Below, piece after piece: positions 1-64,000 of a DNA stretch of 64,000 bases. Location: contig CAMDSO010000007.1 of the NCBI GenBank assembly GCA_945906935.1, positions 1 to 64,000 on the forward strand, given 5' to 3'. Position numbers and translations under genes: made by a program. Below the pieces are notes generated by a model. The model was not told where the DNA came from and made no database searches. It saw only the letters and a program-made list of their open reading frames with translations. Within the stretch, counting starts at the first letter, position 1. Every line of letters begins with the position of its first letter. The DNA comes from Bordetella parapertussis. GTDB lineage: Bacteria > Pseudomonadota > Gammaproteobacteria > Burkholderiales > SG8-41.

Positions 1-624
1 TTTTCCGGCGTCCAGCAAAAGGTTCTAGGCCTGTTGTTTGGGCATCCTGATCGCTCGTTCTACTCCAATGAGATCGCACGATTGGGCAAAACGGGAAACG
101 GCTCCTTGCAGCGAGAACTCGCCCGCCTGACGGCCTCGGGTCTTGTTGAAATGACGGTGATCGGCCGCCAAAAACACTACCAAGCAAACCATAAAAGTGT
201 TTTATATCATGAGATTAGATCAATAACCCTAAAAACATTCGGGCTTGCCGACGTGCTGCGCGACGCATTGCAAAGTCACCTTTCAAAAATTCGATATGCG
301 TTTATTTTTGGCTCGATCGCCAAAGGCACGGATAACACGGACAGCGACATCGACGTCATGGTGATTGCCGACGGTCTTGGCTACAGCGAACTCTTTGAAA
401 GCCTGACCAAAGCCGAGAGCCTGCTCGACCGTAAAGTCAGCCCCACCCTTTATGCGCCCGCTGATTTTCTGCGCAAAAAAAACAATGACAATCACTTTGT
501 CACCCGCGTGCTTGAACAACCCAAAATAGACCTGCTGGGAGAAGAAGATGCCATCGAATCAGGAAAGCCTGCAGAACCTGCTGAAGATCGGCCAGCTCAA
601 AGCGGAGCCCCCGAGTCAGTCTGA
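1..624 (+). CDS. Winged-helix / MNT-type nucleotidyltransferase domain protein (5' end outside window)
   Basis: Frame is open to base 1 (FSGVQQKVLGLLFGHPDRSF...). N-terminal wHTH-like segment followed by the nucleotidyltransferase motif FGSIAKGTDNTDSDIDVMV (GS-x-DxD). Confidence 0.8.
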   Translation, partial: FSGVQQKVLGLLFGHPDRSFYSNEIARLGKTGNGSLQRELARLTASGLVEMTVIGRQKHYQANHKSVLYHEIRSITLKTFGLADVLRDALQSHLSKIRYAFIFGSIAKGTDNTDSDIDVMVIADGLGYSELFESLTKAESLLDRKVSPTLYAPADFLRKKNNDNHFVTRVLEQPKIDLLGEEDAIESGKPAEPAEDRPAQSGAPESV

Positions 625-982
625 ATTTAACGGGTTGGTCAAAGCGGCCGCCAATCGACTCAGGGATGCCGAAAATCCTGCCAACAGCGCGGACAGCCGC
701 TTTACGCTGTCCTACGACGCCGCACACTCGCTCGCCCTCGCCGCGCTGCGCTGGCATGGCTATCGCACAGCCGACCGATACACGGTGTTTCAGGCCCTGC
801 CACATACCTTGTCATTTTCTACACCACGATGGCGGTTTCTCGATGACTGCCATCGAAGGCGCAACATTGTGCTCTACGACGGCGATCTCATTGAAGACGA
901 ACCGCTGATCGAGGCATTAATCGTTGTCACCCGGGAATTGCTCGCGGCAGTCGGCCGACTGGGGCCCGTACCGTCTTCGTGA
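548..982 (+). CDS. HEPN-like protein, putative partner of the upstream MNT protein
   Basis: Start overlaps the upstream nucleotidyltransferase ORF by 77 nt. Small helical protein with CHRRRNIVLYDG motif resembling HEPN partners of MNT proteins. Confidence 0.6.
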   Translation: MPSNQESLQNLLKIGQLKAEPPSQSEFNGLVKAAANRLRDAENPANSADSRFTLSYDAAHSLALAALRWHGYRTADRYTVFQALPHTLSFSTPRWRFLDDCHRRRNIVLYDGDLIEDEPLIEALIVVTRELLAAVGRLGPVPSS

Positions 983-1094
983 AGCGTATCGGAAGCTGAA
1001 GAAACCCGTCAGTGCGAATTTTCAGCAAGCTGCGAGATCAAGCTCGCGATACAATTTTGCGCTTCCTCGATCTGGAATCAGCCCAGGCCCGCCA

Positions 1095-4000
1095 CTAACG
1101 CGCCAGCGCATCCCACATTTTTTTCAAACGCTTGACCGACACCGGCATCGGTGTCTTCAGTTCCTGCGCGAACAGCGAGACGCGCAATTCTTCGATCTGC
1201 CAGCGAAAGTCTTCCAAGCGCGCGTCGCCCAGCCCCGCCTTGCGCAGTTTTTCTTCGCGCTCGGCATAGAGCCTCCATAACGCAGCGATCTCGACGGCGT
1301 GACGGTCGTCGCGCTCGGCGTTGGCGCCGTATTTATCGATACGCAGTTGCATGCCTTTGAGATAACGCGGCAGATGCTGCAACTGTTCCCACGGCGTGGC
1401 GGTGAAGAAGCCTTTGTAGACCAGCCGCGGCAATTGCGCCCGCACATCGGCCACCACGCGATTAAGCGGGCCCTTGGCGGCGCCGGCTTTTTGCAGCGCC
1501 AGATGATATTCCTGCGCGATCGCCGTAAAGAGGCGGCAGGCCGCGGGCGACACCGCCGGCAACCGCGTGCGCGCGCGGCCTTTGAGTGTTTCATAGGCTT
1601 TTTGATTGCGCGGCAGTTCGTCTTCACCGATAAACGCGCGATCGGCGATAGCGTCGACGAGGTCTTCCTTCAACTCCTCGGCAGCGGCCGCGTTGCGCAA
1701 CTGGATCAAGGGTTGCGTCAGCCCGCCCACCACCTTGAGGAGATTGCGCATCTGCTCTTTAAGTTCGAGCCGCAGCAGACGAACGACGCCGGCACGTGTC
1801 GATTGATCGGCGGCGGCACGCACATCGAACAAGCGAATCGAGACACTTTCTTTTTCATCAACCAGCGCCGGATAGCCGGTGAGCTTGCGGCCGTCACGCG
1901 TAAAGGTGATCTGTTCGGGCAGGTCGCCGATATCCCAGGCCGTGATGCCGGCGCGCTCGACACCGGGTTCGGCAATGCTAAAAGTGAGCTGCGCGGCCTG
2001 CCCGAGTTCAGCTTTGAGTGTGGCAAGGTCGCGCCCCATCGCCAGTTCGCGAGCGGTCTCATCGATCACGCGGTAGTTCATTTTGAGATGTGGCGGTACG
2101 TCCGCCTTGTCCCAGTCTTCGCTGCTAATCGGCGCGCCGATCTTGCGGTGCGCATAGCGCGTCAAGGCATCGACCAGACTGGCGGCGGTTTTTTTCTCTT
2201 CGGCCTCGACGAGAAATTCCGTTACGCTGTCGGGAACCGGCACGAAGTGACGGCGCAGTTGTTTCGGCAGCCCCTTTAAATAGGCGGCGACCTTGTCGCG
2301 AATCATGCCGGGCACCAACCAGTCAAAACGCGCCGCATCAAGTTGATTCAGAAGCGCCAGCGGCACACTCAAGGTGACGCCATCGAGCGAATGTGTGGGT
2401 TCAAAACGATACGCGAGATTGAGATAGACCTCGCCCACGGCAACCCGCCCTGGAAACTGTGCCTCACTGACATCGGTGGCCGCATGGCGCATCAGAAACT
2501 CACGCGTCATGTAGAGCAGCTTGGGCTGGGTCGCTTCAACCTGTTTGCGCCATTGCTCGAAGGCCGCGCCGTTGTAGATACCGGCGGGCACCAGCGCATC
2601 ATAAAACTCGAACAAGGCCTGCTCATCGACCAGCACATCGGGACGCCGCGCCTTGTGTTCGAGTTCGCGAATCTCCGCGATCAAACGCTGGTTATGAGCG
2701 AGAAACGGCGCCTTGGTATCGAATTCACCGGTGGCCAGCCCCTCGCGGATAAACACCTCGCGTGCCTCGACCGGATTGATCGGGCCGTAATGCACACGCC
2801 GCCGCGACACTAGGGTCAGGCCGTAGAGCGTGACCCGCTCCCAGGCGTTGACCATCGCGCGCTTGCGCTCCCAATGCGGATCAAAGTAGTGCCGCTTGAC
2901 CAGATGGGAGGCCACACCCTCGACCCATTCCGGTTCGATCTTCGCCGCGCCGCGCGCATAGAGGCGCGTGGTTTCAGTCAGTTCAGCCGCCACCACCCAT
3001 TTCGGCTTGCTCTTCTTCAGCCCCGAGCCCGGAAAGATCGCAAACTTGATGGCACGCGCGCCGAGATAGACGTCGCCCTCCTCGGTTTTCATACCGATAT
3101 TACCGAGCAAGCCAGCGAGCAAGGCGCGATGAATCTGCTCGTAACTGGCGGGCGTTTCATTGAAGACCACCCCCATCTCGGCGACCTGCACATGCAGCTG
3201 GCCGTGCACATCGCGCCATTCACGCATGCGACGCGGCGACAAAAATGTGGCGTGCAAATCTTCGAGCAGGCGGCGCTTTGATTTTTTGTGTTTGAGCGCC
3301 TCAGCGTACCACTCCCACATTTTGAGGTAGGCGACAAAGTCGGAGCGCTCGTCATTGAATTTCGCATGCGCCTGATCGGCAGCCGCGGCCCGCTCATAAG
3401 GGCGATCGCGCGGATCCTGAATTTCCAGCGCCGAGGCGATGATCAACATTTCTGTCGTGCAACGATGCTCATCGGCGGCGATAATCATGCGCGATATCCG
3501 CGGATCAATCGGAAACTTCGCCAGACGCCAGCCTATCCTGGTCAGTTCGTTGCGCTCATCGACGGCACCGAGTTCCGACAACAACTGATAGCCGTCAGCA
3601 ATCATGCGCGAGCCGGGCGCTTCAAGAAAGGGGAAATCCTCGACGTTGCCGATCTTCAGCGCCTTCATGCGCAGGATCACGGACGCCAGCGACGAGCGCA
3701 GGATTTCCGGGTCGGTGAATTCGGGCCGCAGTTTGTAATCATCTTCGGCGTAGAGCCGTATGCACACCCCGGCGGCGACGCGACCGCAACGGCCGGCACG
3801 CTGGTTAGCCGAGGCGCGTGAAATGTTTTCAGTCTGCAGTTGCTCGACCTTGTTGCGATAGCTGTAACGGTTGATGCGCGCAAGCCCGCTGTCGATCACA
3901 TAACGGATGCCCGGCACGGTGAGCGAGGTTTCCGCCACATTGGTGGCGAGCACGATGCGGCGTCCGCCGGCGGGCTTGAACACGCGCTCCTGCTCTTCAA

Positions 4001-4841
4001 ACGACAACCGTGCGTAGAGCGGCAGAATTTCTGCGCCCTGCGGATGATGCTTGCGCAACAGTTCGGCGGTGTCACGGATCTCACGTTCACCCGGCAGGAA
4101 AATCAGAATGTCGCCGCCGGCGCGTTCGCGCGCGAGTTCGTCAACCGCATCGAGGATGGCCTGCCCCGGCTCCTCTTCTTCGTCTTCGTCGAGTTTCGGC
4201 GGGTGGTAGCGCAGCTCCACCGGATAAAGTCGGCCGCTCACTTCAATCACCGGTGCGGGCGTGCCGCCGCTGGCGAAGTGTTCGGCAAAGCGTCCGGCAT
4301 CGATGGTGGCCGAGGTCACGATCAATTTAAGATCGGGGCGTTGCGGCAGCACCCGTCTGAGATAGCCGAGCAGAAAGTCAATGTTGAGGCTGCGTTCATG
4401 CGCCTCGTCGATGATCAGCGTGTCATAGGCTTGCAACAGCCGGTCGCCCTGCGTCTCGGCGAGCAGTATGCCGTCGGTCATCACCTTGATATAAGTGTCG
4501 CGCGAGACCTTGTCGGAAAAACGCACCTTGTAGCCGACCGCATGGCCCAACGGTGTATTGAGTTCGGCCGCCACGCGTGTGGCTACCGTGCGCGCAGCGA
4601 TACGCCGCGGTTGCGTGTGACCGATCAGACCAGAGACGCCGCGCTTTAAATCAAGACAGATTTTCGGCAGCTGGGTGGTTTTGCCCGAACCGGTTTCACC
4701 GCAGACGATGACCACCTGGTTTTCCGCAATCGCGCGTGCGATCTCCTCGCGCCGCCCCACTACCGGTAAATCTTCCGGGTAGGTCGGGCGTGGCAAGGCG
4801 GCGAGGCGCCGTTCCAGATCAGCAGGTTGAAGTCGGCTCAT
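1095..4841 (-). CDS. hrpA: ATP-dependent RNA helicase HrpA (DEAH box)
   Basis: GETGSGKTTQLPKICL, DEAHERSLN, SATIDAGRF, NQRAGRCGR motifs and long HrpA-type C-terminal region. Start chosen at MSRLQPADLERRL rather than the longer ORF start. Confidence 0.95.
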   Translation of the reverse strand: MSRLQPADLERRLAALPRPTYPEDLPVVGRREEIARAIAENQVVIVCGETGSGKTTQLPKICLDLKRGVSGLIGHTQPRRIAARTVATRVAAELNTPLGHAVGYKVRFSDKVSRDTYIKVMTDGILLAETQGDRLLQAYDTLIIDEAHERSLNIDFLLGYLRRVLPQRPDLKLIVTSATIDAGRFAEHFASGGTPAPVIEVSGRLYPVELRYHPPKLDEDEEEEPGQAILDAVDELARERAGGDILIFLPGEREIRDTAELLRKHHPQGAEILPLYARLSFEEQERVFKPAGGRRIVLATNVAETSLTVPGIRYVIDSGLARINRYSYRNKVEQLQTENISRASANQRAGRCGRVAAGVCIRLYAEDDYKLRPEFTDPEILRSSLASVILRMKALKIGNVEDFPFLEAPGSRMIADGYQLLSELGAVDERNELTRIGWRLAKFPIDPRISRMIIAADEHRCTTEMLIIASALEIQDPRDRPYERAAAADQAHAKFNDERSDFVAYLKMWEWYAEALKHKKSKRRLLEDLHATFLSPRRMREWRDVHGQLHVQVAEMGVVFNETPASYEQIHRALLAGLLGNIGMKTEEGDVYLGARAIKFAIFPGSGLKKSKPKWVVAAELTETTRLYARGAAKIEPEWVEGVASHLVKRHYFDPHWERKRAMVNAWERVTLYGLTLVSRRRVHYGPINPVEAREVFIREGLATGEFDTKAPFLAHNQRLIAEIRELEHKARRPDVLVDEQALFEFYDALVPAGIYNGAAFEQWRKQVEATQPKLLYMTREFLMRHAATDVSEAQFPGRVAVGEVYLNLAYRFEPTHSLDGVTLSVPLALLNQLDAARFDWLVPGMIRDKVAAYLKGLPKQLRRHFVPVPDSVTEFLVEAEEKKTAASLVDALTRYAHRKIGAPISSEDWDKADVPPHLKMNYRVIDETARELAMGRDLATLKAELGQAAQLTFSIAEPGVERAGITAWDIGDLPEQITFTRDGRKLTGYPALVDEKESVSIRLFDVRAAADQSTRAGVVRLLRLELKEQMRNLLKVVGGLTQPLIQLRNAAAAEELKEDLVDAIADRAFIGEDELPRNQKAYETLKGRARTRLPAVSPAACRLFTAIAQEYHLALQKAGAAKGPLNRVVADVRAQLPRLVYKGFFTATPWEQLQHLPRYLKGMQLRIDKYGANAERDDRHAVEIAALWRLYAEREEKLRKAGLGDARLEDFRWQIEELRVSLFAQELKTPMPVSVKRLKKMWDALAR

Positions 4842-5160
4842 GGCGCGGCGGATTGTAGCGCAATGACGGTGACGAAAAGCTTGATCGTCAGGGCCAACCG
4901 GATGGCGGGGATGGTGTGTATGGCCACGCTCAAACGCAATGCAATGCGGAAATCGTATTGGCGGAATACGCCGCGCTTCTTCAGAGCGACCGGACCACAC
5001 GAATGGTGATTAGAGACGTCCTTCCACCTTCATGGGGGAAGGTCAGGACGGGGGTGAAAACACAGGCGCGACTTTTAATGCCCGGGAAATTTCAACGCTG
5101 CCCCTCTCACCCCCGCCCTCGCCCACAAGAGGAGAGGGCGCAAACCCCGACCAGCAATGC

Positions 5161-5790
5161 TCAGTACTTGAGCGCCGGATTCAAACTATAAACACCGGTC
5201 AGCGTCGCTTCGGCCAACACATGACTTTTGATTGCGGCGCGCACCTCCAGGCCTTTGAACACGCCTTCGATCGGGCAACGTACAACGTCCAGCGCATACA
5301 AGGTGAACACATAGTGATGCAGGATCTCATCGTTCCACGGCGGGCAGCAACCGTCATAGCCATGATAATTGCCCGCCATGTCGGGATCACTGGCAAACCA
5401 GCCGGTGTAATCGTTGATGCCCTGACGCGTGCCGCGCGGCCCGGCGGGCCCGGGCTTGCCGTGCGCCGTGACGCCATCTGAGAACTCGCCCGCCGCAATA
5501 CTGTGCGCGTCCGCCGGCAGATCGACCAACACCCAGTGATAAAAATCAACCCGCGGCAGCGTGGCGGCGATGCTGCGCCCCTCACGGTTGACGTCGTCCC
5601 CCACGCTGGGCACATCGTAATCGTGGCACAGCAATACAAACGAACGCACGCCAGCGGGTACCTCGCTCCACGCCAGTTGCGGATTACGGTTTTTCGACAT
5701 CGCCAGGTGCTTGACCGGATCAATCACACAAAACGCGTATTCGCCGGCAATCACGCCGTTATTCTGAAAACCAGAACTGACCAGTTTCAT
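5161..5790 (-). CDS. YbhB/YbcL (PEBP/Raf kinase inhibitor-like) family protein
   Basis: NPQLAWSEVPAGVRSFVLLCHDYDVP, DYTGWF, GYDGCCPPWNDEILHHYVFTLYALD, typical of the PEBP family. Confidence 0.9.
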   Translation of the reverse strand: MKLVSSGFQNNGVIAGEYAFCVIDPVKHLAMSKNRNPQLAWSEVPAGVRSFVLLCHDYDVPSVGDDVNREGRSIAATLPRVDFYHWVLVDLPADAHSIAAGEFSDGVTAHGKPGPAGPRGTRQGINDYTGWFASDPDMAGNYHGYDGCCPPWNDEILHHYVFTLYALDVVRCPIEGVFKGLEVRAAIKSHVLAEATLTGVYSLNPALKY

Positions 5791-5855
5791 TGCTGCCTCC
5801 GCACGTTAAACATTGACACGATTATAACCATGACCCCACCGCCAGCCACCCGCAT

Positions 5856-6887
5856 TCAAGGTGCAGCCAGTTGCGCCTCGCGCGTCTCTTTGGGTAGCGC
5901 GGCCAGACGTCTTGCCTCGGCGTAAAAAGCGGTGAAGTCGCCGTTGCCGCGTGCAAACACACGCTGCAGCGCGGGCAGCCAGGCGTGATAAAGCGTGAAC
6001 GCAGCAAGCTGAGCGTTGTTAAGCCCGGCAAACAGCGCATCGTAACCGGCATAGCCGTTCCAGCCCGTCTTGAGCACAAGATAGCGTTGTTGCGCGTCGG
6101 CCAGGCTCTCTGCCTTGCGCTCGCGCATGAAGTCCGGCGCGATCCTCAACCGGTAGAGTGAGGCAAGTTCCGATCGTACCGACTGCAACAACGCGGACAC
6201 CGCAGCACGACGCGACGCCGCCTGTGCCGCCGCTTCGCGCATGGCCACATCGCCCTCCTGCGCCAGCCAAAGCTCAAGGCCGGCACTCTCCACCGCCATG
6301 GCGAACGATTCATTGAACTCCGAGTCACCCGGCACATACACCACCTGATGCGCGAGCTCATGAAAAATCAGCCGCGCCAGTTCGTAATCGGGATAATGAA
6401 TAAAGGTGTTGAGCAGCGGATCATCAAACCAGCCGAGCGTCGAATACGCCGGCACACCGGCAACGTGCACATCCAGCCCAGCCTCCCGCAAACCATGGGC
6501 GAAGCCATCGGCAGCCTCTCGCAAAAAATAGCCGCGATACCCCACACAACCGGCAAACGGAAAACACCAGCGTTGCGGTTCCAGTGTCAGCGCGCCAGCG
6601 GCGAATACATTCCACACCACGTAGGGGCGTTGCAGATCGGCATAACTGCGATAGCTCGCGTTATCGGGCAGCTTGAGCGTGTCGATGGCAAATGCGCGGA
6701 TCGCGGCGGCACGTTGCAAACGCCGCTTCAAGACCGGCGCGGTCGCGTCATCAGCCAGTGTGGCGTCCAGCGGACGGCGCGCCGCATTGACCTCCATCTG
6801 CCCCTGCACCGACTGCAGGTAATAGCCGAGATCAGCACAACCACCGAGTAGCAACAGCAAAGCGGCGAACACCGCACGCAAACACAT
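5856..6887 (-). CDS. Putative aminopeptidase, lipoprotein
   Basis: Lipobox (LLLLLGGC) and zinc-protease-like motif ARLIFHELAHQVVYVPGDSEFNESFA, as in predicted bacterial aminopeptidases. Confidence 0.85.
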   Translation of the reverse strand: MCLRAVFAALLLLLGGCADLGYYLQSVQGQMEVNAARRPLDATLADDATAPVLKRRLQRAAAIRAFAIDTLKLPDNASYRSYADLQRPYVVWNVFAAGALTLEPQRWCFPFAGCVGYRGYFLREAADGFAHGLREAGLDVHVAGVPAYSTLGWFDDPLLNTFIHYPDYELARLIFHELAHQVVYVPGDSEFNESFAMAVESAGLELWLAQEGDVAMREAAAQAASRRAAVSALLQSVRSELASLYRLRIAPDFMRERKAESLADAQQRYLVLKTGWNGYAGYDALFAGLNNAQLAAFTLYHAWLPALQRVFARGNGDFTAFYAEARRLAALPKETREAQLAAP

Positions 6888-6903
6888 CGCCAGCCAGACG
6901 CCC

Positions 6904-7545
6904 TCAAGCAGCGTGATCAAAACGCCCCTCGCGCAGGAAGGTGGCGGTTTGCACCGCCACACTATGCGCGAACAACATCCCGGAATGGTTCACGGGCAGG
7001 ACGATGTGATCGCGCGCGCCGGCCAGACGCGTTTCATCGACGGCCACCGCACCGTCATTGGGTTCGGGCAGATCGGGTGCCACCAATAAACCCAGGCCGA
7101 AGGCGTTGCTACCAGCGATGACGCCGATTTCGCGCGCCGAGAAATCGCCCGGCGCTTCACGCGCATACCACTCGGCGAGACTGCGGCCGACGGCCATGCC
7201 GCCGAGTTGATGTTGTGACAAGGCGCGTGCCGCACCGCTGCCGCAAGAAGGTGTGCCGAGCAGGACGATACGCCCCACCAGCAGATCCGGCGCGCATTCG
7301 AGCATGCGGAGAATCACCAGCCCACCCAGGCTATGACCCACCCAGTGCATGCGCGCGTCGCCCTGCTCCCGCGCGTATGCCGCCAGCGCCAGCGCATTTT
7401 CAGTGAGCGTGGGAGCCACCGTCGAATACGAATAGCAGCGCGCGTCGTAGCCCTCTTGCGCCAGATAATGGCGCTGCCATTCCATCACCACGCCGTGCAT
7501 CCACAAGCCGTGCACGAGTATGACTGGCGGCAAAGCGGCACTCAT
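6904..7545 (-). CDS. Alpha/beta hydrolase
   Basis: VILVHGLWMHG oxyanion region and nucleophile elbow WVGHSLGGL. Confidence 0.88.
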   Translation of the reverse strand: MSAALPPVILVHGLWMHGVVMEWQRHYLAQEGYDARCYSYSTVAPTLTENALALAAYAREQGDARMHWVGHSLGGLVILRMLECAPDLLVGRIVLLGTPSCGSGAARALSQHQLGGMAVGRSLAEWYAREAPGDFSAREIGVIAGSNAFGLGLLVAPDLPEPNDGAVAVDETRLAGARDHIVLPVNHSGMLFAHSVAVQTATFLREGRFDHAA

Positions 7546-8168
7546 GCGACGGTCCGCATTCCCTCTTCGAGATGGCTGGCGTCGCCCCAGACGATGATCT
7601 GCCAGGCGCTGCCGTCATGGCGCAGGCGGTTGATGCCGGCGTTGACCAATTCGTGGATGCGCGGCTCTTCAGGCGGAATACCCTTGGCCAGACGGTAGAA
7701 CACATCGAGCACCAATCCGTGGGTGACGATCGCCACCTGTTGTTGCGGATGGCGCGCAATAATCTCATCCATGCAAGCGATGGCGCGTGCGTAAAAAGAC
7801 ACGCCGCTCTCGCCGCGCGGCATCGCAAAATGCTGGTCGCGGCTTTTGAAACACGCGTAATCGTCGGGGTAACGGGCAATCATTTCGTCGCGCGTGAGAC
7901 CTTCGAAGACACCGAAATTACGTTCGCGCAAACGCGGCTCGACGTTGAGACTGTGTCCAGTGGCTGCGGCGACACAACGCGCGGTTTCCTGGGCGCGGCC
8001 GGTATCGCTGCTATAGAGCGCATCAAACGACAGACCCGCCAGGTGTTTCGCCAGCAATTGCGCCTGACGCAAACCCTTTTCGGTCAGCGGGCTGTCGGAA
8101 TGGCCCTGCATGCGGCGTTCGGTGTTCCACACGGTCTGGCCGTGACGTATCAAAATAATTTCGGTCAT
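7542..8168 (-). CDS. Histidine phosphatase family protein (phosphoglycerate mutase-like)
   Basis: MTEIILIRHGQTVWNTERRMQGHSDSPLTEKG, RERNFGVFEGLTRDE, VTHGLVLD. Confidence 0.93.
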   Translation of the reverse strand: MTEIILIRHGQTVWNTERRMQGHSDSPLTEKGLRQAQLLAKHLAGLSFDALYSSDTGRAQETARCVAAATGHSLNVEPRLRERNFGVFEGLTRDEMIARYPDDYACFKSRDQHFAMPRGESGVSFYARAIACMDEIIARHPQQQVAIVTHGLVLDVFYRLAKGIPPEEPRIHELVNAGINRLRHDGSAWQIIVWGDASHLEEGMRTVA

Positions 8169-8267
8169 TTCATACCCATCACAAACGGATCGTCTTGATG
8201 CCGCTACCACGGCGGAGCGGGTGCGCAGCGATTATAGGACAGGCCGCTTCTGTATACTGCGCCTACC

Positions 8268-9008
8268 ATGCCATTTGAATTACACCACCTGCTGCTGATC
8301 GCAACCATCGCCTTCGCCGCCTATGTACTGCTGGCGCTGTCGGGCTTCGGTTCGAATCTGGTGACGGTGCCACTGCTCGGGCACCTGTTTCCGCTGACCT
8401 ATGTGATGCCGATGCTCGCCATCCTCGACTTCAGCGCATCGATGCGGATCAGTTTTCAATCGCGCGGCCACCTGCTAAAGGGCGAGTTGTGGTGGCTGCT
8501 GCCCAGCCTGGGCGCCGGCATCGCCGCCGGCACCACCTTGCTGGTCAATCTGCCGCCGGCGGTGACGATGGGTACGCTCGGCGCGGCCATCCTCGCCTAT
8601 GGGCTGTATTCCTACAAGGAACGCACCGTCGCCTTCCGCCTGCCGCAATGGGCTGCGGTGCCCTGCGGCATCGCCGGTGGCGTGCTCTCGGCGCTGTTCG
8701 GCACCGGTGGGCCGGTTTATGTCACCTATCTGGCGGCGCGCGGGCATGATCCGCGGGCGATCCGCTCCACGATCACGGTATTGCTGACCCTCACAGCATT
8801 CACGCGCATCGGCATCTATCTGCTCTACGGCTTGTATGCGCAGGACAATGTGCTCTGGTATGCGCTGGGCGCCGCACCCGCCATGTTGGCCGGCGTCTGG
8901 CTCGGCCACCATCTGCATTTGAATCTATCGAAACAGCGGCTGCTGCAATGTCTCTCGCTGCTGCTGATCGCCAGCGGCCTGTCGTTGCTGGTACGCGCCG
9001 CCGCCTGA
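8268..9008 (+). CDS. Sulfite exporter TauE/SafE family protein
   Basis: Multi-TM protein with GFGSNLVTVPLLGHLFPLTYVMP and ALFGTGGPVYVTYLAARG motifs. Confidence 0.88.
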   Translation: MPFELHHLLLIATIAFAAYVLLALSGFGSNLVTVPLLGHLFPLTYVMPMLAILDFSASMRISFQSRGHLLKGELWWLLPSLGAGIAAGTTLLVNLPPAVTMGTLGAAILAYGLYSYKERTVAFRLPQWAAVPCGIAGGVLSALFGTGGPVYVTYLAARGHDPRAIRSTITVLLTLTAFTRIGIYLLYGLYAQDNVLWYALGAAPAMLAGVWLGHHLHLNLSKQRLLQCLSLLLIASGLSLLVRAAA

Positions 9009-9014
9009 CATAAA

Positions 9015-9045
9015 AAAGCCGCGTCATCGTCGATGACGCGGCTTT
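9015..9045. terminator. Rho-independent, probably bidirectional terminator
   Basis: AAAGCCGCGTCATCGTCGATGACGCGGCTTT near-perfect hairpin between convergent genes. Confidence 0.85.
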
Positions 9046-9062
9046 GATACAACCGACCAGAG

Positions 9063-9455
9063 TTACTTTTTACCCTTGTGGTCAGCGTGTGCGGCCTTCT
9101 CGTCATGGTGCGACTTCTTTGCATCATGATGCGCTTTCTTTTGGTCCTGATGCATCTGCTGCGTGTCTTTCTTCAGTTCGGCGCGATCGGCTTTTAATTT
9201 CTCGCGATCGGCTTTCACCGCCTCTTTGTTACCGTCCTTGCTGTCGGCCTTGATTTGATCGCGATCAGCCTTGATCGCCGCCTTGTCCTGCCGCACGGCT
9301 TGCTGATCGGCCTTGGCCTTGTCACGTTCGACCTTAACGGCGTCCTTGCCCAGAGCGGCCGGCGCGGTCTGTGCGGTCTGTGCGGTCTGTGCGGCAACCG
9401 GCAACGCGAAAGCACCGGCGAGCATGATGGCGGCAATTGCATGGGGTATCTTCAC
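9063..9455 (-). CDS. Exported Lys/Asp/Ala-rich repetitive protein (GTG start)
   Basis: Signal peptide VKIPHAIAAIMLAGAFALPVAAQ, then low-complexity KADRDQIKADSKD/HHDAKKSHHDEKAAHADHKGKK. RBS-like ggag before GTG. Confidence 0.65.
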   Translation of the reverse strand: MKIPHAIAAIMLAGAFALPVAAQTAQTAQTAPAALGKDAVKVERDKAKADQQAVRQDKAAIKADRDQIKADSKDGNKEAVKADREKLKADRAELKKDTQQMHQDQKKAHHDAKKSHHDEKAAHADHKGKK

Positions 9456-9577
9456 TTGATCTCCTCGTGTGTGGCGGAGCGGACCGCCTGTAGACATTAA
9501 CGTGATGCGTCGCCGGCGGTTGACGTTGCGCGCGCTGTTAAGACTACTGTTACGCGTGATCAGTGTGCCCGGCGTGC

Positions 9578-10777
9578 TCAGCGCCCACGCAAATAAGCGG
9601 CGATGCGACGCACACCTTCTGCGAGCACCGGCACTGCGTTCGTATAGGCAAAACGCACGTGCTTGTTGGCGGCATTGGCACCGAAATCAGCGCCCGGCGT
9701 GATGGCCACACCCGCGCTCTCCAACAGATCGCGCGCGAAAGCAAAACTGTCGTCGCACAGCGCACTGCAATCAGCATAGAGATAGAACGCGCCTTGCGGC
9801 ACCACCGGTATGCGGAACCCGATCTCGCGCAAGGCCGGCAACAGATAATCACGCCGCGCCTTGAATTCGGCACGCCGCGCCTCGAGTATGGCGATGGTCT
9901 CAGGCTCGAATGCGGCCACCGCCGCATGCTGCGAAGGGGTGGGCGAGGAGAGATAAATATTCTGCGAGAGTTTTTCAAACGCACGCAGATAGGCCTCGGG
10001 CACCACCATCCAACCCAGCCGCCAGCCGGTCATGTTGAAGTATTTCGAAAAGCTGTTGATGACAAATACCTGGTCACTGAATTTGAGCGCCGTCGAATAA
10101 TCCCCCTCATAGACGAGACCGTGATAAATCTCGTCGACGATCATGACGCCGCCGCGCGCCGCCGCGATGGCAGCGATCTCCTTGAGGGCCGCGTCCGGTA
10201 TTAGAGTGCCCGTCGGATTCGATGGCGAGGCCACCATCACCGCGCGGCTACGCGGCGTCCAGCGTTGCGCCACCAGTGCAGGCGTTAATTGATAGCCGCT
10301 GTCCGCGCCGACGGCGATTTCATCCGCAACCCCGCCCATCATGCGCACAAAGTTGCGATTGCACGGGTAACCAGGGTCCGCCATCAGCACTTCGTCACCG
10401 TTATCGATCAATACCGCGATCGCCAGCAACAAGGCTCCTGAAGCACCCGAAGTAATGATGATGCGCGAAGGCGACACTTCGACGCCGTAACGCGTGCGAT
10501 AAAAACGCGCGATGGTCTCGCGCAGCACCGGCAGCCCAAGTGCAGGAGTATAAAACAAACGACCGGTTTCAATCACGCGCATACCAGCTTCGCAGACCGG
10601 TTTGGGTGAGAGAAAATCCGGCTCACCGATTTCCATGTGGACGATGTTGCGGCCAGCCGCCTCGAGCTCGGCGGCTCGCGCCGCCAGTTCCAGCACATGA
10701 AATGGCTCTACGCCGGCAAGGCGTTGCGCAACGCGTGCCGCTGCGGGCGGCGAATCGAAATTGTGATCGGTAGTCAT
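9578..10777 (-). CDS. PLP-dependent aminotransferase (class I/II)
   Basis: HMEIGEPDF, ASPSNPTGT, VDEIYHGLVYE, SFSKYFNMTGWRLGW (PLP Lys). Confidence 0.94.
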   Translation of the reverse strand: MTTDHNFDSPPAAARVAQRLAGVEPFHVLELAARAAELEAAGRNIVHMEIGEPDFLSPKPVCEAGMRVIETGRLFYTPALGLPVLRETIARFYRTRYGVEVSPSRIIITSGASGALLLAIAVLIDNGDEVLMADPGYPCNRNFVRMMGGVADEIAVGADSGYQLTPALVAQRWTPRSRAVMVASPSNPTGTLIPDAALKEIAAIAAARGGVMIVDEIYHGLVYEGDYSTALKFSDQVFVINSFSKYFNMTGWRLGWMVVPEAYLRAFEKLSQNIYLSSPTPSQHAAVAAFEPETIAILEARRAEFKARRDYLLPALREIGFRIPVVPQGAFYLYADCSALCDDSFAFARDLLESAGVAITPGADFGANAANKHVRFAYTNAVPVLAEGVRRIAAYLRGR

Positions 10778-10844
10778 GCTGCGATTATGCGGCAATTAAC
10801 GCGCTGCTAGAATCCGCGCCCCTGACTTTCCCAACGAAAATCTC

Positions 10845-11351
10845 ATGACCATCTCAATGTATCAGGCCTCGGCACCCGCACTCGAACGCATGCTCGTCAA
10901 CCTTGCCGTCATCCTCGAAAAAGGCGCGGCCCACGCAGCGGCGAAAAAAATCGAGCCGTCGGTGTTTATCAATGCGCGCCTGTCGCCCGATATGTTCACT
11001 CTTGCCAAACAAGTGCAAATCGCAGCCGACATGGCCGAGGGTTGCATGGCACGGCTGGCGGGCGACGAAGCGCCCAAGGACGAAGACAGCTAAACGACGT
11101 TTGCCGAATTGATTACACGCATCGAAAAAACGGTCGTCTACATCAAGCGCTTTACGCCGGCGCAGATCGATGGCAGCGAAGAGCGGCACATCGTGCTGCC
11201 GGTGCGCGGCGGCCCGCTGGAGTTCAAGGGCCAGCCCTATCTGCTGCACTGGGTTTACCCGAACTTTTATTTCCACGTCACCACCGCCTACGACATCCTG
11301 CGTCATAACGGTGTTGAGGTTGGCAAAATGGATTTCCTTGGTAAGCCCTGA
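10845..11351 (+). pseudogene. DUF1993 family protein interrupted by an in-frame TAA
   Basis: ORFs 10845-11093 and 11109-11351 are in the same frame. N-half MTISMYQASAPALERMLVNL and C-half TTFAELITRIEKTVVYIKRF...LHWVYPNFYFHVTTAYDILRHNGVEVGKMDFLG are separated only by TAA at 11091-11093. Confidence 0.8.
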
Positions 11352-11644
11352 GCTCTCAGGGCTGATGTTCGCCTGATCCTGGCCCTCGGGCTGCCACCCA
11401 CCCGCTAGCGGCGATCTCTTCCGACCGCGGCGCCTCCCTACCTCCCCCGCCGCCTAGCTTCGGCATCCGCAACGAAACAGCCCCGCTTTCCGCCTGAAAC
11501 AAGGCGAAATTTTCCTTAACTCTAATTAACATTTCTTTATACTTTAAAATGGTAACGTTGATCCGCTAAAAGAGGCTGCGGGCGCGCGAAACCGCAGGGC
11601 CGCTCCAGCGATGAGGTCCGGTTGCGCAGACCCCTGACGCACGG

Positions 11645-13846
11645 ATGAAAAGCATGGGAAGCGGGGATATGCAGCGAACTTTCAAAGAGTGGATTTCTTC
11701 AACCAACTTCGTCGCCAGCCTGGGCGTGGTTGCCAGTCTGCTCGTCGTCGCTGTGGCGTTTCTGCAGGTCGCCAGCGACCGCAATCGCCATATTGAAACG
11801 TGGAAAGCCGTCGCCGCATCGGAGTCAACCGCACTCGCCGCGCATGCGCATCAAACCATGGTTGCCGCAGACCTCGCGCTGAAGTCGATTAACGAAATTG
11901 TCGCCCAGGCGAAACCCGGCACTACGGATGAATTGCGCAAACTGCTTGGCACGCGTGAAATTCATGAGATGCTGAAAATCCGCCAGAGCGGCGTGCCGCA
12001 GGTCAGTGTCGCCTCGATTGTCGACCTCAACGGCGACATGGTGAACTTCACCCGCAATTTCCCGCCGCGCTCGGCACAAGGGGCGCTGATCAATCTCAAG
12101 GAACGTGATTATTTCCGGGCCCATCTGCGCGACGAGGCGCTTGAGGTGTTCCTGTCGGCACCGGTGCAAAACAAAGGCACCGGCACGTGGACCTTCTACC
12201 TCGCACGAAAAATCCGCACGCCCTCGGGTGAAATGCTCGGCGTGGTACTCGCTGGCATTGAAAGTGCCTACTTTCAGCAATTCTTCAAGGACATTTCTGA
12301 CGACGGCAAGGCTTATGCCTTGTTTAATGCCGAAGGCACCAGTCTCGCCCGCTGGCCTGACGAGAGTAACGACATCGGTGGCAACTACGCCAAGGGGACG
12401 ATCTTCCGTATCCTGAACTCAGGAGCCAGATCCGAGATCATCGACGCTTCCGTTCCAAGCGGGTCAAAAAGCTACGGCAGCGAAAATCGTATCATCGCTC
12501 CGACACGGGTTGTTGATTATCCGCTGGTAGTCAATGTGCGTATCGCCGACGCGGTGATTCTCGGTGCCTGGATGCGCGCAGCCAAAGCCAACATCATCCA
12601 GGCCGTGTTGCTCTCGTTGATCATCGCCGCCATGACCACGATGGTCTTGCGACTGTTGCGCCAGAACGCCAAACAAATCCATGAAATTAGCCGAACCGGC
12701 GGTCTACTCGAAGAAAGCGAAGCGCGCCTCAACAGCTTTTTTCTCGCGTCACCGGTCTGCATGGCGATTTTTGATAATGACGGACGACTCTCGAAAATCA
12801 ACCCCACACTGGCGCGCCTGAGCGGTTTACCAGGCCCATACGAATTGGCAACGCCAACGGATAATCCGTTTACCGGCGTGTTCAAAGTGGAGCTCGATGC
12901 GCTGGTGCAGGAGGTGTTGGGCAGGCATGCCACTTTCATCAATCAACCTTTCCACATCCCCGGCAGCCCGTCCAAACCCGCTGCGCAGGAATGGCTGGTC
13001 TCGCTCTTCCCCGTGGTTGGTACGGCGACCAAATACAATGGGGTCGGTCTGTCGGTAATCGATGTAACCGAACTCACACGGGTGGAACACCAGCTGCGCG
13101 TGCTTAACAGCGAACTGGAAGAACGCGTCGATCTGCGCACCAAAGAACTCTCGGTGGCCAACATCGAACTCGACGCTTTCGCCTATAGCGTCTCGCACGA
13201 TTTACGCGCCCCGCTGCGCGGCATCGACGGCTTCGCCAACATGCTCGAGCAGGAATGCCAGGAGCAGCTCAACGAACAGGCGCGCGGCTATCTGCAGCGC
13301 ATCCGCAATGGCGTGCAACGACTGAGCAACATCATCTCCGACCTGCTGCTGCTATCGCGTCTGCGTAATACCGAGTTGAAGATGCAGCGCGTCGATCTCA
13401 CCGCTATCGCCCGTGAAATTGCCGACGGATACAGCAAAACGGGTGTCTACCCGGCAGTCGAGTGGCGTATCGCCGAGGGGCTGCAAGCCACCGCCGACAC
13501 CGGCATGATGCGCATCGTGTTGGAAAACCTGCTGGGCAACGCCGGCAAGTACAGCAGTAAAACCACCAACCCGGTGGTCGAGTTATTTCTTGCTGACAGC
13601 GACGACCAGCATCTTGAATTCGCCGTCCGCGACAACGGCGCCGGCTTTGATATGGCGTATGCAAACGTGCTGTTCAAACCGTTCAAACGCTTGCACGGCC
13701 AGCATGAATTCGAAGGCACCGGCATCGGGCTCTCCACCGTGGCCCGCGTCATCGCACGCCATGGCGGCAGTATCGCCGGTGAAGGCAAGGTCGGTGCCGG
13801 CGCCACCTTCCGCTTTAGTCTCCCCAACAAAATGGAAAAGTCATGA
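11645..13846 (+). CDS. Sensor histidine kinase with dCache-like periplasmic domain and PAS domain
   Basis: N-terminal TM, Cache-like region, PAS, AYSVSHDLRAPLRGIDGF H-box, ATPase motifs DNGAGFDM and GTGIGLSTVARVIARHGG. Confidence 0.92.
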   Translation: MKSMGSGDMQRTFKEWISSTNFVASLGVVASLLVVAVAFLQVASDRNRHIETWKAVAASESTALAAHAHQTMVAADLALKSINEIVAQAKPGTTDELRKLLGTREIHEMLKIRQSGVPQVSVASIVDLNGDMVNFTRNFPPRSAQGALINLKERDYFRAHLRDEALEVFLSAPVQNKGTGTWTFYLARKIRTPSGEMLGVVLAGIESAYFQQFFKDISDDGKAYALFNAEGTSLARWPDESNDIGGNYAKGTIFRILNSGARSEIIDASVPSGSKSYGSENRIIAPTRVVDYPLVVNVRIADAVILGAWMRAAKANIIQAVLLSLIIAAMTTMVLRLLRQNAKQIHEISRTGGLLEESEARLNSFFLASPVCMAIFDNDGRLSKINPTLARLSGLPGPYELATPTDNPFTGVFKVELDALVQEVLGRHATFINQPFHIPGSPSKPAAQEWLVSLFPVVGTATKYNGVGLSVIDVTELTRVEHQLRVLNSELEERVDLRTKELSVANIELDAFAYSVSHDLRAPLRGIDGFANMLEQECQEQLNEQARGYLQRIRNGVQRLSNIISDLLLLSRLRNTELKMQRVDLTAIAREIADGYSKTGVYPAVEWRIAEGLQATADTGMMRIVLENLLGNAGKYSSKTTNPVVELFLADSDDQHLEFAVRDNGAGFDMAYANVLFKPFKRLHGQHEFEGTGIGLSTVARVIARHGGSIAGEGKVGAGATFRFSLPNKMEKS

Positions 13847-14283
13847 AAGATTACATCCTGCTGGTCGAAGACAATCCCGACGACGCCGATCTCACCATCA
13901 TGGCGTTCAAAGCCTCCGGCATTGTCAATGAAGTGGTGGTGGCACGCGACGGCGCCGAGGCGATCGACTACCTGTTCGCACGCGGCGCCTTTGCAAGCCG
14001 CGATGCCACCGAGCTGCCAGTGGTGATGATCCTGGACCTCAATCTGCCGAAGGTTCCGGGCATCGAGGTGTTACGCCAAGTGCGTGATAACGCGGTAACC
14101 AACCTGCTGCCGGTGGTGGTATTGACCACTTCCATTGACGACAAGGACATGCTCGACAGCTATGGACTTGGCGCCAATGCCTATGTGCAAAAGCCCGTCT
14201 CGTCGGATGAGTTTGTCAAATCAGCAGGCCGTCTTGGCCTGTTCTGGACACTCAGCAACCGGCGCCCGCCGGCAAAAAAATAA
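13843..14283 (+). CDS. Response regulator (Rcp1-like receiver)
   Basis: ILLVEDNPDDADLT, VMILDLNLPKVPGIEVL, LTTSIDDKD, YVQKPV. Overlaps the kinase stop by 4 nt. Confidence 0.94.
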   Translation: MKDYILLVEDNPDDADLTIMAFKASGIVNEVVVARDGAEAIDYLFARGAFASRDATELPVVMILDLNLPKVPGIEVLRQVRDNAVTNLLPVVVLTTSIDDKDMLDSYGLGANAYVQKPVSSDEFVKSAGRLGLFWTLSNRRPPAKK

Positions 14284-14316
14284 ACTCTAGCCAACCTAAC
14301 ACAGCCTGACAAGACC

Positions 14317-14865
14317 ATGAGTGACCTCAAACTCGCCCGCACCCGCCCGCTCGCAGCGCTGATCTTCGCCAGTCGCTGGCTGCAACTGCCCCTCTACCTT
14401 GGCCTGATCGTGGCGCAGGTCGTCTACGTGTATCAGTTCTGGACCGAGCTGGTGCACCTCGTGCAGCTGACAACGCTGCGCAATATCAGCGAAAACGAGA
14501 TCATGCTGATCGTGCTTGGACTGATCGATGTGGTGATGATCGCCAACCTGCTGGTGATGGTGATCATCGGCGGTTACGAGACCTTCGTCTCGCGCTTGAA
14601 ACTTGAAGACCACCCCGACCAGCCTGAGTGGCTCTCACACGTCAACGCCTCGGTGCTGAAGGTCAAGCTCGCCACCGCGATCATCGGTATCTCATCGATC
14701 CATCTGCTGAAGACATTCATCAACGCCGAACAGCTGGCTGAAAAAGTCATCATGTGGCAAGTCATCATCCACATCACGTTTGTGCTGTCGGCGATGGCCA
14801 TTGCCGCGACCGACCGCCTATTGCTCTCACCTTCGGGCCACAAGCACCCCCCACCGGGCAACTAA
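14317..14865 (+). CDS. YqhA/TIGR00645 family membrane protein
   Basis: [60 protein letters not shown]. Confidence 0.88.
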
Positions 14866-14895
14866 AAACCCCGCCCCGCCGTTATTGGCGGGGCA
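14866..14895. terminator. Bidirectional terminator between convergent genes
   Basis: GCCCCGCC-GTTATT-GGCGGGGC hairpin preceded by an A tract. Confidence 0.75.
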
Positions 14896-14905
14896 CATGT
14901 AACGA

Positions 14906-15511
14906 TTAACCGCCGTACGGTTTACCCCAGCCGCCGGCAAAGAAGCATTCACCGATTGGTTTGCGCTTGCGCGGGGCGAGTTCCTTCGACTTCACATCTT
15001 CCGGCAGCACTTCGGGCTCGCCCTGATAACCCACCGCGATCAATGACATCGGCGTGAATTCAGCGGGTATCGAAAAAGCGGCGCGGACTTTTTCACCGTC
15101 AAAGCCGCCCATCTGATGCGCAACCAGACCCAGCGCCACCGCTTGCAAAGACAGATTGAGCGTCGCCATGCCGGTATCGTGTTGCGTGTGCCGATTCGGT
15201 TTGCCGCTGTGCCCGAACACACTGCCCGCGCACGAGAGGATAAACAGCGGCACATTGGCACACCATTTCTTGTTGTTCTCGGACAAGGTGTCAAACACCT
15301 GCTGCCAGCCCGCCTCGTCGTCGGCGCGATTCCACACCAGGTAGCGCCAGGGTTCGTCACCATTGCACGACGGCGCCCAGCGCGCCGCCTCGATCAACGA
15401 CAGTATCTGTGCCTGGCTGACGGGCCTGGTTTTGTCATAGGCGCGCGGACTCCAGCGGCGCGTGAGCAGTTCGTGGATGGCAGTTGCAGTGACAGCGTTT
15501 TTTTCCAACAT
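14906..15511 (-). CDS. Nitroreductase family protein
   Basis: LLTRRWSPRAYDKTRPVS, EAARWAPSCNGDEPWRYLV, SLQAVALGLVAHQMGGFD. Confidence 0.92.
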   Translation of the reverse strand: MLEKNAVTATAIHELLTRRWSPRAYDKTRPVSQAQILSLIEAARWAPSCNGDEPWRYLVWNRADDEAGWQQVFDTLSENNKKWCANVPLFILSCAGSVFGHSGKPNRHTQHDTGMATLNLSLQAVALGLVAHQMGGFDGEKVRAAFSIPAEFTPMSLIAVGYQGEPEVLPEDVKSKELAPRKRKPIGECFFAGGWGKPYGG

Positions 15512-15553
15512 GTGTTCTCCCGATGAAAGATGTCGGCGGCCCGCGGCCCGCCG

Positions 15554-16015
15554 CTAGCGTTTCTTGTTCTGCGGAACGTGCGGTGCATTCCGTTGCTTGC
15601 CGCCGAGGCTGAGCGGCCCCGGCCCGTGTATCACCACGTATAGCATGCCGCCCATGATGGCGAGGTTCTTCATGAAATTATTCAGCTGCCCGCCGAGATT
15701 CTGCGCTTCGGCGCTCCAGAACGGATGCACGACCACGGCGGTCAAAAAAGTGAACACAAAAAACGCCAGCGCCAGCGCGCGCGCCTGCCAGCCCAGCACC
15801 AGCAGGATGCCACCGCCGAGTTCGAGCGCAATCGTCAGCACCAGCAGCGACTGCGCGGCGGGCAAACCAAGATTACCGATAAAAGCCGCAGTCGCCGCAA
15901 AGGCCTTCAATTTGCCAAACCCCGAGACAATAAAAACCTGCGCCAACAATATACGCGCGGCCAGCGGACCGTAATGCGCCAGCCGCACCGCGTATTTATC
16001 CAGATTTTTATCCAT
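15554..16015 (-). CDS. DoxX family protein
   Basis: LAARILLAQVFIVSGFGKLKAF, four TM segments, HPFWSAEAQNLGGQLNNFMKNLAIMGGML. Confidence 0.88.
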   Translation of the reverse strand: MDKNLDKYAVRLAHYGPLAARILLAQVFIVSGFGKLKAFAATAAFIGNLGLPAAQSLLVLTIALELGGGILLVLGWQARALALAFFVFTFLTAVVVHPFWSAEAQNLGGQLNNFMKNLAIMGGMLYVVIHGPGPLSLGGKQRNAPHVPQNKKR

Positions 16016-16086
16016 CTAACGAGCCCCCACCAACGCCAATCATGATTGAAACCTTGACCCCACCACGACTTAAAGTCGACCGCCGT

Positions 16087-16671
16087 CTAGTCCTTCCACG
16101 CCTCGACCTGTATGCGCAGGGTGATCTCGTCGCCCACCATCGGGATAAAGGTCTTCATGCCGAAATCCGAACGTTTCAGGCTGCCCGTCACCTCGGCACC
16201 GCAACCATCCTTTTTATTCAGCGGATGCGTGCCGCATTTGACCTGCGTAATCGCCAGCGTCAGCGGACGCATAACACCCAACAGAGTCAACTCGCCCTCG
16301 GCACTCGCCGGCACCTCACCGTTGAATTTGAGGTTCTTCGACTTGAACGTCATCAGTGGAAATTTCTCGACGTTAAAAAACTTCTCGCTGCGCAGCTCCG
16401 TCTCCAGGCGCGGATCACCACTACCGACCGATGCGGTTTGCACGGTGATTTCAATACTGCCGGTCTTCGCCGCACGGTCGAGCACCAGCTTGCCGGCGCT
16501 GCTGTTGAACTGGCCGCGATGGGTGGAGAAACCAAAGTGGCTGACTTCAAAGTGCGGAAAGGTGTGCGCCGGGTCGATGGAGTATTGCTCGGCGGCGTTG
16601 GCGGCGGCGGCGAACGCAAGCGGCGCGCCACAAATCAAAACAAACGCTGCATAGGTACGAAATGATGTCAT
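16087..16671 (-). CDS. YceI family protein, exported
   Basis: Signal peptide, then YSIDPAHTFPHFEVSHFGFSTHRGQFN and VTGSLKRSDFGMKTFIPMVGDEITLRI. Confidence 0.93.
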   Translation of the reverse strand: MTSFRTYAAFVLICGAPLAFAAAANAAEQYSIDPAHTFPHFEVSHFGFSTHRGQFNSSAGKLVLDRAAKTGSIEITVQTASVGSGDPRLETELRSEKFFNVEKFPLMTFKSKNLKFNGEVPASAEGELTLLGVMRPLTLAITQVKCGTHPLNKKDGCGAEVTGSLKRSDFGMKTFIPMVGDEITLRIQVEAWKD

Positions 16672-16699
16672 GCGATGCCCCCCTCAAGTTTGCAAACAA

Positions 16700-17398
16700 T
16701 TAGAGCAGATCGAACAGCAGAATCTCGGCGTTATCGCCTTGTTCCAGCGTCACCATCGGCTCGTCATGAATTTTGGCTGCATCCCCGGCAAGTAGCACCT
16801 GACCGTTGATGGTCACCGCCCCGCGCGCCACATGCACATAGGCACAGCGCCCGCTGACCAGCGGATGTGACAAGCGTTCGGCACCGTCGAGCAGCGCCGC
16901 GAAAACAGCGGCATCCTGATGGATACGCAGCGATCCCTCACGTCCATCCGGCGAGGCAATCAGGCGCAGCGTGCCGCGCCTGGACCGAGTATCGAAATGT
17001 TTTTCCTCATAGCCGGGCTCGATGCCGGGCGCTGCGGGAAGAATCCAGATTTGCAGAAAATGCACCAACGCGTCGGGCGAGTGATTGAATTCGCTGTGTT
17101 GCACGCCGCGGCCGGCACTCATACGCTGTACGTCACCGGCGCGGATCACCGACCCATTGCCCATGCTGTCGCGATGGGCGAGTGCGCCCTCGAGTATGTA
17201 GGTAATGATCTCCATGTCACGGTGCCCGTGCGTGCCAAAGCCCATACCGGGCTGCACGATGTCTTCATTGATCACGCGCAAGCTGGCAAAACCTGTGTGC
17301 TGCGGATCGTGATAATCGGCAAACGAAAAACTATGCCGGCTCTCAAGCCAGCCGTGATGGGCGTGTCCGCGTTCGTTGGATTTTCGGATGGTGATCAT
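16700..17398 (-). CDS. Pirin family protein
   Basis: ERGHAHHGWLESRHSFSFADYHDP, GFGTHGHRDMEIITYILEGALAHRDSMGN, AGRGVQHSEFN. Confidence 0.94.
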   Translation of the reverse strand: MITIRKSNERGHAHHGWLESRHSFSFADYHDPQHTGFASLRVINEDIVQPGMGFGTHGHRDMEIITYILEGALAHRDSMGNGSVIRAGDVQRMSAGRGVQHSEFNHSPDALVHFLQIWILPAAPGIEPGYEEKHFDTRSRRGTLRLIASPDGREGSLRIHQDAAVFAALLDGAERLSHPLVSGRCAYVHVARGAVTINGQVLLAGDAAKIHDEPMVTLEQGDNAEILLFDLL

Positions 17399-17472
17399 GA
17401 GTTTGGGCGCTTATATCAGCCGCTGGTGGGGACGATTCATCAAGCGCTCACCGCATCGGTCTGCTTCAAGTG

Positions 17473-18891
17473 CTAACCCCCGTGTACGAGCTGCCAGCCG
17501 CCGCCCAGCGCCTTGTAGAGCTGCACCAGCGAGGTATTGGTGTTGCGTAACACCTGCACGCGTGCGAGTTCGGCGTCGAGCAATACACGGTCGGCGTCGA
17601 TGACCTCGAAGTAGGATGAGTAACCCGCGGCATAGCGCTTGACCACCAGCTCGCGCGCTGCACGCAAGGCTGCGACCTGTTGATTCTGCAGCCCCAATGC
17701 CTCGCCGTAACCGGCACGCGCTGCCAGCGCATCGCCGACTTCACGAAAAGCTTGCGCCACGGTCCGCTGATAACCCAGTATCACCTGCTCTTCGCGTGCT
17801 GAAAAGATATCTACCTGATAGCGGTTGCGATTGGCATCCAGGATCGGTTGTAACAAGCCTAGACCGAACGACCATGTTTGCGCCGGCCCGGTAAACAGAT
17901 TGCCGAATTCGCGGCTTTGCGAACCCAGTGCACCGGTCAGCGAGATGCTCGGGAACAATGAGGCCTTGACCACTTTGAGTCGTGCGTTGGCACCAACCAG
18001 CGTGTTCTCGGCCTGACGCACATCGGGGCGCCGCTCCAGCAACGTCGAAGGTACCCCAACCGGCACATCCGGTATCGGGGCCAGCCCTTCAACATCAGCC
18101 GCAGCACGCGTCACCGGTCCCGGCATGGCGCCCGTTAGTATCTGCAACAGGTTTTCGGCCTGCACAATCTGCGCATTCAAATCGGTGAGCTGCAGGCGCG
18201 CGATGGCGACACTGGCCTCGGCGCGATTCACATCGAGTGCGGGCACCACGCCGCGCTCAAACTGGGCACGCGTGAGCTTGAGAAAATCCTCGCGCAGGCC
18301 GACCGTCTTCTGCGTAATCGCCGTTTGCTGATCGAGGGCGCGCAACGCAAAATAAGTCGTCGCCACATTCGACAGCACGCTGATGCGGGTGGTGTCGCTG
18401 GCGAATTCAGAAGCCAGCAGATCAGCGCGTGCCGCCGCGTTGATGCTAGCGATACGCTGCCAGAAATCAATTTCATAAGAGGCGCTGATTTCGCCGCCGA
18501 GTGTTGTGCGCACCGGCAACACGGTCGACGGCAAGGGCGTCGGCCCCACCGCCGTAATCCGCGAACGCGTCGCACCGCCGGTGGCGTTCAGCGTCGGAAT
18601 CGACCCGTAACCGGCAATCCCGGCGACGGCACGAAACTCATCAATACGGGCAAGCGCAATACGCACGTCGTAGTTATTTTCCAGCGCCGCGCGCAACAGC
18701 GTGTTGAGCGCCGGATCCTGATAAATCTCCCACCACGCCATCTCGGCCAGCGATTTACCCGAGGCCAAAGGCGCGCCACGGAAGCTCTCTGGCGTGTTCA
18801 GCGGCGGGCGTGTGTAATCGCCGCCGACGGCACAGGCACCGAGCAGCGTGGCGCTTGCGAGGACAACCAGGTTACGCATGTTCTGTTTCAT
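17473..18891 (-). CDS. RND efflux outer membrane channel (OprM/NodT family lipoprotein)
   Basis: LLGACAVGGDYTRPPLNTPESFR, WWEIYQDPALNTLLRAALENNYDVRIALAR, GVPSTLLERRPDVRQAENTLVGANA. Confidence 0.93.
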   Translation of the reverse strand: MKQNMRNLVVLASATLLGACAVGGDYTRPPLNTPESFRGAPLASGKSLAEMAWWEIYQDPALNTLLRAALENNYDVRIALARIDEFRAVAGIAGYGSIPTLNATGGATRSRITAVGPTPLPSTVLPVRTTLGGEISASYEIDFWQRIASINAAARADLLASEFASDTTRISVLSNVATTYFALRALDQQTAITQKTVGLREDFLKLTRAQFERGVVPALDVNRAEASVAIARLQLTDLNAQIVQAENLLQILTGAMPGPVTRAAADVEGLAPIPDVPVGVPSTLLERRPDVRQAENTLVGANARLKVVKASLFPSISLTGALGSQSREFGNLFTGPAQTWSFGLGLLQPILDANRNRYQVDIFSAREEQVILGYQRTVAQAFREVGDALAARAGYGEALGLQNQQVAALRAARELVVKRYAAGYSSYFEVIDADRVLLDAELARVQVLRNTNTSLVQLYKALGGGWQLVHGG

Positions 18892-18892
18892 A

Positions 18893-21800
18893 CTAGGCCT
18901 GCGACTCGTCGTTACGGAAAGGCCGCCGGCGTTCGCTGATCCGCTGGATGACGACATAAAACACCGGAATCACGAAGATACCGATCATGGTCGCCGCCAG
19001 CATGCCAAACACCACCGTGGTGCCCAGCGACTGCCGCGCGCCAGCCCCCGCACCGGTGGCAATCGCCAGCGGCACCGTGCCCAGAATGAACGCAAAGGAA
19101 GTCATCAAGATCGGCCGCAGGCGCAGCTCCGCCCCCTTTAACGCAGCCTGCACGATGGACTCGCCCCTCTCGCGCGCCAGCTTGGCAAACTCAACAATCA
19201 GAATGGCGTTCTTCGCCGCCAGACCGATCAGCATGATGAGACCGATCTGCGCATAGACGTTGTTGGCGAACTCTCGCATGGCCAGACCGGAAAAAGCGCC
19301 GAGCACACCGAATGGAATCACCAGCAGAATCGCCACCGGCATCGCCCAGGATTCATACAGCGCAGCGAGCACCAAAAACACGAAGAGCAAGGAGAGGGCA
19401 AAAATAAATGCCGTCTGGCCGCCGGTTTTTTTCTCCTGATAGACCGCACCGGTCCATTCAAAGCCATAGCCCGTGGGCAGCGACTTCGCCAGCTCCTCCA
19501 TCGCCTGCGCCGCCTGCCCGGAACTAAAGCCGGGCGCGGCCGAGCCGTTGATGGTCGCCGCGCGATAAATGTTGTAGCGCTGGAAGTATTCCGGGCCGTT
19601 GATCGACTTCGGTTTAACCAGTGCAGAGAGCGGCACCATGCTGCCGGCGGCGTTACGCACATAGAAGCGCTTGACGTCATCCGGATAGGCGCGTGCCGCC
19701 GCCTCGGCCTGCGCCTGCACACGGAAGGTGCGGCCGAACAGGTTGAAGTCGTTAAGATAGTAGCCGCCGAGGAAAGTCTGCAGCGTAAAGAACACATCGG
19801 AGAGCGCGATGCCGTAGCTCTTCACCTTGTCGCGATCGACTTCGTATTCAATCTGCGGAATACGGTCGTCGTAACTGGCAAAGACAAAGCCCAGCTCAGG
19901 ACGCTTGCGCGCCTCGCCGAGGAAATTCTGCAACACCTGGGAGAACTGTTTGGCGTCGCCACCGGCACGGTCCTGCAAGATGAACTCAAAGCCGCCAGCG
20001 GTGCCCAGACCGCGGATTGACGGCGGGTTGAACAACAGCACATTGGCGTCCTTGATGGTACCGTTGGCCGCCCCCATCAACTTGCGCAAAATTGCCGGCG
20101 CCGATTGATCGGGGCCACGCGCGTGCCAGGGCTTGAGGCGGATAAATGCCGTGGCGTTATACGAGGTTGACAAGCCGGACAGCAGGTTAAATCCCGACAG
20201 CGAAGCGATCCCGCCCACCCCTTCGGTGGCCAAGGCGATCTTGGTAAATTGGTCGACCGCCGCATTGGTGCGTTCGAGCGATGCCGCGGGCGGCAGCTGG
20301 ATAACGGCAAACATATAACCCTGATCCTCGTCCGGCACGAGGGCGGTCGGCCGCGTTTTCAGCAAGCCGTAGATCGCCACCAATAGCACGGCAAAGGTCA
20401 GCGCGACCAACGCGGCGCGGCGGATCAAGACCGCGGTTGAGCCGACATAACCCCTGGTGAACGCCGCGAACAGGCCGTTAAACCAGGCGAAGAAACGCCC
20501 CAGCATACCGCTCGGGCGGTCATGACTGGCTGGACGCAACAGCAGCGCGCACAGTGCCGGCGCCAGCGTCAACGCCGCCACCGCCGAGAGAATCACCGAG
20601 GTGGCCAGCGTGAGCGCGAATTGTTTGTAGAGCGCACCGGTCAAGCCGCCCAAAAAAGCCACCGGAACAAACACTGCCGACAACACCAGTGCAATCGCCA
20701 CCACCGGGCCGCCGACCTCGGCCAGCGCGGCCTTGGTTGCCGCGACCGGCGAAAGATTTTCGGTGTCGAGCTTGTGCTGCACCGCCTCCACCACGACGAT
20801 CGCATCATCGACGACGATACCGATCGCCAGCACCAGTCCGAACAGCGTCAGTGTGTTGATGGTAAAGCCCAACGCGGTAAAGACGGCGAAGGTGCCGATC
20901 AAGGACACTGGCACCACCAGCATCGGAATCAGGGTCGCACGCCACGACTGCAGGAACAGAAACACCACCAGCAGCACCAGCAGCACGGCTTCGAACAAGG
21001 TGATAACCACTTCCTTCATCGACTCGGTGACAAACGGCGTGGTGCTGTAGGGCACCGAATACACCATGCCCGGCGGGAAACGCTGCGCGAGCGACTTCAT
21101 GGTCGCCTCGACATCACGCGCCGTATCGAGTGCATTCGCATCCGGTTGCAGGAAGATGCCGACGAACACGCCCGGCACACCGTTCTCCTGCACGGTGATC
21201 GAGTAATCAGCACCACCGAGTTCAATGCGCGAAACATCCTTCAGACGCACGATTTGCCCGTTGGGCGCGGCGCTAATGATGATGTTTTCGTATTGCGTGA
21301 CATCGGTGAGTCGGCCCTGCACGGTAACCGAATACTGCATCGGCACGCCGGCCGGTGCGGGCGGCACGCCGATACGACCGGCCGGCGCCACCACGTTCTG
21401 CTCCTGCACCACGCGCTGCACATCGGCGGCACTCACACCGAGACGCGCCATCTTCTCGGGGTCCAGCCAGATCCGCATACTGTAATCACGTGCGCCGAAC
21501 AAACGCACGAAGCCCACACCCTTGACGCGCGCCAGCGCATCCTGCAAGTTGAGCAGCGCATAGTTACTCAAAAATGTCGTGTCGTAACGGCGGTCCGGCG
21601 AGGTCAGCGCAATCACCTGCAGAAAGTCGGTCGACTGTTTACGGACGGTGATGCCATTGCGAATCACGTCTGCCGGCAACTGGCTTTGCGCGATCGCCAC
21701 GCGGTTCTGCACATCAACCGCACCAAGATCCTGATTGCTGCCAACTTCAAACGTCACGGTCAACGAATAAGTGCCGTCGTTGGCGCTCTTCGAATCCATG

Positions 21801-22030
21801 TAAATCATGTTCTTCGCGCCGTTCACCTGCTGCTCGATCGGCGCGGCAATCGCCTGCGTGACGACGGCGGCATTGGCCCCCGGCAAGGCCGTCACCACCT
21901 GCACCTGCGGCGGCACGATCTGCGGATACTGGGTAATCGGCAAGTCGAGTGCTGCAACCGCGCCGGCCAGCGTAATGATCAGCGAGATGACCGACGAAAA
22001 AATCGGCCGGTCAATAAAGAAATTGAACAT
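18893..22030 (-). CDS. RND efflux inner membrane permease (HAE1/AcrB-like)
   Basis: [53 protein letters not shown]. Confidence 0.96.
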
Positions 22031-22032
22031 TA

Positions 22033-23412
22033 TTATTTACCCGCCGCGTTTTTCGCTGGCTCTGCGGCCTTGCCGGCGCCGGACTTCGCGTCACCCTTGG
22101 CGTCGCCCTTTGCGTCAACTTTTGCGTCGCCCTTCGCGTCGCCCTTCGCGTCGCCCTTCGCTTCGCCCTTCGCGTCGCCTTTCGCGTCCCCCTTCGCGTC
22201 GCCTTTCGCGTCGCCTTTCGCGTCCCTTTTAGGCTCGCCCTTGCCGTCATTCTTCGCCACGCCGATCTGCGAGACTTCGATTACCGTCGGTTTGACCGGC
22301 GCACCGGGGCGCGCCTTGCCAGTGCCTTCGACCACGATCATTTCACCCGGTGTCAGACCACTCTCGACGATCCAGTCGTTGCCGCTGCGCGTGGTGGCGG
22401 CGACCTCGCGATACTGCACCTTGTTCTCGGCGTCGACCACCAGCACCGAACGCTTGCCCTGCATTTCCTGCACCGCCTGCTGCGGAATGCGGAAGGCCTG
22501 CTTCGGTGTCAGCGACGGCATGATCACGCGCACCAGCTGGCCGGCGCGCAGCAGGCTTTGCGGGTTAGGCACCTGCACCCGCACTTGCAAGGTGCCGGTT
22601 TTTGGATCGACTGCGGTATCGACAAAATTGATCTTGCCGGAGAGTTTGTATTCGCTGCCGTCAGCCAGACGCAGCCGGAACGGCGGCAGTCGGCTCAAGC
22701 CGTCATTCGGATTGCGGTTGAGCTCGCGCTGTAACTCCAGCAACTTCAATTCGCTAATGGTGAAGTTGACATAAATCGGATTCACCGAATACAGGGTCGT
22801 CAGCAGCGTGGTCGACGCATTGACCAGACCGCCCGACTTGATCAGCGCCTTGCTGATCACGCCGTCGCGCGGCGCGCGGATGGTGGTGTATTCGAGGTTG
22901 AGTTCGGCGCTACGCACCTGGGCCCGCGCGGCTTCCTCGGTGGCGGCATCAATGGCTTCCTTCGCCACCGCCGTATCCAGATCCTGCTGACTCAAAGCGC
23001 GCTCCTTGACCAGTGGACGCACGCGTTCGAGTTGCTGCTTCGAATTCAGACGCTGGGCCTGGGCCAGTGCCAACGCGGCCTTCACCTGTGAGAGTGCGGC
23101 GATATAGGGCTGCGGATCGATGACAAACAAGACCGCGCCGGCGGCCACCCGTCCGCCATCCTCGAAGGACTGTTTTTCAAGCAAACCGGAAATCCGCGCA
23201 CGGATTTCAACCGTATCAACCGCCTCGGTCTGACCGACGTATTCCTCAAACACGGTCACCGCCTCGGTCGTTACCTTGATCACGTTAACGTCCGGCGGCG
23301 GAAACGCCGGCGGCGCCCCCTTGCCATTACACCCGGCAATCACGGCGGCGACGGCAAACGACAACCATAGAAGAGCGCCACGGCGGATGTGGTGACTGAG
23401 TTTTTCGTTCAA
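22033..23412 (-). CDS. RND efflux periplasmic adaptor subunit with C-terminal KGDA-repeat tail (TTG start proposed)
   Basis: Lipobox [52 protein letters not shown]. Start LNEKLSHH preceded by RBS-like ggaga. Confidence 0.88.
22089..22230. repeat. 12-bp tandem repeat encoding (KGDA)n
   Basis: About 12 imperfect copies of gcgtcgcccttc; translates on minus strand as [49 protein letters not shown]. Confidence 0.95.
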
Positions 23413-23568
23413 GGCGATTCTCCAGGACCTGCGACACCCGCGGGCGCGGGCAGCCGGGTTGATGCAAAAAGAGGCGCTATTGTACAGGCTCAGCACAAAA
23501 CCACAGGGGTTTTGGAGGGCTGGCGCCAGCGCAAACGGCCCGCCGCCGCAGGACCAACGCAGACGTTA

Positions 23569-23620
23569 GCGTCAGCGTCAGCGTCAGCGTCAGGCTCAGC
23601 GTCAGGCTCAGCGTCAGCGT
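23569..23620. repeat. 6-bp tandem repeat (gcgtca / ggctca)
   Basis: gcgtcagcgtcagcgtcagcgtcaggctcagcgtcaggctcagcgtcagcg in an intergenic region. Confidence 0.9.
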
Positions 23621-23735
23621 TTGCCCTCACCTGGCGGAAAAGCACCCCCGCCCCCCCTGATTGCCCGCCCTCGCCTCAGATCGGCACTGAAGCGCTGGCG
23701 CAGGCGTCGCAGCGCTGCGCGCGTGCCGGACCGCC

Positions 23736-24710
23736 TTATTCCGGCTTAACGCCGACTTCGCGGATCAGTTTGGCCCACTTCGCGGTTTCAGATTTGATGT
23801 AGGCGGCGAATTGCTCGGGCGTATTGGTAGCGATATCCAAGCCCTGCTCGGCCAACTTGGTACGGATCTCAGGTAACGCGATCACGCGGTGGATTTCCAC
23901 CTGCAAACGCATCACCACTTCACGCGGCGTGCTGGCCGGCGCCACCACGCCCCACCACGAGGACACATCAAACTCAGGGAAGCCGGCTTCGGCAACCGTC
24001 GGCACTTCGGGTAACGACGGCGAACGCTTCGCACTCGCCACCGCCACCATGCGCAGACGGCCCGAGGGTATGAACGGCTGCGCCGACACGGCCGAGGTGA
24101 AATACAAATGCGCATTGCCGGCCACCACGTCGAGCAAGGCCGGCGCCGCGCCCTTATACGGAATGTGCACGAGCCGGATGCCGGCGGATTTGTTCAGCAA
24201 CTCGGCGGCCAGATGGCCGGGGCTACCAATGCCCGAAGTGGCGTAGTTGATCTGCCCGGGTTTCGCCTTCGCCAGCGCAATCAAATCCTTCACCGTGCGT
24301 ACCGGAAGTGACGGATGCACCACCAGCACATTGGGCGTCGAGGCCACCAGCGTCACTGGTGAAAAATCGCGCACCGGGTCGAACGGCATCTTCGCCATCA
24401 GGCTGATGTTGATCGTCAGATTGCCAGCCTGCCCCATCAGCAACGTATAACCGTCGGCCGGCGCCTTGGCCACCAACTCGGCGCCGATGTTGCCGGTGGC
24501 ACCGGCACGGTTTTCCACCACCACGGGTTGGCCGAGTTGTTCGCTGAGTTTCGGCGCAATGATGCGCGCGAGCAGATCATTCGCCCCGGCTGGCGGATAA
24601 GGCGAAATAATGCGGATCGGTTTCGACGGCCAGCTTTGCGCATCAGCAGCCGAGGCGAGCGCCAGTAAAACCAGCACGGCAATGGGACCCACGGGTTGCT
24701 GCATTTTCAT
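23736..24710 (-). CDS. Tripartite tricarboxylate transporter (Bug/TctC) substrate-binding protein
   Basis: WPSKPIRIISPYPPAGANDLLARIIAPKLSEQLGQPVVVENRAGATGNIGAELVAKAPADGYTLLM. Confidence 0.95.
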   Translation of the reverse strand: MKMQQPVGPIAVLVLLALASAADAQSWPSKPIRIISPYPPAGANDLLARIIAPKLSEQLGQPVVVENRAGATGNIGAELVAKAPADGYTLLMGQAGNLTINISLMAKMPFDPVRDFSPVTLVASTPNVLVVHPSLPVRTVKDLIALAKAKPGQINYATSGIGSPGHLAAELLNKSAGIRLVHIPYKGAAPALLDVVAGNAHLYFTSAVSAQPFIPSGRLRMVAVASAKRSPSLPEVPTVAEAGFPEFDVSSWWGVVAPASTPREVVMRLQVEIHRVIALPEIRTKLAEQGLDIATNTPEQFAAYIKSETAKWAKLIREVGVKPE

Positions 24711-24744
24711 GATCTAACCTCGGTGCGCGATGTGTGGACGAAAA

Positions 24745-24779
24745 AAATCCGGCGGGAGCGCTACGCCCCCGCCGGATTT
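24745..24779. terminator. Rho-independent terminator
   Basis: AAATCCGGCGGG-n-CCCGCCGGATTT hairpin flanked by an A tract. Confidence 0.8.
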
Positions 24780-24791
24780 CATGAAATGCAA

Positions 24792-26315
24792 TTACTTCGG
24801 AAAATTCGCAATCTTGCGCGCCTCACCCGTCAACTCAAGGATGTGCATGCCGGTGCCGGCACGATCGACCACATAGATGTAACCGCGGTCGTCGACTTCC
24901 GGATTGTTCGACTGGATCGCAATCTTGCAGCGCTCCACACCATTAACCTTCATGCAACGCTTGACAGTGTTTTCATTGATCGCCGGTACGTAATAGGCCA
25001 CTTCCGTCATCTTGTACGGATTGCGGTAATCAACCACGCGCAAGCCGCCGTTGAACCAGGCGAAGAAAGCGAGGCGTTTATGATAAATCGGCGTCATGTT
25101 CTCATGCGAGGAATGCGCGCCAAAACGGCCGCCGCGATTGCAGAAGTTACCGGCCTTCTCGTCGATGTGGAAGTTCGACACACCATAGGGCTTGGTTTCG
25201 TCGGTGATGTCGAGCATGAACGCCATGTGGTAATCCTCGCGGCATTCGTTCTGCGTCGATTCGTTCGAAACTAGCAGCATGTCACGCGTCTTCGGACGCC
25301 CCGAGCGGAAGCCTTCGGACTGCGGCACGAAGTTGTCGAAGTCCGGCACTTCCATGCCGAGGATCGGCAGCGCGGTGTGCGCACCCACCGTCGGTTGCAT
25401 ATCGGCGCGGCTGACTTGCGGATAGAGCAGGTTTTCTGGCGTCGGCGCGTATGGGTCCTTGGAATTCGGGTCGCCCTTCAACAGCTTCTCGCGATCAATG
25501 ATCTGGATCACACCACCGAGCAGCGTGCCGTAGCCGAAATAGACGCGATTACCGAGGGGAATCGCACCGTGCAGATCCTCAGGCACCTTGCCTTTCGAAC
25601 CCGGCTCCTGGCCGACCAGCGAGAAATTGCGGATGAACTTCGGATTCAACGGATCGGACAAATCGAAAATCTTGGTGATGCGTTTGCTGCGGAAACCTTC
25701 CACTCGGCCATCGGTCACCAGATAGGCGATACCGGTGTCGCATTCCCAGGCATTCTTGTGCGTATCCTTGTGCCCCTTGACCAGCGTGATCAGGCGGCTG
25801 GGCTTCGCCGGATTGGAGACGTCCCAGATTTCATGCCCTGAAGTGCCGTAGGTGCGCAGCAGATAGGTCTTGCTCGGGTCGCCTTTCGGCAGCGTCTTGC
25901 CGTCGCACACGCGCACCATCTGCGCACCGCCCGACTCGCCCTGCCCCGACTCACCGACGATATGATGCAGGTATTTTGGTTTTTTCGGATCGGTGACATC
26001 AATCACCGAAGTACCGTTGTCCTCGGTCTGGCCGTTCAGCGGGTTGACGTGCTTGCCGCCGTGGTGGCCGATATAAGCGATGAACTTGTCACCCTGTTTG
26101 ACGATCAACGGCTGATAGGCACTGCGCGCCTGCAGATCGCTGTAGCCAACCAGATTCATGTTCTTCGATTCGACCTTGCGCGAGGCCGGGTCTACCCACG
26201 CACCGTCTTCGGCCGCATACAAGGCGCCACTCGCACCCAAACTTAACACTGCAGCAACACCCGCGCAGACGCTGCCACGGCGGACTGTGGACTTCAAAAA
26301 GTTCAATAGCTTCAT
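24792..26315 (-). CDS. Exported LVIVD/beta-propeller-like protein
   Basis: Signal peptide MKLLNFLKSTVRRGSV...LYAAEDG; repeated VIDVTDPKKPKYLHHI / IWDVSNPAKPSRLITLV / IFDLSDPLNPKFIRNF / RVVDYRNPYKMTEVAYYVP propeller blades. RBS gaggagaa before ATG. Confidence 0.82.
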   Translation of the reverse strand: MKLLNFLKSTVRRGSVCAGVAAVLSLGASGALYAAEDGAWVDPASRKVESKNMNLVGYSDLQARSAYQPLIVKQGDKFIAYIGHHGGKHVNPLNGQTEDNGTSVIDVTDPKKPKYLHHIVGESGQGESGGAQMVRVCDGKTLPKGDPSKTYLLRTYGTSGHEIWDVSNPAKPSRLITLVKGHKDTHKNAWECDTGIAYLVTDGRVEGFRSKRITKIFDLSDPLNPKFIRNFSLVGQEPGSKGKVPEDLHGAIPLGNRVYFGYGTLLGGVIQIIDREKLLKGDPNSKDPYAPTPENLLYPQVSRADMQPTVGAHTALPILGMEVPDFDNFVPQSEGFRSGRPKTRDMLLVSNESTQNECREDYHMAFMLDITDETKPYGVSNFHIDEKAGNFCNRGGRFGAHSSHENMTPIYHKRLAFFAWFNGGLRVVDYRNPYKMTEVAYYVPAINENTVKRCMKVNGVERCKIAIQSNNPEVDDRGYIYVVDRAGTGMHILELTGEARKIANFPK

Positions 26316-26397
26316 TGGATTCTCCTCCAGGAAAAGACGCACGCCCGTTGCTGCTTTTTATGCATGCAGCTGCGGGCGCAACACGGCTATCACGAAA

Positions 26398-26808
26398 TTA
26401 TCGCGGCTCGAACACGGGCAGTGTAACCGACTCCGAGAGCTTGCGAAACGCCACTTGCAGCGGCATGCCGATCTGCGCCGCAGCCGGCGCACAGCCCTGC
26501 AAATTGCTCATCAGCCGCGGACCTTCTTCGAGCTGCACCACTGCCACCACATAAGGCACCTCCCCGGCAAACGCCTTGCTCGGTGCGCGATGCACGACGG
26601 TGAACGAATACAGGCTGGCGCGACCGCTGACCGGTGTCCAGACCAGTTTTGCAGAACTGCAAAACGGGCACAGCGGGTGCGGATAAAAATGGTATTTGCC
26701 ACAGTCGTCGCAGCGCGGCATGACGAGCCGTCCTTCGTGCGCGGCGGCCCAATAAGGACCGGTGGCGGCATCCGGTGTGGGCTGCGGACGTTCAATCACT
26801 TCACTCAT
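26398..26808 (-). CDS. Zn-ribbon / OB-fold (DUF35) acyl-CoA-associated protein
   Basis: PRCDDCGKYHFYPHPLCPFCSSAKLVW zinc ribbon followed by OB-fold (LYSFTVVHRAP). Next to a thiolase. Confidence 0.92.
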   Translation of the reverse strand: MSEVIERPQPTPDAATGPYWAAAHEGRLVMPRCDDCGKYHFYPHPLCPFCSSAKLVWTPVSGRASLYSFTVVHRAPSKAFAGEVPYVVAVVQLEEGPRLMSNLQGCAPAAAQIGMPLQVAFRKLSESVTLPVFEPR

Positions 26809-26817
26809 CTCAGACTC

Positions 26818-27975
26818 CTATATGCCGAGCAACAAAGTGCAATGGATGCTGATCACGCCGCCATTGCCATGCACCAGCGCAACCTCGGCGTCCTTGACCT
26901 GACGTGCACCGGCTTCGCCGCGGATCTGGCGCACTGCTTCGACGACATGAAAAAAACCACCGCCGAGGCCAGGGTGCCCGCCAGATAACAAACCGCCATG
27001 CGTGGTGATCGGCAAGGCGCCGCCAAGTCCGATGCGACCGTTCTCGACAAACGCCCCGCCCTCGCCCTTTTTGCAAAAGCCCAGATCTTCAAGCTCGACG
27101 ATCACGGTAATGGTGAAGCAATCGTAAATCTGTGCCACGTCAACGTCGGCCGGTGTGAGGCCGGCCGTGCGGAAGGCATCACGCCCCGCATCGACCGCTC
27201 CGGTGGTCGTCAGTTCGGTGTCACCGATGTGGCTGTGACGCAGGCCATAACCCTGGCCGAGCAAATGCACCGGCCGCGCTTTGAGATCGCGCGCACGATC
27301 GGCGCTGGTGACGATGCACGCCGCCGCACCGTCGGAGACGATGGCGCAATCAAAGATGTGCAGCGGCGAGGTGATCATGCGCGATTTCAATACATCGTCG
27401 ACCGTGATCAACTCGCGCTTGTGCGCGTTCGGATTGAGGCTGGCGTGTTTGCGGATGGTCACCGCGACTTCAGCGAGTTGTTCCGGTGTAGTGCCGTATT
27501 CATGCATATGGCGTTGCGCCACCAGCGCATAGAGCGAAGGCACCAGCGGGCCGTAGGGCACTTCGAACTGCGGATGTGCGCTGCCGCCCTCGGCCATGCT
27601 CTTCACGGCCTTGGCACGCGAACCGTGCGAGAGCAGGTTCTGTCCGGCGACGCATAACACGGTGCTGCACTGGCCCGAGGCGATCGCCATCGCCGCCTGA
27701 TGAATCATGCCGCAGCCGGAGGCCCCGGCCAGATCGACGGTCGAGAGAAATTTCGCCTTGACGCCGAGATGATGTGCGACGACACCACAGGGCATATTCC
27801 AGTGTTCAACCCGCACCGGCGTCGTCAACAGGCCATCGATGTCGGACATTTTAAGACCGGCATCATGCAACGCCGCCTGCGCCGCATCCGCCTGCAGTTG
27901 CAGCGCCGAACGGTCGGGCACGCTGCCGACACGCGATTCGCCGATGCCGACGATGGCTGCTTTTAAGTTTGTCAT
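26818..27975 (-). CDS. Thiolase family protein (SCP2/acetyl-CoA acetyltransferase-like)
   Basis: AAIVGIGESRVGSVPDRSALQLQADAA, GHPGLGGGFFHVVEAVRQIRGEAGARQV. Confidence 0.92.
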   Translation of the reverse strand: MTNLKAAIVGIGESRVGSVPDRSALQLQADAAQAALHDAGLKMSDIDGLLTTPVRVEHWNMPCGVVAHHLGVKAKFLSTVDLAGASGCGMIHQAAMAIASGQCSTVLCVAGQNLLSHGSRAKAVKSMAEGGSAHPQFEVPYGPLVPSLYALVAQRHMHEYGTTPEQLAEVAVTIRKHASLNPNAHKRELITVDDVLKSRMITSPLHIFDCAIVSDGAAACIVTSADRARDLKARPVHLLGQGYGLRHSHIGDTELTTTGAVDAGRDAFRTAGLTPADVDVAQIYDCFTITVIVELEDLGFCKKGEGGAFVENGRIGLGGALPITTHGGLLSGGHPGLGGGFFHVVEAVRQIRGEAGARQVKDAEVALVHGNGGVISIHCTLLLGI

Positions 27976-28247
27976 TAGGTTGAACCCTTTAATTCGCCAC
28001 CGCGATTACAGAGAAAAAAACACAGCCGCGTAAGACGCTTACTACAGACTTGCGTATCGCCCCCTCCCCCACGCGTTTTTTCGCGCAGGGGAGGCTTGGG
28101 GTGGGGGGCGACGACGCTTCATTTACCCGCAGCCCGGCTTTGCCTGAGAGCAAGCCAACCAAGCACAGTTCAGTCGAATCGCCCCCATCGCTGAAGTTTA
28201 CGCAGTCAAACGCGGATTCAATCTCTGTGCACTCTGAAGCTCAAGCT

Positions 28248-29423
28248 TTAATCGCCGATATCGACACCACGCAGCAAATCGCGCGCGATGACGATCTTCT
28301 GAATTTCCGAGGCGCCCTCACCGACGCGATAGTGGCGCACATCGCGATAGAAACGCTCGACCGGGAAGCCGCGGATCACGCCCATGCCGCCGTGGATCTG
28401 CACCGCACGATCAGCGACGCGGCCGACCATCTCGGAACAAAACAGCTTGCACATGCTACCGGCGGAGCCGACGTTCTTGCCCGCTTCGAGACGACGCAAC
28501 ACATCATAGGCCAGCGCGCGGCCGGCGGCGATGTCGGTGGCTGACTCGACCAGCATCCACTGAATAGCCTGACGTTCGGCCAGCAACTTGCCGAAGGTCT
28601 TGCGCACCTTGACGTGTTCTGTGGCCATGTCGAGCAGGCTTTCCGCCGCACCGACGCACGAGCACGACACCGACAAACGCCCGTCGTTGAGCGATTTCAT
28701 CGCCACTTTGAAACCGGAGCCGACTTCACCGACCACCGCCGACTCCGGCAATTCGCAATCGGTGAAGGTCAGCTCGGCGAGTTTGATCGCATCGGTGGCA
28801 ATCGTCGTATCGACGCGCGTCACTTCAAAGCCGGGCATGCCTTTCTCAAGCAAGAAAGCCGTAATGCCGCCGCGTGCGCGTTTCACCGGATCGGTCACCG
28901 CCATCACCATGATGACGTCGGCGACATGGCCGCCGCTGATGTAATGCTTGCGGCCGTTCAAGATCCATTTGTCGCCGCGCTTCTCGGCGTGCGTACGCAT
29001 GCCCGCCGCGTCGGAACCGCCTTCGGGTTCGGTCAGGGCAAAGCCGGATTTCAATTTGCCGGCGGCAAAACCGCGCAGGAATTTTTCTTTCTGTTCCGGC
29101 GTGCCGTGGCGCGTGATCGCCATCGGCGTCATGCCACTCGAATAATTGGCGGCAATCGTAAAAGCGCGATGCAGGCGGCTGAATTCTTCGAGCGCGATGC
29201 AATATTGAAACAGGCTCAAGCCACCGCCACCGTATTCGGTCGGCAGGCGCATGCCGCAGTAACCGTTCTTCTGCATCACATCGATGCAGCCCTGCGGGAT
29301 TTCACCACTCTTGTCGATTTCCAGCGCCCACGGCGCGAGCTCCTTCGAGACAAATTTACGCACCGCCTCGCGCATGGCGCGCAGTTCGTCGTTTAATTCC
29401 ACATCCATTGCCAGAGTTTCCAT
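28248..29423 (-). CDS. Acyl-CoA dehydrogenase family protein
   Basis: FALTEPEGGSDAAGMRTHAEKRGDKWILNGRKHYISG, QIHGGMGVIRGFPVERFYRDVRHYRVGEGASEIQKIVIARDLL. Confidence 0.96.
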   Translation of the reverse strand: METLAMDVELNDELRAMREAVRKFVSKELAPWALEIDKSGEIPQGCIDVMQKNGYCGMRLPTEYGGGGLSLFQYCIALEEFSRLHRAFTIAANYSSGMTPMAITRHGTPEQKEKFLRGFAAGKLKSGFALTEPEGGSDAAGMRTHAEKRGDKWILNGRKHYISGGHVADVIMVMAVTDPVKRARGGITAFLLEKGMPGFEVTRVDTTIATDAIKLAELTFTDCELPESAVVGEVGSGFKVAMKSLNDGRLSVSCSCVGAAESLLDMATEHVKVRKTFGKLLAERQAIQWMLVESATDIAAGRALAYDVLRRLEAGKNVGSAGSMCKLFCSEMVGRVADRAVQIHGGMGVIRGFPVERFYRDVRHYRVGEGASEIQKIVIARDLLRGVDIGD

Positions 29424-29491
29424 GGTCTCTTCCTATCGACGTTTAACCAGCTTTCAAATTACGAATCAGCGCACCTGCAAAGCGCCAACGC

Positions 29492-29550
29492 GTAGGGTGC
29501 GCACTGCGCACCATTCAACACCGTATCCGCGTGCGCGATGCGCACCCTAC
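29492..29550. repeat. Intergenic inverted-repeat element (gtagggtgcgca ... tgcgcaccctac)
   Basis: Perfect 12-bp inverted repeat enclosing a further GTGCGCACTGCGCAC palindromic core. Confidence 0.75.
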
Positions 29551-29593
29551 CGAATTACAGGCCTGTGCCCCCGACTGAATTCCTTGTCTACTA

Positions 29594-30325
29594 CTATTCG
29601 CCCTTCGCCAACATCTGCTGCACCGATGCCGAACGCGCATTGGCTGCGGCAAACTCTTCACGCAGCCCGCGCTTCATCCATTGCTTGTTCAAGGCATACG
29701 CTGCCTTTGGTTTCGCCGCCAGCATCAACGCCGCCTGTTGCACCGTCGCCACCAACTCAGCTGCCGGTACGACTTCGGCAATCAAGGCGCGCTCAATAGC
29801 CTCGACCGCGTTCATACGACGACCGCTTAAAACGAGATCGCTCGCCAGCGCCGCGCCACCGGCGTGCGTCACCATCGAGATACCAAGAAAGGTTGGAATA
29901 TTGATATCGATTTCCGGCAGCGAGAATACCGCGCCTTCGGCTGCGATCACGCGATCGCTCAACAGCGCCAACATGAAACCGAGGCCAATCGCATAGCCGT
30001 TGACCGCCGCCAGCAGCGGCTTGTCAAACGCAAGGATGGCTTCGAGGCAATGTTCAACCGCACCGCGGCGGCGCGCCGCCAACGCCTCATGCGGCAGGTT
30101 GTCCGGATTCTTGACGTCGATGCCCGCTGAAAAAATCTTCTCGCCGGCACCAGTCAGTACCACCGCTTCGACCCCCGCATCGCTTGCCGCTTGCGTCAAA
30201 GCATCGGCCAGCGCCTGCGCGACGTCGGCATTCACCGCATTGCCGGCACGCGGCCGGTCAAAGCTCAGCCACAACACGCCGTCGCGATGCGCACGGCACA
30301 ATCCGCTTGCTGTTTCAGTCATCAT
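29594..30325 (-). CDS. Enoyl-CoA hydratase/isomerase family protein
   Basis: LSFDRPRAGNAVNADVAQAL, AVVLTGAGEKIFSAGIDVK, LAAVNGYAIGLGFMLALLSDRVIAAEGAVFSLPEI. Confidence 0.94.
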   Translation of the reverse strand: MMTETASGLCRAHRDGVLWLSFDRPRAGNAVNADVAQALADALTQAASDAGVEAVVLTGAGEKIFSAGIDVKNPDNLPHEALAARRRGAVEHCLEAILAFDKPLLAAVNGYAIGLGFMLALLSDRVIAAEGAVFSLPEIDINIPTFLGISMVTHAGGAALASDLVLSGRRMNAVEAIERALIAEVVPAAELVATVQQAALMLAAKPKAAYALNKQWMKRGLREEFAAANARSASVQQMLAKGE

Positions 30326-30331
30326 GCGGCC

Positions 30332-32485
30332 TCAGCTCTTGCGTCCGACCACCAACGCGTCAACCACCTTGGCACCAGCCCCCTGTTCGCGCAGGATCAC
30401 CGGATTGACATCGAGTTCGGCGATGCAATCCGACAAATCATGGCCCAGCCATGACAGGCGCACGATCAGATCGCACAAGGCGTCGATGTCACGCGGCGCC
30501 GTGCCGCGCACGCCATCGAGCAGTTTGCGGCCGCGCAATTCATCGAGCATGGCGCGCGCTTCGGTCTGATCAATCGGTGCGACGCGGTACGCCAGATCGC
30601 GCAGTACTTCAACGTGGATACCACCAAGCCCCGCCACCACCACCGGGCCAAACACCGGATCGGTCACCAGACCAAGCATGATTTCAAGTCCCGCCGGCGC
30701 CATCTCCTGCACCAGTACGCCGTCGAGCACAGCGTCGGGCTTGTAGCGCCGCGCCGCACCCATCACCGCGTTGAAGGCTTCGCGCACCACCGCATTACCT
30801 TTGACGTGCAGGCGGATCGCGCCGGCTTCGGTTTTGTGCGGGATCTCGGCCGCTTCAATTTTCAGCGCCACCTCGCCGCCGATCTCAGTGGCGATACGCA
30901 CGGCGTCAGCGGCCTCTTTGGCGAGGGTTTCGCGCGTCACCGGGAAGCCATAGGCGGCCAGCACCTGTTTGCTGGCGCGTTCGGTCATCGTGCCTTCGGC
31001 GTTGGTGACCAGCGCGCGCGCCGCCTCGACGTCGATGCCGGCCGGCCGCACCAGCTCGGCACGCTTGGCATTGGCGGCACTGAATTGGCCGTAGTTGACC
31101 GCCGCCTTGACTGCCTTCACGCAGGCCAGCGTATTGCGGAACACCGGCATGCCGGTGGCAGCAACCGTCAACTGTGTGAACCCGGCTTGATCGTTGCATT
31201 TACCGATCCACAACATTGCCATCGGCTTGGTAGTGGCTTGCCACGCCTCGACCGCCGCTTCGAGATCGGCGCGCGGCGTCATCGTGTAGGTCGGAATCAC
31301 CATATCAACATTTTCATCGGCGGCAATCGTTTCCACACAGCGGCGGAACAGATCCGCTTTGCCGATCAGCGCATTGCTGACATCGACTGGATTGGCGGTG
31401 GTCGCCATCTTCGGCAGAAAACTCGCCAGCGTCGCGCGCGTCTGCGGGCTGAATTCGGGCCAGCTCAAACCATGGGCCGCACCGTGATCCACCAGCAACA
31501 CGCCGTTGCCGCCCGAAATGGTGGTGGCCGCCATACGCGGGCCCTGCGGGATGCGCTTGGCGCGCAACAACATCGCCATCTCGTAGAGTTCGTTGCAATC
31601 ATCGACGCGGATCACACCGCATTGTTTCAACGCCGCATCAGTCACATCATCGGACCCGGCCATCGCACCGGTGTGCGAAGCGGCAGCATGACCGCCGGCC
31701 TCGGTGCGGCCGAGCTTGACCATGACGATGGGCTTGCCCAACGCCGCCGCGCGACGCGCGGTTTGCATAAAGCGCTGGCCGTCGGGAATATGTTCAACCA
31801 GTGCCATGATGACATCGGTGGCCGCATCGTCGAGCATGAATTCAATGAAGTCGATGATATTCAGATCGGCTGAATTGCCGCAGCTCACCTGATAACTGAT
31901 ACCAACCCCGGCATCCTGCGCACGCCACATCACATTGACCTGACCGGCGCCACCGCTTTGCGACACCACGCCAACGTTACCGGCCGGCTGGCGCGGACCG
32001 GCGATGGTCGCCGAGGTCGTCATCGCAAATGCATCAACAAAGCTGATCATGCCGTTGCAGTTTGGGCCCATGATGCGCATGCCGGAACGACGCGCCAGCG
32101 CCACCACCTCGGCCTGCAGCGCCTTGCCCTCGGCCGTGCCACTCTCGGCAAACCCGCCGGTATAAACGGTCACGAACTTCGCACCACGCGCCGCACAGTC
32201 TTCCAAAATGCCCATCACATGCTGGGCTGGCACCACCACGCCAACATGATCAGGCGCCTCCGGCAGATCGCGCACGCTGCCATAACATTCATGACCGCGG
32301 ATCTGCTGGCCCTTGAAGCGCGGATTGACCGGATAGATTTTGCCCTTGTAGCCGAAGTCGCTCATGCGCATCAGCACCTTGCCGGCGAAACGGCTCAAAT
32401 CGTCGGTCGCCCCGACCAGGGCAACGCTGGCAGGGTTAAAGAATTTTTTCAGATCGGCTTTGGCTACAGCGGGCACGGTATTCAT
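30332..32485 (-). CDS. Acetate--CoA ligase family protein (NDP-forming acyl-CoA synthetase)
   Basis: N-terminal CoA-binding FFNPASVALVGATDDLSRFAGKVL, MGPNCNGMISF, SHTGAMAG; C-terminal ATP-grasp VALKIEAAEIPHKTEAGAIRL. Confidence 0.94.
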   Translation of the reverse strand: MNTVPAVAKADLKKFFNPASVALVGATDDLSRFAGKVLMRMSDFGYKGKIYPVNPRFKGQQIRGHECYGSVRDLPEAPDHVGVVVPAQHVMGILEDCAARGAKFVTVYTGGFAESGTAEGKALQAEVVALARRSGMRIMGPNCNGMISFVDAFAMTTSATIAGPRQPAGNVGVVSQSGGAGQVNVMWRAQDAGVGISYQVSCGNSADLNIIDFIEFMLDDAATDVIMALVEHIPDGQRFMQTARRAAALGKPIVMVKLGRTEAGGHAAASHTGAMAGSDDVTDAALKQCGVIRVDDCNELYEMAMLLRAKRIPQGPRMAATTISGGNGVLLVDHGAAHGLSWPEFSPQTRATLASFLPKMATTANPVDVSNALIGKADLFRRCVETIAADENVDMVIPTYTMTPRADLEAAVEAWQATTKPMAMLWIGKCNDQAGFTQLTVAATGMPVFRNTLACVKAVKAAVNYGQFSAANAKRAELVRPAGIDVEAARALVTNAEGTMTERASKQVLAAYGFPVTRETLAKEAADAVRIATEIGGEVALKIEAAEIPHKTEAGAIRLHVKGNAVVREAFNAVMGAARRYKPDAVLDGVLVQEMAPAGLEIMLGLVTDPVFGPVVVAGLGGIHVEVLRDLAYRVAPIDQTEARAMLDELRGRKLLDGVRGTAPRDIDALCDLIVRLSWLGHDLSDCIAELDVNPVILREQGAGAKVVDALVVGRKS

Positions 32486-32538
32486 GAGGCGTTTTTCTCC
32501 TGCGTGTTTTTTGTATTTTTTTGGGTGTGTTCGACTAT

Positions 32539-33618
32539 TTATTTGTGCAGCGCCAGCACCTGCTGGATATTCAAGGCAATTTCCTCGATGTCGTCAAGCA
32601 GTGTCTGACGCGGTCCGCCGGCAAAATGCGGCGTCATCAGAAAGTTGTCAAAAGCGAGCAAAGGCTCATCGGCCGCCACCGGCTCGGCGTAATGCACATC
32701 GGCCGCAGCCGCCCCCAGGCGGCCCGATTGCAATGCAGCGAGCAGCGCATCATGGTCAACGATGGCGGCACGCGAAGTATTGATCAACCATGCGCCCGGT
32801 TTGATGCGGCCCAATTCATCGGCACCGACCAAGCCACGGGTGGCGGCTTCCAGCGGCACATGCACACTCAAGATGTCGGAGCTCTCGAACAAAGCCTCGC
32901 GACTGCAGTAGTGGATGCCAAGTTCGGTCTCTTCTGTTGCCGACAAACGGTGACGGCGGTGATATTGAATATTCAAACCAAAAGCGCGCGCCATCGGCAA
33001 CAGTTCGAGCGCAATCTCACCCATGCCCAAGAGACCCAGTGTCATGCCGCGGATTACCCGCAAGCCACCGACCCGGCCGTAATTATTCGCGCCCGTGTGA
33101 CGCGTGTCGTATGGACGGTATGCGTAACCCAGCGGCTGCAGACTTTCCACCGTGACCCGCCCCGCCAGACGATGCAGTTGTTTAGCCAGCGCGAGGATCA
33201 GCGCCATGGTGTGTTCAGCCACCGCGACATTGGTGCGGCGGCGTTGAGTCTTGACCACCACGCCGCGTGCCGCGCAGGCCGCCAAATCAATGTTGTCGGC
33301 GCGCGTCCCAAATTTATGAATGAAGCGCAGATGCGGCGCGAGGGCCAGCTCGACCGCACCCACTGGCATGCTCTCGACCACCAGGGCCGCCGCCTGCGGC
33401 AGCGCCGCGTGCAGCGCTGCGGCGGAATTCACCAGCCTGATGTCGCTCGGGAACACCCCGGCCACGCGTACGCGCGCGACGGCAAACCAGTCGTCTTGTT
33501 TAATGTCGTGCGCCACATAGTCATCGAACACGGCGAGGCGCTCGGCAGAGGTCGCGGGATCCAGCAGCACCTGCAAAAAACGCAGGACTTTGTCGTCTTC
33601 AACAGCGATAACCGTCAC
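32539..33618 (-). CDS. 2-hydroxyacid dehydrogenase (NAD-binding)
   Basis: VNSAAALHAALPQAAALVVES, GLLGMGEIALELLPMARAFGLNIQYHRR, GAWLINTSRAAIVDHDALLAAL. Confidence 0.9.
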   Translation of the reverse strand: MTVIAVEDDKVLRFLQVLLDPATSAERLAVFDDYVAHDIKQDDWFAVARVRVAGVFPSDIRLVNSAAALHAALPQAAALVVESMPVGAVELALAPHLRFIHKFGTRADNIDLAACAARGVVVKTQRRRTNVAVAEHTMALILALAKQLHRLAGRVTVESLQPLGYAYRPYDTRHTGANNYGRVGGLRVIRGMTLGLLGMGEIALELLPMARAFGLNIQYHRRHRLSATEETELGIHYCSREALFESSDILSVHVPLEAATRGLVGADELGRIKPGAWLINTSRAAIVDHDALLAALQSGRLGAAAADVHYAEPVAADEPLLAFDNFLMTPHFAGGPRQTLLDDIEEIALNIQQVLALHK

Positions 33619-34000
33619 GGCATCTATCTTTCAACAACCTTCAACAATCCACTCCCGCCGGCATCGTTATCCGGTGCAACGCAGCGCTGCAAATGACACG
33701 GTGGTACTGTTGCCGATGATATCACGCGACCCGTGCCTCGCCGCGACGCCCCTGCGCTTTGCTTGATCGCACCGGCGCTGCAAATGGAGAGGTGAATGGA
33801 GAGGTGAATAGAAAGTTAAATGGGGTAACCCATGGAGTAGAAAGCGCAAGGCATGCCAGGCGAACACCGTTGACCGATACATGGGCGTGAGAACCACGCA
33901 CAGGCTACCGAAGACGCACCACGACAACAGAGGAATTCTCAGAATGTGCGAACCGTGCAGATCCGTTTTTGTGCCGCCCCCATAAACCGTCGCGGCGCCG

Positions 34001-35095
34001 CTAGCCGACAGGCTTCAACTCATACCAGCGACGCGATCGATTGACGATCGCCACTACTGACAGCATCACCGGCACTTCAATCAGCACGCCCACCACCGTC
34101 GCCAGCGCAGCGCCCGACTCAAAGCCGAACAGGCTGATAGCAACGGCCACCGCCAGCTCGAAAAAATTACTCGCGCCGATCAAGGCCGACGGACAAGCCA
34201 CGTTGTGCGCGACACCGCAACGCCGATTCAACCAGTAGGCAAGCGCCGCATTAAAATACACCTGAATCAGAATCGGCAGCGCCAGCATGGCAATCACCAA
34301 CGGCTGCTTGAGGATGGCCGCGCCCTGAAAGCCAAACAACAAGACCAGCATGGCGAGCAGGGAAAACAGCGACCACGGGCTCAAGGTGGAAAGCAAGCGG
34401 GCAAGCGCCTCTGCGCCACCGCGCTGCAATACAAGGCGCCGCCAGAGTTGCGAGACGATGACCGGCACGACGATATACAACAGCACCGAGATCAACAGCG
34501 TCTCCCAGGGCACGGTAATCGACGCCAGCCCGAGCAGTAGCGCCACAAGCGGTCCAAACGCAAACACCATGATGAGGTCGTTGAGGGCGACCTGGCTCAA
34601 GGTGAAATACGGGTCGCCATGCGTCAGCCGGCTCCACACGAACACCATCGCCGTGCACGGCGCGGCCGCCAGCAAGATCAGGCCGGCGAAATAGCTGTCA
34701 ATCTGCGCCGCCGGCAGATAAGGCGCAAATAGCTGACGGATGAAGATCCAGCCCAGCAGCGCCATCGAAAACGGCTTGACCGCCCAGTTGATGAAGAGCG
34801 TCACGGCAATGCCCCGCCATTGCGCGCCAACCTGAGAGAGCGCGCCAAAGTCGATCTTCAGCAGCATCGGAATAATCATCACCCAGATCAGCGCACCGAC
34901 CGGCAGGTTGACGTGTGCGACTTCCAGCGCACCAACCGCCTTGAAAAAATCCGGCAGCCCTTGCCCCAGCGCGATGCCGGCGATGATGCACAGCAACACC
35001 CAGACGCTCAGATAGCGTTCGCAGAAGCCGATGGCGGGCGGCGCTGCACCTTCTGCGTTCACCTCGCGCACACCATCGGGCTTCTGCTCAGACAT
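34001..35095 (-). CDS. acr3: ACR3-type arsenite efflux permease
   Basis: FCERYLSVWVLLCIIAGIALGQ, MIIPMLLKIDFGALSQV, APCTAMVFVWSRLTHGDPYFTLSQVALNDLIM. Confidence 0.95.
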   Translation of the reverse strand: MSEQKPDGVREVNAEGAAPPAIGFCERYLSVWVLLCIIAGIALGQGLPDFFKAVGALEVAHVNLPVGALIWVMIIPMLLKIDFGALSQVGAQWRGIAVTLFINWAVKPFSMALLGWIFIRQLFAPYLPAAQIDSYFAGLILLAAAPCTAMVFVWSRLTHGDPYFTLSQVALNDLIMVFAFGPLVALLLGLASITVPWETLLISVLLYIVVPVIVSQLWRRLVLQRGGAEALARLLSTLSPWSLFSLLAMLVLLFGFQGAAILKQPLVIAMLALPILIQVYFNAALAYWLNRRCGVAHNVACPSALIGASNFFELAVAVAISLFGFESGAALATVVGVLIEVPVMLSVVAIVNRSRRWYELKPVG

Positions 35096-35156
35096 TCAAT
35101 ACTCCGCACGTGTCAGGTTAAATCGAAGGCCGGCCCTTCAAATACAGCGGCGACGA

Positions 35157-36389
35157 TTATGCCCTCACCGGCGCCGTTTGCAGCGGCAGCCTCAGCGTCG
35201 CCAGCCAGCACAGCAACAACATGAGCGCCGAACCGCACAACACAAACAGCAAGCCGCCCCACTGATAGAGCACACCCGACAACAGGGTTCCGCCGAAACG
35301 ACCGAGCGCATTGGCGGCATAGTAAAAGCCCACGTCTTCAGCCGCCTTTTCCGAGCCGGCATAGGCCAGCACCAGATAGCTGTGCACCGAGGAGTTCACG
35401 GCAAAGGCGAAGCCAAAGACGGTGAGCCCAACAATCACCCAGACCTGCAGCGCCGGCACCTCGAGCCACACCGCGAGCGCCATCACGGCGGGGATCATCG
35501 CCAGCAGCGCCGACCAGCGGCGCGCCGCCGGCACTTCAAGACTCAAGCCATCGGCACTGCGCGCCACCAACTGAGGTGCCAACGCCTGCACCACGCCATA
35601 GCCGATCGTCCATGCGGCGAGAAAAGTGCCGACCATGGAGAACGTCCAGCCGGAGGCATAGAGAAAAACCGGCACACCGACGACAAACCAGACATCGCGC
35701 GCACCGAACAGCACGACGCGTGCGGCGGCCAGTAGGTTGACGCCGCGGTTCTTCGCAAACAATTCGCGCACCGATTTCGACGCCTTGCTTTGCCCCATCA
35801 GTGGCGGCAAGCTCAGCACCACCGCGGCGAGCACGATCAACAGCATGCCCGCCATCGCCCACAGCGCCCACTGAAAACCGAGCACTTGCAACAGCACGCC
35901 ACCGATAAAGAAGCCGATGCCCTTCATCGCATTCTTGCTGCCGGTGAACCAGGCCACCCATTTGAAGAGCTGGCTGTTACCCTGATCCCGCGCTTCCGCA
36001 TGGGTAATCTTGATGGCGGATTTGCTGGCGGTCTTGGTCAGATCCTTCGCCACGCCACAGATGCCCTGACACAACACCACCCACGCCACCGAAGCGTTCG
36101 ACGACCAGCCCGGATCAAGCATGGACAACAGGCCGAAGCCGGCGATCTGTGTCAGCAAGCCGGCGATCAACATGCGCGAGATGCCAAAGCGGGTGGCCAG
36201 CCAGCCGCCAATCAAATTCGCCGGCACCCCGGCGGCCTCGTACAACAGAAAGAGAAACGCCAGCGTGAACGGCGAGTAGCCTAGTTTGTAAAAATGCAGC
36301 AGCACCAGCATGCGCAGCGCGCCGTCAGTCAGCGTAAAGCCCCAATAGGAAGCGGTGACCAGTGCGTAATTGCGTATGGCGCTGCCCAT
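35157..36389 (-). CDS. arsJ: Organoarsenical (1-arseno-3-phosphoglycerate) efflux MFS transporter ArsJ
   Basis: MGSAIRNYALVTASYWGFTLTDGALRMLVLLHFYKLGYSPFTLAFLFLLYEAAGVPANLIGGWLATRFGI, adjacent to GAPDH and arsR. Confidence 0.93.
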   Translation of the reverse strand: MGSAIRNYALVTASYWGFTLTDGALRMLVLLHFYKLGYSPFTLAFLFLLYEAAGVPANLIGGWLATRFGISRMLIAGLLTQIAGFGLLSMLDPGWSSNASVAWVVLCQGICGVAKDLTKTASKSAIKITHAEARDQGNSQLFKWVAWFTGSKNAMKGIGFFIGGVLLQVLGFQWALWAMAGMLLIVLAAVVLSLPPLMGQSKASKSVRELFAKNRGVNLLAAARVVLFGARDVWFVVGVPVFLYASGWTFSMVGTFLAAWTIGYGVVQALAPQLVARSADGLSLEVPAARRWSALLAMIPAVMALAVWLEVPALQVWVIVGLTVFGFAFAVNSSVHSYLVLAYAGSEKAAEDVGFYYAANALGRFGGTLLSGVLYQWGGLLFVLCGSALMLLLCWLATLRLPLQTAPVRA

Positions 36390-36390
36390 C

Positions 36391-37434
36391 TCAGAACCCG
36401 GTATCCCGCACGTGACAAGCCAGATCCACCATGCGGCAGGCGTAGCCCATTTCATTGTCGTACCAGGCATAAACCTTGAGCAACGTGTGATCGGTCACCA
36501 GCGTGGAGGGCGCATCGATAATCGAACTGCGGGTGTCACGCGAATAATCGGCACTCACCAGCGGCCGCGTTTCATAACCGAGGATGCCGGCGAGTTCCCC
36601 CTGTGCCGCGGTTTCAAACAACGCGTTCACTGCTTCGGCGGTGGCGGGCTTCTCGAGTTCAAACACGCAATCAGTCAGCGACGCGTTGAGCACCGGTGCC
36701 CGCACCGCATGGCCGTTGAGCTTGCCCTTCAATTCCGGGTAAATCAGCGCAATCGCCGTGGCGCTGCCAGTGGTGGTCGGCGCCAGGCTCAGCATGGCGC
36801 TGCGCGCGCGGCGCAGATCCTTGTGCGGCGCGTCGATCACCACGTTGGTGTTGGTCGGAGCGTGGATGGTCGTGATCTGACCATGCCGGATGCGGAAATT
36901 GTCGTGCACCACCTTGACCACCGGTGCGAGGCAGTTGGTGGTGCAGGATGCGGCGGTAACGATCCTGTCGCGCGCCGGCGTATACAGATGATGATTGATA
37001 CCGACAACGATATTCAGTACACCACCACTCTTCACCGGTGCCGCGACCACCACACGCTTCGCGCCGCGATCCAGATGGCCCTGCAAGGTTTCCGGTGTGA
37101 CAAATTTACCGCTGCATTCGAGCACCACATCCACCCCGAGCTCCCCCCAGGGAATCTCCGCCGGATCGCCAAAGGCGCTAAAGCCCAGGCGCTGATCCGC
37201 GATACACACGGCGTCCTCGCCCTCGGCGCGAATATCGGCGCGCCATTTACCCTGCAAGCTGTCGAAGGCGAGCAAATGGGCAGTGGCTGCCGCGCCGCCC
37301 TTGAGTTCGTTGAGATGAACCACCTGCAGACGATTGCCAGCGCGCGGATCGTCGTGCGGACGCTCGGCCGCGCCCATGGCGGCGCGCAGCGCCACCCGTC
37401 CAATACGGCCCATGCCATTGATGCCTACTTTCAT
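36391..37434 (-). CDS. ArsJ-associated glyceraldehyde-3-phosphate dehydrogenase
   Basis: [39 protein letters not shown] (catalytic Cys), [36 protein letters not shown]; in an ars operon. Confidence 0.93.
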
Positions 37435-37511
37435 TACAAACCTCCCCGATGACTTGTCACTGCATGCGTTGATAGAGACTGATTAAACCCGGCGCCGCAC
37501 CACCGGGCGCT

Positions 37512-37874
37512 TCAAACTTTTGCTTTGACCGTGCGTTGCGCGCGCACCGGCGACGACACCGGCGCACACACACTTACCGGTGTGCACGGATTGCCACCAC
37601 AGCAATTGGCGGTCAGGAACCCAAGCAATTCATTCATGCGGTCAAAACGCGCCGAATAAAAAATAAAGCGGCTCGCGGTGCGCGCTTCGAGCAGGCCGGC
37701 GGCGCTCAACTCTTTCAGATGAAAGGACAGCGTTGCCGGCAGGATCTCGAGCGCGGTGGCGATGTTGCCGGCGGTCATGCCCTGCGGCCCGTGTTCGATC
37801 AGCAGGCGGTAGATCGCCAGCCGGGTTTCCTGTGCCAGCGCGCCGAGCGCCCTGACGGCTTCTTTTGATTTCAT
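37512..37874 (-). CDS. arsR: ArsR family transcriptional regulator
   Basis: MKSKEAVRALGALAQETRLAIYRLLIEHGPQGMTAGNIATALEILPATLSFHLKELSAAGLLEARTASRFIFYSARF; C-terminal NCCGGNPC cysteines. Confidence 0.93.
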   Translation of the reverse strand: MKSKEAVRALGALAQETRLAIYRLLIEHGPQGMTAGNIATALEILPATLSFHLKELSAAGLLEARTASRFIFYSARFDRMNELLGFLTANCCGGNPCTPVSVCAPVSSPVRAQRTVKAKV

Positions 37875-37883
37875 ATTTTTAAG

Positions 37884-37900
37884 AATATCAAAGTAATATT
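37884..37900. promoter_or_regulatory. Candidate ArsR operator
   Basis: AATATCAAAGTAATATT with AATAT/ATATT half-sites just upstream of the arsR start (37874, minus strand). Confidence 0.4.
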
Positions 37901-37955
37901 GCAAAAAAATGACGGTCAGCGGTTTTTGAGTTCAAGGGTTTAAACGCTTAGGCGT

Positions 37956-39344
37956 TTAGGCGTTGAGTCGGGACGAAGCGGTGCGCTGCAACAACTTGAG
38001 CATGGCATCGGCCTTGTCGAAGGTTTCCTGGTATTCCTCTTCGAGCCGGGAGTCGGCGACGATGCCGCCGCCGGCCCAGCAGTGCACGCGGCCGCCGGCA
38101 TACACCAGCGTGCGGATGGCGATATTCAGATCCATCGCGCCGTCGTAACCGAGGTAACCGATGGCGCCGCAATAGACGCCACGACGCTGCGGTTCGAGCT
38201 CCTCGATGATCTGCATGGCGCGCAACTTGGGCGCACCAGTGATCGAACCGCCGGGAAAACAACCGCGCAACAAATCAAGCGCATCACACTCTGGCCGCAG
38301 GCGGCCGCTCACCGTGCTGACGAGATGATGCACGGTGGCGAAGCTTTCAACTTCAAACAGACGCGGCACACGCACCGAACCGGTCTCGCAGGTCTTCGAC
38401 AAATCATTGCGCAGCAGATCAACGATCATGACGTTCTCCGCACGGTCCTTGGCGCTCGCCTGCAATTCGGCAATACGTTGAGCATCGAGATGCGGGTGCC
38501 CGGCGCGCGGCCGCGTGCCCTTGATCGGCTTGGTTTCCACCACGCCCTCGCGCACCTGCAGAAAACGTTCCGGCGAGGCCGACAGTACCGTGCCGTAAGG
38601 TGTGCGCAAATAAGCCGCGTACGGCGCGGGGTTAACAATGCGCAGCGCCTGATAAGCACTCCACGGATCACCCGCCGCCGGCGCCGCAAAACGCTGCGCC
38701 AGATTGACCTGATAACAATCACCGGCCTCGATGAAATCAATCACACGGCGAAACCGCCGCGCATACGATTCACGCGTCAGATTGGAGGCCAGCGGGCCGG
38801 TGATATGAAAGGGCTGGCGTACGCGCTCCTTCACCGGCGCACTAAACTGCGCCACCAGGCGGTTCCATTTCCAGTCGGTTTCGGGGTCACGCCCCTGCCC
38901 CACCAGCCAGCTGCGACGCTCATGATGATCGACCACCAACGCCCAGTCGTAGATGCCGACGGCCATCTCCGGCATTTTCTCTTCGTTGCGCGCGTGCACC
39001 GGCAGCGTTTCGAAGCGCCGACCGAGGTCATACGAAAAATAACCGAGCGCGCCGCCGCAGAAGGGCAGATCACAGGCGGCGGCCTGATCCACCGCCAGCT
39101 GCCGGCGTAACAATACAAACGGATCCTCGCGCGTGAGCTCGCTGCCTTCGCCGCGCACTTCAGTCAGATTGCCGCGCGTCACCAGCGTGATATAGGGCTC
39201 GGCGGCGATGATGTCGTAGCGCGACTGCGTCAGCGCATGATTGCCGCTGTCGAGAAACACCGCCCACGGCCGATCGGCGACGGCTTCGAAGAGCGCGGCG
39301 CTGTTGTCGTGATAAGGCAGTTCGGTGCACAGAAGGGCTGACAT
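37956..39344 (-). CDS. pabB: Aminodeoxychorismate synthase component I
   Basis: VNLAQRFAAP, LSASPERFLQVREGVVETKPIKGTRPR, DRAENVMIVDLLRNDLSKTCETGSV, GSITGAPKLRAMQIIEELEPQRRGVYCGAIGYL. Confidence 0.94.
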   Translation of the reverse strand: MSALLCTELPYHDNSAALFEAVADRPWAVFLDSGNHALTQSRYDIIAAEPYITLVTRGNLTEVRGEGSELTREDPFVLLRRQLAVDQAAACDLPFCGGALGYFSYDLGRRFETLPVHARNEEKMPEMAVGIYDWALVVDHHERRSWLVGQGRDPETDWKWNRLVAQFSAPVKERVRQPFHITGPLASNLTRESYARRFRRVIDFIEAGDCYQVNLAQRFAAPAAGDPWSAYQALRIVNPAPYAAYLRTPYGTVLSASPERFLQVREGVVETKPIKGTRPRAGHPHLDAQRIAELQASAKDRAENVMIVDLLRNDLSKTCETGSVRVPRLFEVESFATVHHLVSTVSGRLRPECDALDLLRGCFPGGSITGAPKLRAMQIIEELEPQRRGVYCGAIGYLGYDGAMDLNIAIRTLVYAGGRVHCWAGGGIVADSRLEEEYQETFDKADAMLKLLQRTASSRLNA

Positions 39345-39419
39345 GAGCGGCGTATTTTGCAATACCGCGACCCGCTGCGCCACCGGCGGCGGCCGTATAC
39401 AACGCTTAATGGCATGAAT

Positions 39420-39992
39420 TCAGAAGCGCGAACCGGGTTGCGCCAGAAACTCCAGCTCCGCCGGCGTCGAAACGCGATCGAGCACGGCATTGCGATGCGG
39501 AAAGCGCCCGAAGCGCGCGATCACCGCATGATGCCGGCGCGCCCATTCGGACATATCGCCGACCTGCGTGTCGCCGTCGAGCGCAGCGAACAATTCGACT
39601 GCGCGTTGCTGTGTGGCGAGATCTTCGGCGTGCTCGAAAGGCAGATAGACGAAACAGCGCTCGAGCGGCGATAAGCTGACATCCCAAGCGCAGGCCAGCA
39701 TGTGCAGCGCCGCCGCCAGCGCCTGCACATCCGTGGCAAAAGCCTGCGCCTGGCCGCGAAAAATATTGCGTGAAAACTGGTCGAGCACAACGATCAATGC
39801 CAGCAGACTGCGCGGCGCCTCGCGCCAGGCGTTCAAATCTCCGGCGGCGGCGCGCGCATAGAGCGACAGAAAGCGCGTGCGGATGAGGTCATCAAAAGCA
39901 TCGTCCTTGCGGAACCACAGCGCGCGGCGCTGTCCGTGCTCCGGCGTGCCGGCTGCACCGAACCAGAAATCAAGCACCTCGTCAGAGCTCAT
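39420..39992 (-). CDS. DUF924 family protein
   Basis: EVLDFWFG, LALIVVLDQFSRNIFRGQAQAFATDVQAL, FVYLPFEHAEDLATQQRAVELF. Confidence 0.93.
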   Translation of the reverse strand: MSSDEVLDFWFGAAGTPEHGQRRALWFRKDDAFDDLIRTRFLSLYARAAAGDLNAWREAPRSLLALIVVLDQFSRNIFRGQAQAFATDVQALAAALHMLACAWDVSLSPLERCFVYLPFEHAEDLATQQRAVELFAALDGDTQVGDMSEWARRHHAVIARFGRFPHRNAVLDRVSTPAELEFLAQPGSRF

Positions 39993-40372
39993 CAGAACTC
40001 CACCACGCTGCGGATCGACTCGCCCGCATGCATCAACTCAAAACCGCGGTTGATGTCGGCCAGCGCGAGTTTGTGCGTAATGAGATCATCGATATTGATT
40101 TTGCCGTCCATATACCAGTCGGCAATTTTTGGCACATCGCTACGCCCCTTGACGCCGCCGAAAGCGGTGCCCTTCCAGACACGCCCGGTCACCCGTTGAA
40201 ACGGCCGCGTTTTGATTTCCTGCCCGGCGCCAACGATACCGATGAACACCGACATCACGTTAAGGCCAATACCGCCCGGGCCAAACACCATAACATTGGC
40301 TCCCGGCTCGATCTTCGCCGCGTTGATCACCACACCGATGCCGGTGGCAACGCCGCACTGACCTTCATTCCT
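39992..40372 (-). pseudogene. Remnant of class III alcohol dehydrogenase / S-(hydroxymethyl)glutathione dehydrogenase
   Basis: GQCGVATGIGVVINAAKIEPGANVMVFGPGGIGLNV joined directly to GIVGAGQEIKTRPFQRVTGRVWKGTAFGGVKGRSDVPKIADWYMDGKINIDDLITHKLALADINRGFELMHAGESIRSVVEF. N-terminal part and an internal segment of about 100 aa are missing. Confidence 0.85.
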
Positions 40373-40415
40373 GCTCCATCGCAATTTGTTTTTATGGGTC
40401 GCTATACTAGCAAAG

Positions 40416-41306
40416 ATGAATCCCACTTATTGCGGCCGCTTCGCGCCTTCACCGACCGGACCGCTGCATTTCGGTTCACTGATCGCCGCAGTGGCCAGTT
40501 ACGCCGATGCCCGCCATCACGGCGGTCGCTGGCTGCTGCGCATCGAAGACCTCGACACGCCGCGCAGCGTGCCCGGTGCCAGCGAGGACATCCGCGCCAC
40601 GCTCGCCGCCTGCGGCATGCACGCCGACGGCGAAATCATGGCGCAAAGCGCGCGCAGCGAAGTCTATGCCGCGGCACTCGCCCAACTGCGCGCACGCGGC
40701 CTCGCCTATGCCTGCGCCTGTAGCCGGCGTGAAATCGCCGACTCGGCGCTACGCGGGATTGAAGGCCCGGTCTACCCCGGCACCTGCCGCACCGGTATCG
40801 GCGACAGACCGGCGCGCGCCTGGCGCGTCAACACCCACGGTGCACAAATCGCCTTCGACGACGCGGTGCAAGGCCGCGTCACGCAAGACCTCGAGCGCGA
40901 CATCGGCGATTTCGTTCTCTATCGCGCCGATCAGATACACGCCTATCAACTTGCCGTCGTAGTCGATGATGCCGCGCAGGGCGTCACCGACGTGGTGCGC
41001 GGCGCCGATCTGCTCGATTCAACACCGCGACAGATTTATTTGCAGCAGCGACTCGACCTGCCAACGCCGCATTATCTGCACGTGCCGGTCGCCGTCAATG
41101 CGGCCGGCGAAAAACTCAGCAAGCAGACGCAGGCAGCGGCGATCGACCGCGCGCAGGCACTGCCCGCGCTGACCTCGGCACTGCAGAGGCTGGGCCAACA
41201 ACCAGCGGCCGTGGGCTCCATTGCAGAACTCTGGGCGTGGGCCATCCCGCACTGGCGGCGCGAGAACATTCCACGTCAACGCGCCCTGCCCATGACCACG
41301 ACCTGA
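40416..41306 (+). CDS. gluQ: Glutamyl-Q tRNA(Asp) synthetase
   Basis: MNPTYCGRFAPSPTGPLHFGSLIAAVASY, RIEDLDTPR, DVVRGADLLDSTPRQIYLQQRLDLPTPHYLHVPV, EKLSKQT; short, lacks the anticodon-binding domain. Confidence 0.94.
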   Translation: MNPTYCGRFAPSPTGPLHFGSLIAAVASYADARHHGGRWLLRIEDLDTPRSVPGASEDIRATLAACGMHADGEIMAQSARSEVYAAALAQLRARGLAYACACSRREIADSALRGIEGPVYPGTCRTGIGDRPARAWRVNTHGAQIAFDDAVQGRVTQDLERDIGDFVLYRADQIHAYQLAVVVDDAAQGVTDVVRGADLLDSTPRQIYLQQRLDLPTPHYLHVPVAVNAAGEKLSKQTQAAAIDRAQALPALTSALQRLGQQPAAVGSIAELWAWAIPHWRRENIPRQRALPMTTT

Positions 41307-41365
41307 CTACAGGCGCAATATTGCAACGCTTGGGGACGGCTTTACCCACAGGGCATAATGCCGGC

Positions 41366-42508
41366 ATGTTCAAGGACGACGCACAGAATCAACTGCCGGA
41401 AGTTGGCTTTGCCTACCGGCTGTATGCGACCACGCCGCGCGCGTTCTTGACGCCGCTGCTGGTGGCGCTGAACATTGTTGTGTTTGTCTGGATGATCGCC
41501 GATGGCGTTGCTGTCCTCGGCGGCCGCCCTGATGATTACCTGCGTTTCGGTGCCAACTTCGGCCCGTTAACCAGCGGCGGCGAGTGGTGGCGGCTGGCAA
41601 GCTGCCTCTTCGTGCACGCCGGCATCCTGCACCTGGGCTTCAATATGTGGGCGCTGTGGGATTGTGGCCGCCTCACCGAGCGCCTGTTTGGCAATGCGTG
41701 GTTCGTGTTGATCTATCTGTTCGCAGGCCTCTGCGGCAGCCTCGCCAGCATGCTCTGGCATAACGAGGTGGTGAGTGTCGGTGCCTCCGGCGCGGTGTTC
41801 GGCGTGTTTGGCGCGCTGCTCGCCTTCACCATCCGTCAGCGCGGCTCGATCCCGGAATCAATGCTCAACCGGCTACGCATCAGCACCTCGATCTTCGTCA
41901 CCTTTTCGCTGTGCTATGGCTTTGCCGCCGCCGGCGTTGACAACGCCGCGCACCTGGGCGGACTGGCGGCTGGCTTTTTGATCGGCCTGATCGGCGCGCG
42001 GCCGCTGGAAAAAAACGCCCGCAACAAAGGCCACGCGGGGCGCATCGCGCTGGCGGTGCTGATTGCCGCCAGCGCCTTTGCTGCGGCCGTGCATTTTGTG
42101 CCGGATACCTCGCGTGTCTACCGTCAGGCCCTCGCGCTGCAAAAAGCGATTGATGCATTTGCCGTCGACGAAAAGAATCTCGGCAACACCTTCGAAGCGC
42201 TGGTTAAACGCGCGCGCGACGCCGCCCCCGACGACAAGACCATCATGCGCGAGCTGCGCGCCGATCTGCTGCCGGCCTGGGATGCCACGATTACACGTTT
42301 GTTAGCGGTCGAACTCGATGCTGGCGCGCCGCTGCGCAAGGATTACGATATTTTGCTGCGCTACGCGCAGGCGCGGCGCGCCATGACCGCTGCGCTGGCC
42401 GATTTTCTGGAAAGCGGCACACCGGCAAGCCGGCAGGATTTTCTCGACAAACGCGCCGCCACCGAAAGCGCGCTACAGGAATACCGCGAACAACAAAAGA
42501 GGAAATAA
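41366..42508 (+). CDS. Rhomboid family intramembrane serine protease
   Basis: EWWRLASCLFVHAGILHLGFNMWALWDCGRLTERLFG, SVGASGAVFGVFGALLAF, VDNAAHLGGLAAGFLIG. Confidence 0.95.
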   Translation: MFKDDAQNQLPEVGFAYRLYATTPRAFLTPLLVALNIVVFVWMIADGVAVLGGRPDDYLRFGANFGPLTSGGEWWRLASCLFVHAGILHLGFNMWALWDCGRLTERLFGNAWFVLIYLFAGLCGSLASMLWHNEVVSVGASGAVFGVFGALLAFTIRQRGSIPESMLNRLRISTSIFVTFSLCYGFAAAGVDNAAHLGGLAAGFLIGLIGARPLEKNARNKGHAGRIALAVLIAASAFAAAVHFVPDTSRVYRQALALQKAIDAFAVDEKNLGNTFEALVKRARDAAPDDKTIMRELRADLLPAWDATITRLLAVELDAGAPLRKDYDILLRYAQARRAMTAALADFLESGTPASRQDFLDKRAATESALQEYREQQKRK

Positions 42509-42622
42509 ATCGTGCGACAAGCTAGGTGCGTGAACGCAGCCAAGAGCAAGCAACAAGTCGTAAGCCCGCTCGTTAATGCCACGCCGCGGCTGACCCACGA
42601 CCGTAGCCGGCAGCCTCATCGC

Positions 42623-43585
42623 ATGCACAACTCCCTTTTTGCACTGGCACTGCTGGCATTGCCGTTCAGCGCACACGCCGAATACCCTGAGCGGGCGTTG
42701 CGTCTGGTGGTGCCCTTCCCGCCGGGTGGCGGCGTCGACATTCCAGCGCGCGCGATTGCGCCACCACTCGCAGAAATTCTCAAACAACCGGTGGTGGTTG
42801 AAAACCGCAGCGGTGCCGGCGGTTCGGTGGGAGCGGCGAGCGTCGCGCGCGCGACCGCCGACGGCTACACCATCCTGCTCGGTTCGAGCAGCACGCTCAG
42901 CGTCGCGCCCAGTCTGTATGGCAATCTAGCCTACCATCCGGTGCGTGATTTTGCGGCCATCAGCATGGTTGAACAAAAAGCCTATGTGCTCGTCGCGCAT
43001 CCCGCGCTGCCGGCAAAAAATGTTGCTGAGCTGCTGACATTGGCACGTCGCCAACCCACACGCATCACCATCGCCTCGTCCGGGGTGGGTAGCTCCAACC
43101 ACATGGTCGGCGAACTTATACAGCTCAGCACCGGCACGCGCTTTACGCATATTCCGTACAAGGGCAGCGCGCCGGCCATGATCGAACTGATGGGCGGACA
43201 GGTCGACCTGCATGTGGATCAGGTGATGTCGGCGATCAGTTATGTGCGTAGCGGCAAGGTCCGCGCGCTGGCGGTGACCAGCCGCGCCAAACGCTCGCCG
43301 CAACTGCCCGACACGCCGACCTTCGATGAAGCCGGTGTGAGCGGCTTTGAGGCCAGCGGCTTCACGGGCCTGGTCGCCCCGGCCGGCACGCCGCCGGAGG
43401 TCATCAACAAACTCAACGCCGCCATCCACCGCGTTCTGGCCCAACCGGCCATCCGCGATTTCATGACGGGACTCGGCAGCGACGTCGTGCCGGGCACCCC
43501 TGAGGAACTCGGCAACTATATTCGCACCGACCTCGCGCGCTGGACCGGCGTAGTGAAAAAAAGCGGCCTCAAACTCGATCCCTGA
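42623..43585 (+). CDS. Bug/TctC-family substrate-binding protein
   Basis: YPERALRLVVPFPPGGGVDIPARAIAPPLAEILKQPVVVENRSGAGGSVGAASVARATADGYTILLG. Confidence 0.94.
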   Translation: MHNSLFALALLALPFSAHAEYPERALRLVVPFPPGGGVDIPARAIAPPLAEILKQPVVVENRSGAGGSVGAASVARATADGYTILLGSSSTLSVAPSLYGNLAYHPVRDFAAISMVEQKAYVLVAHPALPAKNVAELLTLARRQPTRITIASSGVGSSNHMVGELIQLSTGTRFTHIPYKGSAPAMIELMGGQVDLHVDQVMSAISYVRSGKVRALAVTSRAKRSPQLPDTPTFDEAGVSGFEASGFTGLVAPAGTPPEVINKLNAAIHRVLAQPAIRDFMTGLGSDVVPGTPEELGNYIRTDLARWTGVVKKSGLKLDP

Positions 43586-43601
43586 TTCGACCCCTGAGCG
43601 G

Positions 43602-44462
43602 TCAGCGCGGCGCCAGCGAGACACGCGCTCTGGCCGCCTCCGCCAGACGCTCGCGCAGCAGCGGCAGCGCCGCACGCGCCGCCACCTCGCCGGCGGCGAT
43701 ACTCTCCAGCCGCGCAGAAAAATCGAGTGTGCGGGTGCGCGGGTTATCAGGCCGGATGGGCACATCGGCCTGCGCAACCTCATCGCTGCCGCGCCACGAC
43801 ACATCAACCGCCACCACCACATCAGCGCCCATGCGACGCGCCACCGCTACTGGCACGCGGCTGCTCAAACCGCCGTCGACATATTCAACCCCGGCAATCA
43901 ATACCGGCCAGAAGATATCCGGAATACTCGCTGAGGCGCGCACCGCAAGCCCCGTATTGCCGCGGTTAAAAACCGTCATACGCTTTGCCTCACGCGCGGT
44001 CGCCACCACCGCAAAAGCCCGCGGCATGGTCTCGATCGAACGGTTGCCGAGCAGGCGGTTGACGTACTTTTGCAAGGCCTCGCCGCGCACGCGGCCGGGT
44101 CCAAAAAGAGTGGGGTCAATCAGGTCGCCGTCTTCGATTTTCAGCGCGTGTTGCTCGATCGCCGCCGCCGTCATGCCCGATGCATAAAGGGATGCCACCA
44201 CCGCGCCCGAGCTGCTGCCGACCACAATATCCACCTGCAGGCCGGCCGCCTCCAGTGCCTTGATCACACCGACGTGCGCAAAACCGCGCGACCCACCCGC
44301 CCCCAGCACCAGTGCGAGCAGCGGTCGCGCCGCCTGCAAGCGCTCGATGGGCAGCGCACGCGGCGTCGCCAGTTCGGGATATTCGCGCGGCGTGAGGGCA
44401 CAACCCGCCAGCAGCAGCGCCATCAGCGTGACCAACATCAACCTACACATCGGTTTTGCCAT
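43602..44462 (-). CDS. Patatin-like phospholipase family lipoprotein (NTE/RssA-like)
   Basis: LLLAGCALTPREYP lipobox, LALVLGAGGSRGFAHVGVIKALEAAG, IVVGSSSGAVVASLYASG (GxSxG), VDGGLSSRVPV. Start at MAKPMCRL proposed. Confidence 0.9.
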   Translation of the reverse strand: MAKPMCRLMLVTLMALLLAGCALTPREYPELATPRALPIERLQAARPLLALVLGAGGSRGFAHVGVIKALEAAGLQVDIVVGSSSGAVVASLYASGMTAAAIEQHALKIEDGDLIDPTLFGPGRVRGEALQKYVNRLLGNRSIETMPRAFAVVATAREAKRMTVFNRGNTGLAVRASASIPDIFWPVLIAGVEYVDGGLSSRVPVAVARRMGADVVVAVDVSWRGSDEVAQADVPIRPDNPRTRTLDFSARLESIAAGEVAARAALPLLRERLAEAARARVSLAPR

Positions 44463-44486
44463 CGCGCCGTCGACTGTTGGCGCTAA

Positions 44487-44549
44487 GGTAGCAATGGTAG
44501 CAATGGTAGCAATGGTAGCAAGGGCCGCAATAGCCGCAATGACCACAAT
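44487..44549. repeat. 9-bp tandem repeat (ggtagcaat), about 7 units
   Basis: ggtagcaat x3, ggtagcaag, ggccgcaat, agccgcaat, gaccacaat, immediately upstream of the patatin start. Confidence 0.9.
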
Positions 44550-44583
44550 GGCCGCGGCGCGGCACCACGCGCGATCAATCGCA

Positions 44584-45144
44584 TCATGGGGTTTTCGCCG
44601 CCAGCGAGGCCGCGAACTCACCTTGTTTGGCACTCAAGGTCTTCAGCCAGCGCTGGCCGCCAAAGGTAAAGCCGATCCAGTAGCCCAGCTCAACCAGTTC
44701 AGGTTCCGAAAACTCCGCGTGCAATTCAGCCCACATCGCATCATCGGCCTGCGCGGGATCGTACATGATGGCATCGGCGTAGCGCAGCGCGATTTTTTCG
44801 CGCGGCGTGAAGCGCGACGATGTGGCGTAGTTCATCAATTCGGACATTCTGTCGTTCTCATCCCGCGCCGACCGCGCGGTGCCCTGGTTGCTTCAGTAAG
44901 CGCATTCAATCGTATGGGCAATATAGGCACGTGTAAGCTCCTTGAGTTCGTGTTCAAGTACGCCCGCACCGCTGTCGAACAGCGTCTTGCGTGTCAGCGT
45001 GAATGAGCGCATGACATCGGGCTGATGCGCGCGAATGGCCTGATTTTCAGGGCCTGGCCGCCCTTCGGCGATGGCTTCGTCGAGCCACTTCTGAACGAGC
45101 GGGTCCTTTATACTTGCCGGATCGATATAGCTGATGCGTGCCAT
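44584..45144 (-). CDS. Carboxymuconolactone decarboxylase/AhpD-like protein with in-frame TGA (candidate Sec codon, CxxU)
   Basis: ORFs 45144-44893 and 44847-44584 are in one frame. The read-through is ...ELTRAYIAHTIECAY-[TGA]-SNQGTARSARDENDRMSELMNYATSSRFTPREKIALRYADAIMYDPAQADD..., with the TGA at the second Cys position of the family CxxC. RBS-like aggagaa before ATG. Confidence 0.7.
44863..44879 (-). promoter_or_regulatory. Candidate bSECIS-like hairpin downstream of in-frame TGA
   Basis: On the minus strand after TGA: AGCAACCAGGGCA-CCGCGC-GGTCG-GCGCGG-GATGAG. 6-bp GC stem and 5-nt loop starting GG; loop begins 20 nt after the TGA. Confidence 0.5.
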
Positions 45145-45272
45145 GACTGCTTCTCCTGTTTATGAATCCTTGTGATGAGTGCTATTGATAGCCTCTTGCT
45201 CCGGTCTTGAGGCCGCGTTAACCTTGTAGATCAATAAAAAATTTTTCGCAGCAGCATTCAACCGCGGTTTGC

Positions 45273-46283
45273 ATGAAAGAAAAAACAGTTATGCGGCGTA
45301 TACAAATTATCTTGCAATCGACCGTCCCGCTGCTTCTGCTGGCTGCGACTATACAACCCGCGGCAAGCGCTGCAGCGGCTGCCGATTATCCGAACCGTCC
45401 GATCCGCATGGTCGTGCCGCAAGGCATCGGCGCCTCCAATGACACAATGGCGCGCGTGCTGACGGTAAAACTCGGCGAAGTGCTCGGCCAACAGGTGGTC
45501 GTCGACAACCGGCCGGGTGCCGGCGGCATGATTGGCCTCGAAATCGCGTCGCATGCCGCAGCCGACGGCTACACCCTCCTCGGCACCGCTACCGCCATTC
45601 AGGTGATTTCTCCGCAGCTTTATAAAAAACTGTCGTTCGACCCGTTTCGCGATCTCACGCCAATCGCACTCTACGCGATCACGCAGAACGCGCTGACGGT
45701 AAATCCGTCGATGCCGGTAAAAACCGTCAGGGAATTCATTGCCGCCGCCAAGGCGGCGCCGGGCAAGCTCAACATGGCGTCTGCCGGTGCCGGCTCGCAA
45801 AGCCATCTCGCCGGTATGCAATTTGCGCTGCCGACTGGTATCGATGTCGTGCATATTCCCTACAAGGGCGGCGGCGCATCGGTTGCCGCGGTGGTCGCCA
45901 ACGAATCGCAGTTCACACTCACGCCGCTGCCCGCCGTCTACTCGTTCATCAAGTCCGGCCGCCTGCGTGTGCTGGCTACTGGCGGCGAAAAACGTTCGCC
46001 CCAATTGCCCGACGTGCCGACGGTTGCCGAAGCGGGTGTGCCGGGCTTTCAGTCCACCGGCTGGGCAGGACTGCTGGCGCCGCACGCAACCCCCGCGCCG
46101 ATTCTCGGCAAGGTTCACGCGGCACTGATCAAGGTGATGAACCAGCCCGATACGCGCGAACTGATCGAGCGCCAGGGAGCCGACCCGGTGACCAGCACGC
46201 CAGCCGAGTTCGGCCGCTTCATCCGCGAGGAGTGGGACCGCTTCGGGCAGGCCATCAAGGCGGCGAAAATCAAAGTCGAGTAG
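45273..46283 (+). CDS. Bug/TctC-family substrate-binding protein
   Basis: YPNRPIRMVVPQGIGASNDTMARVLTVKLGEVLGQQVVVDNRPGAGGMIGLEIASHAAADGYTLLG. Confidence 0.94.
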   Translation: MKEKTVMRRIQIILQSTVPLLLLAATIQPAASAAAAADYPNRPIRMVVPQGIGASNDTMARVLTVKLGEVLGQQVVVDNRPGAGGMIGLEIASHAAADGYTLLGTATAIQVISPQLYKKLSFDPFRDLTPIALYAITQNALTVNPSMPVKTVREFIAAAKAAPGKLNMASAGAGSQSHLAGMQFALPTGIDVVHIPYKGGGASVAAVVANESQFTLTPLPAVYSFIKSGRLRVLATGGEKRSPQLPDVPTVAEAGVPGFQSTGWAGLLAPHATPAPILGKVHAALIKVMNQPDTRELIERQGADPVTSTPAEFGRFIREEWDRFGQAIKAAKIKVE

Positions 46284-46980
46284 CCAGCGGCTGCGGCGTC
46301 GAGTGCTCGACTAGCCGCAGTACCTCGGCGGCGGCCTGCGTGGCCTGATCGCGCGTGATCTGTTCCGCTGCATCCGCATCGCCGCGCTTGACTGCGGCAA
46401 CGATGGCTTTCATACCGCGAATGCTTTCCGCAGGACGCCGCACCGAGCGCGCCGGATGCGACAAGCCCAGTGCGCGCCAGCGCCAGATGCGCGCGTGCAG
46501 CGTTGCCAGCATACCCGACAGGACTTCGCTGGCCGCGCCTTCGAACAGTACTTCGTAAAAATCGTTTTTCGTGACCAGTATCTTTTCCGCGTCGCCTTCG
46601 CGATAGGCCTCGACCACGACGTCGAGCGCCGCCACCAGTTTTTTTTGCTGTTCGGCACTGGCGTGTTCGACAAACAGGCGTGCGGCGATGCCTTCGAGCG
46701 CACCGCGAATGGTATACAGATCGCGCGCCTCGCCGGCCGACAGTTCGCGCACCACCGGCCCCTTGTGCGGGATGATGGCGACCAGCCCCTCTGACTCAAG
46801 CTGGCGCAAGACCTCGCGCACCACAGTACGCGAGACGCCGGTCATTTCGGTGAGTTCACGTTCGATCAGGCGCTGCCCGGGCGCCAACTGGCCGCCGATG
46901 ATGGCCGCACGCACGCGTTCAAGCACCTGCTGGCGCAAGGGTGCAGCGGTGCGCTGGATGTCGAGCGGGAGGAGGGCCAT
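46270..46980 (-). CDS. GntR family (FadR/FCD-type) transcriptional regulator
   Basis: LRQQVLERVRAAIIGGQLAPGQRLIERELTEMTGVSRTVVREVLRQLESEGLVAIIPHKGPVVREL plus FCD-like C-terminus. Confidence 0.94.
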   Translation of the reverse strand: MALLPLDIQRTAAPLRQQVLERVRAAIIGGQLAPGQRLIERELTEMTGVSRTVVREVLRQLESEGLVAIIPHKGPVVRELSAGEARDLYTIRGALEGIAARLFVEHASAEQQKKLVAALDVVVEAYREGDAEKILVTKNDFYEVLFEGAASEVLSGMLATLHARIWRWRALGLSHPARSVRRPAESIRGMKAIVAAVKRGDADAAEQITRDQATQAAAEVLRLVEHSTPQPLATRL

Positions 46981-47013
46981 AAGCAGAGATTCCGTTTGAC
47001 GCTTTTGTATGAC

Positions 47014-47030
47014 CGTAATACGATATTACG
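47014..47030. promoter_or_regulatory. Candidate GntR-family operator
   Basis: CGTAATA-CGA-TATTACG, perfect 7-bp inverted repeat in the short divergent intergenic region between the GntR gene and the Gfo/Idh gene. Confidence 0.6.
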
Positions 47031-47077
47031 AAACCCCCATCCGCTGCAACCTGAAAACCGTTTCTGAGGAGTCACGC

Positions 47078-48142
47078 ATGAGCACGCCCGTCAATGTCGG
47101 CATCATCGGCCTCGGCCGCTGGGCCAAAGTTCTCACCCGCGCCGCCCAACAATCCGACCGGATCAAAATCGTCGCCGCCTACAGCCGTTCCGAAGAAAAA
47201 CGCACGGCCTTCGCGCAGGAATTCGGCGTGCCGGCGGTGGCCAGCATGGAGACCATGCTGGCTGACCCGAAGATTCAGGGCTGCATCCTCACGGTGCCGA
47301 ACGAACAGCATCTGCCCGTCGCCCTCGAAGTCGCCAAAGCAAAAAAACACATCTACACCGAGAAGCCGATCGCCAACACGCTGGAAAACGGCCTGAAGAT
47401 CGCCGCCCTCGAAAAAGACTACGGCGTCTCGGTCACCGTCGGCCACAGTGCGCGTCTGATGGCGGGTCTGCGCGAAATCAAAAAACGTATTGACGCCGGC
47501 GAACTCGGCCGCGTCGCCTTCATCGAAGCCAACTTCTCCAACGAGCGCGCGCTCGAACTCACACCGCAGACCTGGCGCTGGTACAAAGACAAGGCGCCCG
47601 GCGGCCCGCTCTCGCAACTGGCGATCCATCAGTTCGACGTCGTGCATTATCTGGGCGGTGAAATCGCCGAAGTCAGCGCCATGTCATCGAAACTCTCGCC
47701 AGTCGGCGCCGAGGTCGATGACCAGTCGATGACGCTCTTGAAATTCGCCGACGGCAAGGTGGCTTATGTGGGCTCTTGCTGGACCTCGCCGGGCATCTAT
47801 TGCGTGCGCGTGTTTGGTTCCAAGGGCCTCATGCACTTCGAAATCGACTTTGGCACCTGGGACACACCCGACAAGATCCACGAATCGGCTATCCTCTATA
47901 TCCAGCGCGGTAAAGACGGTTACGCCAAGCGCGAAAAACTGACCATCGCGAAGAGCGACATGTTCCGCGCCGAACTCGAAATGTTCGCCGACAGCATCGC
48001 CGCCAACAAACCAGCTGAACTCTCGGCCGACAACGGCAACGTCGCGCTGGCGGTGGTCTACGCGGCGCTGCGTTCGCTGGAACACAACGGCCAGGCGGTG
48101 AAAATTGCCGACATCATCGCCGAACACAAAGCCAGAATTTAA
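47078..48142 (+). CDS. Gfo/Idh/MocA family oxidoreductase
   Basis: VNVGIIGLGRWAKVLTRAAQQSDRIKIVAAYSRSEEKR, KHIYTEKPIANTLENGLKIAAL, GPLSQLAIHQFDVVHYLGGEI. Confidence 0.94.
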   Translation: MSTPVNVGIIGLGRWAKVLTRAAQQSDRIKIVAAYSRSEEKRTAFAQEFGVPAVASMETMLADPKIQGCILTVPNEQHLPVALEVAKAKKHIYTEKPIANTLENGLKIAALEKDYGVSVTVGHSARLMAGLREIKKRIDAGELGRVAFIEANFSNERALELTPQTWRWYKDKAPGGPLSQLAIHQFDVVHYLGGEIAEVSAMSSKLSPVGAEVDDQSMTLLKFADGKVAYVGSCWTSPGIYCVRVFGSKGLMHFEIDFGTWDTPDKIHESAILYIQRGKDGYAKREKLTIAKSDMFRAELEMFADSIAANKPAELSADNGNVALAVVYAALRSLEHNGQAVKIADIIAEHKARI

Positions 48143-48152
48143 GGAACGCCCC

Positions 48153-48956
48153 ATGCTACCGACCCGTCACTTCATCGATCTCACGCAACCCGAGATCGCC
48201 CAACAGCTCAAACACAATCCGCTCGTCATCCTGCCCGCCGGCAGTGTCGAACAGCACGGCCCGCACCTGCCGACCGGCACCGACATCTACGCCAGTCAGG
48301 TCATCGGCCATGCCGTCGCCGAACGCATGGACGGTCTGTTGCTGCCGTCGACGCCGTTTGGTGTGACGCCGATGCACATGCCATTCGCGGGCACCATCAC
48401 GCTGTCGCCCGACACCTATCAGCGCGTGGTTGTTGAAACCTGCGTGTCGACCGCCAAACACGGCGCCAAATACCTGCTGCTGATCAACTGGCACGAGGGC
48501 AATATTCCGTCACTGGCGATCGCCGCCGAAGCGCTGCATCGCGAACACGGCATGAGCGTGCTGACGGTGCAGGCCTGCTACGTCGCCGCCGAACTCTACG
48601 GCCACGACTGCGGCGGCCTCACCCACGGTGGCGAAATCGAGGCACTCGCCGTGCTCGCCTGCCGCCCCGACCTCGTGCATCTCGACCGCATTGACTATTC
48701 GTCGGATCACAACCACGGCCGCAAATGGGACCGGCTGCGCCGTACGCGCAGCTATCAACCGGTGTTGACCGACATCCGCACCATCTGCCCGACCGGCTGG
48801 TATGGTGCGCCCGAACACGCCACCATCGACAAGGCGCAAAAGATGCTCAACGACATCGCCGATGCGATCGCCAAAGAGGCAACGGAAATTTTCAAACTGC
48901 TCGACGAGGCGCAAGGCGGCACCGCTGAAATCAAACATCTAAAGGTGGGCAACTAA
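48153..48956 (+). CDS. Creatininase family protein
   Basis: VILPAGSVEQHGPHLPTGTDIYASQVIGHAVAER, HMPFAGTITLSPDTY, LLLINWHEGN, LTHGGEIEAL. Confidence 0.93.
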   Translation: MLPTRHFIDLTQPEIAQQLKHNPLVILPAGSVEQHGPHLPTGTDIYASQVIGHAVAERMDGLLLPSTPFGVTPMHMPFAGTITLSPDTYQRVVVETCVSTAKHGAKYLLLINWHEGNIPSLAIAAEALHREHGMSVLTVQACYVAAELYGHDCGGLTHGGEIEALAVLACRPDLVHLDRIDYSSDHNHGRKWDRLRRTRSYQPVLTDIRTICPTGWYGAPEHATIDKAQKMLNDIADAIAKEATEIFKLLDEAQGGTAEIKHLKVGN

Positions 48957-49333
48957 TGACTCAAGTCCTCACACAAGCGCAGGCAAAACAACTCGGGCTT
49001 GCCGGCCGCAAATCGCTGGAAATCGTCTCTGGCGAAAAAGGTTCGCAGGCGGTGACGCTGCGCCTGGTTGAAATTCCGGTGCCGCAACCCGGCGAAAAGT
49101 TGCGCGGTCCGCATCTGCACAATGGCTTTGAGGAATGCATCTTCGTCATGTCTGGCGAGGGCTGCATGGAGGCCGACAGCGGCAACTATCCGGTCAAAGC
49201 CGGTGACACGCTGCTAGTCACACCGGGCGAAAAACACGTGACGCGCAACACCGGCACGGAACCGCTGATGCTGCTGTGTTTTTTCCCGGTGGCTGAAATC
49301 GCCAAACGCACGCAGGACGTGGCGGCACGCTAA
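48956..49333 (+). CDS. Cupin domain protein
   Basis: GPHLHNGFEECIFVMSGEGCMEADSGNYPVKAGDTLLVTPGEKHVTRNTG. Confidence 0.92.
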   Translation: MTQVLTQAQAKQLGLAGRKSLEIVSGEKGSQAVTLRLVEIPVPQPGEKLRGPHLHNGFEECIFVMSGEGCMEADSGNYPVKAGDTLLVTPGEKHVTRNTGTEPLMLLCFFPVAEIAKRTQDVAAR

Positions 49334-49448
49334 ACGTCGCCGGCATTACCGTTTTACGCACGGGGCTGCAGCCCCCCATGCCCGCTGTTATTTGAGCAAA
49401 TCGTTTGAACGGCCACCGTCGCCGCGCCCCATCCGCCGAGGAGTATTC

Positions 49449-50429
49449 ATGTCATACGATGTCATCTGTCTGCGTCCTGAAATCGATTTCACACGTGCCG
49501 GCGTTACCCCGCCGCCAGAACTGAAGATCGCCTACCGCGCGCCCGACGCCGCCGATCTGCCGGCGCTGATGGCCTCGGCACGCGCCATGCTGATCCCCGC
49601 GGTCGGGCCGAAACTGCCGGCGGCCTTGTTTGAAAACAGCACAGTGAAATTTGTGCAAATCACCGGCGCCGGCGTTGACCGGCTCGACGCCGCTGCCATG
49701 AAGGCCTTGGGCATTACGGTGGCCAACGTGCCTGGCGGCAGCAATGCCGCGGTGTCCGAATACGCAGTCACCACCGCCGCCACGCTGTCACGACGCTTCG
49801 CCTGGAGTGACCGCGAGATCAAAGCCGGCAACTATGCGGCGTTTCGCGCGCGCATGGTCGCCGACAATCTCGCCGGCCTGCAGGGCCTGCTGGTGGGCGT
49901 GGTCGGCGCGGGCATCGTCGGCACCGCCGTGGCACAGGCCTTTCATCGTGCCGGCGCGCAGCTAGTCTATTTCGATCCGGCGCCGCGCGACGCGGCCGCC
50001 CTCGCCGCCATCAACGCCCGATCGCTCACCCTCGACGCATTGCTCCAGACCTGCGATGTTGTGACCCTGCACGTGCCGCTGCTGCCGGCCACGCAAAACC
50101 TGCTCGATGCAAAACGCCTTGCCCTGATGAAAGCCGACGCGATCCTCGTCAATGCGTCGCGCGGCGGCGTCGTTGATGAAGCCGCGCTGGTGGCACAACT
50201 CGCCGCCGGCAAACTGGGTGCCGCGGCGGTCGATGTCTTTTCCACTGAACCGCCCGCCGCTGACAATCCACTGCTCACCGCGCCTGCTGCGGCGGCCGAG
50301 CGCCTGCTGCTCACCCCGCACATCGCCGGCGTCACCCGTCAGGCCTCGACGTTTTTATTCCAGGTCGCCTGCGACAACGTCAAACGGGTGGTCGCCGACG
50401 GCCAGCCGCCGCTCAACCGCGTTTATTAG
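49449..50429 (+). CDS. D-isomer-specific 2-hydroxyacid dehydrogenase
   Basis: GLLVGVVGAGIVGTAVAQAFHRAGAQLVYFDP, LMKADAILVNASRGGVVDEAALVAQL, LLLTPHIAGVT. Confidence 0.93.
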   Translation: MSYDVICLRPEIDFTRAGVTPPPELKIAYRAPDAADLPALMASARAMLIPAVGPKLPAALFENSTVKFVQITGAGVDRLDAAAMKALGITVANVPGGSNAAVSEYAVTTAATLSRRFAWSDREIKAGNYAAFRARMVADNLAGLQGLLVGVVGAGIVGTAVAQAFHRAGAQLVYFDPAPRDAAALAAINARSLTLDALLQTCDVVTLHVPLLPATQNLLDAKRLALMKADAILVNASRGGVVDEAALVAQLAAGKLGAAAVDVFSTEPPAADNPLLTAPAAAAERLLLTPHIAGVTRQASTFLFQVACDNVKRVVADGQPPLNRVY

Positions 50430-50889
50430 GCCCGGCTTTGCCGCAAGTGTCGCCGAAGGCGCCGACCCCATACTGTGCCCACGCCTAGCCGCGCGGCGAT
50501 CCGTGCGGCGTTGTCAGGAGACTGCAATGAAGAAAGCAAAGGGGCGTTTGAGGCCGTACAAACCAAACATGGCAACAATCCGCTGCCGCGCAGCGGCCGC
50601 ATGATTGTTTGCGTGTTGACCATGGGTTTCGTATTCTCCACGGCATTTAGCGAAAGCGTCGATATCGACGACTACGAAATTCGCAGCAAACCACGCACCA
50701 AAGACCAGCAACTGCAGCGCAGGCGGAAGGGAGTGCCCGCTTGTTTGCACGCCGCCGCACAAAGTCGCATACTTATTGCGGCTTTTGGCTGCATCGAAAG
50801 TCGCTGATGGCATCAGGGGTCGGTGATCCGCTTGTTGCAGATCTTCGGGGATTTTTACTGAGTGCTGTTAACGCCAGGACGTGTAATCC

Positions 50890-51552
50890 ATGATCGAAAC
50901 AAAAATCAGAATCGCCCTGTTTGGCAGCTTCTATCGCGGTTATTACCTGCTGACTGAATTGCTGAATGGCCCCCTGCGCGAGCGATTCTGCGTGGTCGGG
51001 GTGGCGACCGATGATGTCACGCAGGGGTTTATAAGCCGCGAAAAGCGCGTATGGCAGTATCCCCATCGCCCCGAGGAGGCGACGATGGTCGGGCAAAAAG
51101 CGGAAATGCACGGTCTTGCTGTTTACAAAGGCCGCGTAAAAACCGAGCTGTTTTATTCAATGTACGAGCAGGTATGGCGCCCGCATTTGTGCATTTCGGC
51201 AACTTTTGGGCAGCGCATAGACGCCAGACTCTTCAATTTTCCGCGATTCGGATTTTTCAATATTCACCCTTGCGTCGAGGACGGCTGGCCCTCCAAATAT
51301 GCCGGCCCGAACCCTTTTCAGGCGTTGATCCGGGACGGATACGATCATTCAACTGCAGCGCTGCATCGGGTTGATGCCGGTCTCGATACAGGGGAGCTGA
51401 TTGCAATGTCGCCACGAGTTGGTATTCCCCCCGGGGCCTCGGTGGTAGACATGCATAAATTGACCTCCCCGGTGATTGCCAAATTCGCTGTGCCAGAGTT
51501 GCTACGGCTGGTCGATTTCGCGCCGGCCCACAGTCTCGCTGGCAGTGTCTGA
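50890..51552 (+). CDS. Formyltransferase-domain protein (methionyl-tRNA formyltransferase-like fold)
   Basis: IRIALFGSFYRGYYLLTELL, FGFFNIHPCVEDGWPSKYAGPNPFQALIRDGYDHSTAALHRVDAGLDTGELIAMSP. Confidence 0.82.
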   Translation: MIETKIRIALFGSFYRGYYLLTELLNGPLRERFCVVGVATDDVTQGFISREKRVWQYPHRPEEATMVGQKAEMHGLAVYKGRVKTELFYSMYEQVWRPHLCISATFGQRIDARLFNFPRFGFFNIHPCVEDGWPSKYAGPNPFQALIRDGYDHSTAALHRVDAGLDTGELIAMSPRVGIPPGASVVDMHKLTSPVIAKFAVPELLRLVDFAPAHSLAGSV

Positions 51553-51553
51553 G

Positions 51554-52435
51554 ATGGTGCGGCGTGCAGGAAATAATGCCGCTTGGCTAGGCCTCAGGTG
51601 TGGCCGTGCGGCTGCGGCGTATGTGCTACTGCTGTGCTGGTCGGCGTCCGCGGTTTTTGCACAGTCCACCTTGGTGAAGGTGGCGGATGGCCGTTTGGTT
51701 GCTGCCGAACTGGCGCGCATCATTAATCGCGGAGTTTTAATCGTCGCACTTCACGAAAAAGACACGCCACCATTTTCTTATGAGAAGGACGGTGTGTTGG
51801 TCGGGTTTGATATCGAACTTGTGCAGCGCATCGGTGACCAACTAAAGGTGCCTTTACAGTTCGACCGCAGCGCAAAAACCTATGATGAAGTTGCGCAGAA
51901 AGTGGCGATCGGACAGGCCGATGTCGGAGTCAGCAAACTGGCGCGCACTCTAAAACGTGCCGAGTCGGTGCTCTTTTCTGACCCCTACATGCGTCTTGAA
52001 CATTCTTTGCTGATCAATCGACTGGCTTTTGCCGGCATGGCGCGGGATCAGACCGTTGCACAGGCTGTGCGGAACTTCAACGGCACCATCGGTGTGCTGG
52101 CAGGATCGGCGTGGGAGGAATTCGCGCGGCGTAATTTCGTCAACGCAACGGTAGTTCCCTTCCCAACCTGGGCCAAAGCGGTACAGGCGGCGCGGGAAGG
52201 CAAGGTCGTCGCTGCCTACCGGGATGGTATCGAGGTCCGAATGGTAATGGCTGCCGATCCCCAACTGGCGTTGACTATGCGCACGGTCAGTTTTACTGAC
52301 CTCGCGTCGATGCTATGTGTGGTCGTCGGTACTCGGGATCTGGTCTTGCGCTCCCTGATTAATGAAATCGTCGCCAACCAAACAGAACAGCCGACGGTCG
52401 AGAAATTGCTGAAAAGAATCGCGGTAATAAAATGA
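51554..52435 (+). CDS. Amino-acid-type (SBP_bac_3) substrate-binding protein
   Basis: IINRGVLIVALHEKDTPPFSYEKDGVLVGFDIELVQRIGDQLKVPLQF, IGQADVGVSKLARTLKRAESVLFSDPYM; start follows upstream stop by 1 nt. Confidence 0.88.
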   Translation: MVRRAGNNAAWLGLRCGRAAAAYVLLLCWSASAVFAQSTLVKVADGRLVAAELARIINRGVLIVALHEKDTPPFSYEKDGVLVGFDIELVQRIGDQLKVPLQFDRSAKTYDEVAQKVAIGQADVGVSKLARTLKRAESVLFSDPYMRLEHSLLINRLAFAGMARDQTVAQAVRNFNGTIGVLAGSAWEEFARRNFVNATVVPFPTWAKAVQAAREGKVVAAYRDGIEVRMVMAADPQLALTMRTVSFTDLASMLCVVVGTRDLVLRSLINEIVANQTEQPTVEKLLKRIAVIK

Positions 52436-52445
52436 AATTCCAGCG

Positions 52446-53732
52446 GTGATAAAAATCCCTATGCTGCAGCGTCTCCAGCGTGCTGCGACAAGCCCGTGGA
52501 CGATTTTCGCTTGTATTGCGCTGGGATTTGGCCTTGGAACAATTGATCCGGGCCTTGCAAAAAATCTGGACATGGTAGGAATTATCTACGTCGATCTTCT
52601 TAAGATGATTATTCTGCCCTTCATGTTTTCAGCAGTGATTTTCAGTCTGCAAAAATTATTTCGCGACGGCGAGGTTGGAAAGATATTGGGGCGCACGGCG
52701 GTGGTCATTTTGACGATGTCTATGGTGGCGGCACTGGTTGCCGGGATCGGCCACCAGATCATGCGCCCTGGTGTGGATATGTTGCCTGAGGCGAGGGCTG
52801 CGCTTGGTAATATCGTCGGCGCCTCAGTCGAAAACAGTCATCTCGAAATGAGCCTGCACGGAGAGGTTGAAAAACCGAAACCATCAGCTATCCATGCGGT
52901 AGTGGCGTCGCTGGTGCCGTCCAATATATTTGCCGCACTGGCGAGTGGTGAAACGCTAAAGGCATTGGTATTCGCACTTTTGTTCGGCGTTGCAGTCGGT
53001 CAGGTGCCCGGGAAGATATCCGATGGACTTGCGCAGACACTTGAGACCATCTATTGCGCCTGCCAGTTACTAACCCGTTGGATCAGTTTGCCGGTGCCTG
53101 TGGTGCTTGTGTGTATGATTGCTGCGCAAGTGGCGGATAGCGGTGTTGGACCTATAAAGACCATGCTTGGCTTTGTCGGCGCCTATCTCGTCGTGTGCGC
53201 AGTATTGCTGGGACTGGCGGTGCTGGTGCTTGCCCGGAGGGCCAATACTTCTTTTGCTATTGCGCTTGACACTATGCGTGAACCATTCGCACTTGGCGTT
53301 GGGACCAACAACAGCGCATCTTGTATGCCGGTGATGATCGATGGTCTGGCGGGCAGGCTGGCTTTTAAGCGGGCTCAAGTAGAGCTTCTCGTGCCGCTCT
53401 CGGTTCTTTTGTTCCGCGCAGGGGCTATCGCCTACTTTGTTTGCGCGACCCTGTTTACAGCCGCTATTTACGAGCGTGCGCTGAGCGGATCAGACCTGAT
53501 TGTGGTCATGTTGTTTTCCGTGCTGTCGGGTTTTGCATCCACCGGGATGGCGGGAATTCTTACCATCACCATGATTGGTAACGCTTGCAGCTATCTCGGT
53601 TTGCCGTTTGAGGCGGCGTTTATTTTATTCGTTGCAGTTGATCCGATATGCGCCATGGGGCGGACTGCAGTGACGGTGATTGGAAGTTGTGCGGCAGTGT
53701 CGATGGTCTGCGTTAAACCACTACGACCTTGA
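52446..53732 (+). CDS. Dicarboxylate/amino acid:cation symporter (DAACS)
   Basis: FGLGTIDPGLAKNLDMVGIIYVDLLKMIILPFMFSAVIFSLQKLF, ALGVGTNNSASCMPVMIDGL, FVAVDPICAMGRTAVTVIGSCAAV. Confidence 0.92.
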   Translation: MIKIPMLQRLQRAATSPWTIFACIALGFGLGTIDPGLAKNLDMVGIIYVDLLKMIILPFMFSAVIFSLQKLFRDGEVGKILGRTAVVILTMSMVAALVAGIGHQIMRPGVDMLPEARAALGNIVGASVENSHLEMSLHGEVEKPKPSAIHAVVASLVPSNIFAALASGETLKALVFALLFGVAVGQVPGKISDGLAQTLETIYCACQLLTRWISLPVPVVLVCMIAAQVADSGVGPIKTMLGFVGAYLVVCAVLLGLAVLVLARRANTSFAIALDTMREPFALGVGTNNSASCMPVMIDGLAGRLAFKRAQVELLVPLSVLLFRAGAIAYFVCATLFTAAIYERALSGSDLIVVMLFSVLSGFASTGMAGILTITMIGNACSYLGLPFEAAFILFVAVDPICAMGRTAVTVIGSCAAVSMVCVKPLRP

Positions 53733-53983
53733 GGCCTGAGCATGGTAGCGCGCCGGCTTGATATCTCAAGGAATGGCGGAGGATCGCCGGCAGAAATTAT
53801 GCTCAGGGTAAGCAGAGCTCTTCAACCCCGCTTGCGATGGCACTGTATCCGGCAGAGCGCGACAACGTTCCAGCACGAATCGATGGTGGGTCGAGCGGTT
53901 ACACGGCAATGACGTGTTCAACGTATCGAGTCCATATTTTTTCGAAGCCAAATTAAGCAATTTTTTCATCGGACCCGTTAAAA

Positions 53984-56113
53984 ATGAAAAAACACCGTTT
54001 TAGTTTCAGCTTAAGGACTGGAATGAGTCTTTTGGTGTTTAGTATTATCGGCCTGTCTTATTGGGGATTTTTCGCCTATTCATATCTGGCGAGCTCTAAT
54101 GTTTATAAAGAAAATGCCCTGAAATATATTTCGAAGCATAACAATGAGATCGGTTTCAAGCTGGAGGTTTTGCTAAACCCCATCGGCAACTCTTTAAAAA
54201 TAATAAGAAAACAAATTTCTGATAGTCCTGGATATTTTACGAGCCAGAAATTCGCGGAAACATTATTGTTGCATCTGCAAAATCAAAAGGATCTCATCTC
54301 TATTTTTATAGCATCGGCAAGCGGCGATTACATGCAGGTTCAGAACACGCGCCCCGGCATGATAGTCGCGGGCCGTGTGGCACCCGTGGGTGCCGCATAC
54401 AACAAGTGGAATGTTGTGCGGTCGCACGAATCAGCTGCAGATATAGTTTCCCGGTATTCTTTCTACGGACCCGCGAATCAGCTCATTGATTCTTTTGATC
54501 TGAAAAATAAATATGACCCGAGGCAGCGCCCGTTCTATAAAAACATCGAAAGAAGTATGGAGACAGATCCGGGCGGTGATTTTACCCAGATAGATCCACC
54601 GTATATCGCGAACAGTACAAAACAATATACGTTGACACTGACGACACCCGTGGTCTTAAAAAATAAACTGCTGGGCATGATCGGTGAATCTTTCGAAATT
54701 CGTACGATATCAAATTTTTTTCAATCCAATAAAATTAGTAAAAACAGTCAGACGTTTGTTGTTGATGTCTCTGGAAAGATAATCATTGGTACGGATTTCG
54801 AGAAGATTTTTTATGAGAAGGACGGTGCTGTGGCTTCGCGCAGCCTCCCCGATTACGCCGATCCGGCTGTGAATATCGCTGCCTCAGAGCGGAGTCGCGC
54901 TGCCAATAAGCCGTTTGAATTCGTGTCAGGTGAGAATTCCAAGAAATATCTGGCCCAGTTTTCCCCCTTTCCAAATAAATTCAACCAGCAATGGGAAATT
55001 CTTTCCGTCGCGCCGTTGGAAGATTTTTTGGAAGAGATGGAGGCTGCCAATCACAGGTTACTGGTGTTCGGTGCCGGACTGGCAATAATCCTGCTAATCA
55101 TTTTTTATTACGTGGTCAAGGTTTTGATTTCGAAACCTGTCGAGGGCTTGGTCTTCGAATTGCGGCAATTACTTGAATTTAATAATTCAAGCGGAGCTCA
55201 CCGTTTGCAAACCCGAATAGAGGAGCTTGGCATTCTTGCAGACGCAATCAACAGGCTGAAGGTAACGCTTAACGCGTTTGTTGCCTATGTGCCGCGTGAT
55301 CTTGTCGGAGGGCTGTTGAAATCAGGTCGTCCTATCGAGATTGGCGGTGAGAGTCGTTATATGACGATCCTGTTTTCTGATCTTCAAGACTTTTCAAGTT
55401 TGTCGGAAGTGACGCCGGCACGTGAACTTCTGCGCCGGGTTTCTGCATATCTTGAGTTGATGACTTTTTCCGTCAAAGAAGAGCGCGGCACTGTTGACAA
55501 GTTTATCGGCGACTCGGTTATGGCTTTCTGGGGCGCTCCCGAGCTCAACCAAAACCATGCTTATCATGCCTGTGTCGCGGCCATCCGCGGGATGCGGCGT
55601 ATGGTGAAACTCAATGCTGACCTCGCGGCCGCCAAAGCGCCGCCCCTTGTGGTGCGTATCGGCATTCATTCAGATGCTGTTCTTGTCGGCAATATTGGTT
55701 CCATGGAACGTCTCAGTTATACGGTGATGGGTGACGGCGTTAACGTTGCTTCACGTCTCGAAGGGGTGAATAAAGAGTTCTCAACGAATATTTGTATAAG
55801 TCACGCCGTATTTATGGAGGCGGGCGAACGGCTGTGTGTTCGACCAATCGACCTCATCAAAGTAAAGGGGCGCGCCGCGGATATTGCGATTTATGAGTTG
55901 TTGGGTATTCGTGACGGGGATGCAGAGACGCGACCGACTGCAAGGGATCTCGAACTTGGCGGTGACACTGCCAATGCATTTGCTAGTTATCGCGTCGGCG
56001 CGTATGCGGAGGCTGCAGCGCTCTACGACTCAATCAGCCAGAGGTTTAGCGATCCGCTGTCTCGAATCATGGCGGAGAAGTGCCTCTCGCTCGGGCGTCG
56101 TGACGTTTCCTGA
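53984..56113 (+). CDS. Class III adenylate/guanylate cyclase with dCache-like sensor
   Basis: N-terminal TM and Cache-like extracellular region, second TM, ESRYMTILFSDLQDFSSLSE, VDKFIGDSVMAFWGAP, RIGIHSDAVLVGNIGSMERLSYTVMGDGVNVASRLEGVN. Confidence 0.93.
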   Translation: MKKHRFSFSLRTGMSLLVFSIIGLSYWGFFAYSYLASSNVYKENALKYISKHNNEIGFKLEVLLNPIGNSLKIIRKQISDSPGYFTSQKFAETLLLHLQNQKDLISIFIASASGDYMQVQNTRPGMIVAGRVAPVGAAYNKWNVVRSHESAADIVSRYSFYGPANQLIDSFDLKNKYDPRQRPFYKNIERSMETDPGGDFTQIDPPYIANSTKQYTLTLTTPVVLKNKLLGMIGESFEIRTISNFFQSNKISKNSQTFVVDVSGKIIIGTDFEKIFYEKDGAVASRSLPDYADPAVNIAASERSRAANKPFEFVSGENSKKYLAQFSPFPNKFNQQWEILSVAPLEDFLEEMEAANHRLLVFGAGLAIILLIIFYYVVKVLISKPVEGLVFELRQLLEFNNSSGAHRLQTRIEELGILADAINRLKVTLNAFVAYVPRDLVGGLLKSGRPIEIGGESRYMTILFSDLQDFSSLSEVTPARELLRRVSAYLELMTFSVKEERGTVDKFIGDSVMAFWGAPELNQNHAYHACVAAIRGMRRMVKLNADLAAAKAPPLVVRIGIHSDAVLVGNIGSMERLSYTVMGDGVNVASRLEGVNKEFSTNICISHAVFMEAGERLCVRPIDLIKVKGRAADIAIYELLGIRDGDAETRPTARDLELGGDTANAFASYRVGAYAEAAALYDSISQRFSDPLSRIMAEKCLSLGRRDVS

Positions 56114-56499
56114 GCGGTGCCAACATCATCGCCAACCAAACGCTTGCTGTGGCAGTAGCCACTGCGATTGCAGCATCCGGGCCGGCTACTTATACCGCCG
56201 GCGTCACTGCCAGATGGTTGCAAAAAAATAGCAAGAATGGTGGCAAGGGGGCTGGGATCTATCGAAAGCTTCGGAACCACAAATTCTCCGAGCGCTGAAG
56301 ACTTGGCTCAGCATCGTTCCGGGGATCATAGCTAGTCCCATTCTGGCAGAGGCCGCGATCAATATTGCTCTGATCAGCATGACAACTCCGGTGCTGCGAG
56401 AGCTGTCATTACGGCCTACGCATGGGAGGTATATTCAGGGGATTAATCAAGCGGAGAGCTTTCACTGTGGCCAAGTTGCTGGCGGCTGACTTGGTTGGA

Positions 56500-56858
56500 T
56501 AACCGGAGGTCATCCTGTGTGAATTGTTTTTCCTGACTAATACCAAGGTCGACAGCCCCGTCTTGGCTTGGCTGATCAGGTAGATCGCCAGAAACCAAAT
56601 CCTCAATCGCAATTTGGTGCCCTGAAACACCGTTCCCGCAATCAGTGAAGCTTGAGGTCGACAACGCTTGCACTGAAAGACCTTGCGGGCACCCTCGCGC
56701 ACAACGTAATGGGATGCGCGAGCGCAACGCCGGCGGCGAAAATCGTTCGGCTAGCGAACCGCTTCCAGCGCCTGCTGGCATTACGCTTCGGCACCGTAAC
56801 CCTTCAGAAATTCCGGCATCGACAGTGCATGTTGAAATTGAATTCGATTCGTTGCCAT
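56500..56858 (-). pseudogene. Degenerate IS1595-family transposase (5' portion)
   Basis: Single minus frame from ATG 56858: MATNRIQFQHALSMPEFLKGYGAEA*CQQALEAVR*PNDFRRRRCARASHYVVREGARKVFQCKRCRPQASLIAGTVFQGTKLRLRIWFLAIYLISQAKTGLSTLVLVR, with two in-frame stops; resembles IS1595 transposase N-terminus. Confidence 0.8.
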
Positions 56859-56960
56859 AGTGCCCCCTTGCAGTTGGCCTCCGGGGGTCACTTTACGGTC
56901 GGACAAGTTCACCAGATGGGCCTGACTGACGTTCATTGCTAATCAAGTAAAGTCTTAACC

Positions 56961-57302
56961 TCAGCCCGGCGGCCAAGTGAACGCGCGCCCGGCGAGAATA
57001 TGCAAATGCAGGTGAAACACCGACTGCCCGGCGTCGGCGCCATTATTGATGGCGAGCCTAAATGCGTTGTCGATTTTTAAATCCCGCGTGATCTTCCCCA
57101 CTGCCAGCATCAAGTGGCCCAGCAGCGCCTGATCCCCGATCTCTGCGGCAGACAGGCGGTCGATCGGTTTTTTGGGTATCAGCAACAAGTGCACCGGCGC
57201 CTGCGGATTAATGTCGCGGATCGCGAAACAGTGATCGTCTTCGTAGACGATGTCGGCTGGAATCTGCCGATTGATGATCTTGGTAAACAAGGTGTCGCTC
57301 AT
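56961..57302 (-). CDS. HIT (histidine triad) family protein
   Basis: MSDTLFTKIINRQIPADIVYEDDHCFAIRDINPQAPVHLLLIPKKPI, AGQSVFHLHLHILAGR (HxHxH). Confidence 0.96.
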   Translation of the reverse strand: MSDTLFTKIINRQIPADIVYEDDHCFAIRDINPQAPVHLLLIPKKPIDRLSAAEIGDQALLGHLMLAVGKITRDLKIDNAFRLAINNGADAGQSVFHLHLHILAGRAFTWPPG

Positions 57303-57352
57303 GGTTTCCTCTCTGCAATAAAGTGGCTGCGCATTTAGCGCGGCAAGCATGG

Positions 57353-57419
57353 TTAGGACGCTTGGGACGCTTGGGACGCTTGGGACGTTTAGGACGTTTA
57401 GGACGCTTAGGACGCTTAG
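57353..57419. repeat. 9-bp tandem repeat (ttaggacgc / ttgggacgc), about 7 units
   Basis: ttaggacgc ttgggacgc ttgggacgc ttgggacgt ttaggacgt ttaggacgc ttaggacgc ttag. Confidence 0.92.
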
Positions 57420-58027
57420 CGTATCGGCGGAACGGCGGCGGTCGCCGTCCACGCCACCAGCGCCTCCATCAGCGCATCGGATGCCGCAACCAAAGCGTGT
57501 ATGCCGCCGATCGCATCGGCACTCGCGGCGTTGCGCTCGATGGTGAAGGTGCGCTGCGCAATCAGGGCGTGTCTGACCTTGTTCACCAGCGTCGCCCGCA
57601 CTACCAGCACGCCGCGACTACGCTCGGTGGTATCGAAGACATGACTGAATTCGTCCAATTCCAGCTGCAACAGGTAATCCGCCCGCACACCGCCGCCTGC
57701 AATCACACCGCCCTCGCTGGCCGCGGCCAGGCGCGCGCGCAGACGCTGCGTGAGCAAGGCCGCCGGCGTGCCCGCCCAGCGACTGTTGGCGTAAGCGCGC
57801 TGACGCGCCGGTTCCTGATAGGCCAGCCGGTAACCCAAGGCCATGGTGTCCAGCCAGGCCGGCGCGGTAAAGCCTTGCAACATGACGCTGGCGCGGATGA
57901 TTTTCGCCTCCGTCGTCTGCGTCACTGGCGGCCCGAAATCAAAGACCATCGGCGTTTCACGGTTCGACGGTCCGACGGCACACGCGCTGAGCAACAACCC
58001 CAGCCAAACGACTGATAACTTTTTCAT
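57416..58027 (-). CDS. ABC-type transport auxiliary lipoprotein (PqiC/YmbA-like)
   Basis: LLLSACAVGPSNRETP lipobox; VMLQGFTAPAWLDTMALGYRLAYQEPARQRAYANSRWAGTPAALLTQRL; last gene of mla-type operon. Confidence 0.88.
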   Translation of the reverse strand: MKKLSVVWLGLLLSACAVGPSNRETPMVFDFGPPVTQTTEAKIIRASVMLQGFTAPAWLDTMALGYRLAYQEPARQRAYANSRWAGTPAALLTQRLRARLAAASEGGVIAGGGVRADYLLQLELDEFSHVFDTTERSRGVLVVRATLVNKVRHALIAQRTFTIERNAASADAIGGIHALVAASDALMEALVAWTATAAVPPIR

Positions 58028-58944
58028 CTTCCCCCCCTGCTTTCAAATCCCGCTTCGCCGGGTCCGGGCGGTGCCGGATTACGGCCGAAGATCAGACCGT
58101 GCGGCTGTTCGTTGTGATCGTTGAGTGTGCGCTCCATACCACGCACGGCCTGCTGCAAATCATCAGCCAATTGATTCAGACGCGGCAGCGTTTCGGTCAT
58201 CACCGCATCACTCAAAGCGACACCGCTCTGCGTCAGCTCTCCCGCACCTTTGGCCGCGCGCTCGAACGCATCGACACGCTGATTTAAATTAACCAGCAGG
58301 GCGTCGACCCGCTTGAGCACTATGCCCGCCTCACCGAACAGCACCGGCACGCTGCGCCGAGTCGGCTCCAGCCCCGCCGCCACGCTCGCCACCTGCGCCG
58401 CCGCCTGGTCGATGCGGCGCAAGGCGCCGACCAGCTGTTGCTGGTTGGCGTCGCTCAGCAGCGCGTTGATACGCGTCGCCGTTTGGCTGAAATTGGCAAG
58501 CATCTGCTGGCCGGCATCGGTCGCGCTATCGATGAACGAAGGACGCACCTCGATACGCGCGAGTGCACCCTCCGCCGCCACCAGCGCGGCCGGCTTGTTG
58601 CCGGCGTCATCCAGGATTACATAGGCCAGGCCGGTGACGCCCTGCGCGCCGAGCTGGGCGTAGCTGCCCTGCGTAAGCGGCGTGTCACTGCGCACCGTAA
58701 TTTCAACCAGCACGCTCAGCGGATTGGCCGGATCGAAATTAATGGCGACCACCTTGCCCACCGTCACGCCGCGAAAACGTACCGCCGCCTGCGCGTTCAA
58801 ACCGGACACCGGATAGCGCGACACCAGCATGAGATTTTTCGTTTGCACCGTATCGCCGCCAAACCAGGCGTAAACCGCGATCACTCCCAGCCCCAAGAGC
58901 AGCGTAAACAAACTCGCCGCCAATGCATGTGCCCTGTTCTCCAT
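58024..58944 (-). CDS. MlaD/MCE family protein
   Basis: TM followed by SRYPVSGLNAQAAVRFRGVTVGKVVAINFDPANPLSVLVEITVRSDTPLTQGSYAQLGAQGVTGLAYVIL. Confidence 0.93.
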   Translation of the reverse strand: MENRAHALAASLFTLLLGLGVIAVYAWFGGDTVQTKNLMLVSRYPVSGLNAQAAVRFRGVTVGKVVAINFDPANPLSVLVEITVRSDTPLTQGSYAQLGAQGVTGLAYVILDDAGNKPAALVAAEGALARIEVRPSFIDSATDAGQQMLANFSQTATRINALLSDANQQQLVGALRRIDQAAAQVASVAAGLEPTRRSVPVLFGEAGIVLKRVDALLVNLNQRVDAFERAAKGAGELTQSGVALSDAVMTETLPRLNQLADDLQQAVRGMERTLNDHNEQPHGLIFGRNPAPPGPGEAGFESRGGR

Positions 58945-58983
58945 CGTCTCTGCTCTCCTTGCGCCTGGTCTGCTGCGGCCTGC

Positions 58984-59781
58984 TCAGGTCATTGCGATGA
59001 TGGCATTGACCGCCTGCACCGCCTCGAGCGCGCGCCGGCCGCGCCCGCCCATGAAAAAATTACTTATGAACGGATGCGGATTGGCGACCACCTCGTCGAG
59101 GCTACCGATAATTTCCACGCGCTGATCACACAATACCGCAACCCGGTCCGACAACGACACCAGCGTGTCCAGATCGTGCGTCACCATGACGACGGTGAGT
59201 TTCAATTCGTCGTGCAACTCGTCGATCAGCTTGACGAAGCTTTCGCTGCGATCGGGGTCGAGGCCGGCCGTCGGCTCATCGAGAAAAATCAGCTCCGGTT
59301 CGAGCGCCAGTGCGCGCGCGAGGGCGATGCGTTTGATCATGCCGCCGGAGAGATCCGACGGCATCTTGTTGGCGTGACGCGGTTCTATCCCCACCATATT
59401 GAGCTTGAGCATGACCAGATCGTGGATCAGGCCTTCATCGACCGTGCGCAGTTCGCGCAAGGGCAGCGCCAGATTGTCGTAGACGCTGAGTGCGCTGAAC
59501 AACGCACCTGCCTGAAACAACACGCCCCAGCGGTTGCGCAAGCGGCGCAGCGCCGGCGCATCGCTGCCGTGCAGGGCGGTGCCAAACACGCGCACCTCGC
59601 CGCGCGACGGCGTTTCGAGCCCCAGCATCTGGCGCAGCATCGTCGTCTTGCCGCTGCCTGAACCGCCGACCAGCGAGAGAATTTCACCGCGCCGCACATC
59701 GAGGTCGATGTTCCGGTGTACGACGTAATCGCCGAACTGCGTATAGAGCCCGCGGATTTCGATGATGTGATCGTGCGTCAT
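58984..59781 (-). CDS. Mla-type ABC transporter ATP-binding protein
   Basis: LVGGSGSGKTTMLRQMLGLETPSRGEV, DLSGGMIKRIALARALALEPELIFLDEPTAGLDPDRS. Confidence 0.95.
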   Translation of the reverse strand: MTHDHIIEIRGLYTQFGDYVVHRNIDLDVRRGEILSLVGGSGSGKTTMLRQMLGLETPSRGEVRVFGTALHGSDAPALRRLRNRWGVLFQAGALFSALSVYDNLALPLRELRTVDEGLIHDLVMLKLNMVGIEPRHANKMPSDLSGGMIKRIALARALALEPELIFLDEPTAGLDPDRSESFVKLIDELHDELKLTVVMVTHDLDTLVSLSDRVAVLCDQRVEIIGSLDEVVANPHPFISNFFMGGRGRRALEAVQAVNAIIAMT

Positions 59782-59788
59782 GGCAGAC

Positions 59789-60928
59789 TCATGGCAGGCC
59801 GACATCCTTGAACAGGATGGCAAACACCGCGTCGACCAAAATCACCATGGTAATCGAGGTGACCACCGAATTGGTGGTACCGATGCCGAGGCTCTCGGTG
59901 TTCGGTTCGATGCGCAGACCGAAGTGACACGCCACCAGCGCGATCATCACACCAAACACCACGCCCTTGCCCAGCCCCAACCACAAATTCGCAATCGGCA
60001 CGGCATCCGGCAGGCTCAGCAGAAAATGCTGGTAGCCAATGCCCAGCTCGAGCTGCGCCGCCACCATGCCGCCGAGCAGCGCCACCGTATTGGTCCATAA
60101 CACCACCAGCGGCATCGAGATCGCCAGCGCCAACATTTTCGGCAGGATCAAACGCAGGGACTGCGAAATACCCATGACCGCCATCGCATCGAGTTCCTGC
60201 GTCACGCGCATGACCCCCAACGACGCGGTGATGGCCGACCCCGAGCGCCCGGCGACCAGGATCGCCGCCAGCACCGGGCCCAGCTCGCGCACCACACTGA
60301 CACCCAGAATGTTGATGATAAAAGCATCGGCCCCGAATAATTTGAGTTGCTGCGCCGAGAGGTAACTCAGCACCACGCCGATCAGAAAGCCAACCAGTGC
60401 GGTAATCCCCAGCGCCTGCGCACCGGTGCGATAAATATTCGCCGAGAGTTCGCGCCACGGGATGCGCCGCGGATGCCGCACCAGCATCAGTATTTCGATC
60501 ACCGCTTGCCCGAGCACGCACAGCATATGCGTCAGGTGGTCGAAAACACTCAGCATCTTGCGGCCGATAAACAGGGGCAGAAATAAGGGATCAAATCCCG
60601 CTGCAGGCGGCAAGGCGGGCGGCGCCGGCTGCAAGCGCGCAAACAGGCGCTCCTGCTCGGGCTTTAACTCAAGACGGCGGGCGCGCCGGCGTCCCCAGGC
60701 GCGCCACAACAACAGTGCACCCGCGTGATCGATCACCGCGACGCCACGTAAATCCCAAAGGCAGTCCGGGTCACGTGCCACACGCGCGAGATCACGCTCA
60801 AATGCCGCCATTGCGCCCTCGAGGGAACGCAAATTCCACGCCCCCGCCAGCAGGCAGCGCTGCCCGTCGCCATCGACCGTACTGGTAAGGCTAGGGGGAG
60901 TGGATGCGGGTGACAGAGGGGCGGACAT
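59789..60928 (-). CDS. STAS domain-MlaE family ABC permease
   Basis: N-terminal STAS-like region (RCLLAGAWNLRSLEGAM...DLRGVAVIDHAGALLLW) then RELGPVLAAILVAGRSGSAITASLGVMRVTQELDAMAVMG. Confidence 0.94.
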   Translation of the reverse strand: MSAPLSPASTPPSLTSTVDGDGQRCLLAGAWNLRSLEGAMAAFERDLARVARDPDCLWDLRGVAVIDHAGALLLWRAWGRRRARRLELKPEQERLFARLQPAPPALPPAAGFDPLFLPLFIGRKMLSVFDHLTHMLCVLGQAVIEILMLVRHPRRIPWRELSANIYRTGAQALGITALVGFLIGVVLSYLSAQQLKLFGADAFIINILGVSVVRELGPVLAAILVAGRSGSAITASLGVMRVTQELDAMAVMGISQSLRLILPKMLALAISMPLVVLWTNTVALLGGMVAAQLELGIGYQHFLLSLPDAVPIANLWLGLGKGVVFGVMIALVACHFGLRIEPNTESLGIGTTNSVVTSITMVILVDAVFAILFKDVGLP

Positions 60929-61165
60929 GAGTAGTGGTGGCGGGTGGCGATCTACCCCTGAGTAGACCGCCTAGATCACTGATTGAGAAACACTTTTATC
61001 CTATCTTTGGGCGCACTACAAGTCAAACCGAGGGACTCACAGGCGGCCAAATGCTGCGCCGCAACATTTATTTTAGTCTAGACCTTGACTTCGCCCTACT
61101 CGCCATTATAATTTCAATTGTGCGTTGCAACATTTAAACCTCGTCAAGCCGCAAATCTAGAAATT

Positions 61166-61177
61166 AAACAATTGTTT
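61166..61177. promoter_or_regulatory. 12-bp perfect palindrome upstream of phasin
   Basis: AAACAATTGTTT, ending 27 nt before the phasin ATG (61204). Confidence 0.35.
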
Positions 61178-61203
61178 TGCAATAACTTTTGAAGGAGATT
61201 GCA

Positions 61204-61743
61204 ATGTATCAAACCCCTGAGCAACTGATGGCCATGAACAAAGCCAGCCTGGAAGCCGCCGTGCGTTTCGCCGGTATCGCCCTTGAAGGCGCCGAACGGT
61301 TCATGGAAGTGCAATTGAAAGCCGCCAAGGGCGCTTTTGCCGACGGCGTGCAACAAGCCAAGGCATTATCCGAAATCAAAACCCCGCAGGACCTCACGCA
61401 AATCAAGACTTCGATGCTGCAACCGGGGATGGAAAAAACCGCCTCCTACGTAAAGAGCGTCTACGACGTTGCTGCAGCGACCCAGAACGAACTCAACAAG
61501 CTGGTTGAAGAGCAAATTTCTGAGTTCAACAAGCAGGTGGTGACTTCGCTCGACAAGATCGTGAAGACCGCACCGGCCGGATCGGATGTCGCCGTGGCCG
61601 CATTCAAATCAGCCATGACTGGCATGAATGCAGCCTACGACAACATGAGCAAATCGGCCAAGCAGTTTGCCGATCTGACCCATGCCAATGTCGAGGCAGC
61701 CGCCTCGCAGGCAATCAACCCGGGCAAAAAGAAAGCCGCCTGA
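61204..61743 (+). CDS. Phasin family protein
   Basis: MYQTPEQLMAMNKASLEAAVRFAGIALEGAERFMEVQLKAAKGAFADGVQQAKAL; RBS gaaggag. Confidence 0.93.
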   Translation: MYQTPEQLMAMNKASLEAAVRFAGIALEGAERFMEVQLKAAKGAFADGVQQAKALSEIKTPQDLTQIKTSMLQPGMEKTASYVKSVYDVAAATQNELNKLVEEQISEFNKQVVTSLDKIVKTAPAGSDVAVAAFKSAMTGMNAAYDNMSKSAKQFADLTHANVEAAASQAINPGKKKAA

Positions 61744-61757
61744 GTTTTCTCTGCGCA

Positions 61758-61790
61758 TAAAAAACCCCGGCTATATGCCGGGTTTTTTTA
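61758..61790 (+). terminator. Rho-independent terminator
   Basis: AAAACCCCGGCTATATGCCGGGTTTTTTT. Confidence 0.88.
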
Positions 61791-61808
61791 TGCCTCCCGC
61801 AACCCGCG

Positions 61809-62564
61809 CTAGCGTCCCTCTTCGATGGTTTTCGCCCAGCGAAATCCGAGCGCTGTCACGCCCTCCTTCAATTCCGCCATCGCCACCGCGATGCGCGTTG
61901 CATCACCACGCACGCCGAGTTCGATATAGCGGTCACTGTCACTCATGTGCGGCAGGCTGAAGACCTTCAAGCCCGGATGGCGTTTAAGGCAATCATTCAT
62001 CAAGTCGATGATCATGCTCTCGCCGGCACCGCGCACGATGATGGCCTCTTCGGCGACGCTGCCGGCAGCAAACTGTGCGCGATACTGGTCGTCGAGCACC
62101 CAGGCCATCATCGGCCAGGCCATCTGCGGAAAGCCCGGCAAAAAATGATGATGATTAAAACTGAAGCCGGGAATGCGGTTGTACGGGTTGGGAATGATGC
62201 GGCTGCCGGTTGGAAATTCACCCATCTGCAAACGCTGCGGCGTGATGTCGGCACCAAAACGCGCACGGATCTCGGTGTCGGCATCCGGATGCAGCGTCAG
62301 CGCAACGCCAACGGCGTCGGCCGCGCACTGCCGCGTGTGATCGTCCGGCGTGGCACCGATGCCGCCAAAGCTGAACACCACGTCGTCCGTCGCCAGTGTG
62401 CGCTTGAGCGTGGCCGTGATCAGTGCCGGCTCATCGGCCAGATACTGACACCAGGACAATTCAAGACCCCGCTCACGCAGCGTCGAAATAACCGTGGCCA
62501 TGTGTTTGTCCTGGCGTTTGCCCGACATGATTTCATCACCGATGATAATGGCGCCAAATTGCAT
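61809..62564 (-). CDS. CinA-like molybdopterin-binding domain protein
   Basis: GAIIIGDEIMSGKRQDKHMATVISTLRERGLELSWCQYLADEPALITATLKRTLATDDVVFSFGGIGATPDDHTRQ. Confidence 0.9.
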   Translation of the reverse strand: MQFGAIIIGDEIMSGKRQDKHMATVISTLRERGLELSWCQYLADEPALITATLKRTLATDDVVFSFGGIGATPDDHTRQCAADAVGVALTLHPDADTEIRARFGADITPQRLQMGEFPTGSRIIPNPYNRIPGFSFNHHHFLPGFPQMAWPMMAWVLDDQYRAQFAAGSVAEEAIIVRGAGESMIIDLMNDCLKRHPGLKVFSLPHMSDSDRYIELGVRGDATRIAVAMAELKEGVTALGFRWAKTIEEGR

Positions 62565-62606
62565 GATGCTTTTCTCTCCCTGACAGGTTGCATGAAACCG
62601 GCCTCG

Positions 62607-63035
62607 TCAGCCGTATATGTAAGATTCCAGTTGTCCGATCACGAACTGCTGCTCTGAAATTGTTTCCTTGACCAGATCACCAATCGACAACAGTCCGGTC
62701 AATTTGCCGTCCTCAATCACCGGCAAATGGCGGATGCGCTTCTCAGTCATCAGGGCCATGCATTCTTCAATAGTCCGTTGTGGCCCCACGCAAACAACGC
62801 GCTCCGTCATGATTTCCGAGACGCGTGTGTCGTGTGATGACCTGCCCTGCAAAACAATCTTCCGTGCGTAATCGCGTTCCGACAGAATACCCGCCAGCCG
62901 GCCATCGGCCACCACCGGCAACGCGCCGATCCCGTGCTCCGCCATCAAGCGCAGTGCGTCTATCACCGGCACATCGGGTTCTATCGTGAAAACACCGGAC
63001 TGCTTGCCCTGCAACAACTGTCTGACAGTCTTCAT
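62607..63035 (-). CDS. Tandem CBS domain protein
   Basis: MKTVRQLLQGKQSGVFTIEPDVPVIDALRLMAEHGIGALPVVADGRLAGILSERDYARKI and a second repeat ECMALMTEKRIRHLPVIEDGKLTGLLSIGDLVK. Confidence 0.94.
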   Translation of the reverse strand: MKTVRQLLQGKQSGVFTIEPDVPVIDALRLMAEHGIGALPVVADGRLAGILSERDYARKIVLQGRSSHDTRVSEIMTERVVCVGPQRTIEECMALMTEKRIRHLPVIEDGKLTGLLSIGDLVKETISEQQFVIGQLESYIYG

Positions 63036-63190
63036 GTCTTTCTCCGTTGCGTGATGGAAAAGCGCCAACAATCCGGATGTCATCGAGTGTAATCCAATCC
63101 CGCCGCCACGCAACTGCCGCGTTAATCACGCTATGATCGCCTCGCCCCTGCGCCCCTCTCTGCGGCGGGGCGCAGTATCCGGAGTGCTCT

Positions 63191-64000
63191 ATGTATAAAA
63201 AACACCTGGCGTTTTTCCGCGAGCTCTGGTCGCTGGCCCGCCCCTATTGGTTCGGCAAAGAAAAATGGGCGGCACGCGGCCTGCTTGCCGCGGTGATTGG
63301 CCTCAACCTCGGCCTCGTCTACCTCGAAGTCGTACTCAGCTATTGGCAGAATGATTTCTACAACACCCTGCAAACCAGCAACCAGGACGCCTTCTTCCGT
63401 GAGTTGATGCGCTTTTGCTGGCTCGCAGCGGCCTTCATTGGCATCGGCGCCTACGAGTTGTATCTCAACCAGATGCTGCAAATCCGCTGGCGCGAATGGC
63501 TGACCACGCATTATCTCGACGAGTGGATCGGCGCTGGTGTTCACTACCGCCTGCAAATCAGCGGTGGTGGCAGCGACAACCCCGACCAACGGATCGCCGA
63601 GGATCTCGCCGAATTCTGCGAAAAAACGCTGGCGCTGGCCCTCGGCCTGATGTCGGCGGTGATCACACTGCTGTCCTTTCTGGTGATTCTGTGGACGCTG
63701 TCCGGTTCGCTGGCGGTGACCCTCTTCGGCCATGCGATCGAAATCCCCGGCTATATGCTGTGGGTCGCACTGCTCTATTCGGTGGCCGGCACGCTGCTGG
63801 TGCACTGGATCGGCAAACCGCTGATCACGATGAATTTTGAAAAACAAAAAGTCGAGGCCGACTTCCGCTTCTCGCTGGTGCGCTTTCGCGAGAACAGCGA
63901 GGCAGTGGCACTTTATCGCGGCGAAGCCGACGAATTACGCCAGCTGCACGGACGCTTCGCGCAGATCGTCACCAACTGGTGGCACATCATGCGCAAGACC
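63191..64000 (+). CDS. SbmA/BacA/YddA-like ABC transporter (3' truncated by window end)
   Basis: Open frame to base 64000, so absent from the ORF track: MYKKHLAFFRELWSLARPYWFGKEKWAARGLLAAVIGLNLGLVYLEVVLSYWQNDFYNTLQ...LQIRWREWLTTHYLDEWI. Confidence 0.85.
   Translation, partial: MYKKHLAFFRELWSLARPYWFGKEKWAARGLLAAVIGLNLGLVYLEVVLSYWQNDFYNTLQTSNQDAFFRELMRFCWLAAAFIGIGAYELYLNQMLQIRWREWLTTHYLDEWIGAGVHYRLQISGGGSDNPDQRIAEDLAEFCEKTLALALGLMSAVITLLSFLVILWTLSGSLAVTLFGHAIEIPGYMLWVALLYSVAGTLLVHWIGKPLITMNFEKQKVEADFRFSLVRFRENSEAVALYRGEADELRQLHGRFAQIVTNWWHIMRKT

Follow-up and report, generated by a model that had tools for sequence, protein, structure and literature searches.

A predicted selenocysteine-encoding UGA in a CMD/AhpD-fold gene of an uncultured betaproteobacterium

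The window, the whole stretch of 64,000 nucleotides analysed here, belongs to contig 7 of an assembly that totals 4.64 Mb, at 97.5% completeness and 3.3% contamination; the host is an uncultured freshwater-type betaproteobacterium. On the minus strand of the window, positions 44584-45144 translate as a single frame with no indel, in which one TGA separates 83 codons from the next 102 and a second TGA ends the gene. The list of open reading frames splits this gene into 44893-45144 (83 aa) and 44584-44847 (87 aa), and the translation agrees with the initial annotation, which had described two same-frame ORFs parted by one TGA and a read-through protein of 186 amino acids. The N-terminus of this protein is MARISYIDP and the C-terminus LAAKTP, and the motif around the internal TGA reads IECAY-U-SNQG. 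TGA had also been taken for an ordinary stop elsewhere in the window, and it is the closing codon of 26 of the 53 long open frames there, ending the selenoprotein gene too. The features of the locus are:

44584..45144, minus strand: predicted AhpD/CMD-like selenoprotein gene, 186 codons plus stop, one UGA read through
45152..45157, minus strand: Shine-Dalgarno-like AGGAGA, 7 nt 5' of the ATG, read from the sequence
44893..44904, minus strand: codons of the CxxU redox motif, Cys81-Ala-Tyr-Sec84, from alignment A3
44893..44895, minus strand: predicted selenocysteine (Sec)-encoding UGA, codon 84, second CxxU position; TGA in 49 of 51 orthologues, TGC or TGT in two
44863..44879, minus strand: predicted bacterial SECIS hairpin, CCGCGC-GGUCG-GCGCGG, starting 13 nt after the UGA
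44869-44873, minus strand: apical loop of the hairpin by folding, beginning with GGU, 19 nt from the UGA
44584..44586, minus strand: true stop codon, TGA, from translation

Genes for TctC/Bug-type periplasmic receptors flank the gene at 42512-43585 and 45273-46283, the latter called by Pfam and the former by sequence likeness only. The neighbourhood was considered as a clue to function and rejected: its patatin-like, oxidoreductase and creatininase-like genes are common to the near relative L072, the TctC receptor and patatin genes are also found in L093, and the arrangement is not conserved in the Acidobacteria and Gammaproteobacteria loci viewed. All-against-all clustering of the neighbourhood ORFs was swamped by antisense frames.

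Among 299 related genomes, the window's own included, 29 full-length copies with 73-99% identity are found, each with exactly one TGA, every time between CxY and SNQG. A contig scan of GTDB genomes yields 51 full-length orthologue loci in Betaproteobacteria/Burkholderiales, Gammaproteobacteria, Rhodospirillaceae, Deltaproteobacteria, Acidobacteria and two other taxa, a taxonomy that is loose since the records are nearly all MAGs and names such as Bordetella parapertussis and Chitinophaga pinensis look mislabelled. The two sets overlap, with many genomes common to both, and the assemblies of about 50 relatives carry the same TGA. Codon 84 is TGA in 49 of the 51 orthologues (identity 56-93%) and a Cys codon in the other two, L117 from Acidimicrobiia (TGC) and L119 from bacterium Ww501 (TGT), where CTYCSNQG replaces CxYU. 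Selenoproteins are classically recognised by the exchange of Sec and Cys at one invariant position, and here a conserved in-frame UGA aligns with the Cys of the Cys forms, as is expected of a bacterial selenoprotein. Judged from these alignments, the conservation of TGA at codon 84 is far above chance. In a tree the two Cys forms group together, with neither their branching among the Sec clades nor the direction of the exchange fixed.

Within the 19 members of alignment A3, Cys81, Tyr83, Sec/Cys84, Gln87 and Gly88 are invariant. The TGA had been placed at the second Cys of a CxxC motif whose first Cys is kept, and Cys homologues do align at this position. The motif "ECxYC" named in the initial annotation needs a small correction: the Glu preceding the first Cys varies (ECGY, MSCGY, LNCDY), and the family motif is C-x-Y-U-x-x-Q-G.

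The downstream part of the gene is constrained as strongly as the upstream part. Across the window and its relatives in Betaproteobacteria, 29 sequences that form 406 pairs, the median pairwise dN/dS is 0.112 before the TGA and 0.118 after it, with many synonymous distances near saturation, so that the rise downstream of the TGA that would have indicated decay is not seen. Compared with the closest relative, L071, there are zero non-synonymous differences in codons 85-180 at a pS of 0.22. By these estimates the parts before and after the TGA are under equally strong purifying selection, and nothing suggests decay. In the relative G001 (L071, L124), pS against the window is 0.76 before the TGA and 0.22 after, and a second partial copy lies on another contig, which suggests recombination or duplication. 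Another relative has at L122 (G035:C37:62733-62987) what is apparently a truncated copy, the 3' part of the gene only, which directly follows an ABC-transporter-like ORF unrelated to it.

Bacterial SECIS elements are described as having a loop 16-37 nt from the UGA, a stem of 4-16 bp, a loop of 3-9 nt with an early G and a minimum free energy of -7.5 kcal/mol or lower (PMC13188914). The hairpin downstream of codon 84 lies within all these limits, with 6 bp, the 5-nt loop GGUCG at 19 nt from the UGA and -11.6 kcal/mol when folded alone; the fold energy at the hairpin is -13.2 to -13.5 kcal/mol (-13.5 for 45 nt). The rule discriminates weakly in this GC-rich DNA, where 187 of the 2068 TGAs of the window (9%) have a hairpin that passes, and the single-sequence folding z-score of -0.95 against shuffles is not decisive. 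Weak as it is from the rule alone, the case for the hairpin becomes strong when sequences are compared. Pairing is kept in 222 of 222 cells (100%) across 37 distinct sequences, among which three of the six base pairs have compensatory, double-sided changes. Seven such changes are observed against 0.3 expected in shuffles, and none of 500 shuffles reaches the observed covariation score. In L091, L095 and L099 the compensating change also replaces a residue that is conserved elsewhere (Arg to Gln, Arg to Leu and Ala to Val), so the pairing of the RNA seems to have been preserved at the protein's expense. The SECIS-like element for which the initial annotation had suggested a search is thus found downstream of the UGA, with compensatory changes. 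Gammaproteobacterial and alphaproteobacterial orthologues have a shorter and less stable hairpin (4-5 pairs, loop CGUGN) that folded alone falls slightly short of the energy limit, and no covariation is seen within this group. As for the Cys forms, L119 has no such hairpin and L117 has an unrelated one that passes the loose rule. A search of the locus with Rfam returns nothing meaningful, only a sub-threshold chance match to mir-1910.

The host has the machinery for decoding UGA as Sec. Adjacent genes on contig 149 encode SelB (427.8 bits against a cut-off of 242) and SelA (604.6 against 268). At the same end of that contig, both ARAGORN and the Rfam model (75.5 bits, gathering threshold 47) detect a tRNA-Sec with anticodon TCA. 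The gene for SelD (421.8 bits against a cut-off of 125) itself contains a single in-frame TGA. It falls in GGGUGCK, where SelD usually carries Sec, and the use of Sec by the host in this protein too is therefore very probable. All of selA, selB, selC and selD, as looked for in a selenoprotein host and proposed earlier as a check, are present. Between selB and the tRNA-Sec gene lies a thioredoxin-reductase-like FAD protein (Pyr_redox_2, CADC motif; L001:306-1208), a possible partner of the Sec system. Every one of the 29 related genomes with a full-length copy has selA, compared with 125 of the 299 overall; this co-occurrence is partly kinship, because among the 74 genomes of the host family 68 carry selA. 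In 14 of 17 more distant hosts selA is found at least in part, the host of the Cys form L119 included, and in three TGA-bearing MAGs it is not found, perhaps owing to incompleteness.

The AlphaFold model of the read-through protein is all-helical (pLDDT 82.3), with a predicted fold that spans both halves, in agreement with the CMD/AhpD-like architecture that had been proposed on either side of the TGA. All 26 PDB chains matched at E <= 0.001 have the CMD/AhpD fold, to which a profile search also points. The best matches are the debrominase Bmp8 (6ohj), 3c1l, AhpD of P. aeruginosa (7xw1) and 2prr, with TM scores of 0.72 to Bmp8 and 0.74 to 2prr. In the classical AhpD peroxidase, a Glu, the CxxC pair and a His at +4 form a proton relay. 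Glu69, 12 residues N-terminal to Cys81 as in AhpD-type proteins, and CxxU/C are invariant here, but the His at Sec+4 is replaced by Gly88 in 19 of 19 aligned members, and the protein departs in this respect from a classical AhpD. Since the Cys forms also have Gly88, the absence of His is not simply a consequence of Sec, and it makes peroxidase activity uncertain. A redox role through the predicted Sec-Cys pair is well supported by the alignment and the model, whereas the specific label "alkyl hydroperoxidase" is not supported for this selenoprotein.

Other explanations of the interrupted frame have to be set against these observations. Were the locus a pseudogene or a sequencing error, the TGA would be a nonsense mutation in a decaying gene, a history that the relative with just the 3' half of the gene (L122/G035) would fit. 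However, 49 orthologues spread over several classes and phyla have the same TGA, the sequences before and after it are under equal purifying selection and the hairpin covaries; this explanation, of negligible probability, is refuted by the conservation of both the TGA and the sequence downstream. It is also very improbable that the UGA acts as a stop and leaves a functional 83-residue protein, perhaps with a separately started C-terminal piece of 87 residues. UGA is a normal stop in the host genome and an in-frame ATG follows at 44847, but the conserved SNQG core sits between the TGA and this ATG, the Cys orthologues are uninterrupted and the predicted fold covers both halves. Bacteria commonly read through UGA to some extent, and the codon might be decoded independently of selenium, by near-cognate insertion of Trp or Cys or by a suppressor tRNA. 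Next to no weight is given to this, as the full Sec machinery is present, the UGA aligns with an active-site Cys and the hairpin lies at the spacing required by SelB, maintained by compensatory changes.

On the sequence evidence, 44584-45144 is almost certainly a Sec-encoding selenoprotein gene (CxxU), as the initial annotation had proposed: conserved UGA, Sec/Cys exchange, selection, SECIS covariation, Sec machinery and predicted fold all support it. The chemistry of the protein is much less certain. A ribosome would meet the UGA at codon 84, where SelB, tRNA-Sec and the downstream hairpin would insert selenocysteine, and translation would continue until the genuine stop, the UGA at codon 187. 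The product would be a 186-residue, all-helical thiol-selenol oxidoreductase of the CMD/AhpD fold, in which the Sec84 selenolate and the Cys81 thiol form the CxxU redox pair. Most likely, Sec84 would attack an oxidised or electrophilic substrate, which may be a peroxide or, if Bmp8 is a guide, some other small molecule that can be reduced; Cys81 would then resolve the intermediate as a selenenyl-sulfide, to be reduced by a cellular thiol system. We infer this order of attack, the substrate and the reductant.

CMD/AhpD selenoproteins with CxxU are already known, as the initial annotation had stated. AhpD-like/CMD-domain forms were reported in 2005 from the Sargasso Sea (PMC1088965), the GOS survey found AhpD-like 1 (COG2128) and AhpD-like 2 (pfam02627) to be abundant, with 299 and 70 genes (PMC2398784), and such proteins are included in a 2026 catalogue (PMC13188914). 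The marine proteins likewise belong to the CMD/AhpD superfamily with Sec second in CxxU, and have a SECIS directly downstream and Cys homologues at the Sec position. The present subfamily differs in its C-x-Y-U-x-x-Q-G motif, in lacking the AhpD His and in occurring mainly in Burkholderiales MAGs, a distinction that follows the descriptions of the marine sets, which come from metagenomes. NF053654 (GroundWater_YciW, "YciW-related (seleno)protein") is the best NCBIfam match of all 19 members tested, aligned to residues 1-159 of 186; at 52.1 bits against a cut-off of 310 it is, by sequence score, a related group of which the present protein is no member. The AhpD core/TIGR01926 enzymes (PDB 2prr, 2oyo, 6k40; PA0269, 2ijc) share the fold, which is predicted here, the position of CxxC and the Glu 12 residues before the first Cys. 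By contrast, the present protein has Sec for Cys, lacks the His at +4 and reaches 34.8 bits, below the cut-off of 81.8. The tetrabromopyrrole debrominase Bmp8 (PDB 6ohi, 6ohj), also of CMD fold, is the best full-length structural match, but identity is 18% and its halogenated substrate has no sign of a counterpart here. Under the NCBIfam cut-offs and just under that of Pfam CMD (PF02627; 22.9 bits, gathering threshold 23, residues 42-124), the subfamily appears to be unmodelled, although this kind of selenoprotein is known.

At least four further CMD-fold genes of the host have a TGA at the second motif position, which suggests that CMD selenoproteins are expanded in its lineage:

L051 (G000:C186:2965-3537): CMD-fold gene, CHYU-GEMN, TGA in the motif
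L127 (C126:1807-2211): CMD-fold gene, CNYU-IAHN, TGA in the motif, AhpD His at +4 kept
L130 (C228:2036-2461): CMD-fold gene, CKYU-IKHN, TGA in the motif, AhpD His at +4 kept
L131 (C4:78453-78743): CMD-fold gene, CQYU-MAHT, TGA in the motif, AhpD His at +4 kept

In relatives (L058, G171:C17:2661-3869; L066, L069, L070), Sec CMD genes have a second CMD gene in tandem, of Cys or Cys-less type, as if forming pairs; CEFC is found beside CTYU, and CSYU beside a copy with DRYF at the motif. Tentatively, the gene might represent a distinct, mostly-Sec CMD subfamily that lacks the His relay and has a chemistry other than that of classical peroxide reduction (for example reductive, as in Bmp8), as one of five or more selenoproteins of CMD fold in uncultured Burkholderiales, but this is rather doubtful.

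Standard gene callers split such genes or label them broken, so that annotations of uncultured freshwater and groundwater betaproteobacteria are likely to miss part of the selenoproteome. As a test case the family is clean: a single active-site position is occupied by Sec in nearly every member and by Cys in two, base pairing in a compact SECIS has apparently altered the protein sequence, and the AhpD His is absent from the CMD active site.
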